A stretch of 47,067 nucleotides of DNA from the NCBI GenBank assembly GCA_947623175.1, contig CANQGK010000019.1, positions 1 through 47,067 of the forward strand. Direction: 5' to 3'. The translations under genes were made by a program, and so were the position numbers. Source of the DNA: an uncultured Clostridia bacterium. Lineage in GTDB: Bacteria > Bacillota > Clostridia > Oscillospirales > Acutalibacteraceae. The notes below the pieces were generated by a model. That model made no database searches and was not told the DNA's origin. It saw only the letters and a list, made by a program, of their open reading frames with translations. This document shows positions 1 through 47,067 of this stretch, in pieces; within the stretch, counting starts at the first letter, position 1; the number at the start of each line of letters is the position of its first letter.

Positions 1-74
1 TATTTCAAGGACGATGACACAGGCGGCGGATAAATCCGTCCGCCTCGGGCGCATTGTAATCTGATTGCATTGAC
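1..74 (+). mobile_element. Truncated copy A of a TA-flanked miniature element
   Basis: The window opens inside a repeat that matches positions 8352-8425 at 73 of 74 bases. It ends in the shared terminal sequence TGATTGCATTGAC followed by TA (75-76). The inner hairpin at about 21-45 keeps its stem, with a TAAA loop where copy B has GAAA. That single change (G to T) puts a TAA stop into the frame that stays open through copies B and C. The copy lies just before a terminator, so it probably sits in the 3' untranslated region of a gene left of the window. Confidence 0.85.
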
Positions 75-79
75 TACGC

Positions 80-108
80 AAAGCACCCGCACGGGTGCTT
101 TGTTTTTT
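80..108 (+). terminator. Intrinsic terminator of a gene left of the window
   Basis: A perfect 9-bp stem (AAAGCACCC, loop GCAC, GGGTGCTTT) is followed by a T run at 103-108. It points rightward and would end transcription entering from outside the window, after passing through copy A. Confidence 0.8.
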
Positions 109-144
109 AGATTTTTTGTCAATAGTCACAGGGAAAAGGTTAAA

Positions 145-193
145 ACAAAAAAAGCCTCCCGAAACCGCGAATTTACGGTTTTCGGGAGGCTTC
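145..193 (-). terminator. Terminator of the feo operon
   Basis: A long stem pairs AAGCCTCCCGAAA (152-164) with its complement ending at 192, with one bulge and a loop of about 9 nt. On the minus strand it is followed by a T run. It lies about 20 bp past the stop codon of the last feo gene. Confidence 0.85.
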
Positions 194-213
194 GGCTTTT
201 AAAAATGCAGGGT

Positions 214-399
214 TTAATTGTTTTGATTTTGCTCTTTATGGCATTTATCCGCTAAAGCGCAATTTGAACAGCCGCAGCCGCATGAGGATTTACCTTTTTT
301 GCGGTTTATTACAATTGCCGCAATCGCGCCCGCTATCACGGCTAATATAATTGCCGCCGTTATTATCGTGCCTATATTTTCCGTTATATATGCCGTCAT
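214..399 (-). CDS. FeoB-associated Cys-rich membrane peptide
   Basis: A 61-residue peptide with one N-terminal membrane segment (about residues 10-30), a basic stretch NRKKGK, and a cysteine-rich tail with the motif CGCGCSNC and a further Cys in DKCHKE. This is the pattern of the small FeoB-associated Cys-rich proteins found right after feoB in Firmicutes. They are thought to help the Fe(II) permease; whether they bind metal is not settled. A GTG at 408 would overlap the feoB stop. The ATG at 399 has AGGTGA 6 nt upstream and is preferred. It is the last gene before the operon terminator. Confidence 0.85.
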   Translation of the reverse strand: MTAYITENIGTIITAAIILAVIAGAIAAIVINRKKGKSSCGCGCSNCALADKCHKEQNQNN

Positions 400-404
400 T
401 TTGC

Positions 405-2828
405 TCACCTTGCCTTAATTTTTACCGTTTTTGTAAGCTTTGTCGATTCCCTGTAGGGGCGTACAAGCATATAAATCATTCCTGCGAGCACCGCCAATGC
501 TGCGATTAATCCTAACGGGTTTATATTGCCTGTAAATACGCCGCCGAATTGATTTATCATCAAAGAAACGGCGTAAGCGAAGGCGCATTGGTAACCTATC
601 GCAAACCATGTCCATTTGGCGCTGTTCATCTCACGGCGAATGGCGCCTATTGCGGCAAAGCAGGGGGCGCAAAGCAGGTTGAATACTAAGAAGGAGTAAC
701 CCGTAATTCCCGTAAAGGTAGCCGCGAGGGTGGAGTAAACCGAACCCGAACCGCCGTAGAGAATACCCATGGTGCCTACGATGTTTTCCTTTGCGACAAG
801 GCCGGTAATCGAGGCGACCGCCGCCTGCCATCTTCCCCAACCGAGAGGCGCGAATATCCATGCAACGGCGCTTCCTATCCGGGCCAAGAGGGATTTGTTG
901 AGCTCGTCTTCCGCAAGCATGCGAAATCCGCCGTCGGCAAAGCCGAAATATGTGGTAAACCAAACCAAAACGGTGGAAAGCAGAATAATCGTTCCCGCCT
1001 TTTTTATAAAGGACCAGCCGCGCTCCCATGTAGAGCGAAGGACGTTTTTAAGGGTGGGCAGGTGGTATGCCGGAAGCTCCATAACAAACGGCGCCGGATC
1101 GCCCGCGAACATCCGCGTTTTTTTCAGCATAATACCGGATGAAATTATGGCGAGCATACCTATAAAGTAGGCGGAAGTCGCCACGAGCGCCGAACCGCCG
1201 AAAATTGCGCCGGCTATCATCGCGATAAAGGGCACCTTGGCGCCGCAGGGAATAAAGGTTGTAGTCATAATCGTCATTCTGCGGTCGCGTTCGTTTTCAA
1301 TGGTGCGCGAAGCCATAATTCCGGGAATACCGCAGCCCGTAGCGATAAGCATTGGGATGAAGGATTTGCCCGAAAGCCCGAATTTGCGGAATATTCGGTC
1401 AAGCACAAAGGCGATGCGCGCCATATAACCGCATGCTTCGAGGAAGGCGAGCATCAAAAACAGCACAAACATCTGCGGCACAAATCCGAGCACGGCGCCT
1501 ACGCCCGCCACTATACCGTCGAGCACTATTCCGCGGATAACCGCGCCGGCGCCGTCTTCGGCGACCTTTGCGCTGTTAAGCAGATTTTCGATAAGCACGG
1601 GAACTCCGGGTACCCATACGCCGTAATCGGCAGGGTCGGGCTCTTCGCCGTATTTTTCGAGAACCGTAACCGCGTTTCGGTAGTCGGCAAGCGTTGCGGT
1701 CTTGATTTCCGACGCGAGGGTCTCCTCGTCGGTGACCTCGTAGTTGAAATTCCCTGTTGGCGCTTCGCCGTTTTCCTCGATATAGGCGTTAAAACCGTCT
1801 GAAATGAGGGAGGCTTCGGTGTATTCCTCCGCCGCGCTTTCGTAAGCGGAGGAGCCTATCCCTAAAAGATGCCATCCGTCGCCGAAAAGCCCGTCGTTCG
1901 CCCAATCGGTGGCGGCGGAACCGACGCCGACCATGGCTATCCAATAGACAAAGAACATAATAACCGCAAAAATCGGCAGTCCGAGCAGGCGGTTGGTAAC
2001 GACTTTATCGATTTTATCCGACAGGGTAAGGCTGCCCGCCTTTTTCTTTTTATAACAGGACTTTAAAACCGACGCTATGTAAATATAGCGCTCGTTTGTG
2101 ATGATCGACTCCGCGTCGTCGTCAATTTCTGCTTCCGCGGCGGCGATATCCTTTTCGATATGCGCCAGGGTTTCGGGCGGAATATTAAGCTCGCCGAGCA
2201 CCTTTTCGTCTCGCTCGAAAATCTTTACGGCGTACCAGCGTTGGCGTTCCTCGGGATAATCATGCAATACCGCTTCCTCGATATGCGCTATCGCATGCTC
2301 GACCGCGCCCGAAAAGGTGTGCATAGGCAGGGCTTTTTCGGCTTCCGCCGCCGCAATTGCCGCATTCGCCGCTTCCGCGACGCCCGTTCCTCTTAAGGCG
2401 GAAATTTCGACGATTTTGCACCCGAGGCGGCTTGAAAGCTCGGCGGTATCGATTTTATCGCCGTTTTTCTTTACCGCGTCTATCATATTAACGGCGATAA
2501 CCATCGGAATGCCGAGCTCGGCAAGCTGTGTGGTCAAATATAGATTTCTTTCGAGATTGGTTCCGTCGACGATGTTGAGTATTACGTCCGGACGCTCATC
2601 CAACAGATAATTTCTCGCCACGACCTCCTCTAAGGTGTAGGGGGAGAGCGAGTAAATTCCCGGAAGGTCGGTCACGGTTACGTCGGGGTGCTTTTTAAGC
2701 CTGCCCTCCTTTTTTTCGACCGTTACTCCTGGCCAATTTCCCACAAATTGATTGGAGCCGGTAAGCGCGTTGAAAAGGGTGGTTTTGCCGCTGTTGGGGT
2801 TGCCCGCAAGGGCGATTTTGATACTCAT
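405..2828 (-). CDS. feoB: Ferrous iron transport protein B
   Basis: FeoB (807 aa) is the G-protein-coupled permease that takes up Fe(II) across the cytoplasmic membrane. The N-terminal GTPase domain shows G1 GNPNSGKTT (residues 9-17), G3 DLPG (54-57) and G4 NMID (114-117), followed by a helical domain. The membrane core starts near residue 285. It carries the conserved segments ATGCGIPGIMASRTIENERD and FIPCGAKVPFIAMIAG, whose cysteines belong to the translocation path in the family. An acidic insertion of about 110 residues (roughly 310-425) sits between the first and second core membrane segments and should face outside. The start is supported by AAAGGAG. Two feoA genes lie upstream and the Cys-rich peptide gene downstream. 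Confidence 0.97.
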   Translation of the reverse strand: MSIKIALAGNPNSGKTTLFNALTGSNQFVGNWPGVTVEKKEGRLKKHPDVTVTDLPGIYSLSPYTLEEVVARNYLLDERPDVILNIVDGTNLERNLYLTTQLAELGIPMVIAVNMIDAVKKNGDKIDTAELSSRLGCKIVEISALRGTGVAEAANAAIAAAEAEKALPMHTFSGAVEHAIAHIEEAVLHDYPEERQRWYAVKIFERDEKVLGELNIPPETLAHIEKDIAAAEAEIDDDAESIITNERYIYIASVLKSCYKKKKAGSLTLSDKIDKVVTNRLLGLPIFAVIMFFVYWIAMVGVGSAATDWANDGLFGDGWHLLGIGSSAYESAAEEYTEASLISDGFNAYIEENGEAPTGNFNYEVTDEETLASEIKTATLADYRNAVTVLEKYGEEPDPADYGVWVPGVPVLIENLLNSAKVAEDGAGAVIRGIVLDGIVAGVGAVLGFVPQMFVLFLMLAFLEACGYMARIAFVLDRIFRKFGLSGKSFIPMLIATGCGIPGIMASRTIENERDRRMTIMTTTFIPCGAKVPFIAMIAGAIFGGSALVATSAYFIGMLAIISSGIMLKKTRMFAGDPAPFVMELPAYHLPTLKNVLRSTWERGWSFIKKAGTIILLSTVLVWFTTYFGFADGGFRMLAEDELNKSLLARIGSAVAWIFAPLGWGRWQAAVASITGLVAKENIVGTMGILYGGSGSVYSTLAATFTGITGYSFLVFNLLCAPCFAAIGAIRREMNSAKWTWFAIGYQCAFAYAVSLMINQFGGVFTGNINPLGLIAALAVLAGMIYMLVRPYRESTKLTKTVKIKAR

Positions 2829-2846
2829 AAATTTCTCCTTTCTATG

Positions 2847-2866
2847 CGGATTTTATAGAAAATCCG
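2847..2866. other. Short perfect hairpin between feoA and feoB
   Basis: Arms CGGATTTT and AAAATCCG flank an ATAG loop. It lies just upstream of the feoB ribosome binding site. It could be an mRNA processing or stability hairpin in the feo transcript, or a weak attenuator; no T run follows on the minus strand. Confidence 0.5.
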
Positions 2867-2870
2867 GCTT

Positions 2871-2890
2871 TGGTTAACGTCAGTTAACCA
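2871..2890. promoter_or_regulatory. Perfect inverted repeat in the feoA-feoB gap
   Basis: TGGTTAAC and GTTAACCA are perfect 8-bp arms around a GTCA spacer. The GGTTAAC half-sites resemble DtxR/IdeR-type iron boxes, so this may be an internal operator for the regulator at 3701. An RNA hairpin role is equally possible. Confidence 0.5.
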
Positions 2891-2903
2891 GCGTGCAAAA
2901 AAA

Positions 2904-3125
2904 TTATTCGATCTCGATCATGTCGGCGTCGGCTTTACGCAGGGTAAGCTCGTAGCCTCGAACGGTGACCTCCAAAGGATCGCCGAGTGGGGCGATTTTT
3001 CGGATATAGACCTCGGTGCCGCGCGTTATGCCCATATCCATAATACGCCGCTTTACGGCTCCCTCGCCGTGAAGTCTCACCACCTTTACGGTTTCGCCGA
3101 TTTTTGCATCCTTAAAGGTTCTCAT
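2904..3125 (-). CDS. feoA: FeoA-family protein, FeoB-proximal copy
   Basis: A 73-residue SH3-like FeoA protein, a small cytoplasmic partner thought to modulate FeoB. The family hallmark is visible: a Gly-rich strand, then AVKRRIMDMGITRGTEV, IRKIAPLGDPLEV and a final GYELTLRKADADMIEI. An upstream in-frame start at 3143 is possible, but the ATG at 3125 has AGGAG about 8 nt before it and fits the usual N-terminus (MRTFKDAKIGE). It is the second of two tandem feoA genes. Confidence 0.92.
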   Translation of the reverse strand: MRTFKDAKIGETVKVVRLHGEGAVKRRIMDMGITRGTEVYIRKIAPLGDPLEVTVRGYELTLRKADADMIEIE

Positions 3126-3203
3126 AAATACATCTCCTCTCAAAAGCTTTTATAATACCGTATATTCCGGCGCGAAAGCGGGTTTTATGCGGCTTTTCGC
3201 GCT

Positions 3204-3416
3204 TTATACCATTATTTTTCCCGCAGTTTCTTTGCTTATTGCAACCCGCGTTTCTTTGACGTTTACTATCAAATTCCCGCCGAGCGACGCTATCACCGTA
3301 ACCCTGCCGCCTACGACAAATCCCAAATTTTCGAGGTGCTTTTTTACCTCTTTGCTTCCGCCGATTTTTTTAACGATATTTTCTTCGCCCGTATTTGCAA
3401 GCGCTAAAGGCAGCAT
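3204..3416 (-). CDS. feoA: FeoA-family protein, promoter-proximal copy
   Basis: A 70-residue second FeoA. It keeps the core (KKHLENLGFVVGGRVTVIA, then GGNLIVNVKETRVAISKE) but differs clearly from its neighbour, so the two are paralogues and not a recent duplication. GGAGGAGA lies 5 nt before the ATG. Tandem divergent feoA genes upstream of feoB are common in Clostridia; the two copies may have separate roles in GTPase regulation, which is inference. Confidence 0.9.
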   Translation of the reverse strand: MLPLALANTGEENIVKKIGGSKEVKKHLENLGFVVGGRVTVIASLGGNLIVNVKETRVAISKETAGKIMV

Positions 3417-3464
3417 ATCGGTCTCCTCCGTTTATCCTAAAATTAAAACTGCAAGCCGCCGTAA

Positions 3465-3481
3465 GTTACCTATGGCTAACC
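3465..3481. promoter_or_regulatory. DtxR-type operator overlapping the feo transcript start
   Basis: Read on the minus strand this is GGTTAGCCATAGGTAAC, an imperfect palindrome close to the DtxR/IdeR consensus half-sites AGGTTAGCCTAACCT. It lies just downstream of the predicted feo transcription start (about 3486), where bound repressor would block initiation. The likely ligand is the protein encoded at 3701. Confidence 0.6.
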
Positions 3482-3492
3482 GCTACGTATAT

Positions 3493-3521
3493 ATTATAGT
3501 TACCCAAGGGTTACTTGTCAA
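3493..3521 (-). promoter_or_regulatory. Consensus sigma-A promoter of the feo operon
   Basis: On the minus strand the -35 TTGACA (3516-3521) and -10 TATAAT (3493-3498) match consensus exactly, with a 17-bp spacer. The spacer itself is an imperfect palindrome (3499-3514). A promoter this strong would be expected to need tight repression by iron. Confidence 0.9.
3499..3514. promoter_or_regulatory. Operator-like palindrome filling the feo promoter spacer
   Basis: GTTACCCAAGGGTTAC is an imperfect palindrome occupying almost the whole gap between the -35 and -10 boxes. Together with the site at 3465-3481 it gives two candidate repressor sites on one face of the promoter. Confidence 0.6.
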
Positions 3522-3576
3522 GAGTTTTTTTAAAAATTTTTTAAAATTTTTTTGTGTTTGCGGCAAAGGTTAATTA

Positions 3577-3614
3577 TTGATTTATGTAATATTTTATGGT
3601 AAAATATCCATAAA
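3577..3614 (+). promoter_or_regulatory. Promoter and inverted repeat of the DtxR-family gene
   Basis: TTGATT (3577-3582), a 17-bp spacer and TAAAAT (3600-3605) make a plausible sigma-A promoter. The -10 box is bracketed by the inverted repeat TTTATGG (3593-3599) and CCATAAA (3608-3614). This suggests its own, different operator. The leader is about 90 nt. Confidence 0.55.
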
Positions 3615-3700
3615 CGACAATAACGGCGAGGTTTGAGAACGCCGCGCCCGTATGGGATTTTGATTACGATACAAGCTATTGAAAGACGGAGGGAAAACTT

Positions 3701-4063
3701 ATGTCAATAAAAGAATCCGGCGAAATGTATCTGGAGACGGTGCTTATCCTTTCCCGAAAAAAGAATATTGTGAGAGCTATAGACGTTGTGGAATATATGG
3801 GCTTTTCAAAGCCCGCCGTGAGTCGGGCGCTCGGGAAGCTGAGAAGCGAAAAGCTTATTATTATCGACGGCAACGGTTTTATCGCCTTTACCGAAAGCGG
3901 CAGACGGCTTGCCGAAAAGGTTTACGAGCGGCATATTATTTTAACCGAATTTATCAAAGGGCTCGGTGTGGATGAGGAAACCGCCTCCGCCGACGCATGC
4001 AAAATCGAGCATGTAATAAGCGACAAAACCTTTGAAGCCGTAAAGGCGAGCTTGAAACGGTAA
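3701..4063 (+). CDS. DtxR/MntR-family metal-dependent repressor (short form)
   Basis: A 120-residue regulator with an N-terminal winged helix (GEMYLETVLILS, then VVEYMGFSKPAVSRALGKL as recognition helix). It also has the dimerisation/metal region ending in DACKIEHVIS, where Cys, Glu and His match metal ligands of the family. It lacks the C-terminal SH3 domain of full DtxR, so it resembles MntR or shorter clostridial members. GGAGG precedes the ATG. It is divergent from the feo operon, whose promoter carries DtxR-like palindromes, so it most likely represses feo when Fe(II) is plentiful; Mn(II) sensing cannot be excluded. Confidence 0.88.
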   Translation: MSIKESGEMYLETVLILSRKKNIVRAIDVVEYMGFSKPAVSRALGKLRSEKLIIIDGNGFIAFTESGRRLAEKVYERHIILTEFIKGLGVDEETASADACKIEHVISDKTFEAVKASLKR

Positions 4064-4100
4064 ATTTGCAGGTTTAAATTTTTTAAGGACAGTGTTTAGT

Positions 4101-4991
4101 ATGACTCTTGAGCTTAATGACGTTGAAAAATCGTTTGGCGAAAAGCAGGTTTTAAAGGGCGTTTCCTTCAAAGCGGAGGGCGGCAAGGCTTTCGGTCTGC
4201 TCGGGCGAAACGGCGCGGGAAAAACCACCTCCATACGGATTATGATGAACGTCTTTTCCGCCGACGGCGGCGAGGTGCTTTTTGACGGAAAGCCGATAAA
4301 TTATGACGAGGTGCAGTTCGGATATCTTCCCGAGGAGCGCGGACTTTACCCCAAAAAGAAAATATCCGAGCAGTTGGTATACTTTGCCGAGCTTAAGGGT
4401 ATGCGGCATACGGACGCCGTCGCGTCGGTCGATTATTGGCTTAAAAGGCTCGGCATGGCGGAGTACCGCGGCAAGCGGCTCGACACCCTTTCAAAGGGCA
4501 ATCAGCAAAAAATCCAGCTTGTCACCGCTCTTGCGCATGATCCGCAGGTAGTAATACTCGACGAGCCCTTTTCGGGGCTTGATCCGGTAAATGCGATGCT
4601 TTTAAAAGATGTCGTAAAGGAGATCATCGCAAAGGGTAAAATTGTTTTGTTTTCAAGCCACCAAATGAATTATATAGAAGAATTCTGCGACAGCATAGCC
4701 ATTATAAACGGCGGTAAAATCGTGCTTGAGGGCGATCTGCACACCATTAAGCGCAACTATCCGAGAAACCGGCTTGTCGTGCGGTCGGTTAAGGCGGCGG
4801 ATATTGCGAAAGAATATAAGGACCGCTGTAAAGCGGGCGACGACGGCGCGCTTTATATCACCCTTGCGGATCCCGACGAAAAGCATGCCGTCATAAAAAA
4901 GCTTGCCGAAAGCTATGACATTGACGAAATCAGGGTTTTTGAGCCTTCGTTAAACGATATTTTCGTAGAGTATACCGAAAATAACATCTGA
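4101..4991 (+). CDS. ABC exporter ATPase, NatA-like
   Basis: A 296-residue ATP-binding subunit. Walker A is GRNGAGKTT (about residue 36). The signature LSKGNQQKIQL is the variant typical of the NatA/YhaQ group. Walker B is VVILDEPFSGLDP, and the H-loop is SSHQM. The C-terminal 80 residues form the usual extra domain of this family. The GTG at 4092 lies too close to AAGGA (4085-4089); the ATG at 4101 is well spaced. It pairs with the permease 13 bp downstream. NatAB exports Na+ in Bacillus, but the substrate here is unknown. Confidence 0.9.
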   Translation: MTLELNDVEKSFGEKQVLKGVSFKAEGGKAFGLLGRNGAGKTTSIRIMMNVFSADGGEVLFDGKPINYDEVQFGYLPEERGLYPKKKISEQLVYFAELKGMRHTDAVASVDYWLKRLGMAEYRGKRLDTLSKGNQQKIQLVTALAHDPQVVILDEPFSGLDPVNAMLLKDVVKEIIAKGKIVLFSSHQMNYIEEFCDSIAIINGGKIVLEGDLHTIKRNYPRNRLVVRSVKAADIAKEYKDRCKAGDDGALYITLADPDEKHAVIKKLAESYDIDEIRVFEPSLNDIFVEYTENNI

Positions 4992-5004
4992 AAGAGGGGA
5001 AAAC

Positions 5005-6261
5005 ATGAAACAGTTTTGGAAAATTCTTAAATTTGAGCTTAAAAATTACTTTTCCAAGAAGGTATTTATTATCGTTACCCTGCTTTTGGTTGCGGTAATA
5101 GCGGCGGTAATGTTTATTCCGAGAATTACGAGCCTGTTTGAAAGCGACGGCAATGCCGACTCTGCCGATGCCGAATCGTCCGCAGCTTCCGACGTTATGC
5201 TTGTAAAAGCCGACGCGGGAGAGAATGCGGAGGTTATAAAGGAATACTTTGAAGCGGAGTTTCCCGAATACAAAGTCGAGCTTACCGACGACGACCTTGA
5301 CGGTATAAAGGCTAAAATCACCGACGGCGACGCCGAATGCGCCTTTGTGCTCACTTCGCCGACGGAGTATACTTATTATGTGGACAATCTTTCCATGTAC
5401 GATCAAAATACCGCCGTGGCGGACGAAGCTTTGCAGAGCATTTACCGCATAAACGCCATGACCGCAAGCGGCATGACGCCCGAGCAGGCAAACGAGGTTA
5501 TGAATATTCAAATCACGGGCAAAACCGAAAGCCTCGGCAAGAACCAGATGCAGAATTTTTATTATACCTACATTATGATTTTTGCGCTGTATTTTGTAAT
5601 TCTTTTGTACGGGCAAATGGTTACCTCGAGTGTCGCCACGGAAAAAAGCTCGAGGGCTATGGAGCTTTTGATAACAAGCGCGAAGCCTGTCGCTATGATG
5701 TTCGGCAAGGTTATATCCTCCTGCATTGCGGGGCTTACCCAGCTGGCGGTCGTTTTCGGCTCGGCGATACTCTTTTACAATATAAATAAATCCTATTGGA
5801 GTCAAAATATACTTATAGGTTCTATTTTCAATATCCCGTCCGGACTGCTTGTGTTTATGCTGGTATTCTTTATACTCGGATTTTTGATATACGCCTTTTT
5901 GTACGGCGCCGTCGGTTCTACGGTTTCAAAGCTTGAGGACGTAAATTCCGCGGTTATGCCCCTTACCTATATGTTTATTTTCGCCTTTATCGTGGTTATG
6001 TTCTCTATGGGCTCCGGCGAGGTTGACAATATTTTGATGAAGGTTTGCTCCTATATCCCCTTTACTTCGCCGATGGCTATGTTTACCCGCATTGCTATGA
6101 GCAGGGTGCCGTGGTATGAAATTGCGGCGTCGATTTTGATTTTAACGGTATCAACGATCGGAATAGGCGTCCTTTCGGCAAAAATATACCGCGTAGGGGT
6201 TTTGCTCTACGGTACGCCGCCGAAGTTTAAAACGATACTCAAGCTTATTAAAAAATCGTAA
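5005..6261 (+). CDS. ABC exporter permease, NatB-like (ABC-2 type)
   Basis: A 418-residue membrane subunit: one N-terminal membrane segment (about 20-40), a large external domain (about 45-185) rich in Asp/Glu, then five to six segments from about residue 190. The motif SVATEKSSRAMELLITSAKP marks the ABC-2 permease/NatB fold. AAAGAGGGG precedes the ATG. It forms a two-gene operon with the ATPase upstream. The substrate cannot be read from the sequence; cations, lipids and antimicrobial peptides are all known for relatives. Confidence 0.88.
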   Translation: MKQFWKILKFELKNYFSKKVFIIVTLLLVAVIAAVMFIPRITSLFESDGNADSADAESSAASDVMLVKADAGENAEVIKEYFEAEFPEYKVELTDDDLDGIKAKITDGDAECAFVLTSPTEYTYYVDNLSMYDQNTAVADEALQSIYRINAMTASGMTPEQANEVMNIQITGKTESLGKNQMQNFYYTYIMIFALYFVILLYGQMVTSSVATEKSSRAMELLITSAKPVAMMFGKVISSCIAGLTQLAVVFGSAILFYNINKSYWSQNILIGSIFNIPSGLLVFMLVFFILGFLIYAFLYGAVGSTVSKLEDVNSAVMPLTYMFIFAFIVVMFSMGSGEVDNILMKVCSYIPFTSPMAMFTRIAMSRVPWYEIAASILILTVSTIGIGVLSAKIYRVGVLLYGTPPKFKTILKLIKKS

Positions 6262-6294
6262 TGGAAATTTTAAAAAAAGAAAGACGGAATTAAA

Positions 6295-7485
6295 ATGTTA
6301 TCTTTGGACAAAGTATTCGACGCTCAAACGGTGCTTAAAAGCATTATCCGTGAAACCGCCATGGTAAGGGCGTACGGCACGGCTCCCGACTGTGAGCTAT
6401 ATTTGAAGCCCGAAAATTTACAGATCACCGGTTCCTTTAAGGTGCGCGGTTCGGCGTATAAAATCGCCATGCTCTCGGACGAGGAAAAGCAAAGGGGAGT
6501 TATCGCCTGCTCCGCGGGAAACCATGCGCAGGGAGTCGCGCTTGCGGCGACTAAAAACGGCATAAAATCCTTGATTTGTCTGCCCGACAGCGCGCCCATT
6601 TCCAAGGTCGAGGCTACCAAGGGCTTCGGAGCGGAGGTGTGTCTGGTTGAGGGCTGTTATGACGACGCTTATCAAAAAGCGCTTGAGCTTAAGGAAAGCG
6701 AGGGTTACACCTTTGTGCACCCGTTTGACGACGAAAACGTTATCGCGGGGCAGGGAACCATTGCGCTCGAAATTTTGAACGGGCTCGACAACATCGACGC
6801 TATAGTGGTGCCCGTGGGCGGCGGCGGACTTATTTCCGGCATAGCCTATACCGCCAAGCACATAAGACCTTCCGTAAAGGTCTACGGCGTGCAGGTCACG
6901 GGCGCGCCGAGCATGTATAACGCGATAAAGAAGGGTGAAATCGAGTCGCTCGACGCGGTTTCCACCATTGCGGACGGTATCGCGGTCAAGACGCCGGGGG
7001 AAAATACCTACGCTATTGTGAACGAATACGTAGACGACATCGCGCTGGTATCCGACGATGAGGTGGCAAGCGCCATTCTCACCCTTATCGAAAAGCAAAA
7101 AATGATCGCCGAGGGCGCGGGCGCCGCGGCGGTAGCGGCGGTAATGTTCAATAAATTCGACCTTAAGGGCAAACGGGTCGCGGCGGTCGTGTCGGGCGGC
7201 AATATCGATGTTACGAGCCTGTCGCGCGTTATAGATCGCGGATTGCGCAACTCCGGCAGGTCGACAAGCCTGCTTATAGAGCTTATCGACAAGCCCGGAC
7301 AGCTTAATGAAATTTCCCGCATAATCGCCGAATGCGGCGGCAACGTGACCGGCGTTCATTACGAAAAGGGCAATACCGAAAGCGTTAACGGTTGTTTCCT
7401 GCGTATGGAAATGGAAACGAGAGATTTTGAGCATGTAAACCTGATCACGCAAAGCTTGCGCGACGGCGGATTTAAAACAGTTTAA
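6295..7485 (+). CDS. ilvA: Threonine ammonia-lyase with ACT domain
   Basis: A PLP enzyme (396 aa) that deaminates threonine (and serine) to 2-oxobutyrate and ammonia. The PLP lysine lies in [10 protein letters not shown] (Lys49), the phosphate-binding loop is GGGGL (175-179), and SAGNHAQG is the substrate loop. A single C-terminal ACT domain (about 325-396) suggests allosteric control. The single short ACT is closer to the TdcB-like/clostridial IlvA type than to the long two-ACT biosynthetic enzyme, so the symbol is approximate. The next gene is ridA, which removes the reactive enamine made by this reaction. Confidence 0.93.
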
Positions 7486-7502
7486 AAAAGGAGTATAAAT
7501 TT

Positions 7503-7877
7503 ATGAAAAAGACAGAAACCAAGCTTGCTCCGGCGGCTATAGGCCCCTACTCGCAGGGTATCGTTGCGGGCGATTTGATCTTTACCTCGGGGCAAATTCC
7601 GCTCAATCCCGAAACGGGGCTTATCGAGGGCGAAAACATAACCGAGCAGACTCACCGCGTATGCAAAAATCTCGAAGCGGTGCTCACCGCCGCCGGCGGA
7701 AGCCTTAAAACGGTTGTAAAAACGGTATGCTTTTTAAGCGATATGGCGGATTTTGCCGCATTTAACGAGGTCTACGCGCAATATTTTACCGAAAAGCCCG
7801 CGCGTTCCTGCGTCGCGGTAAAGGAGCTTCCGAAAGGCGCGCTCGTCGAGGTAGAGGCAATCGCCGAAAAGGCGTAA
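7503..7877 (+). CDS. ridA: RidA family enamine/imine deaminase
   Basis: A 124-residue RidA (YjgF/YER057c) protein. It hydrolyses the 2-aminoacrylate or 2-aminocrotonate intermediate released by threonine/serine dehydratases, protecting PLP enzymes. The conserved catalytic Arg is Arg101 in [16 protein letters not shown], and the family end LVEVEAIA is present; GPYSQGI and [13 protein letters not shown] are also typical. It starts 17 bp after the threonine ammonia-lyase with a GGAG-type site, so the two are surely co-transcribed and functionally linked. Confidence 0.95.
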
Positions 7878-7910
7878 AGCTTTTTTGGCTTTTTTGCAAG
7901 GAGAAGGCTT

Positions 7911-8797
7911 ATGACCGCAAAGGAAAAAATGCATAATACCGAGCTTTATCTGCCGAGCGACAGAGAGCTTTTAAAAGAACAGCAGAAGTGCCTGGATAAG
8001 CTTTATGATTTTAACCGTATACGCCCGTCCGAGTATGAGAAAAGGGCGGCGCTGCAAAAGGAAATGTTTGCCGAGGTCGGAGAAGATTGCTATATCGAAT
8101 CGCCTTTACATGCGAATTGGGGCGGGCGGCATGTGCATTTGGGCAAAAACGTTAGTCAATGCAATCATATTACAATGCGTTTTGCGTGTAACGACGTCCG
8201 CGCCCGCTTTGTCGCACGGTCTTACCATACGACAGTATGCTCTCAACCGTGCTTCGCGCGGAACACGAACGGCGTTCTCATGCAAAATCTTCGACCCGAG
8301 TCGGAGCGGATTTTTTCGTCCGGCAAGGAAGAGGACGCAGGAATACTGTCGTATTTCAAGGACGATGACACAGGCGGCGGAGAAATCCGTCCGCCTCGGG
8401 CGCATTGTAATCTGATTGCATTGACTATGCCAATTTTAATTTAACTTTGGTAGACGATACTCATATTTATATCGGCGATTATACCATGCTCGGCCCCAAC
8501 GTTACGATCGCGACGGCGGGGCATCCGCTGCTGCCGGAGCTTCGCGAAAAGGGTTATCAATATAACGCGCCCGTGCATATCGGAAAAAATTGCTGGCTCG
8601 GCGCCGGCGTTATTATCCTGCCGGGAATTACCGTCGGCGATAATACGGTAATAGGCGCGGGCAGCATAGTGACCAAGGACCTGCCGGCAAACGTTTTGGC
8701 GGTGGGAAACCCTTGCAGGATTTTACGCGAAATAGGCGAGCACGACAGAAAATATTATTTTAAAGACCGAGAAATCGACGAGAGTATATTCGAGTAA
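7911..8797 (+). pseudogene. maa: Sugar O-acetyltransferase (maltose acetyltransferase type), split by an element
   Basis: Positions 7911-8152 encode the N-terminal 80 residues of a hexapeptide-repeat O-acetyltransferase (NodL/LacA/Maa group). Positions 8428-8797 encode the rest, including IGDYTMLGPNVTIATAGHP with the catalytic His and the left-handed beta-helix repeats VHIGKNCWLGAGVIILPG. A 271-bp miniature element interrupts it after HLGKNV. Reading from the ATG continues through the element for about 90 codons and stops at 8444, so any product lacks the active site. Removing the element and one TA leaves the halves one base out of frame, so either a base was also lost or excision would not restore the gene. 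The intact enzyme would acetylate maltose or similar sugars. GGAG lies before the ATG. Confidence 0.93.
8155..8425 (+). mobile_element. Complete miniature element, copy B (271 bp)
   Basis: Flanked by TA at 8153-8154 and 8426-8427, with 25-bp terminal inverted repeats (one mismatch) starting GTCAATGCAATCA. No transposase is encoded, so it is a MITE-like non-autonomous element; TA duplication suggests IS630/Tc1-mariner-type mobilisation (inference). Compared with copy C it has an extra 42 bp (about 8220-8261). That extra segment forms a hairpin (GCACGGT with ACCGTGC, inner CATAC/GTATG). A 12-mer ATACGACAGTAT (8227-8238) recurs inverted at 8343-8354. A strong 10-bp hairpin with GAAA loop lies near 8371-8395. 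Confidence 0.9.
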
Positions 8798-8830
8798 ATA
8801 TATTTCAACCGCGGAAATCGCCGCGAAGCC

Positions 8831-8870
8831 TCGGGGGGAAGGCGGCAAAGGTTCGTTTTACCCCCCCCGA
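8831..8870. other. G-run/C-run hairpin after the split acetyltransferase gene
   Basis: TCGGGGGG (8831-8838) can pair with CCCCCCGA (8863-8870) around a 24-nt loop. No T run follows on the plus strand, so it is at best a weak terminator. Confidence 0.35.
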
Positions 8871-8914
8871 AAATCGCCTAAATCGCCCAAATTTGCAAAA
8901 AAATCATAAAAAGC

Positions 8915-8943
8915 TTGCAAAAACGTTAAAGGTGTGGTACAAT
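8915..8943 (+). promoter_or_regulatory. Promoter of tRNA-Ala
   Basis: TTGCAA (8915-8920), 17-bp spacer, TACAAT (8938-8943), ending about 40 bp before the tRNA. Confidence 0.7.
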
Positions 8944-8984
8944 ACCTTTTGCAAGGGCATTAAAACCGCTTATTTATTGCAAAT

Positions 8985-9060
8985 GGGGTTTTAGCGCAGT
9001 TGGTAGCGCACCACACTGGCAGTGTGGGGGTCAGGGGTTCGAATCCCCTAAGCTCCACCA
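8985..9060 (+). tRNA. tRNA-Ala (anticodon GGC)
   Basis: A 76-nt cloverleaf with encoded CCA. The anticodon stem CCACA/TGTGG frames the loop CTGGCAG, anticodon GGC, reading GCC. The acceptor stem has G3 opposite T70, the alanine identity pair. The T arm is AGGGG-TTCGAAT-CCCCT. It is a single-gene transcript with its own promoter and terminator. Confidence 0.97.
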
Positions 9061-9096
9061 AAAATCGGCAAGCGAATTTTTACGCTTGCCGATTTT
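9061..9096 (+). terminator. Terminator of tRNA-Ala
   Basis: A perfect 14-bp stem (AAAATCGGCAAGCG at 9061-9074 with its complement at 9083-9096) and an 8-nt loop directly follow the tRNA. A-rich and T-rich ends make it bidirectional. Confidence 0.85.
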
Positions 9097-9160
9097 CATT
9101 TGTTTATTTTCGGAGGAAAGAAAAGACGAAAAATTTTTTTTAATTTTTTTCAAAAAAATA

Positions 9161-9189
9161 TTGACATTAGCGGCGAAAAAGAGTATAGT
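9161..9189 (+). promoter_or_regulatory. Promoter whose -10 box spans the element junction
   Basis: TTGACA (9161-9166), a 17-bp spacer and TATAGT (9184-9189). The first four -10 bases are host DNA and the last two are the first bases of element copy C. Joining the two flanks without the element would give TATATT, so the insertion kept a usable -10 box. Transcription would run through the element into the ABC exporter gene at 9472. Confidence 0.7.
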
Positions 9190-9416
9190 CAATGCAATCA
9201 GATTAAAATGTGCCCGAGGCGGACGGATTTCTCCGCCGCCTGTGTCATCGTCCTTGAAATACGACAGTATTCCCGCGTCCTCTTCCTTGCCGGACGAAAA
9301 AATCCGCTCCGACTCGGGTCGAAGATTTTGCATGAGAACGCCGTTCGTGTTCCGTGCGACAAAGCGGGCGCGGACGTCGTTCCACGCAAAACGCATTGTA
9401 ATCTGATTGCATTGAC
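9188..9416 (-). mobile_element. Complete miniature element, copy C (229 bp, inverted)
   Basis: The same family as copy B in reverse orientation, flanked by TA at 9186-9187 and 9417-9418. The terminal repeats are 25 bp with two mismatches. It lacks exactly the 42-bp hairpin segment of copy B (271 against 229 bp) and is otherwise nearly identical. One minus-strand frame stays open through the whole element. It lies between the -35/-10 region and the ribosome binding site of the ABC exporter gene, so it forms most of that mRNA's leader. Confidence 0.9.
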
Positions 9417-9420
9417 TATT

Positions 9421-9434
9421 CAATCAGATTAAAA
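9421..9434 (+). repeat. Stray fragment of an element end
   Basis: CAATCAGATTAAAA repeats 9195-9208 (part of the left end of copy C) exactly, and starts 3 bp past the right TA of copy C. It may be the remnant of an earlier insertion or a short tandem duplication. Confidence 0.45.
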
Positions 9435-9471
9435 ATTGCTTCTTGATTTTTTTCGTAGAGGTACCGTTGCT

Positions 9472-11835
9472 ATGATTACGAAAGAAAAACAGCCGAAAAC
9501 GGAAGCCGCCGAACGGGAAGCGGAGAGTATTTATGTAAACGAACCTTTCCGCGGACAAAAGCTGCTTGCCAACAAAAAACTGACCGACGAAGATCTTAAA
9601 AAACTTGAACGTATCATTCCGCAGTCCGAAAAGCTTCTCTTTGTGATTGCGGGAGATTTGAATATTCACAGCAAGTACGCAAAATCGCTGCTTGCGGTGA
9701 CCGACAAACAGATTTACGGATTTGACGACGCCTTTGAAAACGGCGTACGTACTTATCAATATTCCGACGTAAAACGGGCGTACGTTAAGCGCTGTTACGG
9801 AAACGCAATGCTCGTCTTTTCCAAAGACGACAGCAAAGCGGAGGAAGTCGACCTTACCAAGGAGCATGTGGCATTCCTCAGGTTCTCTTACCGCGTCGCT
9901 TCGCTTTATGATTCCGCCGCGCATTTTATACAGGACGTCGCCGAAGGGAAGGACTTAAACGAGGCTTTGCAGGTTGTGGAAGCCTCCTTTGAGAAGCAGT
10001 TTATGGTCTGCCCCCGCTGTGGGCGAAACCTGATCCGTCCGGGCGCTCCATGTATGAATTGCAAATCCAAGAAAAAGGTGATCGGCAAGATCGCGGGGTA
10101 TATTATGCCTTACAAGACTACGCTGATCTTCTGCCTCGTGCTTTCGGTCGTAACAACCGCGGCTTCGCTGGTGCCGCCCTATATGACGGGAATGCTGGTG
10201 GACGACGTTTTGCCCACCGGAAACGGTAATATGCTGCTTATGTGCGTCGGCGTACTGTTTGCCACCTATCTTTTGCAATACGGTGTGGGCGCGCTGCGTT
10301 CTTATCTTTTGAAAATCAGCGGCGACAGCATTGTCGCGGATTTACGCAACGACGTTTACGAAAAAGCCCAGCATTTGACAATGCGCTTCTATGACCGCAC
10401 CTCCACGGGCGCCGTGATCAACCGCATCAGCGGCGATACCAATACGATACAGGCTTTTATGCTGCGTATTACCCAAGAGGTCGTGGTGCAGTTCTTCCTT
10501 TTGATAGGTATTGTCATAATTATGTTTACGCGAAATTGGCGGCTCACCCTGCTTTCCCTGCTGCCCGTGCCTATCGTCGTTATAGGCTCGCGAATTTTCG
10601 GAAAGAAAATCGCGCCCTTTTATCGCCGTATCTGGCGCAGATGGTCGGCGGTGACCTCCATTCTTACCGATACGATCCCCGGAATCCGCGTAATTAAAGC
10701 CTTTGCAAACGAAAAGTCCAGCGTCGATAATTTTGAGACCTACAACAATGAATGGCTTAAAACCGATATTCAGGCCTCGCGCATTACCACGCTGTTTCCG
10801 AATATCGTAAACCTCGTCATCACCTGCGGCTCCCTATTGATATGGGGAATCGGCGGTAATCTCGTCATAAAAAATCCCGACGGCTTTTCCGCGGGTCTGT
10901 TGGTATCCTTCATCTCCTACACTTCGATGTTTTACGGGCCGGTAAATTTCTTTGCCAACCTCAACGACTCCTATCAGCAGGCGCTCAACGCCGTGGAGCG
11001 GGTAATGGATATTATAGACGCCGAGCCGGAGAGTAATTTTGCCGAGGGCAAGCATCCGGACAGGTTGTTTGGAAAAATCGAGTTTCGCAACGTGAACTTT
11101 TCCTTTGACCGCTCGAAAAAGACGCTTTCCAATATAAATCTCACCATAGAGCCGGGCGATATCGTGGGAATCGTGGGAACCACCGGCGCGGGAAAATCCA
11201 CGCTGATCCATTTGCTCATGCGCTATTACGACTCTTACGACGGGGAAATTTTAGTGGACGGCGTTAACATTCGGGATATCGATCTGCAATTTTACCGTTC
11301 GGAAATCGGCTACGTTCAGCAGGAGCCTTTGATGTTCCACGATTCTATATTTAACAATATTGCCTTCGGCACCCAAAATACCCACGTCGAGGAGGTAATA
11401 AACGCCGCCGAGGTCGCCAACGCCCATGAGTTTATCGCCCGACTTCCCGACGCTTATGACACCGTCCTCGGAGAGCGGGGAACGGGGCTTTCCGGCGGTG
11501 AGAGACAGCGCCTTTCCATAGCCCGCGCCGTTCTTAAAAATCCGAGTATTCTCTTCTTTGATGAGGCTACGGCTTCCGTGGACTCGGAGACCGAAAGTCT
11601 CATTCAGGACGCTATCGAGCGCCTTATCCAGGGGCGTACCACGCTGATGATCGCCCACCGGCTTTCCACTTTGCGTAAAGCCAACAAGATTATCGTGGTG
11701 GATCATGGAGAAATTCTCGAAATGGGTTCGCCCGAGGAGCTTATGGAAAAGAAGGGAAAATATTACAAGTTGATTCAGATCCAGACCATGTCCGATCAAA
11801 TCCGCAAAACGAAGGAAGAGGAGAGATTTGAATAA
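9472..11835 (+). CDS. ABC exporter with PH-like and zinc-ribbon N-terminal regions (DUF1854-associated)
   Basis: A 787-residue half-transporter. Residues about 35-160 look like a bacterial PH-like domain (KLLFVIAGDLNIHSKYAKS, then LLAVTDKQIYGFDD). A zinc ribbon follows with Cys180, Cys183, Cys194 and Cys197 (CPRCGR, CMNC). Six membrane segments run from about residue 205, then the ATPase domain with Walker A GTTGAGKST (near 570), LSGGERQRLS (near 673) and FFDEATAS (near 693). A TTG at 9436 is possible, but the ATG at 9472 has GAGGT about 10 nt upstream. In proteobacteria, ABC genes of this type pair with DUF1854 in cyanophycin clusters; no cyanophycin synthetase gene is visible here, so the substrate is unknown. 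The stop overlaps the next ATG. Confidence 0.9.
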   Translation: MITKEKQPKTEAAEREAESIYVNEPFRGQKLLANKKLTDEDLKKLERIIPQSEKLLFVIAGDLNIHSKYAKSLLAVTDKQIYGFDDAFENGVRTYQYSDVKRAYVKRCYGNAMLVFSKDDSKAEEVDLTKEHVAFLRFSYRVASLYDSAAHFIQDVAEGKDLNEALQVVEASFEKQFMVCPRCGRNLIRPGAPCMNCKSKKKVIGKIAGYIMPYKTTLIFCLVLSVVTTAASLVPPYMTGMLVDDVLPTGNGNMLLMCVGVLFATYLLQYGVGALRSYLLKISGDSIVADLRNDVYEKAQHLTMRFYDRTSTGAVINRISGDTNTIQAFMLRITQEVVVQFFLLIGIVIIMFTRNWRLTLLSLLPVPIVVIGSRIFGKKIAPFYRRIWRRWSAVTSILTDTIPGIRVIKAFANEKSSVDNFETYNNEWLKTDIQASRITTLFPNIVNLVITCGSLLIWGIGGNLVIKNPDGFSAGLLVSFISYTSMFYGPVNFFANLNDSYQQALNAVERVMDIIDAEPESNFAEGKHPDRLFGKIEFRNVNFSFDRSKKTLSNINLTIEPGDIVGIVGTTGAGKSTLIHLLMRYYDSYDGEILVDGVNIRDIDLQFYRSEIGYVQQEPLMFHDSIFNNIAFGTQNTHVEEVINAAEVANAHEFIARLPDAYDTVLGERGTGLSGGERQRLSIARAVLKNPSILFFDEATASVDSETESLIQDAIERLIQGRTTLMIAHRLSTLRKANKIIVVDHGEILEMGSPEELMEKKGKYYKLIQIQTMSDQIRKTKEEERFE

Positions 11836-12323
11836 TGGCACGGTTGTATATTGAAGCCGATATGGCGCACTTTACCCGCAAGGATATAACTCTTGTTGAT
11901 ATGGAGCTCTACGACGGAAGATTTTTCGAAAATTTAGAGCCGCGACGGCTTTTTCCGCTTACGGGACTCACAAAATACATTACGCTGCTTGATCCCCTCG
12001 GCGATGAGCGGGCGATTATCCGAAATCTTGCCACCCTGCCGGAAGAGGACCGCAGAATTATCGAGGAATGCCTCGACGAATACTATCTGATTCCGAAGGT
12101 CACGAAAATCATTGCCTGTCGGGAGAAATTCGGACTTTTATCCATCGAAACCGAGACGGATAAGGGGCCTGCGACGATCGAAATTCGGAATATCATTCAT
12201 GGCATTAAGCTTATGTACGGGATCCGCGTGCTCTTTCGCGATAACAACGATAACCGATACGAAATTCCCGATTTGAATAAATTGGATCGGGACAGTCGGG
12301 CTAAAATCGACGCATTCTTATAA
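11835..12323 (+). CDS. DUF1854 family protein
   Basis: A 162-residue soluble protein. The DUF1854 pattern is visible: a strand with LLDPLGDERAIIRNLATLP, a helix with IIEECLDEYYLIPKVTKI, the core LLSIETETDKGPATIEI, and the tail RYEIPDLNKLDRDSRAKI. The biochemical role is unknown. It is co-encoded with the ABC exporter (TAATG overlap), as in other bacteria, so it is probably a subunit or regulator of that transporter. GGAGAG lies 11 nt before the ATG. Confidence 0.85.
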   Translation: MARLYIEADMAHFTRKDITLVDMELYDGRFFENLEPRRLFPLTGLTKYITLLDPLGDERAIIRNLATLPEEDRRIIEECLDEYYLIPKVTKIIACREKFGLLSIETETDKGPATIEIRNIIHGIKLMYGIRVLFRDNNDNRYEIPDLNKLDRDSRAKIDAFL

Positions 12324-12344
12324 ATAACGAAAGGAGAGGTGATA

Positions 12345-12671
12345 ATGAAACTGATTCTTGCAATCGTAAACAACGACGACAGCGCAATCGCCGCAGCCTC
12401 GCTGACGGAAGCGGGATTCTTTGTTACCAAGCTGTCCACTACCGGCGGATTTTTGATGGTCGGCAATACCACGCTTTTGATCGGTACGGAAGAAAAAGAC
12501 GTAGAAGTCGTGCTCGATTTGCTCAAAAAATACTGTACCACCCGCAAGCAAATGAATACGCCGACAAGCTCTTTCGGCGCGGGATTGCAAAACTTCAGCC
12601 TCCCTGAGGAAGTGACGGTCAGCGGCGCAACGGTCTTTGTGCTGGGGGTAGACCGGATGGAGAAGCTGTAA
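12345..12671 (+). CDS. darA: Cyclic-di-AMP receptor DarA/PstA
   Basis: A 108-residue PII-like protein that binds c-di-AMP. It matches the family through MKLILAIVNNDDS, then FFVTKLSTTGGFLMVGNTTL, whose TKL, GGFL and GNTT residues form the nucleotide pocket, and the end VSGATVFVLGVDRMEKL. A GTG at 12339 is in frame, but AGGAGAGGT is correctly spaced for the ATG at 12345. It starts 21 bp after the DUF1854 gene and before a shared terminator, so it is the third gene of that operon. In Bacillus and many Firmicutes darA is next to tmk/holB, so this placement is unusual and suggests a link to the exporter. Confidence 0.92.
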   Translation: MKLILAIVNNDDSAIAAASLTEAGFFVTKLSTTGGFLMVGNTTLLIGTEEKDVEVVLDLLKKYCTTRKQMNTPTSSFGAGLQNFSLPEEVTVSGATVFVLGVDRMEKL

Positions 12672-12741
12672 ATTTGTGCGGCAAAGCTTACCGCACCGCT
12701 TTCCCTTTTTTAAAATTTTACCGATTACGGAAAAAAACGGA

Positions 12742-12784
12742 AAAACCGCCGTCTCAAAGGTAACCGCGAGACGGCGGTTTTTTG
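12742..12784 (+). terminator. Terminator of the ABC-DUF1854-darA operon
   Basis: A perfect stem AAAACCGCCGTCTC (12742-12755) with its complement (12768-12781), 12-nt loop and trailing T run. Confidence 0.9.
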
Positions 12785-12847
12785 CAAAATATACAAAATA
12801 ATTTTTGAGCGAGCGGAAAAGCGGGCGAGAGGTAAACCGGCGGTTTC

Positions 12848-12876
12848 TTGCTTTCGGTGTTGTCGGGTAATATAAT
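12848..12876 (+). promoter_or_regulatory. Promoter of the XRE-GH51 gene
   Basis: TTGCTT (12848-12853), 17-bp spacer, TATAAT (12871-12876). The predicted start near 12883 leaves a leader of about 23 nt. The promoter is a candidate for autoregulation by the encoded HTH domain. Confidence 0.65.
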
Positions 12877-12905
12877 GAAATCAATACAAACGGAAAGCGG
12901 TGGCT

Positions 12906-14990
12906 ATGATGAATATGAAAAAAATAGGCGCATTTATCGCCGAACGGCGCAAGGAGCTCGGCTATACGCAGGAGCAGTTGGGCGAGCTTGTCGGCGTCTC
13001 GGACAAGGCGGTATCCAAATGGGAACGCGGTATCTGCTTTATAGACGTTTCCGGAGCGCATCTGCTGGCGATGGCGCTTAAGACCGATTTGCTCACCCTT
13101 ATGAACGGCGAAGCGCCGAACGACAACTCAAGCTACCGTTCGGTAGACGCGCAGTCGCCGCAGGAGCAGGAAAACAGTCCGGTGGTATTATCCGACACCG
13201 GCGAAACGGTCTCGCCTTACTTATTCGGAAGCAATCTTGAGCATTCGCGCTCGGACGTTTATTTCGGAATTTCGGCTCAAATGCTGAAAAACCGAAAATT
13301 CGCCGGTAAGCCCCAAGCGGTCTGCGGCTGTTCGCTCGAATGGTATCCGATAGGCAAGAGGGCGCATTTTGCGCATTCGGCGCCCTATACCCGCCATGGC
13401 GACGGGTATCACATGCACCGTGAAAACGAATGCAACGCGCAAAAGGCGGTCAATTTTTTCCCCGGCGAGCCATGCGGCATAGGACAGCAAGGTCTTTATA
13501 TTTGCAAGGATAAAAGCTATGAACTTGCTCTCGTTGCCAAAAGCGACCGTCCGATAGATGTGACGGTAACGCTTACCGACGATAAAGGTGAGGAAGTTTT
13601 AGCGCGAAGCGACTTTTCGGTGAAACCGGGCGAATGGCGGCGTTTTACCGCTCTAATGAAACCCGTAAACGACTGTGAGGACGCAGACCTGCGTATAGTC
13701 TTTACGCAGTCCGGAGCGTTGCATATAGGCGCCGTCTCGCTTATGGCGCAGGGGCATTTTCACGGTATGCGCCGCGACGTTATTGAGCGCCTGAAGGAGC
13801 TTGGCATAAAGGTACTGCGCTGGCCGGGCGGTAATTTTGCCGGCGAATATAATTGGATGGACGGCATACTGCCGGTAGACATGCGCGCGCCGATCGGCTC
13901 TCATATGGCAACCGAAACACAGCCGCATTCCGGAGGCTACGATTTCAGCGAGATCAACACCGACGACTTTGTGGCGCTTTGCCGCGAGATCGGCGCACAG
14001 CCCTTTATTACTATCAATCCCACATGGAACACGCCGGAGGAAAGCGCCGCATGGGTAGAATATTGCAACGGTTCCGCAGATACCCCCTTCGGCAGTCTGC
14101 GGGCGCAGGCGGGGCACCCGGAGCCGTATTACGTTCGCCTGTGGTCGTTGGGCAATGAGGCGGGATACAGTCATATGGAGGGGGAAAACACTCCCTCCGG
14201 TTACAGTCACAACGTGCAGCTGCACGGCAGGGCGATGTTGAAGGTCGACGGTCAGCTGACCTTATGCTCCGGAGGACCGTATCCGGATAAGGAATGGGCG
14301 GACTGCTCGGCGTATGCTTTGCGGGATATCGCGCCCTTAGTCAGTATTCATTACTATGCTCCAGCCTTTGATCCGGAATCGCCGGATGCCGAAGCCCTAA
14401 ACGAAAGCTATCGCCTCGGTATAGACGGCGTATTGACGGCGCGTAACCTGCTTCGCCTTCATGCCGCGCAGTTGGACAGCAGACTGCAAATAAGCTTTGA
14501 CGAATGGAACCAATGGTATGCATGGTTTCGCCCCTCGTCGGTTACGGAGGGAATCTTTACCGCAAGGATGCTGCATATGCTGATCGGCGAGGCGCAAGCA
14601 CAAAGGCTTGCCATAGCCTGCCATTTTGAGGCGGTGAATGAGGGCGCCGTGATTGTTACGCCCTATTCGGCGGAGTTGACCGCCGCCGGGCAGATGTTCG
14701 GTGTTATGAAGCACCACATCGGAGGGCTTATCGAGTACGCCTCGCTGCAAACTCTGATTACCCGCAAGGACGGCCGTCGGACGGTGACGGTTATCAATGC
14801 GTCGCCCGACGCCGAAATCGACGTCACACTGCCCGTCTTCGGCAGCGTCGAGCGGGCGGACTGCTATTTTGGCGAAGATCTCCTGCCGCAGGGCAAATTC
14901 ACCGTTTGCCCGGCAAGCGTCACAATGACGGACGGCACAACAAACCTCCATCTCCCCGCCCACAGCGTTGCGCTGATGATTCTTTCCTGA
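12906..14990 (+). CDS. XRE-type HTH domain fused to GH51-like alpha-L-arabinofuranosidase
   Basis: A 694-residue protein with two unrelated parts. Residues about 5-60 are a Cro/C1-type helix-turn-helix (IGAFIAERRKELGYTQEQL, then LVGVSDKAVSKWERG). From about residue 90 it follows the GH51 arabinofuranosidase pattern: PYLFGSNLEHS at the start, RWPGGNFAGEYNWMDGI, the acid/base Glu418 in WSLGNEAGY, the nucleophile Glu533 in FDEWNQWY, and a C-terminal beta-sandwich. Both catalytic glutamates are present and there is no signal peptide, so it should be cytoplasmic and act on imported arabino-oligosaccharides. Starts at 12900 (GTG), 12906, 12909 or 12915 are possible. It stands alone with its own promoter. 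It may sense and cleave the same ligand, or the HTH may regulate a nearby gene; neither can be decided here. Confidence 0.88.
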   Translation: MMNMKKIGAFIAERRKELGYTQEQLGELVGVSDKAVSKWERGICFIDVSGAHLLAMALKTDLLTLMNGEAPNDNSSYRSVDAQSPQEQENSPVVLSDTGETVSPYLFGSNLEHSRSDVYFGISAQMLKNRKFAGKPQAVCGCSLEWYPIGKRAHFAHSAPYTRHGDGYHMHRENECNAQKAVNFFPGEPCGIGQQGLYICKDKSYELALVAKSDRPIDVTVTLTDDKGEEVLARSDFSVKPGEWRRFTALMKPVNDCEDADLRIVFTQSGALHIGAVSLMAQGHFHGMRRDVIERLKELGIKVLRWPGGNFAGEYNWMDGILPVDMRAPIGSHMATETQPHSGGYDFSEINTDDFVALCREIGAQPFITINPTWNTPEESAAWVEYCNGSADTPFGSLRAQAGHPEPYYVRLWSLGNEAGYSHMEGENTPSGYSHNVQLHGRAMLKVDGQLTLCSGGPYPDKEWADCSAYALRDIAPLVSIHYYAPAFDPESPDAEALNESYRLGIDGVLTARNLLRLHAAQLDSRLQISFDEWNQWYAWFRPSSVTEGIFTARMLHMLIGEAQAQRLAIACHFEAVNEGAVIVTPYSAELTAAGQMFGVMKHHIGGLIEYASLQTLITRKDGRRTVTVINASPDAEIDVTLPVFGSVERADCYFGEDLLPQGKFTVCPASVTMTDGTTNLHLPAHSVALMILS

Positions 14991-15016
14991 GTGTAATCTT
15001 AATATTTTTTACAGGC

Positions 15017-15062
15017 AATAAAACCGGCGCTTTAGATGAAACTCCGAGGCGACGGTTTTTTT
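15017..15062 (+). terminator. Probable terminator after the GH51 gene
   Basis: AAACCG-G-CGC pairs with GCG-A-CGGTTT (one mismatch) around a loop of about 18 nt, followed by a T run. Confidence 0.6.
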
Positions 15063-15105
15063 GTACGGTTATTGAAAATTATCCGTAATTTTTTAAAAAA
15101 TCATA

Positions 15106-15134
15106 TTGCTATTATTCTGAAATCGGAATATAAT
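15106..15134 (+). promoter_or_regulatory. Promoter of the restriction-modification operon
   Basis: TTGCTA (15106-15111), 17-bp spacer, TATAAT (15129-15134). The start codon is 27 bp downstream with a GGAGGTG site. Confidence 0.7.
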
Positions 15135-15160
15135 AATATCATTAAAACCGGAGGTGCGCT

Positions 15161-16231
15161 ATGGAATACATGTCCGCAAGAGATGCCGCTATTAAGTGGG
15201 GAATTTCACAAAGGCGAGTTGCCGTTCTTTGCTCGGAAAACAGAATAAAAAACGCCGCAATGGTGGGAAATATGTGGATAATACCCGCTACGGCGGAAAA
15301 GCCTGACGATGCGCGGACTACCCGATATTCGCAAAAGGACGGTAAAAAGGTAAAGCCGTTCTTGAAATGGGCGGGCGGAAAAGGACAGCTGTTGTCCGAA
15401 ATCGAGAAATATTATCCGTTTGCAGACAAAAAAATTTCAAAATACGCCGAGCCGTTTGTGGGCGGAGGCGCCGTGCTTTTCGATATTTTAAGCAAATACA
15501 GCCTTGAATCGGTCTATATCAGCGATATAAACGCGGAGCTTATTAATACATATCGCATTATAAAAGATGACGTCGACGAGCTTGTTTTTATGCTTACATC
15601 TATGCAAAGTGAATTTGTTCCGATGAATACAGAGCTTCGCAAAGCATATTACATGACAAAGCGCGAACGTTTTAATTATTTAAAGGTAAACGGGAACAAA
15701 AGTGCAAAAATTGAAAAAGCGGCGCTGATGATTTTTCTTAATAAAACCTGTTTTAACGGTTTATACAGAGTCAATAAAAAGGGATTATTTAACGTACCCA
15801 TGGGTTCTTATAAAAATCCTCAGATTTGCGATGAAGAAAATTTGAGAGCGGTATCGGAAAAATTGCAAAACGTAAAGATTGTGTGCGGCGATTACAGAAA
15901 ATCCGCCGATTTTATCGATAACTGCACTTTCGTTTATTTTGATCCTCCGTATCGTCCGATAACCGATACGGCAAGCTTTACCGCATATACGGAAAATTTG
16001 TTTAACGACGAGGCACAGATCAAACTTGCAAAGTTTGTCGACAGTATGCACGGTAAAGGCGCAAAAATTGTGATAAGTAATTCCGATCCCAAAAATTTTG
16101 ACAAGGAAGATGAATTTTTTGATGATATTTATTCATCTCATAAAATCAAGCGCGTCGAGGCTACCCGCATGATTAACTGCAACAGTGAAGCAAGAGGTAA
16201 AATTAACGAATTACTCATATCGAATTTTTAA
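15161..16231 (+). CDS. HTH-fused Dam-like adenine methyltransferase (DpnM type)
   Basis: A 356-residue protein. Residues 1-60 form a small helix-turn-helix domain (SARDAAIKWGISQRRVAVLC, then WIIPATAEKPDDAR). The rest is a D12-class (alpha) N6-adenine methylase: SAM motif KPFLKWAGGKGQLL, FVGGGAVLFDIL, catalytic DPPY (residues 261-264) and a Dam-type target-recognition region ending FYND-like in ENLFND. It would methylate adenine in GATC and protect the host from the endonuclease encoded next. The extra HTH domain is absent from classical DpnM and might control operon expression (inference). Confidence 0.92.
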   Translation: MEYMSARDAAIKWGISQRRVAVLCSENRIKNAAMVGNMWIIPATAEKPDDARTTRYSQKDGKKVKPFLKWAGGKGQLLSEIEKYYPFADKKISKYAEPFVGGGAVLFDILSKYSLESVYISDINAELINTYRIIKDDVDELVFMLTSMQSEFVPMNTELRKAYYMTKRERFNYLKVNGNKSAKIEKAALMIFLNKTCFNGLYRVNKKGLFNVPMGSYKNPQICDEENLRAVSEKLQNVKIVCGDYRKSADFIDNCTFVYFDPPYRPITDTASFTAYTENLFNDEAQIKLAKFVDSMHGKGAKIVISNSDPKNFDKEDEFFDDIYSSHKIKRVEATRMINCNSEARGKINELLISNF

Positions 16232-16257
16232 TTGGATTTATGTACGGAGGCGATAAC

Positions 16258-17136
16258 ATGGCAAGAGATTTTAACACTTGGCTGTCCGGATTTCGTGACA
16301 GTATAGCCGATTACCGGTATTATATCGATTTTGAAAAGGTGCATCGCAACGTCGATAATATAAAGGTTGAACTTAATATCTTAAATTCTCTTATCGGTTC
16401 TAAGAATATTAAAGAAGATTTTACGATTTTAATCAAGAGGTATCCCGAAGTATTAAAGTGTATTCCGCTGCTTTTGGCGGTTAGAGCAAATGAAATATAT
16501 TGTCAGGATGAAAACGGAGGTTATTTATATTGCTTTGACTTTGGCGAATACCCTCCGAACAGTCATAAACATTATGAACGCACTGCTTATTTTATGGAGC
16601 ATACGGGGTTATTTGACTTGTTGGAAAAACATATTATAAACAACCTTGTCGACTATGCTACCGGAGTGGAAACGGGATTGGATTCCAACGGCAGAAAAAA
16701 TCGCGGCGGTCATTTAATGGAGGATTTGGTTGAAAATTTCATTAAAAAAGCCGGTTTTGTAAGAAACAAGACCTACTTTAAGGAAATGTATATTCAAGAA
16801 ATTACTTCAAAATGGAATATAGATCTTTCCGCTATATCCAATCAGGGAAAAATGGAAAAGCGGTTCGATTTTGTAGTTAAAACTCCGGGAATGATTTACG
16901 GAATAGAGACAAATTTTTACGGCAGCGGCGGCAGTAAGCTTAATGAAACGGCAAGAAGCTATAAGACGCTTGCTCTTGAAACAGATACAATTGACGGTTT
17001 TACTTTTGTATGGTTTACAGACGGCAAAGGGTGGACAGGCGCCAGAAATAACCTTGAAGAAACCTTTGACGTGATGGAACATATTTACAATATTAAAGAT
17101 TTGGAAAACGGTATTATTAATGAGGTTTTCGAATAA
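16258..17136 (+). CDS. DpnII/MboI-family type II restriction endonuclease
   Basis: A 292-residue endonuclease, the usual length for the family that cuts unmethylated GATC. Diagnostic segments are GVETGLDSNGRKNRGGHLME and RFDFVVKTPGMIYGIETNFY, the latter holding the probable catalytic acidic residues, followed by SGGSKLNETARSYK. An in-frame start at 16240 exists, but the ATG at 16258 has GGAGG 7 nt upstream and matches the family N-terminus. It lies between two methylase genes. Codon use is more AT-rich than the flanking housekeeping genes, which points to acquisition by transfer. Confidence 0.93.
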   Translation: MARDFNTWLSGFRDSIADYRYYIDFEKVHRNVDNIKVELNILNSLIGSKNIKEDFTILIKRYPEVLKCIPLLLAVRANEIYCQDENGGYLYCFDFGEYPPNSHKHYERTAYFMEHTGLFDLLEKHIINNLVDYATGVETGLDSNGRKNRGGHLMEDLVENFIKKAGFVRNKTYFKEMYIQEITSKWNIDLSAISNQGKMEKRFDFVVKTPGMIYGIETNFYGSGGSKLNETARSYKTLALETDTIDGFTFVWFTDGKGWTGARNNLEETFDVMEHIYNIKDLENGIINEVFE

Positions 17137-17882
17137 TGAATAAGAAAATAACTAAATGGGAACCGGAAGATTTTGAACTTGAAATGACTACGCATTGGTC
17201 TTTTCCGAAACGCGGTGATTGGGCTACGCACGATGCCAAATGGCGCGGAAATTGGTCGCCTTATATTCCGAGAAATATTTTGCTCAGATACTCAAATGAG
17301 GGGGATTTGGTTCTTGATCAATTCGCCGGAGGCGGTACCACGCTTGTTGAGGCAAAGCTTTTAAACCGTGATATTATCGGAGTTGACGTAAACGACGCCG
17401 CTATTGAACGCTGTAAGGATAAAGTCAATTTTGAACATGAAGGCGCAAACGGTAAGGTTTATATACATAAAGGCGACGCAAGGCATTTGGATTTTATACC
17501 GGATAACAGCATTGATCTTATCTGCACGCATCCGCCTTATGCCGATATTATTAAATACAGCGAGGACACGGAGGAAGATTTATCGCTTTTGAAAGTTAAG
17601 AATTTTCTTGAAGAAATGAAAAAGGTCGCCGCCGAGAGCTGTCGTGTACTGAAAAAGAATAAATTTTGCGCCGTTCTTATGGGAGATACCCGGCAAAAAG
17701 GGTGCATGATCCCTATGTCCTTTGAAGTTATGCGCATTTTCGAGGACGCCGGGTTTAAACTTAAAGAGTTAATTATAAAAGAACAGCACAATTGCAGAGC
17801 AACGGGTTATTGGAAAACGAACAGTATAAAATACAACTTTTTGCTGATTGCGCACGAATATCTGTTTATTTTCAAAAAGTAA
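17136..17882 (+). CDS. Second DNA methyltransferase of the GATC system (N4/N6 class)
   Basis: A 248-residue SAM-dependent DNA methylase of the beta-type order: GNWSPYIPRNILLRYS, motif I LDQFAGGGTTLVEAKLLN, and motif IV THPPYADIIKYSED, where TxPPY replaces the common DPPY. Its start overlaps the endonuclease stop by one base (TAATG). The classical DpnII locus also has two methylases, but its second one (DpnA) has a different gene order. This protein might methylate single-stranded or incoming DNA as DpnA does, or another sequence; the sequence does not decide. Confidence 0.85.
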   Translation: MNKKITKWEPEDFELEMTTHWSFPKRGDWATHDAKWRGNWSPYIPRNILLRYSNEGDLVLDQFAGGGTTLVEAKLLNRDIIGVDVNDAAIERCKDKVNFEHEGANGKVYIHKGDARHLDFIPDNSIDLICTHPPYADIIKYSEDTEEDLSLLKVKNFLEEMKKVAAESCRVLKKNKFCAVLMGDTRQKGCMIPMSFEVMRIFEDAGFKLKELIIKEQHNCRATGYWKTNSIKYNFLLIAHEYLFIFKK

Positions 17883-17904
17883 ATAAAGCGTTTTATAAAG
17901 ATAC

Positions 17905-17955
17905 AACCGGGATAAGTCTGCCCTCATAAGGCGACTTCCCGGTTATGTTTTTATA
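17905..17955 (+). terminator. Terminator of the restriction-modification operon
   Basis: AACCGGG (17905-17911) pairs with CCCGGTT (17938-17944), extended inside by AAGTC/GACTT, and is followed by a T-rich stretch. Confidence 0.75.
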
Positions 17956-17957
17956 TA

Positions 17958-17998
17958 TGAAAAGCGCCCGACGGCATAAAGCTGTCGGGCGCAAAGTT
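17958..17998 (-). terminator. Strong hairpin, probable terminator for the minus-strand gene at 18057
   Basis: GCGCCCGAC (17964-17972) and GTCGGGCGC (17984-17992) are perfect arms, extended by GC/GC inside. On the minus strand it runs into CTTTTC. It also insulates the island from the plus side. Confidence 0.7.
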
Positions 17999-18056
17999 TT
18001 CACTAATAGGTTTGCATTATACCATAAATGAAGAAAAACATGGCATTTGTTTACGG

Positions 18057-18296
18057 TTACATTTTTCTTAACCGCCGAAATAAAAGCCATAAGCCACCGT
18101 TGATAACTCCTGAAATAAGGATGGCAATAATCAGCTTAAAGGGTAAATCGCATAAGATGTTTCTATAAAAATACTCCCATTTGGATTCGGTAGACAATTT
18201 TATCATATTTGCCGGGATATAGCTATAAATCAAAATAATTATCGGAATAAGTACCGTAAACAAAATGAGCAACAAAAAAATCGAACGTTTTTTCAT
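18057..18296 (-). CDS. Small membrane protein, unrecognised
   Basis: A 79-residue protein with two hydrophobic segments (about residues 5-26 and 53-73), separated by a polar stretch and ending in RRLRKM, so both ends are probably cytoplasmic. GAGG lies about 11 nt before the ATG. I recognise no family. It sits between the restriction island and aspS, AT-rich like the island, and may be part of the acquired DNA. Confidence 0.5.
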   Translation of the reverse strand: MKKRSIFLLLILFTVLIPIIILIYSYIPANMIKLSTESKWEYFYRNILCDLPFKLIIAILISGVINGGLWLLFRRLRKM

Positions 18297-18361
18297 TATA
18301 AATATAACCTCAAAGCAAATTAACTCGCAAAAGAAATGTCATTGCTTTGCAAAAGTCGGGA

Positions 18362-20140
18362 TTATTCGGGTTTCAGGGCGATTGCAAGGTCGGAGAGTTG
18401 GGCGTCGTCGACCTTTGACGGTGCGCCGGACATAAGCTCGCTTGAGTTTGAAACCTTGGGGAAGGCGATGACGTCGCGAAGCGAATCACAGCCGCACATA
18501 AGCATTACAAGTCGGTCGAGACCAATGCCCATGCCGCCGTGAGGGGGAGCGCCGAACTTAAAGGCGTCGGTGAGGAAGCCGAATTTTTCATGCGCTTCCT
18601 CGTCGGTGAGTCCGAGCGCTTTGAACATACGCGCCTGAAGCTCGGGGTCGGTAATTCTTATGGAGCCGCTCGAAAGCTCTATGCCGTTAAGCACAAGGTC
18701 GTACGCTTTGGCAAATACCTTTTCGGGGTCGGAGTCAAGGTATTTGACGCTCTCGTCCAAGGGAGCGGTAAAGGGATGGTGCATAGCATCCCAATTTCCG
18801 GTTTCTTCGTTATATTCGAAGAAGGGAAATTCGGTTATCCATAAAAAATTATATTTATCCGGAATGATTTGCAGGCGCTTCGCAACCGTAAGGCGTAACG
18901 CGCCGAGCACCGAGAGCACGGTCTTTTTACGGTCGGCGACAATGAATACGACGTCGCCCTTTTCGGCGCCGGTTCTTTCGTATATGGCGGACATTTCGCC
19001 GTCGGTCATAAATTTTGCAAAAGAGCATGCGGCGCCGTCCTCGGTAAAGCGTATAAAGGCAAGCCCCTTTGCGCCTATGCCCTTGGCCTCCTCGGTGAGT
19101 CTGTCGATTTCCTTGCGGGTGTAAACCGAAGCGGCGTTCTTTGCGGTGATCGCCCTTACGGTACCGCCGTTTTTAACTGCATCGGCAAATACGGAAAAGC
19201 CGCAGTTCGCCACTATATCGGACAAATCGGTGATCTTCATATCAAAGCGGGTATCGGGCTTGTCGGAGCCATAGTCGTTCATAGCTTCGGTATAGGTAAG
19301 TCTCGGCAGGGGGGTGGAGATATCGACGTCGAGCACCTCTTTGAAAAGGCGCTTGATATACCCCTCGGCAACGGCGTAAATATCCTCCGGCTCCGCGAAG
19401 GACATTTCGATATCTATCTGCGTAAATTCGGGCTGGCGGTCGGCGCGCAAATCCTCATCCCGGTAACAGCGTGCGATCTGCATATAGCGGTCAAATCCCG
19501 AAAGCATAAGCAGTTGTTTGTAAAGCTGGGGCGACTGCGGAAGGGCGAAAAAGCTGCCCTTGTGTATACGGGAGGGCACAAGATAATCGCGCGCGCCCTC
19601 CGGTGTGGATTTTATTAAGGTGGGGGTTTCGATTTCTATAAAGCCGTTTTCGTCAAAATAATCGCGGGTAACCTTGGTTACCTTATGGCGCATAAGTATA
19701 TTTTTTTGAATATCGGGGCGCCGCAGGTCCAAATACCTGTAGCGAAGCCGCAATTCCTCGTTCGCGTTGGAATTGTTTACGATTTCAAAAGGAGGAGTTT
19801 CGGCAATTCCCAAAATTCTGAGGTCGGTCACGGCTATTTCAACCTCGCCCGTGGGTATTTCGGTATTTATCGAGGAACGAATTCTGACGCCGCCGCTTGC
19901 CATAACAACGTATTCCGAACGCAAAGCGGAGGCTTTTTCGAAAATTTCCTTTTCGGTATTATCGTCAAACGCCAGCTGAACTATACCCGTCCGGTCGCGT
20001 AAATCCGCAAAAATAAGGCCGCCCAAATCACGCCGGCGCTGTATCCAGCCGCAAACCGTAACAAAGCTGTCGCTGTCCTCCCGCTTAAGTGTGCCGCAAT
20101 AGCGGGTGCGCTTAAGTCCGTCCATTTTGTCAAGCATCAT
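18362..20140 (-). CDS. aspS: Aspartyl-tRNA synthetase
   Basis: A class II synthetase (592 aa, normal bacterial length) that charges tRNA-Asp. The N-terminal OB-fold begins YCGTL and VTVCGWIQRRRDLGGLIFADLRDR. Motif 2 lies at CYRDEDLRADRQPEFTQID and motif 3 at GMGIGLDRLVMLM; the GAD insertion occupies about 280-410. No good ribosome binding site precedes the ATG pair at 20137-20140; the ATG at 20125 is another choice. It is the last gene of a minus-strand run with hisS 82 bp upstream. Whether it charges tRNA-Asn as well cannot be told. Confidence 0.96.
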   Translation of the reverse strand: MMLDKMDGLKRTRYCGTLKREDSDSFVTVCGWIQRRRDLGGLIFADLRDRTGIVQLAFDDNTEKEIFEKASALRSEYVVMASGGVRIRSSINTEIPTGEVEIAVTDLRILGIAETPPFEIVNNSNANEELRLRYRYLDLRRPDIQKNILMRHKVTKVTRDYFDENGFIEIETPTLIKSTPEGARDYLVPSRIHKGSFFALPQSPQLYKQLLMLSGFDRYMQIARCYRDEDLRADRQPEFTQIDIEMSFAEPEDIYAVAEGYIKRLFKEVLDVDISTPLPRLTYTEAMNDYGSDKPDTRFDMKITDLSDIVANCGFSVFADAVKNGGTVRAITAKNAASVYTRKEIDRLTEEAKGIGAKGLAFIRFTEDGAACSFAKFMTDGEMSAIYERTGAEKGDVVFIVADRKKTVLSVLGALRLTVAKRLQIIPDKYNFLWITEFPFFEYNEETGNWDAMHHPFTAPLDESVKYLDSDPEKVFAKAYDLVLNGIELSSGSIRITDPELQARMFKALGLTDEEAHEKFGFLTDAFKFGAPPHGGMGIGLDRLVMLMCGCDSLRDVIAFPKVSNSSELMSGAPSKVDDAQLSDLAIALKPE

Positions 20141-20222
20141 ATGTAATAATCACTGTGTCCTTTCCGGCAGGGTACGCGGCGCGCTTCTTTTGCGTACGGC
20201 GCGCCCCTTTGACTTTGTCTGT

Positions 20223-21524
20223 TTATATAACCTCGGCGATGTTTTTAAAGATTTGCTCGCGGATGATTTCGCCGAAGTCCTCCTCGATTTTATCGAGATT
20301 TATTTCGGTTATCTCTCCGTCGAGCATATTCTTTATTTTGGCTTTTTTTAAGGTTATTTCGTCCTCGCCCAAAACTAAAGAAAACTTTGCGCCGATTTTA
20401 TCCGCAAATTTCATTTGGGCTTTGAGTCCTCTCGCGCAAAGGTCGGTCTCGGTTTTATAGCCCTCCGCCCTGAGCTTTGCGCAAAGCTCGGCGGCTTTAA
20501 GTCGGGCGCTTCGGTCAAGCGGTGCGATATAAAGGTCGGGTTTTTGCGCCTTCGGAAGCTCGGCGTTCTGGCTTTTGAGCACCAGCATGAGCCGCTCTAT
20601 TCCCATACCGAAGCCTAAGGAGGGCACCTGCGGCCCGCCCATTTGAGCGATAAGGCCGTCGTATCTGCCGCCGCCGCAAACGGTGGACTGTGCGCCTATG
20701 TCGCCCGATACGAACTCAAATACCGTCCTCGTATAATAATCGAGGCCTCTCACTATGTGGGGATTTACCGTGTAGCTTATTCCCATAGCCTTGAGGTATT
20801 CTTTTACGCTTTCGAAATGCGCTTTGCAGTCGTCGCACAAATAGTCGAGCACGACCGGCGCGCCGGCGGCAATGCCGGAGCATACGGGCGACTTGCAGTC
20901 GAGAATGCGCATGGGGTTGCGTTCGAGTCTGTCAAGACATGTGCCGCAAAGCTTGTCCTTATTGGAGGCAAAATACTCCTTGAGCGCCGCATGGTACGCT
21001 TTGCGGCATTCGGGACAGCCTATCGAATTGATTTCGAGCGAGATTTTTTTGACGCCTATATCCGCAAGCACCTGACCGGCGAGGGCTATGACCTCCGCGT
21101 CGGCGGAAGGCTCCGCGGAGCCGATACATTCCACGCCGAATTGGTGAAATTCGCGAAGTCTGCCCGCCTGCGGCTTTTCATAACGGTAACAGCCGCCTAT
21201 ATAGCAGACCTTGACCGGCAAAGCGGCGTTTACAAGTCCGTTTTCTATGGCGCTTCTTATAACTCCGGCGGTAAGCTCGGGCCGCAGGGTTATCGAGCGT
21301 CCGCCCTTATCGTCAAAGGTGTACATTTCCTTTTGCACAACGTCGGTGGTGTCGCCCACGCTGCGCAAAAATACCTCGGTGTGCTCAAAAACGGGCACAC
21401 GAATTTCGTTAAATCCGTAAAGCTTTGCAATTTCAAGCATTTTACCCTCTACGAACTGCCAATTGTGGCTGTCGGAGGGTAAAATATCGTTGGTGCCCTT
21501 TACGGCACGGTTGATTTCCGACAT
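20223..21524 (-). CDS. hisS: Histidyl-tRNA synthetase
   Basis: A class II synthetase (433 aa). Motif 1 region PVFEHTEVFLRSVGD, motif 2 YRYEKPQAGRLREFHQFGVE, histidine-specific segments GLDYYTRTVFEF and LGFGMGIERLM (motif 3), then the anticodon-binding domain. AAAGGAT precedes the ATG. It follows mgsA by 8 bp, so it belongs to the minD-mgsA-hisS-aspS transcript. Confidence 0.97.
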   Translation of the reverse strand: MSEINRAVKGTNDILPSDSHNWQFVEGKMLEIAKLYGFNEIRVPVFEHTEVFLRSVGDTTDVVQKEMYTFDDKGGRSITLRPELTAGVIRSAIENGLVNAALPVKVCYIGGCYRYEKPQAGRLREFHQFGVECIGSAEPSADAEVIALAGQVLADIGVKKISLEINSIGCPECRKAYHAALKEYFASNKDKLCGTCLDRLERNPMRILDCKSPVCSGIAAGAPVVLDYLCDDCKAHFESVKEYLKAMGISYTVNPHIVRGLDYYTRTVFEFVSGDIGAQSTVCGGGRYDGLIAQMGGPQVPSLGFGMGIERLMLVLKSQNAELPKAQKPDLYIAPLDRSARLKAAELCAKLRAEGYKTETDLCARGLKAQMKFADKIGAKFSLVLGEDEITLKKAKIKNMLDGEITEINLDKIEEDFGEIIREQIFKNIAEVI

Positions 21525-21532
21525 ATTGATTT

Positions 21533-21934
21533 CTATCCTTTTTTAACTATTTCCCGCCAATCCAGATCTCCGCGTTCGAGGCCGTGTATGAGCATTTCGG
21601 CGGTTGCGATATTTGTGGCTACCGGAATATGGTGAACGTCGCAAAGACGCAGCAGGGCATGCTCGTCGGGTTCGCCGGTTTTGTGGTTGAGCGGATCTCT
21701 GAACATAAGCAAAAGATCGACCTCGTCACAGCCTATTCTGGATGCAATTTGTTGAGCGCCGCCCTGCGAGCCGCCTAAGCATTTGGTTATCCGAAGACCT
21801 GTAGCTTCTTCGACAATCTTACCCGTAGCGCCGGTTGCCAATAAATTATACTTACTTAAAATTCCGCAATAAGCTATACAAAACTGTACCATAAGTTCTT
21901 TTTTTTCATCATGTGCAATTAAAGCGATCGTCAT
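21533..21934 (-). CDS. mgsA: Methylglyoxal synthase
   Basis: A 133-residue enzyme that turns dihydroxyacetone phosphate into methylglyoxal, a phosphate-releasing bypass of lower glycolysis. Motifs: IALIAHDEKK, LLATGATGKIVEE, KCLGGSQGGAQQIA (phosphate binding), DLLLMFRDPLNHKTGEPDEH with the catalytic Asp, and the conserved CDVHHIPVATN. AAGGATG is 7 nt before the ATG. It lies next to minD, as in several Clostridia. Confidence 0.96.
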   Translation of the reverse strand: MTIALIAHDEKKELMVQFCIAYCGILSKYNLLATGATGKIVEEATGLRITKCLGGSQGGAQQIASRIGCDEVDLLLMFRDPLNHKTGEPDEHALLRLCDVHHIPVATNIATAEMLIHGLERGDLDWREIVKKG

Positions 21935-21948
21935 AAATTAACATCCTT

Positions 21949-22680
21949 TCAAATTTTCTTAAGCTTCGGCAGTAAAATATTTTCTCCGCAAAGGCGGGCG
22001 GAAATTCGCCGAAATGCCGAAAATGCCCTGCTTTTGGCATTAAGATTATGCCCGGCGGACAAAATGCCCAGCTCATAATCCTCGGGTACTATTCCGATAA
22101 GCCTTTGAGACGCAGAATCAATTATACTGTCGATATTTTTAAATCCGTATTTACGGCTTTGCTTATAGATGAAACGGTTTATTACAAGGCGCGACGAAAG
22201 GGAAGCTTCAAAAAGCTTTTCCCCCACGACCGCCGCATCTCTTACGGATACGGGGTCGGGAATCGCGACGGTCAAAAAAAGCGTATTCTCGGGAAGGGCG
22301 CAGTAAAGCGGAAGATTTATCCCGGCGGGAAAATCGAAAATCACCGCGTCGTATTTTTCATCGATTTCCGCCGCGAATTTCGCAAACGAAAAGGTATCTA
22401 CCGTACCGAAGCTTGCGGGGGCGGGAACAAGGTGAAGCCCCGAAGGTTTTTCGCAAACGTATACGGCGTCCTCTGGTTCACGGCCGATAAGAATATCCGA
22501 AAGGTCGAAAACGGTATTTTCATCAACCCCGAGCATAAGGTCAAGGCATCTGAAGCCTTCGTCCATATCGACAAGCAATACCTTTTTGCCCGATTCGCAG
22601 AAAGCGTATGCCAGCCCCACCGAAACGGTGGATTTGCCGACGCCGCCTTTACCCGAGGTAAGCGCGAAAACTTTGCCCAT
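21949..22680 (-). CDS. minD: MinD/ParA-family P-loop ATPase, probably MinD
   Basis: A 243-residue ATPase with deviant Walker A KGGVGKST (residues 11-18), Walker A' LLVDMDEGFRCLDLMLGV, and VIFDFPAGIN. The position right after the mre/mrdA cluster supports a division-site role as MinD. However, no minC or minE gene is in the window, and the C-terminal membrane-targeting helix is not obvious (it ends LLPKLKKI). It may instead be a related positioning ATPase. AGAGGTAA precedes the ATG, and a promoter lies just upstream. Confidence 0.75.
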   Translation of the reverse strand: MGKVFALTSGKGGVGKSTVSVGLAYAFCESGKKVLLVDMDEGFRCLDLMLGVDENTVFDLSDILIGREPEDAVYVCEKPSGLHLVPAPASFGTVDTFSFAKFAAEIDEKYDAVIFDFPAGINLPLYCALPENTLFLTVAIPDPVSVRDAAVVGEKLFEASLSSRLVINRFIYKQSRKYGFKNIDSIIDSASQRLIGIVPEDYELGILSAGHNLNAKSRAFSAFRRISARLCGENILLPKLKKI

Positions 22681-22722
22681 GTAATTACCTCTTATTGAAA
22701 TTTAAAAATATCATATTATCAT

Positions 22723-22751
22723 ATTGTACCACATTGGGATTTTTTTGTCAA
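22723..22751 (-). promoter_or_regulatory. Promoter of minD-mgsA-hisS-aspS
   Basis: On the minus strand TTGACA (22746-22751), 17-bp spacer, TACAAT (22723-22728). The -35 box overlaps the last codons of mrdA, so the downstream genes can be expressed independently of the shape cluster. Confidence 0.75.
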
Positions 22752-24724
22752 TCCAATACTACAAACGGCATATCTTCTTTCGGAGAATAGCTCTCGGCAA
22801 AGAAGTACGCGTCGAGAATATTCCGCACGACGGTACCCGCCGAATAGCCCGAATTACCGTGCTCCAATACCACCGAAACGGCGATTTCCGGTTTATCGAA
22901 GGGCGCGAAGGCTACGAATACGCTGTGGTCCTCCTGCCCCGTGACCTGCGAGGTACCGGTTTTGCCGCCCACCTTTATGGGGTAATCGCCGAGTGTGGCG
23001 CGGCCGGTACCGTCCTCAGTAACGGAGAGCATACCGGCTTTGACGGCGGCGAGATTATTCGATTTCATCTTTACTTTATTTAAAACCTCGGGTTTTTCCG
23101 TTTCGTAAACCTCGGAAATATCGTAAGAAACTATTTGGCTTATGAGGCTTGCGCGGTAATGGGTGCCGCCGTTGGCAAGCGTGGCGGTATAATTGGCAAG
23201 CTGTAAGGGAGTAAAGGCGTTGAGCTGACCTATGGATATTTGCAGGGTGTCGCCCGATAAAGCGTTTGATTCGGGTTCGATCAAAATTCCGGCGGAATCG
23301 TCCACCTCGACGCCGGTTTTAACCCCCAGCCCGAAGGATTTAAAATAATTGGTAAGGGTAAGACCGCCCACGCGTCTGCCCAATTCGAAAAAGAAATAGT
23401 TACAGCTTTTCGAAAGCGCGTTTTTAAGGTTCATATATCCGTGATAGTGCATGCATTTTGGCTGAAAGCCCTTGAAAAATGTGTAAGTTTGCACACAGCG
23501 TATGGTTTCGCCGTTTGTATATTTATTGTTTTCGAGGGCGGCTATAGCCACGATCGGCTTTATGGTGGAGCCTATGGGGTAAACGCCCTGAAACGCCCTG
23601 TCGGTAAGCGGCTTTGAGGGATCGGTGGAAAGCTTGTCGTAATTTTTGCCGAGGGTCGCCGAATCGTAGGTGGGGTAGTTTGCGGCGCAGATAACTTTGC
23701 CCGAATCTATCCTCACCGCCACGGCGGCGCCCGCGGTTACCGAGCCGCCCTCCGCCTTTAAGTTCTTTATTACCGTCTCGAGCGATTTTTGCGTGCTTTT
23801 TTGCATTACCTTGTCAAGCGTCAGCATTATCGTTTTGCCGGCTACCGGTTTTTTGGTTATTTCCTTGGAAATTATATTGCCGTTGCTGTCCAAGCGGTAG
23901 GTGACCTCGCCGTCCTTACCGCGAAGATACTCCTCGCCCCATTTTTCAATGCCGCTTTTTCCCACCTTATCGTTGTAGGAATAGCCTTTTTTCTTGTATT
24001 CTTCCCAATCCTCTTTGAATATGGGGCCTACCGAGCCTATGAGATTGACGGCAAGCGAGGTGTCGGTATACTCGCGGAAGGGCACCACTTCAACCGTAAC
24101 GCCGTTTAATCTGAAGGCGGATTCGGATATTTCGCGCATAAGCTTTGTGGGAATATCCTCGGCGAAGGTATAAGGGTAGGAAATCGAAAAATCGGCTATT
24201 TCCATACTGTACCTTACGCCCATGATTTTACGCTGTTCGGCTTTTGAAAAAGCCTCGAGCCCGTATTTTTCCACCATTTCGTCAAAGCAGTTCTGCGCGG
24301 TGGCATAATGAGCCAACCCCAAAACCTTGATAAGCTTTTCGGTGTCGCCGTCTTTAACATAGGAATAGGGGGATTTTTGGGTCAGAGGAAGCTCATCCTT
24401 CCACTCGGTCTTGTTCTTTTCCAAAAGATTTACAAGGGTGAGTATTACCCCGTTTAAATCCTCTTTGACGTAAGCTTTGTTAAAAACTACGTTGTAGCCG
24501 TCGCGGTTAACGGCTATCTGCCTGCCGTAGCAGTCGAGTATTTCGCCGCGCGGCGCCTTTAAAACGGAGGTCAGCACCGAAGCGGCGCCGTCCGTTTTAT
24601 CGGTATAGTCCGAAGCGTTTGTAACCTGAATTGAATATGTCCTGACGGAAAAAAGCAATATCGTCACTATAAGCAGACAGGACAAAACCGTAAGCTTTGT
24701 TTGACTTTTTCTTTTAAAAGGCAA
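22748..24724 (-). CDS. mrdA: Penicillin-binding protein 2 (elongasome transpeptidase)
   Basis: A 658-residue class B PBP. It has one N-terminal membrane anchor (about 12-30), a PBP dimerisation region (about 55-280), and a transpeptidase domain with the active-site serine in GSTIKPI, SCN in LSKSCNYFF and KTG in GGKTGTSQVTG. It cross-links peptidoglycan during elongation together with RodA and MreBCD. The start is TTG with AAAGGA upstream. It is the last gene of the mreB-mreC-mreD-mrdA run; no rodA is next to it. Confidence 0.93.
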   Translation of the reverse strand: MPFKRKSQTKLTVLSCLLIVTILLFSVRTYSIQVTNASDYTDKTDGAASVLTSVLKAPRGEILDCYGRQIAVNRDGYNVVFNKAYVKEDLNGVILTLVNLLEKNKTEWKDELPLTQKSPYSYVKDGDTEKLIKVLGLAHYATAQNCFDEMVEKYGLEAFSKAEQRKIMGVRYSMEIADFSISYPYTFAEDIPTKLMREISESAFRLNGVTVEVVPFREYTDTSLAVNLIGSVGPIFKEDWEEYKKKGYSYNDKVGKSGIEKWGEEYLRGKDGEVTYRLDSNGNIISKEITKKPVAGKTIMLTLDKVMQKSTQKSLETVIKNLKAEGGSVTAGAAVAVRIDSGKVICAANYPTYDSATLGKNYDKLSTDPSKPLTDRAFQGVYPIGSTIKPIVAIAALENNKYTNGETIRCVQTYTFFKGFQPKCMHYHGYMNLKNALSKSCNYFFFELGRRVGGLTLTNYFKSFGLGVKTGVEVDDSAGILIEPESNALSGDTLQISIGQLNAFTPLQLANYTATLANGGTHYRASLISQIVSYDISEVYETEKPEVLNKVKMKSNNLAAVKAGMLSVTEDGTGRATLGDYPIKVGGKTGTSQVTGQEDHSVFVAFAPFDKPEIAVSVVLEHGNSGYSAGTVVRNILDAYFFAESYSPKEDMPFVVLD

Positions 24725-24785
24725 TTTTTATTCCTTTCCGCCGCTTAAATTTTTTAAAGGGAAGAAAATCAAAAGCGGCTTTATA

Positions 24786-25298
24786 TTAATGTTCCCTTAA
24801 ATTTTTGAAGTATTTGTACAAAAAGTAAAACGGAAAAATGAAAACCGCGCTGTAAACCGCGGAGGGCAGGGCGTATTTAAGCAAAAACGCGGCGCTTCCC
24901 TTAAGATCGGTATGAATACAGTAAAAGAAAAACCAGAGCAAAACGTAATAAAGCGCGGAAATAAGCAATGCCAGAACTATTGCGGAGCTTATATTTTTGT
25001 TGAAAAGATTGTTTGACATAAAGTATACGAGCACCGACAGCAGCATAAGCACCGCCGTATTAAAGCAGTAGGCGCCCTGCGAAACGCTGTCGATAAACGC
25101 TCCGGAGATAAGCCCCGCCCAAAGCGCTCCCTTGAAGTCCGAAAAAAAGGAGTATGCCGTAAGCAGTGGGAGAATAAGCATGGGCTCGGCGTTTTTGATG
25201 CCGATATCGATAATTTCCGAGGTTTGAAAAATTATTATCGCGGCAAATATCAAAATATTTACCGTGAACAATACGGGGTGACGTTTTTTTTGAAGCAT
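24786..25298 (-). CDS. mreD: Rod shape-determining protein MreD
   Basis: A 170-residue integral membrane protein with about five hydrophobic segments, and MreD-like features such as LLPLLTAYSFFSDFKGALWA and GLISGAFIDSVSQGAYCFN. Sequence conservation in MreD is low, so the call rests on fold and on its position between mreC and mrdA. GGAGG precedes the ATG. Confidence 0.88.
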   Translation of the reverse strand: MLQKKRHPVLFTVNILIFAAIIIFQTSEIIDIGIKNAEPMLILPLLTAYSFFSDFKGALWAGLISGAFIDSVSQGAYCFNTAVLMLLSVLVYFMSNNLFNKNISSAIVLALLISALYYVLLWFFFYCIHTDLKGSAAFLLKYALPSAVYSAVFIFPFYFLYKYFKNLREH

Positions 25299-25315
25299 AT
25301 AAGCCTCCGTTCGCT

Positions 25316-26176
25316 TTATTTGCCCTTTTCGGGTTTTAATCCGCCCTTGCCGTCAAAATCGGTTATAACCATGACGCTGCGTATTTCGTTAAGGTCGACA
25401 AACGGCTTTACCGCGGCGTAAATCGATATATTGTATTCGTCGCTTCCAATAGACTGTATGCTTCCGACAAGCAATCCCGACGGGAAAATACCCTCGCCCG
25501 AGGTTATCACGTAATCCCCGACCGCCACGCTGCAGGAGCGGGAAAGGTTGTAAAGCCGCGTCTCGCCGCTTTCGGCAAGCTCCAAGGTGCCGGTAAGCAC
25601 GCCCGAATCGTTGGTGCGGTTATCGAGCGCGCCCAAGGTTATATCCGGACTTAAAACGGTGGCGACCTTTGAGGTGGTGAGGCCTACTGCGGTTATGTAG
25701 CCCACAAGCCCCGCTTCGGTTATTACCGGATCGTTTGCGCTTATGCCGTCGGTGGAGCCCTTATTTATGACAAAGCCGAGATAAGGGTCGTTTTTGTCTC
25801 TCGAAATAAGGGTGGCGGGGCAAAATGCAAAATCCGGATTTGAATCCTTTATATCCAGATAATTTTTGTAAAATTCGTTTTCGCCGAGCACCTTTTCGTA
25901 GTCCGCAAGCTGTTTTCTCAGCTCGCTTATTTCGTTTTCGAGCTCGGCGTTTTTTATAAGCGCTTCGTTTCCCTCGGTATAAGCGGAAACAAAATCCTTT
26001 ATACCGTTGGAAGCCGCGGTAAGCGCCGCTCTGAAGGGAGCCGCGGCGGTGCCTAAAATATCCGCCTGCGGAGAAAGTCTCCCGCCTACGAAAAAGCAGG
26101 TTACCGAAATGATTATTAAACCCAAGGTTATGCTTAATATTATTTTAAACTGTTTGCTGCGAAAGAAAAATCGCAT
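25316..26176 (-). CDS. mreC: Rod shape-determining protein MreC
   Basis: A 286-residue protein with a membrane anchor (about 10-32), a coiled coil (about 65-98, ALIKNAELENEISELRKQL) and two beta-barrel domains. It shows the typical DPVITEAGLVGYITAVG and TSGEGIFPSGLLVGSI. It scaffolds the elongasome outside the membrane. AGGAGGAT precedes the ATG. Confidence 0.95.
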   Translation of the reverse strand: MRFFFRSKQFKIILSITLGLIIISVTCFFVGGRLSPQADILGTAAAPFRAALTAASNGIKDFVSAYTEGNEALIKNAELENEISELRKQLADYEKVLGENEFYKNYLDIKDSNPDFAFCPATLISRDKNDPYLGFVINKGSTDGISANDPVITEAGLVGYITAVGLTTSKVATVLSPDITLGALDNRTNDSGVLTGTLELAESGETRLYNLSRSCSVAVGDYVITSGEGIFPSGLLVGSIQSIGSDEYNISIYAAVKPFVDLNEIRSVMVITDFDGKGGLKPEKGK

Positions 26177-26208
26177 TTTTATCCTCCTATAGAAAAACCC
26201 GGCTTATA

Positions 26209-27228
26209 TTATCTGAAGCGTTTTCCTCTGCGGAACTCATAGCTCTCAAAGCCGCTGTCGCCCTCTAAATGCTTTTCGGTGCCCAAAACCACACAGTCAA
26301 GCGGATTTGCCGCCACGGTTACCGGAATGCCCGTCTCCTCGGCGATAAGCTCGGCAAGTCCGCGCAGCAGCGCTCCGCCGCCGGTAAGGGTGATGCCGCG
26401 GTCGATAATGTCCGCGCTTAATTCCGGAGGGGTTTTTTCCAACGTGATACGGATGGTGTCGATTATCTGCGAAATCGGATCCGCCATGGCGTTTCGCACC
26501 TCCTCGGAGGTGATTATTACGTTTTTCGGCAGACCGTCTACCTGGTTGCGCCCCTTTATTTCGATGCTCGTTTCGTCGGAGTAGGGCTTTGCGGAGCCTA
26601 TTTCGATTTTTATCTGCTCGGCGGTACGCTCGCCTATAAGCAGGTTGTGCTTTCGTCTTATATAGTTGATTATCGCCTCGTCCAGGTTATCGCCGGCAAT
26701 TCTTATCGACTGGGCGGTGACTATATCGCCGAGAGAGAGAACCGCCACCTCGCTTGTTCCGCCGCCGATATCCACTATCATATTGCCCGAAGCGTCCTGC
26801 ACGGGAAGTCCCGCGCCCACCGCCGCCGCCATAGGCTCCTCGACAAGGACGACGTCGGCGGCTCCCGCCTGCTTTGCGGCGTCGTAAACGGCGTGACTTT
26901 CAACCTCGGTAATTCCGGCGGGTATGCATATAACCATACGCACCCGCGAAAAAAAGGAGCCCTTGAGCGCTTGGTTTATAAATCTTTTAAGCATGGCGGC
27001 GGTAACGTCGAAATCGGCTATAACGCCGTTTTTCAAAGGGCGTACCGCCACTATCGAGCCGGGAGTTCTGCCTATCATTTCCTTGGCTTCGGTGCCTACC
27101 GCGCGCACCGCGTCGTTTCGTATATCGTACGCCACCACCGAGGGCTCGCGCATTATTATACCCTTTCCTTTAAGGCAAACCAGGGTGTTTGCCGTACCTA
27201 AGTCGACTCCGATATCTCTTGTGAACAT
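26209..27228 (-). CDS. mreB: Cell shape-determining actin homologue MreB
   Basis: A 339-residue actin-like ATPase that forms membrane-bound filaments guiding cell-wall synthesis. Motifs: DIGVDLGTANTLV (phosphate 1), IVDIGGGTSEVAVLSLG (phosphate 2), GITLTGGGALLRGL (adenosine) and EEPMAAAVGAGLPV. N-terminal length is normal. It heads the mreBCD-mrdA genes, 40 bp after the lipid kinase gene. Confidence 0.97.
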   Translation of the reverse strand: MFTRDIGVDLGTANTLVCLKGKGIIMREPSVVAYDIRNDAVRAVGTEAKEMIGRTPGSIVAVRPLKNGVIADFDVTAAMLKRFINQALKGSFFSRVRMVICIPAGITEVESHAVYDAAKQAGAADVVLVEEPMAAAVGAGLPVQDASGNMIVDIGGGTSEVAVLSLGDIVTAQSIRIAGDNLDEAIINYIRRKHNLLIGERTAEQIKIEIGSAKPYSDETSIEIKGRNQVDGLPKNVIITSEEVRNAMADPISQIIDTIRITLEKTPPELSADIIDRGITLTGGGALLRGLAELIAEETGIPVTVAANPLDCVVLGTEKHLEGDSGFESYEFRRGKRFR

Positions 27229-27268
27229 AGCTTTCTCTCTTTCTTTGAATGGACTGTTTATTTAGTAT

Positions 27269-28162
27269 TTACGGAACTATCAATTTTATGGCATTGTGAA
27301 TGTTGTTTATCTTAATTACGCCGTCGCCCTTTGCGTATTCGCCGTCAAGCGTCCAGGAAATCGGCTCGTCACAGCAGACGGTAAGACTTTTCGTATGGAA
27401 AAATTCCATTCCCTCGCGGTCGAGCTCACGGCGGAGTATGCCGTCTATAAGCGGCTGAAGCTTAAGTACGTTATCCGGATTGCGGATCAAAAACACCTCA
27501 AACAAACCGTCGTTAAGCTTTACCAGCGATTCGTCGAATTTGACTATCCCGCCTACCGACATCGAATTTGAAACGGCGCCGAACAGAAAATCGCCCTCAA
27601 GCTCGCGGTCGTCAGCGGTGATTTTAAGGTGTATCGGCTTTATGTTGCTGAGACTTTTTACCCCCTCGAAAACGTACGCCGCCTGGCCCAAAACGTTCTT
27701 GACGCTCTGCGGCGCCGAATATGAGGCGGAGGTAAAGGCGCCGAAGGAGGCGGTATAGGAAAAGTAGTTGTCGTTGAATTTGCCTATATCGAGCAAAACC
27801 TCGCGGCCCAAGGTGATATCCTCGGCGGCGTCGGGAATTTCGCGCGAAATATTAAGGCCCATCGACCATTCGTTAAGGGTACCCGAGGGTATATAACCCA
27901 AAACGCAGTCAAGCTTCGAGTGCATTATGCCGGTTATCACCTCGTTTAAGGTGCCGTCGCCCCCGCAGGCGACTATGACGTCGTATTCGCCGGGTTTAAT
28001 GCTTTCGGCGTATTTTGCGGCGTCGCCATGGCATTTGGTAGGGTAAACCGTGACGGTATAATCCGCCGCGGAAAGAATTTCTATAACCTTTAAAAGCCGG
28101 CCTCGCATTTTAGCGCGCCCCGAATAGGGATTGACAATAAGCAAAAGCTTTTTATTTTCCAT
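27269..28162 (-). CDS. Diacylglycerol kinase-type lipid kinase (YegS/DgkB family)
   Basis: A 297-residue soluble lipid kinase. Motifs: LLLIVNPYSGRAKMRG (nucleotide binding), VIVACGGDGTLNEVITG (catalytic glycine-rich loop) and GYIPSGTLNEWS. A C-terminal beta domain carries the conserved Asp in SWTLDGEY. It probably phosphorylates diacylglycerol, recycling lipid from cell-surface polymer synthesis; the exact substrate is uncertain. GGAG precedes the ATG. Confidence 0.9.
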   Translation of the reverse strand: MENKKLLLIVNPYSGRAKMRGRLLKVIEILSAADYTVTVYPTKCHGDAAKYAESIKPGEYDVIVACGGDGTLNEVITGIMHSKLDCVLGYIPSGTLNEWSMGLNISREIPDAAEDITLGREVLLDIGKFNDNYFSYTASFGAFTSASYSAPQSVKNVLGQAAYVFEGVKSLSNIKPIHLKITADDRELEGDFLFGAVSNSMSVGGIVKFDESLVKLNDGLFEVFLIRNPDNVLKLQPLIDGILRRELDREGMEFFHTKSLTVCCDEPISWTLDGEYAKGDGVIKINNIHNAIKLIVP

Positions 28163-28178
28163 AACAAACTCCTTTTTA

Positions 28179-29186
28179 TCATCTGTAATTTATCGGCAGT
28201 GTGGCGACGGCGTTGAGAGAGGAATCGGAAATATTGCCCGATTTATACTCGTAATAGCCCTGAACGCCTACCATGGCGGCATTGTCTCCGCAATATTCGA
28301 GCGGGGGAAAGTAAAGCTCTAAGCCGCGTTTTTCGCATTCCGCTTTCATGCGCGCTCTGAGCTCGCTGTTGGCGGAAACTCCGCCGGCTAAGGCGATTTT
28401 TTTAAAGCCGTAATTTTCGGCGGCTTTGAGCGTATTGCCTATAAGCATATCGCATACTCTCTGCCTTACCGTGGCGCAGATTACGGGAACGTCCGGCTGC
28501 TCGCCCTTTTGCGAAGCGTTGTGAATAAGATTTATAACCGCGGTTTTGAGTCCGGAAAAGCTGAAATCGTATTCGCCCGCGCCGGATTTCGGAAACGGCA
28601 GAGGATATTTTGCCGTATCGGCAACCGTCGCGATTTTGTCGAGAGTGACTCCGCCGGGGTACTGCAAGCCCATTTTTCGCGCCGTCTTGTCGAAGCATTC
28701 TCCGGCGGCGTCGTCACGGGTCTCACCTAAAATTTTAAAGCTCGTATAGTCGTCGACTTCGGCGATAACGGTATTCCCCCCCGATACCAAAAGGCACAAA
28801 AACGGAGGCTCCAACTCGGGAAAGGCGATATAATTCGCCGCTATATGCGAGCGCAGGTGGTGGACCGGAATAAGCGGAACGCCAAGCGACATGCTCAATC
28901 CCTTTGCAAAATTCACCCCCACGAGCAGCGCGCCTATAAGCCCCGGCGCGAAGGTGACGGCTACCGCGTCGATATCGCCGTAGCTTATGCCGGCTTCTTC
29001 CACCGCGCCGTCGCAAACCCGAGATATTGCCTCGGTATGCTTGCGGGAAGCGATCTCGGGCACGACTCCGCCGTAAATGCGGTGATCGGCGATTTGAGTC
29101 GCGATTACGTTTGAAAGAACCCGCCGCCCCTCGACCACCGCCGCGGAGGTTTCGTCGCAGGAGCTTTCAATTGCCAATATTATCAT
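28179..29186 (-). CDS. tsaD: tRNA N6-adenosine threonylcarbamoyltransferase TsaD
   Basis: A 335-residue catalytic subunit making t6A37 in ANN-reading tRNAs. Motifs: ILAIESSCDETSAAVV, VPEIASRKHTEAI and PVHHLRSHIAAN (metal-binding histidines), LLVSGGNT, and ALAGGVSANSELR. An in-frame TTG at 29195 exists, but the ATG at 29186 gives the canonical N-terminus MIILAIESSCDET. It starts one base after the stop of the phosphatase-RimI fusion. Its usual partners TsaB and TsaE are not in the window. Confidence 0.96.
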   Translation of the reverse strand: MIILAIESSCDETSAAVVEGRRVLSNVIATQIADHRIYGGVVPEIASRKHTEAISRVCDGAVEEAGISYGDIDAVAVTFAPGLIGALLVGVNFAKGLSMSLGVPLIPVHHLRSHIAANYIAFPELEPPFLCLLVSGGNTVIAEVDDYTSFKILGETRDDAAGECFDKTARKMGLQYPGGVTLDKIATVADTAKYPLPFPKSGAGEYDFSFSGLKTAVINLIHNASQKGEQPDVPVICATVRQRVCDMLIGNTLKAAENYGFKKIALAGGVSANSELRARMKAECEKRGLELYFPPLEYCGDNAAMVGVQGYYEYKSGNISDSSLNAVATLPINYR

Positions 29187-29187
29187 G

Positions 29188-30033
29188 TCAGTCAAACCTT
29201 TTAGTCATAATGATCGCGTCTTCCGCGGGCTCGCGGTAAAAATTCCGGCGCTTACCCTCGGGCTTAAAGCCTTTTTTGGTATAAAGGGAAATCGCCGCCT
29301 TGTTTGATTCGCGTACCTCGAGCGAAACAAAGGAAAGGCGCGTATCCTTCGCCAGGGAAAAAATCCGCTCTATAAGCGCGTCGGCTATGCCCTGTCTTCT
29401 GAATTGCGGCAAAACCGCGATGTTTGTAATGTAGCCCTCGTCCAGAACGCAGTTTATCCCTACGTAGCCCAAAAGCCTTTTACCCTTGACCGCCGCGAAA
29501 AATTTTGTGCCGTTTTCGAACGAGTCGGAAATTGCCTGCTTTGACCAGGGCTGTGAAAAACAGACCTTTTCAAGCTCGGCTATCGCCCTTATATTTTCGC
29601 GCTTTACCGATGCGATGTATAATTTTTCAAAAAAACCGGCTGCCACAAGCTCGTCTATCGCCTTTACTATTCTGTCGCGGCATTTTCGGTAAACCGCTTC
29701 GTCGTTGCCGTAAGGGTCGGGTATGCCGCCGCCCAGAACCAAAAGCTTTTCTCTGCTCGTATATATCGAAAGCACCGCCAAATGCGAGGGCGCCATGCAG
29801 ATGATCTTATCGGCTCTTGAAAGATCGCTCATGTCAAGCTGTTTGGATCTGTGAGCCGATATATCTACGGAAATTTCCGCCATGACCTTTGCGGAATTTT
29901 TACTCACGGGCGAACCGTCCGCCGCAATGCCGCGGCTGCAAACGTTGAGGTCGGGTATGTTTTTAAGCTTTAAATACCCCTCCGCCATAGGACTGCGGCA
30001 GGTATTTCCGGTACAAACAAATAAAATATTCAT
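29188..30033 (-). CDS. Protein-arginine phosphatase fused to RimI N-acetyltransferase
   Basis: A 281-residue two-domain protein. Residues 1-140 are a low-molecular-weight phosphatase: P-loop CTGNTCRS (7-14) and acid loop IPDPYGND. The Thr at position 11 in place of Ile/Leu is the YwlE feature linked to phospho-arginine specificity. Residues about 142-281 are a GNAT acetyltransferase of the RimI type (LEKVCFSQPWSKQAI, AVLPQFRRQGIADAL, SLEVRESNKAAISLY), which acetylates the N-terminus of ribosomal protein S18. No stop or frame break separates the domains. It lies directly before tsaD, where rimI is common, and ywlE is linked to t6A genes in Bacillus, so the fusion may have joined neighbours. 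Confidence 0.92.
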   Translation of the reverse strand: MNILFVCTGNTCRSPMAEGYLKLKNIPDLNVCSRGIAADGSPVSKNSAKVMAEISVDISAHRSKQLDMSDLSRADKIICMAPSHLAVLSIYTSREKLLVLGGGIPDPYGNDEAVYRKCRDRIVKAIDELVAAGFFEKLYIASVKRENIRAIAELEKVCFSQPWSKQAISDSFENGTKFFAAVKGKRLLGYVGINCVLDEGYITNIAVLPQFRRQGIADALIERIFSLAKDTRLSFVSLEVRESNKAAISLYTKKGFKPEGKRRNFYREPAEDAIIMTKRFD

Positions 30034-30085
30034 AACATAATCTCCAGCGCAAAAAGCGGGTATCTGCGGACAAAGTCCTGCGTCG

Positions 30086-32617
30086 TTATCCTTTGGCTAT
30101 AAGCCAATTTTTGCCGAAACCGGCGTCGGCGGTAAGCTTTACTTTGAGGTTTACGGCGTTTTCCATTTCCTCTTTCAAAATAAGGCAGACTCTGTCGGCG
30201 TCCTTTTCGTCACATTCCACTATAAGCTCGTCGTGAACCTGTAAAATAAGCTGTGCCTTCGGCAGTTCCTTTTGCAGACGGTCGTATACCTTTATCATGG
30301 CAAGCTTTATTATATCGGCGGCGGTACCCTGTATGGGGGCGTTTCTCGCTGCCCGTTCGCCGAAGGCGCGAAGCATCGCGTTAGAGTTGTTAAGCTCGGG
30401 CAGATACCGTCTTCTGCCGAAAAGGGTTGATACAAAGCCGTTTTCCTTAGCCTCGTTAATAACGGATTTCATATATTTGTCGACGCCCGAGTAGGAGGCA
30501 AGATAGCTTTTTATATACCGATCCGCCTCGGTTCGTGTCACCCCTATATCCTTTGAGAGGGAGAAGGCGCCTATGCCGTAGACGATGCCGAAGTTTACCG
30601 CTTTGGCGCGGCTTCGCATGACGGGAGTCACCATATCGATGGGTATGTCGAACACCTGCGATGCGGTGGCGGTGTGAATATCCGCTCCCGAACGGAAGGC
30701 GTTTATCATATTTTCATCGTCGGCAATGCTTGCAAGCACCCGCAGCTCTATCTGCGAATAGTCGGCGTCGCACAAAACCCTGCCGGCGGGGGCTATAAAA
30801 TACTCCCTCAGGCGCTTTCCCTCCTCGGTGCGGATGGGAATATTCTGCAAATTCGGCTCGAGCGAGCTTATTCTGCCGGTTCGCGCCTCGGTTTGGTTAA
30901 AGGTGGAATGGATCCTTCCGTCCTCTGCTATGCAGGTCTGCAGGCCCTCGGCGTAGGTGGAATTAAGCTTTGCAAGCTGACGGTATTCGAGCAAGAGGTT
31001 GATTACCGGATGATATTCCCTTAAGGACTCCAATACCTCCGCATTGGTGCTGTAGCCGCTTTTGGTTTTCTTTTTGGCGGGCAGCCCCAATTTCTCGAAT
31101 AACGCTATGCCCAATTGCTTGGGGGAGTTAAGATTAAATTCATAACCGACAAGCGAGTAAATCTCTTTTTCTATAACCTCTATTCGCCGCCTCAATTCGT
31201 CGGAAAGCTCGCTTAAGCCCTCGCGGTCGACCAAAAAGCCGACAAGCTCCATATTGCCGAGCACGCGCGCCAGAGGTATCTCTATTTCCTGCAAAAGCTT
31301 TAATTGAGCGGTTTTTACAAGCTCGGCGTTAAGCTTATCGCAGGTATCCGAAAACAGGCAGGCTTTTTTTATCAAGCCGTCGACGTTGATCGGAAATTCG
31401 GGAATTTTGGCGGAGTATTCCTGCGCGAGGCGCTCCGCCGAGTAGGAGGACGACGAAGGGTTGCAGAGATAACCCGCCAGCATGGCGTCAAAGCCGATGT
31501 TTTTTGCGTCGGGATATTTTTTATAGAGGTTTTTACAGTCGTACACCCGCTTTTCGAGCGCCGGGTCCTCCAAAATCTCGGATATTTTTTCGGTCGGGCA
31601 TAAAAACACCTTATCGCCGCAGACCGCCGCCGCGCCGCTCTCGTCGGTAAAAAGGTCCACCGTTCCCGAAAGGGGCGGCAAGAAATCGCAAACGGTTATT
31701 TTTTTGATTTCGCCGTCGTCGCGTTCGGCGCCTATAGGACGGTTGTCGGGCTCTATGCCCATTTTTTCCATAAGCTTGAAAAATTCGAGCTTTGTCATAA
31801 GGCGGGCGAGGTCGGCGCTGTTAGCGGGCTTTAACCGGTAGCTTTCGACGTTGAGGTCGACGGGGGCGCTTTTGCAAATTGTGCCGAGTCTGCGGCTCAA
31901 ATAAGCGCTTTCTTTGCCGGATGCGAGCTTTTTGCGGACGCCGTCCTTGATATCAAGCTTTGCTAAATTATCGAATATATAATCGATGCCGTGATAGCGG
32001 GTAATCAAATCCGCGGCGGTTTTTTCGCCTATGCCGGCAACGCCGGGTATATTGTCCGAGGAGTCGCCCATAAGTGCTTTGAGCTCGATCATTTCCTCGG
32101 GGGTGAGGCCGTATTTTTCAAAAAGCGCCGCTTTGTCGTAATTTATAATTTCGGGTCTTCCCATTTTGGTGGCGGCAAGCAATACCCGCGTCTTGTCGGA
32201 TATAAGCTGAAGCGAATCGCGGTCGCCCGTGGAAATAACGCATTCGTTTCCGCTCTCCTCGCAAGCGCGCGCCAAGGTGCCCAAAATATCGTCCGCCTCG
32301 TAGCCCGCGCATTCGACGCAGACGTACCCCGCAAGCTTAAGCCATTCCTTCAAAATGGGAAGCTGGCTTGCAAGCTCGTTCGGCATAGGCTTTCTTCCCG
32401 CCTTGTATTCCGGGTATTCCTTATGGCGGAAGGTCGGTGCCTTAAGGTCAAAAGCAACCGCAACCGCGTCCGGATTTTCGTTTTCGCAAAGGCGGTTTAA
32501 AATATTTATAAACCCGTAAACGGCATTGGTATACATATCGTCCTTGGTGGAAAGCAGTTTGATACCGTAAAAGGCGCGGTTTATAATACTGTTTCCGTCA
32601 ATGGCAAGCAGCTTCAA
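30086..32617 (-). CDS. polA: DNA polymerase I
   Basis: About 843 residues. The N-terminal 5'-3' exonuclease (LLAIDGNSIINRAFYG, AGYEADDILGTLA, MGDSSDNIPGVAGIGEKTA) removes primers. The C-terminal polymerase has motif A DADYSQIELRVLASI, the O-helix region RSRAKAVNFGIVYG and motif C QVHDELIVE. The middle 3'-5' exonuclease domain is degenerate (LFTDESG where DxE is expected), as in Bacillus Pol I, so proofreading is probably lost. An ATG at 32632 lacks a ribosome binding site. The TTG at 32617 has GGGAG about 9 nt upstream, formed by that same ATG region, and is preferred. Confidence 0.95.
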   Translation of the reverse strand: MKLLAIDGNSIINRAFYGIKLLSTKDDMYTNAVYGFINILNRLCENENPDAVAVAFDLKAPTFRHKEYPEYKAGRKPMPNELASQLPILKEWLKLAGYVCVECAGYEADDILGTLARACEESGNECVISTGDRDSLQLISDKTRVLLAATKMGRPEIINYDKAALFEKYGLTPEEMIELKALMGDSSDNIPGVAGIGEKTAADLITRYHGIDYIFDNLAKLDIKDGVRKKLASGKESAYLSRRLGTICKSAPVDLNVESYRLKPANSADLARLMTKLEFFKLMEKMGIEPDNRPIGAERDDGEIKKITVCDFLPPLSGTVDLFTDESGAAAVCGDKVFLCPTEKISEILEDPALEKRVYDCKNLYKKYPDAKNIGFDAMLAGYLCNPSSSSYSAERLAQEYSAKIPEFPINVDGLIKKACLFSDTCDKLNAELVKTAQLKLLQEIEIPLARVLGNMELVGFLVDREGLSELSDELRRRIEVIEKEIYSLVGYEFNLNSPKQLGIALFEKLGLPAKKKTKSGYSTNAEVLESLREYHPVINLLLEYRQLAKLNSTYAEGLQTCIAEDGRIHSTFNQTEARTGRISSLEPNLQNIPIRTEEGKRLREYFIAPAGRVLCDADYSQIELRVLASIADDENMINAFRSGADIHTATASQVFDIPIDMVTPVMRSRAKAVNFGIVYGIGAFSLSKDIGVTRTEADRYIKSYLASYSGVDKYMKSVINEAKENGFVSTLFGRRRYLPELNNSNAMLRAFGERAARNAPIQGTAADIIKLAMIKVYDRLQKELPKAQLILQVHDELIVECDEKDADRVCLILKEEMENAVNLKVKLTADAGFGKNWLIAKG

Positions 32618-32650
32618 GTTGTCATCTCCCATAATAAATTAATCTATATT

Positions 32651-32679
32651 AGTATAACACAATTCTATGTATATGTCAC
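32651..32679 (-). promoter_or_regulatory. Promoter of polA
   Basis: On the minus strand GTGACA (32674-32679), 17-bp spacer, TATACT (32651-32656); divergent from the dus promoter. Confidence 0.65.
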
Positions 32680-32696
32680 CATTTTTTTAAAAAAAT

Positions 32697-32725
32697 TTGA
32701 CAGTTCTTCCATATTAAAGTATAAT
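32697..32725 (+). promoter_or_regulatory. Consensus promoter abutting the dus start codon
   Basis: TTGACA (32697-32702), 17-bp spacer, TATAAT (32720-32725), an exact sigma-A consensus. Transcription should begin at about 32732, one base before the ATG at 32733, so the mRNA would be leaderless. Confidence 0.85.
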
Positions 32726-32732
32726 CGGGGGT

Positions 32733-33701
32733 ATGAAGATAAAAAGTTTGGAAATAAAAGGCTTTGCCGCTCTTGCGCCTATGGCGGGCGTCGCCGACCG
32801 CGCTATGAGGGAAATATGTATGAAACACGGCGCCGCCTTCTGCGTAGGCGAGCTTACAAGCTCAAGGGGTATAACCCTGGGCGACAAAAAGTCCGCCTCC
32901 CTGCTTTACTGCGGGGAAAAGGAGCGCCCCGTCGCGTCGCAGATATTCGGAAACGATCCCGAAATTATGGCAGACGCCGCAAAAAAAACGCTCGAATACC
33001 GCCCCGATTTTATCGATATAAATATGGGATGTCCGGCGCCGAAGGTGGCAGGCAACGGCGGCGGAAGCGCGCTTATGAAAAATCCGGATTTAGCGGAAAG
33101 CATAGTGCGCGCGGTGGTAAAGGCGGTTAATCTGCCTGTCACGGTAAAAATGCGCACCGGCTGGGACGGCGAGCATATAAACGCGCCCGAGCTTGCCGAA
33201 AGATGCGAAGCGGCGGGAGCGGCGGCGATAACCGTTCACGGCAGAACGCGAATGCAGATGTACGCCCCCGGGATAGATTACGAAACCATAGCGAGGGTAA
33301 AGCGGGCGGTCAATATTCCCGTTATCGCAAACGGTGACGTAAAAGACGGCGAAAGCGCAAGGTATATGTATTCGGCTACCGGCTGTGATTTTTTGATGAT
33401 AGGCAGGGCGGCGCAGGGAAATCCCTTCGTTTTCGAGGAAATAAACGCGGCCTTAAGCGGCAGGGAGTACCGAAGACCTACGCTTGAGCAGAGATTTGAA
33501 GCGCTTTTCGAGCAGGTATCCCTTATGCAAAAGTACAAGGGCGAGCATATCGCAATGCTCGAATCCCGCAAGCATACCGCTTGGTATCTCGGCGGAATTT
33601 GCGGCGCGGCAAAATTAAGGCGGGAATGCGGAGAAATAACCTGTTTTTCGGATATTCGGAGAATTTGCCAAAAGGCACTTGAACAAAACGCCGATATGTG
33701 A
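32733..33701 (+). CDS. dusB: tRNA-dihydrouridine synthase (DusB-like)
   Basis: A 322-residue FMN enzyme that reduces uridines in the D-loop of tRNA. Motifs: ALAPMAGVADRAMREIC, ELTSSRGI, DINMGCPAPKVAGNGGGSALM with the catalytic Cys, TVKMRTGWD, ITVHGRTRMQMY, and IANGDVKDG...MIGRAAQGNPF. The N-terminus reaches only 14 residues before APMAGV, so the start cannot lie much further in. The GGGGG before the ATG would be upstream of the predicted transcript start. It lies divergent from polA. Confidence 0.95.
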   Translation: MKIKSLEIKGFAALAPMAGVADRAMREICMKHGAAFCVGELTSSRGITLGDKKSASLLYCGEKERPVASQIFGNDPEIMADAAKKTLEYRPDFIDINMGCPAPKVAGNGGGSALMKNPDLAESIVRAVVKAVNLPVTVKMRTGWDGEHINAPELAERCEAAGAAAITVHGRTRMQMYAPGIDYETIARVKRAVNIPVIANGDVKDGESARYMYSATGCDFLMIGRAAQGNPFVFEEINAALSGREYRRPTLEQRFEALFEQVSLMQKYKGEHIAMLESRKHTAWYLGGICGAAKLRRECGEITCFSDIRRICQKALEQNADM

Positions 33702-33707
33702 TAAAAT
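33679..33707 (+). promoter_or_regulatory. Promoter of yebC
   Basis: TTGAAC (33679-33684), 17-bp spacer, TAAAAT (33702-33707), overlapping the end of the dus gene; leader about 33 nt. Confidence 0.6.
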
Positions 33708-33746
33708 ATAATTTACGGTATAAATTAATATTAAAGAGGTAATAGT

Positions 33747-34484
33747 ATGTCGGGACATTCCAAATGGAATAACATCAAAAGAAAAAAAGAAAAAACCGAT
33801 GCGGCAAAGGCTAAGGTCTTTACCAAAATCGGCAGGGAAATTGCGGTCACTGTCAAAGCCGGCGGCGCAAATCCCAACGAAAACAGCAAGCTCAAGGACG
33901 TAATAGCAAAGGCAAAGGCCGCCAACGTGCCCAACGACAATATCGAACGAATTATCAAAAAAGCCGCGGGCGACGGCGAGGCCAACAATTACGAGGAGCT
34001 CGTTTACGAGGGCTACGGACCGAACGGTGTGGCTATCGTGGTTGAAACCCTTACCGATAACCGCAACCGTACCGCGGGTGAAATGCGCCATTATTTCGAC
34101 AAATGCGGCGGTAATTTGGGTCAGTCGGGCTCGGTTATGTTTATGTTTGACCGCAAGGGCGTAATCGATATAGAGGCAGAAGGACTTAACGAGGATACCG
34201 TTATGGAGGCCGCGTTGGAAGCCGGCGCGGAGGATTTTAATTACGACGGCGACGTTTTTGAAATCATTACCGATCCGAACGATCTCGGCAGCGTGCGCGA
34301 TACGCTCGAAAGCGGCGGATACGCCTTTTTATCCGCGGAGGTCGAGTATATTCCCCAAACGATGACAACCCTCGACGACGAGGATTCGATAGCCAAAATG
34401 GAAAAGCTCATCGATATGCTTGAGGATAACGATGACGTTCAGGCGGTATGGCACAATTGGGAAATGCCGGAGGAAGAACAGTAA
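33747..34484 (+). CDS. yebC: YebC/PmpR family protein
   Basis: A 245-residue three-domain protein with the signature SGHSKWNNIKRKKEKTDAAK, then NAR-like residues (ANVPNDNIERIIKKA) and MRHYFDKCGGNLGQSGSVMFMF. Long described as a DNA-binding regulator; YebC proteins are now also linked to ribosome stalling relief at proline-rich stretches. Which role applies here cannot be read from the sequence. AAAGAGGTAA precedes the ATG. It is a single-gene unit with its own terminator. Confidence 0.96.
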   Translation: MSGHSKWNNIKRKKEKTDAAKAKVFTKIGREIAVTVKAGGANPNENSKLKDVIAKAKAANVPNDNIERIIKKAAGDGEANNYEELVYEGYGPNGVAIVVETLTDNRNRTAGEMRHYFDKCGGNLGQSGSVMFMFDRKGVIDIEAEGLNEDTVMEAALEAGAEDFNYDGDVFEIITDPNDLGSVRDTLESGGYAFLSAEVEYIPQTMTTLDDEDSIAKMEKLIDMLEDNDDVQAVWHNWEMPEEEQ

Positions 34485-34494
34485 ATTTACGTAT

Positions 34495-34523
34495 GCGGAC
34501 TGTCGAAAGGCGGTCCGTTTTTT
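34495..34523 (+). terminator. Terminator of yebC
   Basis: CGGAC (34496-34500) pairs with GTCCG (34513-34517) and is followed by six T. Confidence 0.75.
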
Positions 34524-34562
34524 AGTTTTTTTATGGGTAAATGTTACAGTTGTGTTATAAAT

Positions 34563-34592
34563 TTGACAAAACGGTATGAGATTTGTTATAAT
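34563..34592 (+). promoter_or_regulatory. Promoter of yicC-remA-gmk-rpoZ-priA
   Basis: TTGACA (34563-34568), 18-bp spacer, TATAAT (34587-34592). Leader of about 58 nt. It is the only clear promoter before the long plus-strand run starting at yicC. Confidence 0.8.
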
Positions 34593-34656
34593 ATTAAGAA
34601 TATTATGGGGCAGTATTATCGGATAGCTTATAAAATACAATCGGAAGTGCATATCA

Positions 34657-35535
34657 ATGATAAGAAGTATGACCGGATTCGGCAGAGCCGCCGGCAATAT
34701 AAACGGACTCGACGTCACGGTGGAGATAAAATCGGTAAATCACCGGTATTTTGAGTTTTCCTGCCGTATACCGCGCGCCTATCAATTTGCGGAGGAAAGC
34801 TTAAAACAGCTTTGCCAAAAAAGCATATCCCGCGGAAAAGTGGAATTATCGGTTATGATAGAGGAAAATTCCGTCGGCGGCACCGCAGTAGAGCTTGACG
34901 AGGACTACGCGAGGGCTTACATCGCGGCGCTTAACAAGCTTGCAAGGGATTTTAAAATCAAGAATGACATTAAGGTTTCGACTGTAGCCGAAAATCCCGA
35001 AATTTTCAAAATCACCCGCGCCGCTATTCCGGAAGAGCAGGTAACCGAAGCCGTAACAAAAGTAGCGCTGGACGCCGTAGAAAGCTTTGTCAAAATGCGC
35101 GAAACCGAGGGCGAGAGGCTGAAGGCGGACGTTTTGTCGCGGGCGGAGAGCATACTTAAAACGGTGGCGTTTATCGAGGAACGCTCGCCGCAGACCGTAA
35201 GGGCCTACCGCGAAAGGCTCGAGCAAAAAATAAAAGAGCTTTTGGGCGACGCCAAGGCGGACGAACAGCGCATTATTACCGAAACGGCGATCTTTGCCGA
35301 TAAGGTGGCGGTAGACGAGGAAACGGTAAGGCTGAGAAGTCATATAAAACAGCTGACTGCCCTTATAAACGGCGACGGCGCCGTCGGCAAAAAGCTTGAT
35401 TTTATAGTGCAGGAAATGAACCGCGAAGCCAACACCATAGGCTCGAAATCGCAGGATATCGAAATCGCGCATACGGTGGTCGACATAAAGGCCGAAACGG
35501 AAAAAATTCGAGAGCAAATTCAAAATATAGAATAG
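34657..35535 (+). CDS. YicC/YloC family endoribonuclease
   Basis: A 292-residue YicC-type protein with SMTGFGRA at the start, VEIKSVNHRYFEFSCRIP, SRGKVELSV, and the C-terminal KLDFIVQEMNREANTIGSK and IAHTVVDIKAETEKIREQIQN. Family members act as endoribonucleases in RNA turnover. GGAAGTG precedes the ATG. In Firmicutes it leads the yloC-remA-gmk-rpoZ-priA order, exactly as here. Confidence 0.95.
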   Translation: MIRSMTGFGRAAGNINGLDVTVEIKSVNHRYFEFSCRIPRAYQFAEESLKQLCQKSISRGKVELSVMIEENSVGGTAVELDEDYARAYIAALNKLARDFKIKNDIKVSTVAENPEIFKITRAAIPEEQVTEAVTKVALDAVESFVKMRETEGERLKADVLSRAESILKTVAFIEERSPQTVRAYRERLEQKIKELLGDAKADEQRIITETAIFADKVAVDEETVRLRSHIKQLTALINGDGAVGKKLDFIVQEMNREANTIGSKSQDIEIAHTVVDIKAETEKIREQIQNIE

Positions 35536-35556
35536 TTATTCTACGGGAGAAAGCAT

Positions 35557-35826
35557 ATGAAATTGGTTAATATAGGATTCGGCAATATGGTATCGGCAAA
35601 CAGGATGATAGCGATAATAAGCCCCGAGTCCGCGCCGATAAAGCGCATTATACAGGACGCGCGCGAGCGAGGAAACCTCATAGACGCGACTCACGGCAGA
35701 CGCACGAGAGCGGTTATAGTAACCGACAGCGATCATATCATTCTGACCTATTTGCAGACCGAAACTCTGGCTAACCGTATCGCCGAGGAGAACAGCATCG
35801 ACGACGTGGAGGAAGAGGATGAATAA
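35557..35826 (+). CDS. remA: RemA family DNA-binding regulator (DUF370)
   Basis: An 89-residue protein with [40 protein letters not shown] and [20 protein letters not shown]. It forms ring-like DNA-binding oligomers and activates biofilm-matrix and osmoprotection genes in Bacillus. The tail is acidic (DDVEEEDE). GGGAG precedes the ATG; its end overlaps the gmk start by 8 bp. Confidence 0.95.
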
Positions 35827-36427
35827 AGGCAGCGTTTTTATAATTTCGGGTCCTTCGGGCTCGGGTAAGGATACCCTTTTGGTCGAGCTTTTTAAAAAAT
35901 TTCCGGAAATTTCTTTTTCAATATCTTCCATAACCCGCCAAATGCGCGAAAACGAAAAAGAGGGCGAAAAGTATCATTTTATTTCAAAAGCGGAATTTGA
36001 AAAAATGATTGAAAACAACGAGCTTTTGGAGTATAACCGCTATGTGGGCAATTATTACGGGACGCCCGAAAAGCCCGTCGTTTCGGCTGTTGAGAGCGGC
36101 AGGGACGTCATGATAGAGGTGGACGTAAACGGCGCGGCGCAGATAAGAAAAAAACTGCCGGACGCGGTGAGCATATTTATTATGCCGCCCTCTTTTTCCG
36201 AGCTTGAACGCAGGCTGTCGGGCAGAGGAACCGAATCGCGCGAGGCTATTGACAAAAGAATGAACGCCGCTTTAGACGAGATAAAGCGCGCCGAGGAGTA
36301 CGATTATATCGTGGTCAACCGCGATATACCCGCCGCCGTCGACGATATAATTTCCATAATAAAAACCTGCCGTTTACAGCTTGGCAGACAAAAACATATT
36401 ATTGATGAGGTGCTTAAAAAATGTTAA
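35819..36427 (+). CDS. gmk: Guanylate kinase
   Basis: A 202-residue kinase converting GMP to GDP. The P-loop is [13 protein letters not shown], with the GMP site [21 protein letters not shown] and the segment [13 protein letters not shown]. The ribosome binding site GGAGG lies inside remA, and the gene overlaps remA by 8 bp and rpoZ by 7 bp, so the three are translationally linked. Confidence 0.97.
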
Positions 36428-36594
36428 ATCCCAATATAGGAAAGCTTATAGGAAATTCCGAAAACAGATACCGTCTGGTACTCGATATCGCCCGCACCGC
36501 GCGCGAGGTTTCCGCCGAAGCGGAGAAAAACGGCGAAATTATCGTCGAAAAGCCGGTAAGCGTAGCTATAGATAAATTGGCGTCGGAAATTTAA
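36421..36594 (+). CDS. rpoZ: RNA polymerase omega subunit
   Basis: A 57-residue protein, shorter than the usual 65-90. The omega core is clear: SENRYRLVLDIARTAREV, then an acidic linker and VEKPVSVAIDKLASEI. It assists folding of the beta' subunit and assembly of RNA polymerase. The ATG at 36421 lies within the last codons of gmk, and the position between gmk and priA is the standard one in Firmicutes. Confidence 0.9.
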   Translation: MLNPNIGKLIGNSENRYRLVLDIARTAREVSAEAEKNGEIIVEKPVSVAIDKLASEI

Positions 36595-36673
36595 TTGACG
36601 CGGAATAACCCCGCGGCTTTTGAAAAGGCGCATTTACCCGGGCTTAAACGGCCTTAATCGGGAGGAAGGTACA

Positions 36674-39094
36674 ATGAAAGGGTTGGTAGCTTTAACGGCG
36701 TTAAAGGACGCCGCCTTTGCGTACGATAAGCTGTACGCTTATGCCGTTCCGCCCGAATTGTATAATGCCGCCAAGCCCGGATGCAGGGTTTTGGCGCCCT
36801 TCGGACGCGGAAACCTTAAAAAGCAGGGCATGATAATGGCGGTAGAAGAAGCCGAATTAAAGGGGCTTAAGATACTTATTTCGGTAACCGACGACGAGCC
36901 GGTTTTAAACGCGGAAATGCTGGGGCTTTGCGCCTACATGCACGATACGGTTTTTTGTACCTATTTTGACGCGATTTCGGCAATGCTTCCGGCGGGGCTC
37001 AGCTACAAAACGGTGAATTTTTATTCCGCAAATCCCGAATTTTCGGGGCTGTCGCTTTTAAGCGAGAGCGAGCGCGAGGTTTATTTATATCTTGAGAAAA
37101 AGGGCGAAACCGCGGAAAATACGCTGAAAACCAATCTCGGCATAAGCGCCGCTCTGCTTGAAAATATGTGCGGCAAGGAAGCTCTTTTGAAGATGAGCGA
37201 TTTTAAACGTCGGCTTGGCGACGCTACCCAAAAATGGGTAAGGCTCGGCGCGGACGAGCCGCCGAATATAAAGCTTACGCCGCGGCAAAAAGAGGTTTAT
37301 GACCTTTTGGGCGACATAGGCTCGGCGGCGGTAAAGGAAATATGCTATTTTACCGGCGTTTCGGCGTCGGTAATAGATAATCTTGTCAAAAAAGGACTGC
37401 TCGTTTATTTTGAAAAGCCGGTATACCGAACCGTAAGCGGCTCTGTATCGGACGGCGCCGACCGCGAAATAACCCTGACCGATGAACAGCAGGCGGCGTA
37501 CGAGGGCTTGCTTAACGATTACAACTCGAAAAAGGGCGGGGTATCCCTGCTTTACGGAATTACCGGTTCGGGTAAAACCCGGGTGTTTTTGAAGCTTGCC
37601 GATAAGGTCATAGCGGAGGGGCGCGGCGTTATGGTAATGGTGCCCGAAATTTCCCTCACGCCGCAGCTTATTTCGATATTTACCGAGCGCTACGGTCAAA
37701 AAATAGCGGTCTTTCACAGCGCGATGTCGATGGGCAAAAGGCTCGACGAATGGAAGCGCATTCGCGACGGCAAGGCGCTTATAGCCATAGGCACCCGCAG
37801 CGCGATTTTCGCTCCCTTTAAAAATCCCGGGCTTATAATCATAGACGAGGAGCAGGAGCACACCTACAAATCCGAAAAAAGCCCGCGCTACCACGCAAGG
37901 GAGCTTGCCCGTTACCGTATGGCGTATAATAAGGGGCTTCTCTGCCTTTCCTCCGCCACTCCGTCCATAGAAAGCTATACTCTTGCCAAAAAGGGCGTTT
38001 ATTCAATGTATACGCTTCACAAACGCTATGGCAACGCGATTTTGCCTATCGTCGAGACGGTAGACATGAAGGCGGAGCTTAATTCCGGAAACAGGGGTAT
38101 TTTAAGCAACGCCCTTTACGACGCCGTAAAGGATACCTTAGCCGAAAAAAAGCAGGTTATATTATTGCTTAATCGCCGCGGGTACAATACCTACGTATCC
38201 TGCCCTTCCTGCGGATACGTCGAAGCCTGCCCCAATTGCAGCGTTTCGCTTACCTATCACTCCGCCAATAATCGGCTCATGTGCCATTATTGCGGTTATT
38301 CCAAAAGGATTGAAAAGGTCTGCCCCGAATGCAAGTCTGCGGGTATGAAATTTACGGGCTACGGCACCCAAAAGGCGGAGGCGGAAATAAAAGCGCTCTT
38401 TCCCGACGCGAATATTTTAAGATTGGACGCCGATTCCACCCTGGCAAGAGACTCCTACGCGGTGTATTTAAGCGATTTTGCCGAGGGTAAATACGATATA
38501 CTCATAGGCACCCAAATGGTCGCCAAGGGACTTAATTTCCCGAACGTCACCTTAGTGGGGGTCATAGGCGCCGACAGGGCGTCCTACAGCGAGGATTTCA
38601 GAAGCTTTGAAAGGTCCTTTTCCCTCTTGGCGCAGGTCGTGGGCAGAGCGGGCAGAGGCGAGGCTCCGGGGAGGGCGATAATTCAGACCGCCGATCCCGA
38701 AAGCAGTCTTATAGAGCTTGCCAAAAATCAGGATTACGACAGCTTTTACAACGAGGAAATACTTACTCGCAAGCTTATGGTTTACCCGCCCTACTGCGAT
38801 ATCTGCCTCGTGACCGCTTTTTCGACGAACAAATCCGCGGCTGAAAACGCGATAAACGCGGTTTTTTCCAATATAAAGGCGCTTATCGAAAACGAATACA
38901 AAGCCGTGAAGCTTATAATTTTGGGCCCTACGGCGGCGGCGGTGCCGAAGGTCAACAACCGCTACAGAATGCGCATTATCATAAAATGCAAAAACAATAC
39001 CGCATTCAGGGAAATGTTAAGAAACGCCGTTAATGTACGGCTTTTGCCGGATACGTCCGTTTCGGTGGATATGAACCCCGAAACGATTATATAG
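36674..39094 (+). CDS. priA: Primosomal replication-restart helicase PriA
   Basis: A superfamily 2 helicase of 806 residues that reloads the replisome at stalled forks. It has an N-terminal 3'-DNA-binding domain, Walker A YGITGSGKTRVF, DEAH variant IIDEEQEHTYKSE, motif III LSSATPSIES, and the zinc-binding insertion with CPSCGYVEACPNC and CHYCGY...CPEC. Motifs V-VI are GTQMVAKGLNFPNV and QVVGRAGRGEAPG. An upstream in-frame ATG at 36620 lacks a site; GGAGGAAGG before 36674 fixes the start. Confidence 0.96.
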   Translation: MKGLVALTALKDAAFAYDKLYAYAVPPELYNAAKPGCRVLAPFGRGNLKKQGMIMAVEEAELKGLKILISVTDDEPVLNAEMLGLCAYMHDTVFCTYFDAISAMLPAGLSYKTVNFYSANPEFSGLSLLSESEREVYLYLEKKGETAENTLKTNLGISAALLENMCGKEALLKMSDFKRRLGDATQKWVRLGADEPPNIKLTPRQKEVYDLLGDIGSAAVKEICYFTGVSASVIDNLVKKGLLVYFEKPVYRTVSGSVSDGADREITLTDEQQAAYEGLLNDYNSKKGGVSLLYGITGSGKTRVFLKLADKVIAEGRGVMVMVPEISLTPQLISIFTERYGQKIAVFHSAMSMGKRLDEWKRIRDGKALIAIGTRSAIFAPFKNPGLIIIDEEQEHTYKSEKSPRYHARELARYRMAYNKGLLCLSSATPSIESYTLAKKGVYSMYTLHKRYGNAILPIVETVDMKAELNSGNRGILSNALYDAVKDTLAEKKQVILLLNRRGYNTYVSCPSCGYVEACPNCSVSLTYHSANNRLMCHYCGYSKRIEKVCPECKSAGMKFTGYGTQKAEAEIKALFPDANILRLDADSTLARDSYAVYLSDFAEGKYDILIGTQMVAKGLNFPNVTLVGVIGADRASYSEDFRSFERSFSLLAQVVGRAGRGEAPGRAIIQTADPESSLIELAKNQDYDSFYNEEILTRKLMVYPPYCDICLVTAFSTNKSAAENAINAVFSNIKALIENEYKAVKLIILGPTAAAVPKVNNRYRMRIIIKCKNNTAFREMLRNAVNVRLLPDTSVSVDMNPETII

Positions 39095-39103
39095 GAGGAA
39101 AAA

Positions 39104-39538
39104 ATGGCACTCAGGAATATAGTTAAAATCGGCGACGACGTACTTCGCAAGGTCTGCCGTACACAGCTTACCTTTGACGATAAGCTCAAACAAACGCTTG
39201 ACGATATGGCGGAAACCATGTACAAAGCCGACGGAGTGGGGCTTGCCGCGCCGCAGATAGGCATTTTGCGCAGATTTTGCATCGTCGACGTCGGCGACGG
39301 ACTTTTGGAGCTTATAAATCCCGTAATAATCGAAAAAAGCGGTTCGCAAAAGGGCAACGAGGGCTGTCTTTCCATACCCAACCGTTACGAAGAGGTGGTA
39401 AGGCCTATGACCGTTACCGTAAAAGCGCAGGACAGAGACGGCAACAACATTACGGTTACCGCCGAGGGGCTTAAGGCGAGGGCGATTTGCCATGAAACCG
39501 ACCATCTCAACGGGATACTTTTTACGGACCGTATATAG
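39104..39538 (+). CDS. def: Peptide deformylase
   Basis: A 144-residue metalloenzyme removing the formyl group from new proteins. All three motifs are present: GVGLAAPQIG, EGCLSIPN and CHETDHLNG (HExxH type). It is a short type with no C-terminal extension. AGGAGG lies 9 bp after priA; fmt follows in 26 bp, so formylation and deformylation genes are co-transcribed. Confidence 0.96.
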   Translation: MALRNIVKIGDDVLRKVCRTQLTFDDKLKQTLDDMAETMYKADGVGLAAPQIGILRRFCIVDVGDGLLELINPVIIEKSGSQKGNEGCLSIPNRYEEVVRPMTVTVKAQDRDGNNITVTAEGLKARAICHETDHLNGILFTDRI

Positions 39539-39564
39539 ACAAAATTTCAATGTCAAGGTGAAAC

Positions 39565-40503
39565 ATGAAGATAGTTTTTATGGGGACGCCCGATTACGCC
39601 GTCAAAACGCTTGAGGCGCTTATAGAAAAAGGGCATGATATAGCGGCGGTTTTTTCTCAGCCGGATAAGCCTGTCGGCAGAAAGCATATTTTGACCGCCC
39701 CGCCGGTAAAGGTCTGCGCCGAGAGCCATAACATAAGGGTTTTTCAACCGGATACCCTTAAAGACGAGGAAATGAGACTTAAGCTTCGCGAAATCGCGCC
39801 CGACGTTATAGCGGTGGTGGCGTACGGTAAAATATTGCCGGAGGACGTGCTGTCTATCCCAAAATACGGCTGTGTCAACGGGCACGCCTCGCTTTTGCCG
39901 AAATATCGCGGCGCATCGCCCATACAGTGGAGCATAATTTGCGGCGAAACCGAAACCGGCGTTACGGCGATGCTTATGGATAAGGGCATGGATACCGGTG
40001 ATATCCTAAAAACCGTAAAGGTGAAAATCGGCGACGAGGAGACCGCCGACTCTCTTTTCGAACGCCTGTCGGAGATAACCGCGCGGCTTATGGTCGATAC
40101 GCTCGACGCTCTCGAAAAGGGCGAAATCATCCCGCAAAAGCAGGACGACTCCAAAGCTTCGTATGCTCCAATAATAAAAAAGGAAATGGCTTTGCTTGAT
40201 TTTACAAAAACCGCGGAAGAAGTCCATAACGCGGTAAGGGGCTATTATTCCAAGCCCTGCGCCTATTTCTTCTTAAACGGCAAACGAATTAAGGTATTAA
40301 GCGCCCGCGTGGCGGGAAAAACAAAGCTTAAGGCGGGAACGGTTATTGCCGATACCGACGCGCTGGTCATCGCCTGCGGCGACGGCGACACCGTGGCGAT
40401 CACGAATTTACAGCCCGAGGGCTCAAAGCCTATGACCGCAAAGCAGTTTTTGTGCGGAAACAGCATAAAACCGGGCGCTTTTGCAGGTGAAAACGGTGAG
40501 TAA
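39565..40503 (+). CDS. fmt: Methionyl-tRNA formyltransferase
   Basis: A 312-residue enzyme formylating initiator Met-tRNA from 10-formyl-THF. Motifs: VFMGTPDYAVKTLEAL, AYGKILPEDVL, the catalytic region VNGHASLLPKYRGASPIQW and MDKGMDTGDIL; the C-terminal tRNA-binding domain is complete. AAGGTG precedes the ATG. It overlaps the rsmB start. Confidence 0.96.
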   Translation: MKIVFMGTPDYAVKTLEALIEKGHDIAAVFSQPDKPVGRKHILTAPPVKVCAESHNIRVFQPDTLKDEEMRLKLREIAPDVIAVVAYGKILPEDVLSIPKYGCVNGHASLLPKYRGASPIQWSIICGETETGVTAMLMDKGMDTGDILKTVKVKIGDEETADSLFERLSEITARLMVDTLDALEKGEIIPQKQDDSKASYAPIIKKEMALLDFTKTAEEVHNAVRGYYSKPCAYFFLNGKRIKVLSARVAGKTKLKAGTVIADTDALVIACGDGDTVAITNLQPEGSKPMTAKQFLCGNSIKPGAFAGENGE

Positions 40504-41770
40504 TCCGCGACGGCTTGCGGTGCAGGCTCTGCTTAAAATCGAGCGCGACGGCGCTTATTCGAATATAACCGTTAATTCCGTACTTCGCGAAAACATGCTT
40601 TCCGGCGAGGATAAGGTTCTCTTTTCCGCCCTCGTTTACGGTGTGCTTGACCGCAGGCTTACTTTGGACTACGTTTTATCGAAATACATGAAAACAAAGC
40701 CGGAAAAAACCGCGCCGTTTACCCTCTCGGTGCTTCGCTGCGGGCTATATCAGATAATGTATATGGATAAAATTCCCGACAGCGCGGCGGTCAACGAATC
40801 GGTAAAGCTTATAAAAAAGTCGGGCGAGAGCCGCAACGCCGGCTTTGTAAACGCTCTGCTTCGCGCCGCCGCAAAGGGCGATATCGATTTGCCGGCGGGC
40901 TTTACGGCAGAGGAGCTTAGCATACGGTATTCCTGCCCAAAGTGGATAGTAAACAGCTTTTTGGACGATTACGGAGAGGATAATACAAAGGCTTTGCTTG
41001 AAAAAAGTCTCGAGGCGCCGCCCGTAATACTCAGGGTAAACACCGCCAAAATAACGGCGGACGAACTCGCAGAAGCGCTTTTGGGATGCGGCATAGAATG
41101 CGAAAAGGGCGAAATACCCGATTCGCTTACAGTAAAAAAGGGGAAAAATCTCTTTTCCTGCGAGCCTTATAAAAAGGGATATTTCTACGCTCAGGACTAT
41201 GCGTCGCAAAGGGCGGTAGCTTTGCTTTCGCCCGCGCCCGGAAGCCGTTTGCTCGATATGTGCGCGTCGCCCGGAGGAAAAAGCTTTACCGCGGCGAATT
41301 TGATGCAAAACCGCGGGGAAGCGGTCGCCTGTGATTTATACGAATCGAGGGTGGAGCTTATATCCCGCTCGGCAAAAAGGCTCGGGCTCGATATAATAAA
41401 AACCGCCGTCTGCGACGCTGCGGAATACAACGAAAACTTGGGCAAATTCGATTGCGTTTTATGCGACGTTCCCTGTTCGGGACTCGGAGTAATACGCCGA
41501 AAGCCCGAGCTTAAATATAAGCCGGAGACAGATTTTAAGGAATTGGAAAGTATACAGTACCGTATTCTGACCAACGCGGTAAATTATCTGAAACCCGGCG
41601 GCAGACTGCTCTATTCGACATGTACATTAAGACGCAGTGAAAATGAAAAACTTGTAATTTGCTTTCAAAAGGAGTATAATGACTTTCAAAAGGTGTATGA
41701 GCATACCTTTATGCCGCATATTGATAATACGGACGGTTTTTACTGCGCCCTTTTTGAAAGGAAAAATTAA
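40496..41770 (+). CDS. rsmB: 16S rRNA (cytosine-967-C5)-methyltransferase
   Basis: 424 residues from the GTG at 40496, chosen because AGGTGA lies 8 nt upstream within the end of fmt; TTG 40481 and GTG 40487 are also in frame. The N-terminal NusB-like domain (about 1-140) is followed by the SAM fold with LDMCASPGGKSFTAA. The catalytic cysteines lie in CDVPCSGLGVIRRKPE and YSTCTLRRSENE. Confidence 0.95.
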   Translation: MSNPRRLAVQALLKIERDGAYSNITVNSVLRENMLSGEDKVLFSALVYGVLDRRLTLDYVLSKYMKTKPEKTAPFTLSVLRCGLYQIMYMDKIPDSAAVNESVKLIKKSGESRNAGFVNALLRAAAKGDIDLPAGFTAEELSIRYSCPKWIVNSFLDDYGEDNTKALLEKSLEAPPVILRVNTAKITADELAEALLGCGIECEKGEIPDSLTVKKGKNLFSCEPYKKGYFYAQDYASQRAVALLSPAPGSRLLDMCASPGGKSFTAANLMQNRGEAVACDLYESRVELISRSAKRLGLDIIKTAVCDAAEYNENLGKFDCVLCDVPCSGLGVIRRKPELKYKPETDFKELESIQYRILTNAVNYLKPGGRLLYSTCTLRRSENEKLVICFQKEYNDFQKVYEHTFMPHIDNTDGFYCALFERKN

Positions 41771-41790
41771 ATTTCGGAGGATATGCCTTT

Positions 41791-42828
41791 TTGCAAAAAA
41801 CCGATATTAAATCCATGAACGAATCCGAGCTTTCGGCTTTTCTCGCGGATACGGGAGAGCCGGCGTTCAGGGCGACACAGCTTTTCAAATGGCTGCAATC
41901 TGGCGTTTCGGATTTTGATCTTATGACCGATATACCGAAAAAGCTGAGGGATAAGTTAAAAGAAACCTGCTATATCGCGGACGTAAAAATCGTAAAGCGG
42001 TTAAAATCCGCCGCGGACGGCACGGTGAAATATCTTTACGAGCTTTACGACGGCGAGTATATCGAGTCGGTGCTTATGAAGTATAAGCACGGCTATACGG
42101 TATGTATATCCACACAGGTTGGGTGCCGCATGGGGTGCGGCTTTTGCGCTTCGGGCATCAACGGACTGTATCGCAATCTGACCGCTTCGGAAATGCTGGC
42201 GCAGATAACCGCCGCCGAGCGGGATAACGGTATCCGCGTTTCCAACGTGGTTATGATGGGAATGGGCGAGCCGCTCGACAATTTTGCAAATTCGGTAAAA
42301 TTTTTACAGCTTGTATCCGACGATAAGGGGATAAATATAGGGCTTCGTCATATTTCGCTTTCCACCTGCGGTCTGGTTCCCGGAATAGAAAAATTAAAGG
42401 AATATAATTTTCCGATAACCCTGTCGATTTCACTGCATGCGCCCTTCGACGACCTGCGAAGCTCGATTATGAGGGTAAATAAAAGGTATAATATATCACA
42501 GCTTTTATCGGCGTGCAGAGGCTATCAGGCGGTCACGACAAGACGAATTTCCTTTGAATACGCTTTAATAGAGGGCGTCAACGACACCGACGCATGCGCC
42601 GCGGAATTGGCGCGAATATTAAAAGGCATTATGTGCCATGTAAATCTTATTCCTGCAAATCCGGTCAAAGAAAATTCTTTTAAAAAGCCGGATAATAATA
42701 AAATTCTTTTCTTTAAATCTCGGCTCGAAGCGCAGGGCTTAAACGCTACCGTGCGACGGACTCTCGGAGCGGACATCGACGCTTCCTGCGGTCAGCTGAG
42801 GCGCAAAGCGAAGGAGGGAAATGTGTGA
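41791..42828 (+). CDS. rlmN: Dual-specificity RNA methyltransferase RlmN
   Basis: A 345-residue radical SAM enzyme that C2-methylates A2503 of 23S rRNA and A37 of some tRNAs. The [4Fe-4S] motif is CRMGCGFC, with VVMMGMGEPLDN and LSTCGLVPGI, and a catalytic Cys near the end in ADIDASCGQL. The start is TTG, 9 nt after GGAGGA; the nearby ATG at 41783 is out of frame. Confidence 0.95.
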   Translation: MQKTDIKSMNESELSAFLADTGEPAFRATQLFKWLQSGVSDFDLMTDIPKKLRDKLKETCYIADVKIVKRLKSAADGTVKYLYELYDGEYIESVLMKYKHGYTVCISTQVGCRMGCGFCASGINGLYRNLTASEMLAQITAAERDNGIRVSNVVMMGMGEPLDNFANSVKFLQLVSDDKGINIGLRHISLSTCGLVPGIEKLKEYNFPITLSISLHAPFDDLRSSIMRVNKRYNISQLLSACRGYQAVTTRRISFEYALIEGVNDTDACAAELARILKGIMCHVNLIPANPVKENSFKKPDNNKILFFKSRLEAQGLNATVRRTLGADIDASCGQLRRKAKEGNV

Positions 42829-43550
42829 AAATATACAGCAAAACCGATACGGGAACGGTAAGAAGCTCCAACCAGGATTCTTTTCTTGCGGGCGAGCTTT
42901 CAAACGACGCCGTATTCGGCATCGTTTGCGACGGTATGGGCGGCGCAAACGCCGGCAACGTCGCGAGTGAAACCGCGGTAAAAATCATTTCGGACTACAT
43001 CATTCATTCCTACAGAGCGGGTATGGACGAGTTTGAAGCGGAAAAAATGCTGAAAAACGCAATCGAAAGCGCCAATATCGAAATTTTCAACATGGCTTCC
43101 AATGACGGGAAGCTGAGCGGTATGGGTACTACGGCGGTAATTGCCCTGGTGCAGGATAATAAGGTGATTTACGCCAACGTGGGCGACAGCAGAATTTATA
43201 TCGCAGACGATGAAATCGTACAGCTTACCCGTGACCATTCGGTGGTGCAGTCTCTGCTTGAAAGCGGGAAAATCACCTTTGAGGACGCCAAGGTGCACCC
43301 GCGAAAAAACGTTATTACGAGGGCGCTCGGCACCGAAGAAACCATTATTGCCGATACTGCGATAACGAATATCAAAGAGGGTCAGACTTTGCTCCTTTGC
43401 AGTGACGGTCTTACGGGTTACGCCGAGGAAAAGGATATTTTGAAGCTGATTAAGGAAAATCCCGCCGATATCGTATGCGATAAGCTTGTAGAGCTTGCCG
43501 TGGCGGGCGGCGGCGGCGACAATATAACTGTTATTACGCTTGTGTGTTAG
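42825..43550 (+). CDS. prpC: PP2C-type protein phosphatase PrpC/Stp
   Basis: A 241-residue metal-dependent Ser/Thr phosphatase opposing the kinase encoded next. PP2C motifs: SNQDSFL, IVCDGMGGANAGNVAS, GMGTTAV, NVGDSRIY, LTRDHSVVQ, LLLCSDGLTGY and GGGDNITVI. The GTG start overlaps the rlmN stop (GTGA), with GGAGGG 6 nt upstream. Confidence 0.96.
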   Translation: MKIYSKTDTGTVRSSNQDSFLAGELSNDAVFGIVCDGMGGANAGNVASETAVKIISDYIIHSYRAGMDEFEAEKMLKNAIESANIEIFNMASNDGKLSGMGTTAVIALVQDNKVIYANVGDSRIYIADDEIVQLTRDHSVVQSLLESGKITFEDAKVHPRKNVITRALGTEETIIADTAITNIKEGQTLLLCSDGLTGYAEEKDILKLIKENPADIVCDKLVELAVAGGGGDNITVITLVC

Positions 43551-43570
43551 AACGGAAAGGATAGGGTACT

Positions 43571-45583
43571 ATGGATAAATTTGTTGGAAAACGACTTGAC
43601 GGCAGATATGAAATACAGGAAATTATCGGCGTAGGCGGTATGGCGGTCGTTTACAAGGCGCATGACAATCAGGAAAACCGCACGGTCGCAATTAAAATTT
43701 TAAAGGAAGAATTTATTTCTAACGAGGAATTTCTGCGCCGTTTTAAAAACGAATCCAAGGCAATAGCCATGCTTTCACATCCGAATATAGTCAACGTATA
43801 CGACGTAAGCTTCGGCGACCTTATACAGTATATAGTAATGGAATACATCGAGGGTATAACCCTTAAGGAATTTATCGAGCGCGAGGGAAGTCTGCGCTGG
43901 AAGGACGCCGTACATTTCACCCTGCAAATACTTAAAGGACTTCAGCATGCGCACGACAAGGGCATCGTTCACCGCGACATAAAGCCGCAGAACATAATGG
44001 TTCTTTCGGACGGTACCATCAAGATCACCGATTTCGGCATCGCCCGTTTTTCGCGCAGCGACCAGCGCACCATAACCGACAAGGCGATAGGCTCGGTTCA
44101 TTATATAAGCCCCGAGCAGGCGCGAGGCGAAAACATCGACGAAAAAGCGGATATTTACTCCGTCGGCGTGATGCTTTACGAAATGCTTACGGGCAAGGTG
44201 CCTTTCCAGGCGGAAAGCGCGGTATCCGTAGCGATAATGCAGCTTCAGCGCGATCCGCAGCTGCCCACCGAAATAAACGGCTCGATACCGTTAGGTCTTG
44301 AGCAGATCACAATGCACGCTATGCAGAAAAATCCCGAAAGGCGCTACCAATCCGCCGCGGAAATGCTCTACGATTTGGGTCAGTTCAGAAAGGATCCCTC
44401 GCTTACCTTTGAGTACCCCTATTTTGTCGATAATTCTCCCACAAAATACGTCGGCAGTCTCTCGGATGTGGACACTGCCGTCGAGCAGGAGCCCGAGGAG
44501 GAAGAGACAAAAGAAAAAAATAACATGATACCCATTCTTGCCGGTATCGCCGCGACACTCATAATCGCCATTATCGTGTTGGGCGTTATGTTTATACCTA
44601 AGCTTTTTTCGGGCACCGGCGAGGAGATAGATTGCCCGAATTTTGTGGGTAAGTCTTTGGAGGACGTCCTGAAAGAATACAAAGACGTCTTCAAGTTTAA
44701 GGACGAGTGGGAAAACAACGCCGATTACGCTTACGGCATAATTTACGAGCAGTCGGAAACAGAGGGTAAAAAGCTTAAAAAGAACGCCGAAATCACCCTT
44801 TACGTCAGCATGGGACAAATGACCAAAAAGGTTCCCGACGTTTACGGCAAAACCGAGTCGGCGGCGGTATCCGAGCTTAAGTCAAAGGGCTTTACCACCG
44901 TCATTGCCGAGGAGCCCAGCGAGGACGTCGACGCGGGTCTCGTTGTGAGAACCGATCCTCAGCGCACGCAGGTAGTGTCCGAGGGTGAAAAAATCACGGT
45001 TTACGTAAGCTCCGGAAAACCGACAAAGAACGTCGACGTACCCGACGTTATCGGAATAACAAAGGAAGCCGCCGAGAAATTACTCAAGGACGAGGGGCTT
45101 AAGTCCACGGTTACCGAGGTGCAGATAACCTCAAACGACAAGTATTATCCCATAGGTTACGTTGTCGCGCAGGATCCCGCCGGCAGATCAAAGCAGGTGC
45201 CCGAGGGCAGTACGGTCAAAATTTCGGTTTGCACGGGTTATAAATTCGACGTAAAAATCGAAAAGAGCGATCTTCCCACGGATTTTGTAACCGATTCTTA
45301 CTACCTTACCCTTTGGGATAACGGCAAGCTTTTCGACAAGGGCGATAAAATAAACGGCAGTGAAATTTCGTCCTATACCTTCGATAATCTCGTTACCACC
45401 CAGGAAACGGTTAACCTTACCGTTAAAATTTCGAGCGACGGAACAGAAGAATGGGATCTGCTTGAAATACAGGTCAACAACAAGACCGGCAGAGTGACGA
45501 TAAGTCAAAGATACTCGGATTATCCCACCAAGCAGGATGAGGAATTGCCCGATTATTCGGACGAGTCGAGCGGTTATTATTGA
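43571..45583 (+). CDS. prkC: PASTA-domain Ser/Thr kinase PrkC/Stk1
   Basis: A 670-residue membrane kinase sensing cell-wall fragments. The kinase domain (about 12-275) has the GVGGMAVVYKA loop, Lys42 in VAIK, HRDIKPQN (134-141) and DFG (154-156). A membrane segment (about 319-343) precedes three extracellular PASTA repeats (about 354-415, 418-482, 488-556). A further domain of about 110 residues (557-670), not PASTA-like and rich in beta pattern, ends the protein. In spore formers PrkC signals germination in response to muropeptides. AAAGGATAGGG precedes the ATG. Confidence 0.96.
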   Translation: MDKFVGKRLDGRYEIQEIIGVGGMAVVYKAHDNQENRTVAIKILKEEFISNEEFLRRFKNESKAIAMLSHPNIVNVYDVSFGDLIQYIVMEYIEGITLKEFIEREGSLRWKDAVHFTLQILKGLQHAHDKGIVHRDIKPQNIMVLSDGTIKITDFGIARFSRSDQRTITDKAIGSVHYISPEQARGENIDEKADIYSVGVMLYEMLTGKVPFQAESAVSVAIMQLQRDPQLPTEINGSIPLGLEQITMHAMQKNPERRYQSAAEMLYDLGQFRKDPSLTFEYPYFVDNSPTKYVGSLSDVDTAVEQEPEEEETKEKNNMIPILAGIAATLIIAIIVLGVMFIPKLFSGTGEEIDCPNFVGKSLEDVLKEYKDVFKFKDEWENNADYAYGIIYEQSETEGKKLKKNAEITLYVSMGQMTKKVPDVYGKTESAAVSELKSKGFTTVIAEEPSEDVDAGLVVRTDPQRTQVVSEGEKITVYVSSGKPTKNVDVPDVIGITKEAAEKLLKDEGLKSTVTEVQITSNDKYYPIGYVVAQDPAGRSKQVPEGSTVKISVCTGYKFDVKIEKSDLPTDFVTDSYYLTLWDNGKLFDKGDKINGSEISSYTFDNLVTTQETVNLTVKISSDGTEEWDLLEIQVNNKTGRVTISQRYSDYPTKQDEELPDYSDESSGYY

Positions 45584-45584
45584 T

Positions 45585-46466
45585 ATGACCGGAACAATAG
45601 TAAAAGCGCTTTCGGGCTTTTATTACACCGAATCCGGCGGTAAAATTTACGAATGCAAGGCAAGGGGAAGCTTCCGCAAAAGCGGAGTTTCCCCTTTGGT
45701 CGGAGACAGAGCGGAAATGGAAAAAACCTCCGATACCTCCGGTGTAATAAACAAAATTCTGCCGCGGAAAAATGCGACGGTTCGCCCCGCCGTAGCCAAT
45801 ATCGATAAGCTCTTTATAGTATCTTCCTTTGTAAATCCGCCGCCGAACGCCTTTTTGACCGATAAAATGACCGTTATCGCGCGCTACAACAATATGGAGC
45901 CCGTCATAGTTTTTAACAAATGCGATATGGGTGATTTTTCCAATTGGCGGAAAATTTACGAAAAATCGGGCTTTAAGGTTTACGTTATTTCGGCTAAGGA
46001 AAAAATCGGAATAAAGGACTTAAAAACCGAACTTAAAGATTGCGTAAGCGCCTTTACCGGCAATTCCGGCGTGGGAAAATCAAGCCTGTTAAACGCGGTT
46101 TTCGGCGAAAATCTGATAGCTACCGGCGAGGTAAGCGAAAAATTGGGCAGGGGCCGTCACACGACGCGGCATACACAGCTTTATCCCCTGCCGTTCGGGG
46201 GATTTGTCGCCGATACCCCCGGTTTTTCCTCCTTTGAGCTCGATACTTCGGATTTTTCGCTCAAGGAAAAATTGGCAGACTGCTTTTGGGATTTCGCGCC
46301 TTTTTCGGCGAATTGCCGCTTTGCCGACTGCACTCACACAAAGGAATCCGGCTGCGCGGTCTTAGAAGCCGTGAGCGCCGGCGATATCGAGCCTACGAGG
46401 CACGCTTCCTATCTTCAGCTGTTTGACGGCATGAAGGATCTAAAGCCATGGCAGAACAAAAAATAA
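45585..46466 (+). CDS. rsgA: Ribosome small subunit GTPase RsgA
   Basis: A 293-residue circularly permuted GTPase that helps 30S maturation. The order is G4 FNKCDMGD, then G1 GNSGVGKSSLLNAV and G3 DTPGFSSFEL, after an N-terminal OB-fold. The C-terminal zinc site is CRFADCTHTKESGCAV. The ATG at 45585 lies one base after the prkC stop with no clear ribosome binding site, so translation is probably coupled. Same order as prpC-prkC-rsgA in Bacillus. Confidence 0.95.
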   Translation: MTGTIVKALSGFYYTESGGKIYECKARGSFRKSGVSPLVGDRAEMEKTSDTSGVINKILPRKNATVRPAVANIDKLFIVSSFVNPPPNAFLTDKMTVIARYNNMEPVIVFNKCDMGDFSNWRKIYEKSGFKVYVISAKEKIGIKDLKTELKDCVSAFTGNSGVGKSSLLNAVFGENLIATGEVSEKLGRGRHTTRHTQLYPLPFGGFVADTPGFSSFELDTSDFSLKEKLADCFWDFAPFSANCRFADCTHTKESGCAVLEAVSAGDIEPTRHASYLQLFDGMKDLKPWQNKK

Positions 46467-46560
46467 CCGCCGCAAAGCATTAAAAAACGCTCCTTTTTGT
46501 AACACATTTTGCTTGCTTTTATATAATGTTAATGTGATTGAAAGCTTGGGAGGGAGCAAA

Positions 46561-46710
46561 ATGAGGCAGCGCGGTAGGTCCGGCAAGGGGCTTTTTGCCG
46601 TTACATTTGCTTTGGGGCTTATTATAAGCTGTTTTTGCCCTCCGAAATTTTTGATCGCGGTGTTGGCGGTCTGGGTAATTATACTCGGGCTCACATCCTG
46701 CAAATATTGA
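46561..46710 (+). CDS. Small hydrophobic peptide between rsgA and spoVM
   Basis: A 49-residue protein with a basic start (MRQRGRSGKG), two hydrophobic stretches joined by CFCPPK, and a final SCKY. GGGAGGGAGC lies 3-12 nt before the ATG, so it is probably translated. TATAAT at 46522-46527 could be its -10 box, but no good sigma-A -35 box is seen; a sporulation sigma factor is possible. No family is recognised. The position before spoVM, in place of the rpe-thiN genes of Bacillus, suggests a sporulation role (inference). Confidence 0.65.
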   Translation: MRQRGRSGKGLFAVTFALGLIISCFCPPKFLIAVLAVWVIILGLTSCKY

Positions 46711-46728
46711 TTTTCGGAGGCGGACGGT

Positions 46729-46812
46729 ATGAAGGTTGTACTTATAAAAAGTCCTAAATTTATGAGCGGAATTTTAAGAATGATATTCGGTATCAAAAAA
46801 CAGAATACATAA
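46729..46812 (+). CDS. spoVM: Stage V sporulation protein M
   Basis: A 27-residue peptide. It matches Bacillus SpoVM position for position at the key sites: Ile6, Lys7, Pro9, Lys10, Phe11, Gly14, Ile15, Arg17 and Gly21 (KSPKFMSGILRMIFG). SpoVM is an amphipathic helix that recognises the convex forespore membrane and anchors the coat ATPase SpoIVA. GGAGG lies 8 nt before the ATG. Genome position after rsgA agrees with Bacillus. It is strong evidence that the organism has an endospore programme. Confidence 0.93.
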   Translation: MKVVLIKSPKFMSGILRMIFGIKKQNT

Positions 46813-46817
46813 TCAGT

Positions 46818-46830
46818 CGGGCATTGCCCG
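46818..46830. other. Small hairpin after spoVM
   Basis: CGGGC, loop ATT, GCCCG, just after the spoVM stop and before the terminator; may protect the mRNA 3' end. Confidence 0.35.
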
Positions 46831-46842
46831 AATACGAAAAGA

Positions 46843-46878
46843 CTTCCTTTAAGCGACGGCTTAAGGAAGCCTTTTTTT
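46843..46878 (+). terminator. Terminator of spoVM
   Basis: CTTCCTTTAAGC pairs with GCTTAAGGAAG (one bulged T) and is followed by seven T. Confidence 0.85.
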
Positions 46879-46889
46879 AAATGAAAAAT

Positions 46890-47050
46890 GAAGCGGCGCG
46901 CAAAGCGCGCCATGAAGCATGAAGCGCTCGCTTGCGCGAGACATTTCGGTGTCCGCTTCGCGGACGGATTGTAAAAGCAAAAGCTTTATATACCCTTGGC
47001 TCCATCTGACGAGGGAGCTGTCGGCGTAGCCGACTGAGGGAGAGATTTTT
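46890..47050. repeat. Hairpin-rich intergenic repeat
   Basis: No gene is visible in the final 190 bp. Five short stems follow in series: GGCGCGC/GCGCGCC (46895-46911), CTCGC/GCGAG (46927-46940), GTCCGC/GCGGAC (46951-46965), GCTCC/GGAGC (46999-47018) and TCGGC/GCCGA (47021-47033). The part from about 46995 resembles the REP-like elements often scattered between genes in gut Clostridia. It is cut off or fading out by the window end. Confidence 0.6.
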
Positions 47051-47067
47051 TATTTTCAATTTCCTTT

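Follow-up and report, generated by a model that had tools for sequence, protein, structure and literature searches.

The locus considered here raises the question of what a c-di-AMP receptor of the DarA family does directly behind an ABC exporter and a DUF1854 protein. In the window (the whole stretch of 47,067 nucleotides analyzed here, from an uncultured Clostridia bacterium), exporter, DUF1854 protein and DarA are confirmed to form one tight operon with a strong terminator at its end, as the original prediction had described: the first two genes share a 1-base TAATG overlap, 21 bases separate the second from the third, and a single hairpin follows, which lies in a stretch that folds better than 200 of 200 shuffled versions (z -4.15) (Table 1). 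All three products have Pfam support, and the genome encodes one DarA and one DUF1854 protein over threshold, both in this operon. A promoter candidate lies upstream of the exporter, consensus sites of that type numbering 11 in 8 kb where 7.4 are expected. Our analyses suggest, with a probability of roughly 60%, that the operon is a self-contained export unit under c-di-AMP control that moves horizontally and in which DarA acts via DUF1854.

Table 1. Features of the exporter-DUF1854-DarA operon, in window coordinates.
Feature	Position	Strand	Basis or content
Sigma-70-like promoter candidate TTGACA-17-TATAGT	9161..9189	+	match to 11 of 12 consensus positions only
ABC exporter half-transporter, 787 aa	9472..11835	+	PH-like domain, zinc ribbon, transmembrane domain, ATPase domain
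Exporter PH-like domain, about aa 33-158	9568..9945	+	predicted model m129daad6883b, pLDDT 89.7
VKRCYGN segment in PH-like domain, aa 105-111	9784..9804	+	K106, R107, Y109 and N111 invariant in 55 sequences
Exporter putative zinc ribbon CPRC-x10-CMNC, Cys 180, 183, 194, 197	10009..10062	+	sequence
DUF1854 protein, 162 aa, DarA-linked subfamily	11835..12323	+	PF08909 match
DUF1854 segment LEPRRLFPLTGLTKYITLLD with Gly44 (codon 11964-11966)	11934..11993	+	predicted inter-strand loop
DarA paralogue, 108 aa, c-di-AMP receptor family PF06153	12345..12671	+	Pfam match
DarA c-di-AMP contact segment: T28, GGFL 34-37, N41, G47	12426..12485	+	contacts as given in passages of PMC4475381
Intrinsic terminator hairpin, then T run	12740..12783	+	predicted fold, 16-pair outer stem

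The exporter matches ABC_membrane and ABC_tran, and its ATPase motif set is complete, comprising what we take to be Walker A (aa 569-577), the Q-loop, the LSGGERQR motif (673-680), Walker B (693-702) and the H-loop. Its N-terminus is predicted to adopt a PH-like fold followed by a zinc ribbon, which bears out the domain reading of the original prediction: PH folds head both the Foldseek and the VIA lists for the predicted model, none at a Foldseek E of 0.001 or below, and the four ribbon cysteines, which would bind zinc, are all invariant across 55 aligned exporters. No Pfam PH model scored over its cut-off in the exporter, only PF23633 appearing below cut-off at E 0.22. The DUF1854 protein scores 122.9 bits against PF08909 (cut-off 26.8), and its predicted model (pLDDT 92.4, pTM 0.73) has no match in the PDB at E of 0.001 or below, so that no solved fold explains DUF1854; the open-licence literature searched yielded no paper on this family. 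The third product scores 109.7 bits against PF06153 (cut-off 27) and 112.5 bits against the NCBI DarA equivalog NF058593, under the cut-off of 140, and is therefore called a DarA paralogue here; its closest solved relatives are Lmo2692 (PstA) and B. subtilis YaaQ.

The darA adjacency on which the original prediction was built is widespread and not confined to this genome. Among 394 genomes sampled from the order, 141 encode DUF1854; darA lies directly behind it in at least 17 genomes, spread over six family codes. A model built from an alignment of those 17 linked DUF1854 proteins (A1) was used to scan contigs and returned the best 80 of 192 confirmed loci, which consequently represent the subfamily nearest to the query and belong by title to Clostridia or groups within them, including one candidate genus. 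An exporter coding sequence precedes DUF1854 in all of these 80 best loci (in L143 as two reading frames), and DarA follows in 75, within 100 bp in 73 of them and with a median gap of 24 bp over the 75. In the other two, the gene lies 319 bp downstream and is clipped at the contig end (L123) or follows after one intervening gene (L134). Two further loci (L116 and L152) run into contig ends 113 and 363 bp after DUF1854, and in L094, L096 and L147 no DarA was found in the downstream room that is present. A class sample of 391 genomes gave 16 loci of at least 213 bits with A1, the window's own included; DarA follows in 15, the sixteenth (L160) ending at the contig edge, and six further family codes bring the number to 12. 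A phylum sample of 398 genomes held only the window's own locus at that level. Because many gut Clostridia share the three neighboring genes, the exporter is probably switched by c-di-AMP, and a sensor gene is conserved beside a transporter gene, as expected of PII-type regulation. Loci overlap between the samples, and 85 were reduced to 75 non-identical ones for distance analysis, in which DarA distances correlate with those of DUF1854 and exporter (r 0.68-0.79, a level reached in none of 2000 permutations, with no correction for shared ancestry).

The unit is also self-contained. Across 16 linked loci compared, the only families common to all are the exporter, DUF1854 and DarA, every other cluster being confined to two loci once antisense and overlapping readings are set aside; the commonest flank family occurs at 11 of the 80 loci, on both strands and both sides, and there is no fourth conserved gene. 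The exporter of the window shows 81% and 79% identity to its counterparts in G375 and G091, both of another family, and 76% to that in G157, but only 55% and 53% to those in G209 (own family) and G358 (own genus). The corresponding identities for the housekeeping protein PSP1 are 49%, 47%, 54%, 54% and 58%. Because the exporter identities to genomes of other families exceed those of PSP1, we infer that the three genes move horizontally as a cassette.

Judging by its sequence, the DarA of this unit falls in an exporter-linked clade of its own, distinct from the housekeeping darA found at the holB locus. A tree of 112 rows (88 linked DarAs, 22 unlinked copies and two references), many forks of which are unresolved because the alignment has 108 columns, contains a starred group (SH-aLRT 95) that unites the 88 linked rows with one exception, from G303; the remaining 21 unlinked rows and the two references fall outside this group. 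The clade carries signature residues of its own (S13, A19, S31 and V39). Pfam analysis of the neighborhoods of six of the 22 unlinked copies found holB in five, PSP1 in three and an Orn/Lys/Arg decarboxylase in two, which is consistent with the conserved operon, a tmk operon, described for PstA in passages of PMC4475381. The window's DarA resembles housekeeping DarA/PstA in fold family (PF06153), length and ligand-contact residues, whereas its gene adjoins DUF1854 and lies neither in a tmk operon nor in a locus that combines holB with PSP1 or a decarboxylase. A holB-PSP1 locus without darA is present in the same genome (94% complete), where the operon copy is the only darA found, and a second DarA is encoded elsewhere in 6 of the 17 linked genomes. 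As for the ligand, the equivalents of T28, G34, G35, L37, N41 and F99 are present in 88 of 88 linked DarAs, those of F36 and G47 in 87 and that of T97 in 66. The clade thus retains the c-di-AMP contact residues, with ligand binding itself a prediction. Each of the 17 linked genomes in the order sample encodes a diadenylate cyclase, as do 39 of 40 genomes tested overall; the enzyme alone says nothing about the unit, since all five DarA-less relatives tested (G358, G034, G053, G069 and G083) have it too.

Relatives without DarA give a hint as to which of the two partners the receptor is likelier to contact. When the order sample was rescanned with A1, the 17 linked loci from which the model had been built scored at least 246 bits, 16 loci formed a middle group at 129-196 bits and the other listed loci stayed below 111. 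DarA was absent from 15 of the 16 middle-group genomes, G153 encoding one elsewhere. Exporter-DUF1854 pairs without DarA occur in 16 order-sample genomes (13 loci inspected) and in L094, L096 and L147, which means that export as such does not require DarA. Sixteen loci of the middle kind were examined (12 from the order sample and four from the class sample, of 20, in addition to L050); a single exporter gene is present at each, and none of these stretches contains DarA, one of them (L225) ending 16 bases after DUF1854. In trees of DUF1854 and exporter with 98 and 63 rows, from which column 44 was left out, some DarA-less pairs are basal and four DarA-less lineages are nested in the DarA-bearing group. 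The best trees imply five changes of DarA state, which may be read as one gain and about four losses. On starred branches alone, four changes (98 rows) or three (63 rows) are required, leaving three or two firm losses, and weak forks exist, such as that of L223 (12 and 42). Some DarA genes may have been regained, since change counts alone cannot tell loss from regain. Placing the 12 nested DarA-less rows in a single clade, a group named post hoc, was rejected with 63 rows (p-AU 2.7e-68).

Position 44 of DUF1854 lies in the loop between predicted strands 30-38 and 47-52. Of the 76 DarA-bearing rows, 75 have glycine there; the position reads D, A, N, N, N in one of the four loss lineages, D, V in another, S in a third and M, R, K, L in the fourth. 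At a conservation threshold of 98%, it is the only one of 27 DUF1854 columns to have changed in all four lineages, against none of 187 exporter columns, whereas 0.0007 columns would be expected from the per-lineage rates; at 80%, K47, three residues further on, also qualifies. In a larger set, the corresponding count for glycine at position 44 is 105 of 106, and none of 11 type-B DUF1854 proteins (see below) has it. There are exceptions in both directions, L102 combining DarA with an alanine and the basal DarA-less L222 having a glycine. Phylogenetically independent pairs on starred branches are too few for significance (four with 98 rows, sign test 0.125; three with 63 rows, 0.25). Because the test is post hoc and the independent losses are few, these data provide a strong hint, and no more, that G44 is constrained only while DarA is present. 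Since G44 changes in every loss lineage, they point to DUF1854 as a likelier contact of DarA than the exporter, and place G44 by prediction at or near the DarA interface.

How such a unit might work can be pictured from known PII-type systems. The genes for GlnK and AmtB, and those for SbtB and SbtA, are paired. In both cases a PII-fold sensor acts on a transporter, according to the abstracts of PMC3198391 and PMC8352866, which supplies a model of the mechanism; those systems involve a channel and a carrier and use other ligands, whereas the operon here brings together an exporter driven by ATP, DUF1854 as an additional partner, and c-di-AMP. The most likely reading is an ABC exporter gated by c-di-AMP, for which GlnK-AmtB is a comparable case. 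Two copies of the half-transporter would form a homodimer with the PH-like domain and zinc ribbon in a cytoplasmic N-terminus, DUF1854 would be its cytoplasmic partner, and the dedicated DarA paralogue, presumably a trimer binding c-di-AMP between its subunits, would dock on DUF1854 at or near the Gly44 loop and turn the exporter on or off in step with the c-di-AMP level, in the manner of GlnK acting on AmtB. Ligand-free DarA would keep the exporter in a single state, probably a blocked one, from which c-di-AMP would release it by moving the DarA loops. For PII-type control of a transporter, the simplest reading, the block of Amt by GlnK provides the precedent (PMC3198391). That the ligand-free form is the active binder is a guess, favored because PstA is reported to be harmful at low c-di-AMP (passages of PMC12802241); the direction of control is a prediction, and a polymer or peptide as cargo is likewise a guess. 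We regard it as about an even call that this DarA clade docks on DUF1854 via a one-glycine loop and gates a dedicated ABC exporter, the three genes traveling together as a mobile cassette.

Partner binding is common among PH-like domains, and DarA might instead contact the exporter, at its PH-like domain and zinc ribbon or at its ATPase domain, with DUF1854 merely an assembly factor. The four invariant residues of the VKRCYGN segment would suit such a contact, as would the correlation of DarA distances with those of the N-terminal (r 0.76) and transmembrane (r 0.78) parts of the exporter, from which shared ancestry was not removed; we nevertheless regard it as unlikely, given that the column which changes in all loss lineages belongs to DUF1854 and not to the exporter, and that the zinc ribbon is kept in all four DarA-less exporters whose N-terminus was inspected (L050, L094, L096 and L147). 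It is also improbable that the operon serves co-expression only, for dosage or joint arrival, with a DarA target elsewhere. Sharing an operon is no proof of contact, housekeeping copies of darA adjoin unrelated genes such as holB, PSP1 and the decarboxylase, and the exceptional linked-clade DarA of G303 (L071) sits behind genes that by eye are glmM-like and glmS-like; on the other hand, the linkage persists in 12 family codes with nothing else retained, and a DUF1854 residue appears constrained just while DarA is present.

Two further possibilities concern the ligand. Other transporter families are known to export c-di-AMP, and a c-di-AMP receptor adjoining an exporter could be the sensor of the exporter's own substrate, be it c-di-AMP or another nucleotide. 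The cyclase in the DarA-less relatives tested is compatible with this idea, yet the exporter pair occurs without DarA, mostly in genomes devoid of any DarA, which makes it a very remote prospect. Equally hard to credit is a linked DarA that has ceased to sense c-di-AMP and binds another ligand or none: the clade has diverged, has its own signature, scores under the NCBI DarA cut-off and lacks arginine at position 26 in its commonest types, but T28, G35, F36, L37, N41 and G47 are kept almost throughout, and Lmo PstA binds c-di-AMP despite a glycine at position 26 (passages of PMC4475381). Control of the exporter by c-di-AMP through DarA and DUF1854 remains the best reading and would be a new c-di-AMP output, as the original prediction proposed, while the association with cyanophycin that accompanied this proposal is not supported. 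The cyanophycin-associated ABC and DUF1854 families (NF052233 and NF052234) represent the same gene pair, and the exporter aligns to almost the full model, its N-terminal part included; however, both operon genes fall below the curated cut-offs (583.4 bits against 880 and 67.8 against 150), and cyanophycin synthetase (TIGR02068) was over cut-off in none of 31 DarA-linked genomes searched and in one, unlinked, of 54 genomes searched (G693).

The partners of DarA/PstA were still called unknown in December 2025 (passages of PMC12802241), and no paper tying DarA to an ABC exporter was found among the matches listed from the open-licence literature. The novelty would lie in a PII-like coupling of sensor and transporter in which the sensor clade is new, the transporter is of a different kind and a further partner takes part. 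Because this DarA clade is tied to a single transporter and a single small protein, it offers a concrete candidate partner, and the exporter would be the first likely target of this widely conserved c-di-AMP receptor family. If true, the DarA/PstA family would for the first time have an identified partner, and an ABC exporter would for the first time be known to be gated by c-di-AMP by way of a PII-like protein; DUF1854 would gain a role, and PII-type control of transporters would reach to ABC exporters. AexB of B. subtilis is also an exporter with a PII-like part, but there the cap is built into the carrier as one of its domains, and the passages of PMC13170310 consulted name no c-di-AMP receptor. 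ABC-DUF1854-ABC units (type B) resemble the present operon in having DUF1854 between or beside exporter genes; a second exporter gene is present in 7 of 11 loci compared, the stretches of the other four being short, their DUF1854 proteins score below 118 bits with A1, and none of the 11 has an adjacent DarA. In one type-B locus (L049), a DarA of the unlinked type lies 4.6 kb upstream.

The holB-PSP1 locus carries no darA in the window's own genome (L184, G000:C33), so this genome seems to have no DarA other than the exporter-linked one. The genes directly 5' of one DarA belonging to the exporter-linked clade (L071, G303:C23:42992-43300) are glmM-like and glmS-like rather than DUF1854; since GlmM is connected with c-di-AMP synthesis, this locus deserves attention. 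At another locus, L143, the exporter of the three-gene unit is split over two overlapping reading frames and DarA is strongly diverged, which may point to decay of the unit at this locus or to an error in the contig.

Clostridia also have a larger, lower-scoring group of DUF1854 genes with no DarA adjoining (e.g. L049, L051, and L052, among others), in which the gene order is ABC-DUF1854-ABC where both flanks are visible. DUF1854 loci of similar score also occur elsewhere in the phylum, as judged from the DUF1854 scores.

On the 5' side of the exporter operon, the remnant of an O-acetyltransferase-like gene is separated from the operon by a tRNA gene followed by a terminator-like hairpin. A repeat of ~250 bp is present in the window in two copies of opposite orientation, with arms of 184 nt (96%) and 67 nt (97%), and these copies look like small insertion elements.

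Features 5' of the exporter operon (window positions)
Feature	Position	Remark
O-acetyltransferase-like gene, remnant, in two parts	7911-8444 and 8447-8797	assigned by eye
Inverted repeat, copy 1	8153-8437	within the O-acetyltransferase-like gene
tRNA gene, then terminator-like hairpin	8985-9096	
Inverted repeat, copy 2	9176-9419	immediately 5' of the exporter gene
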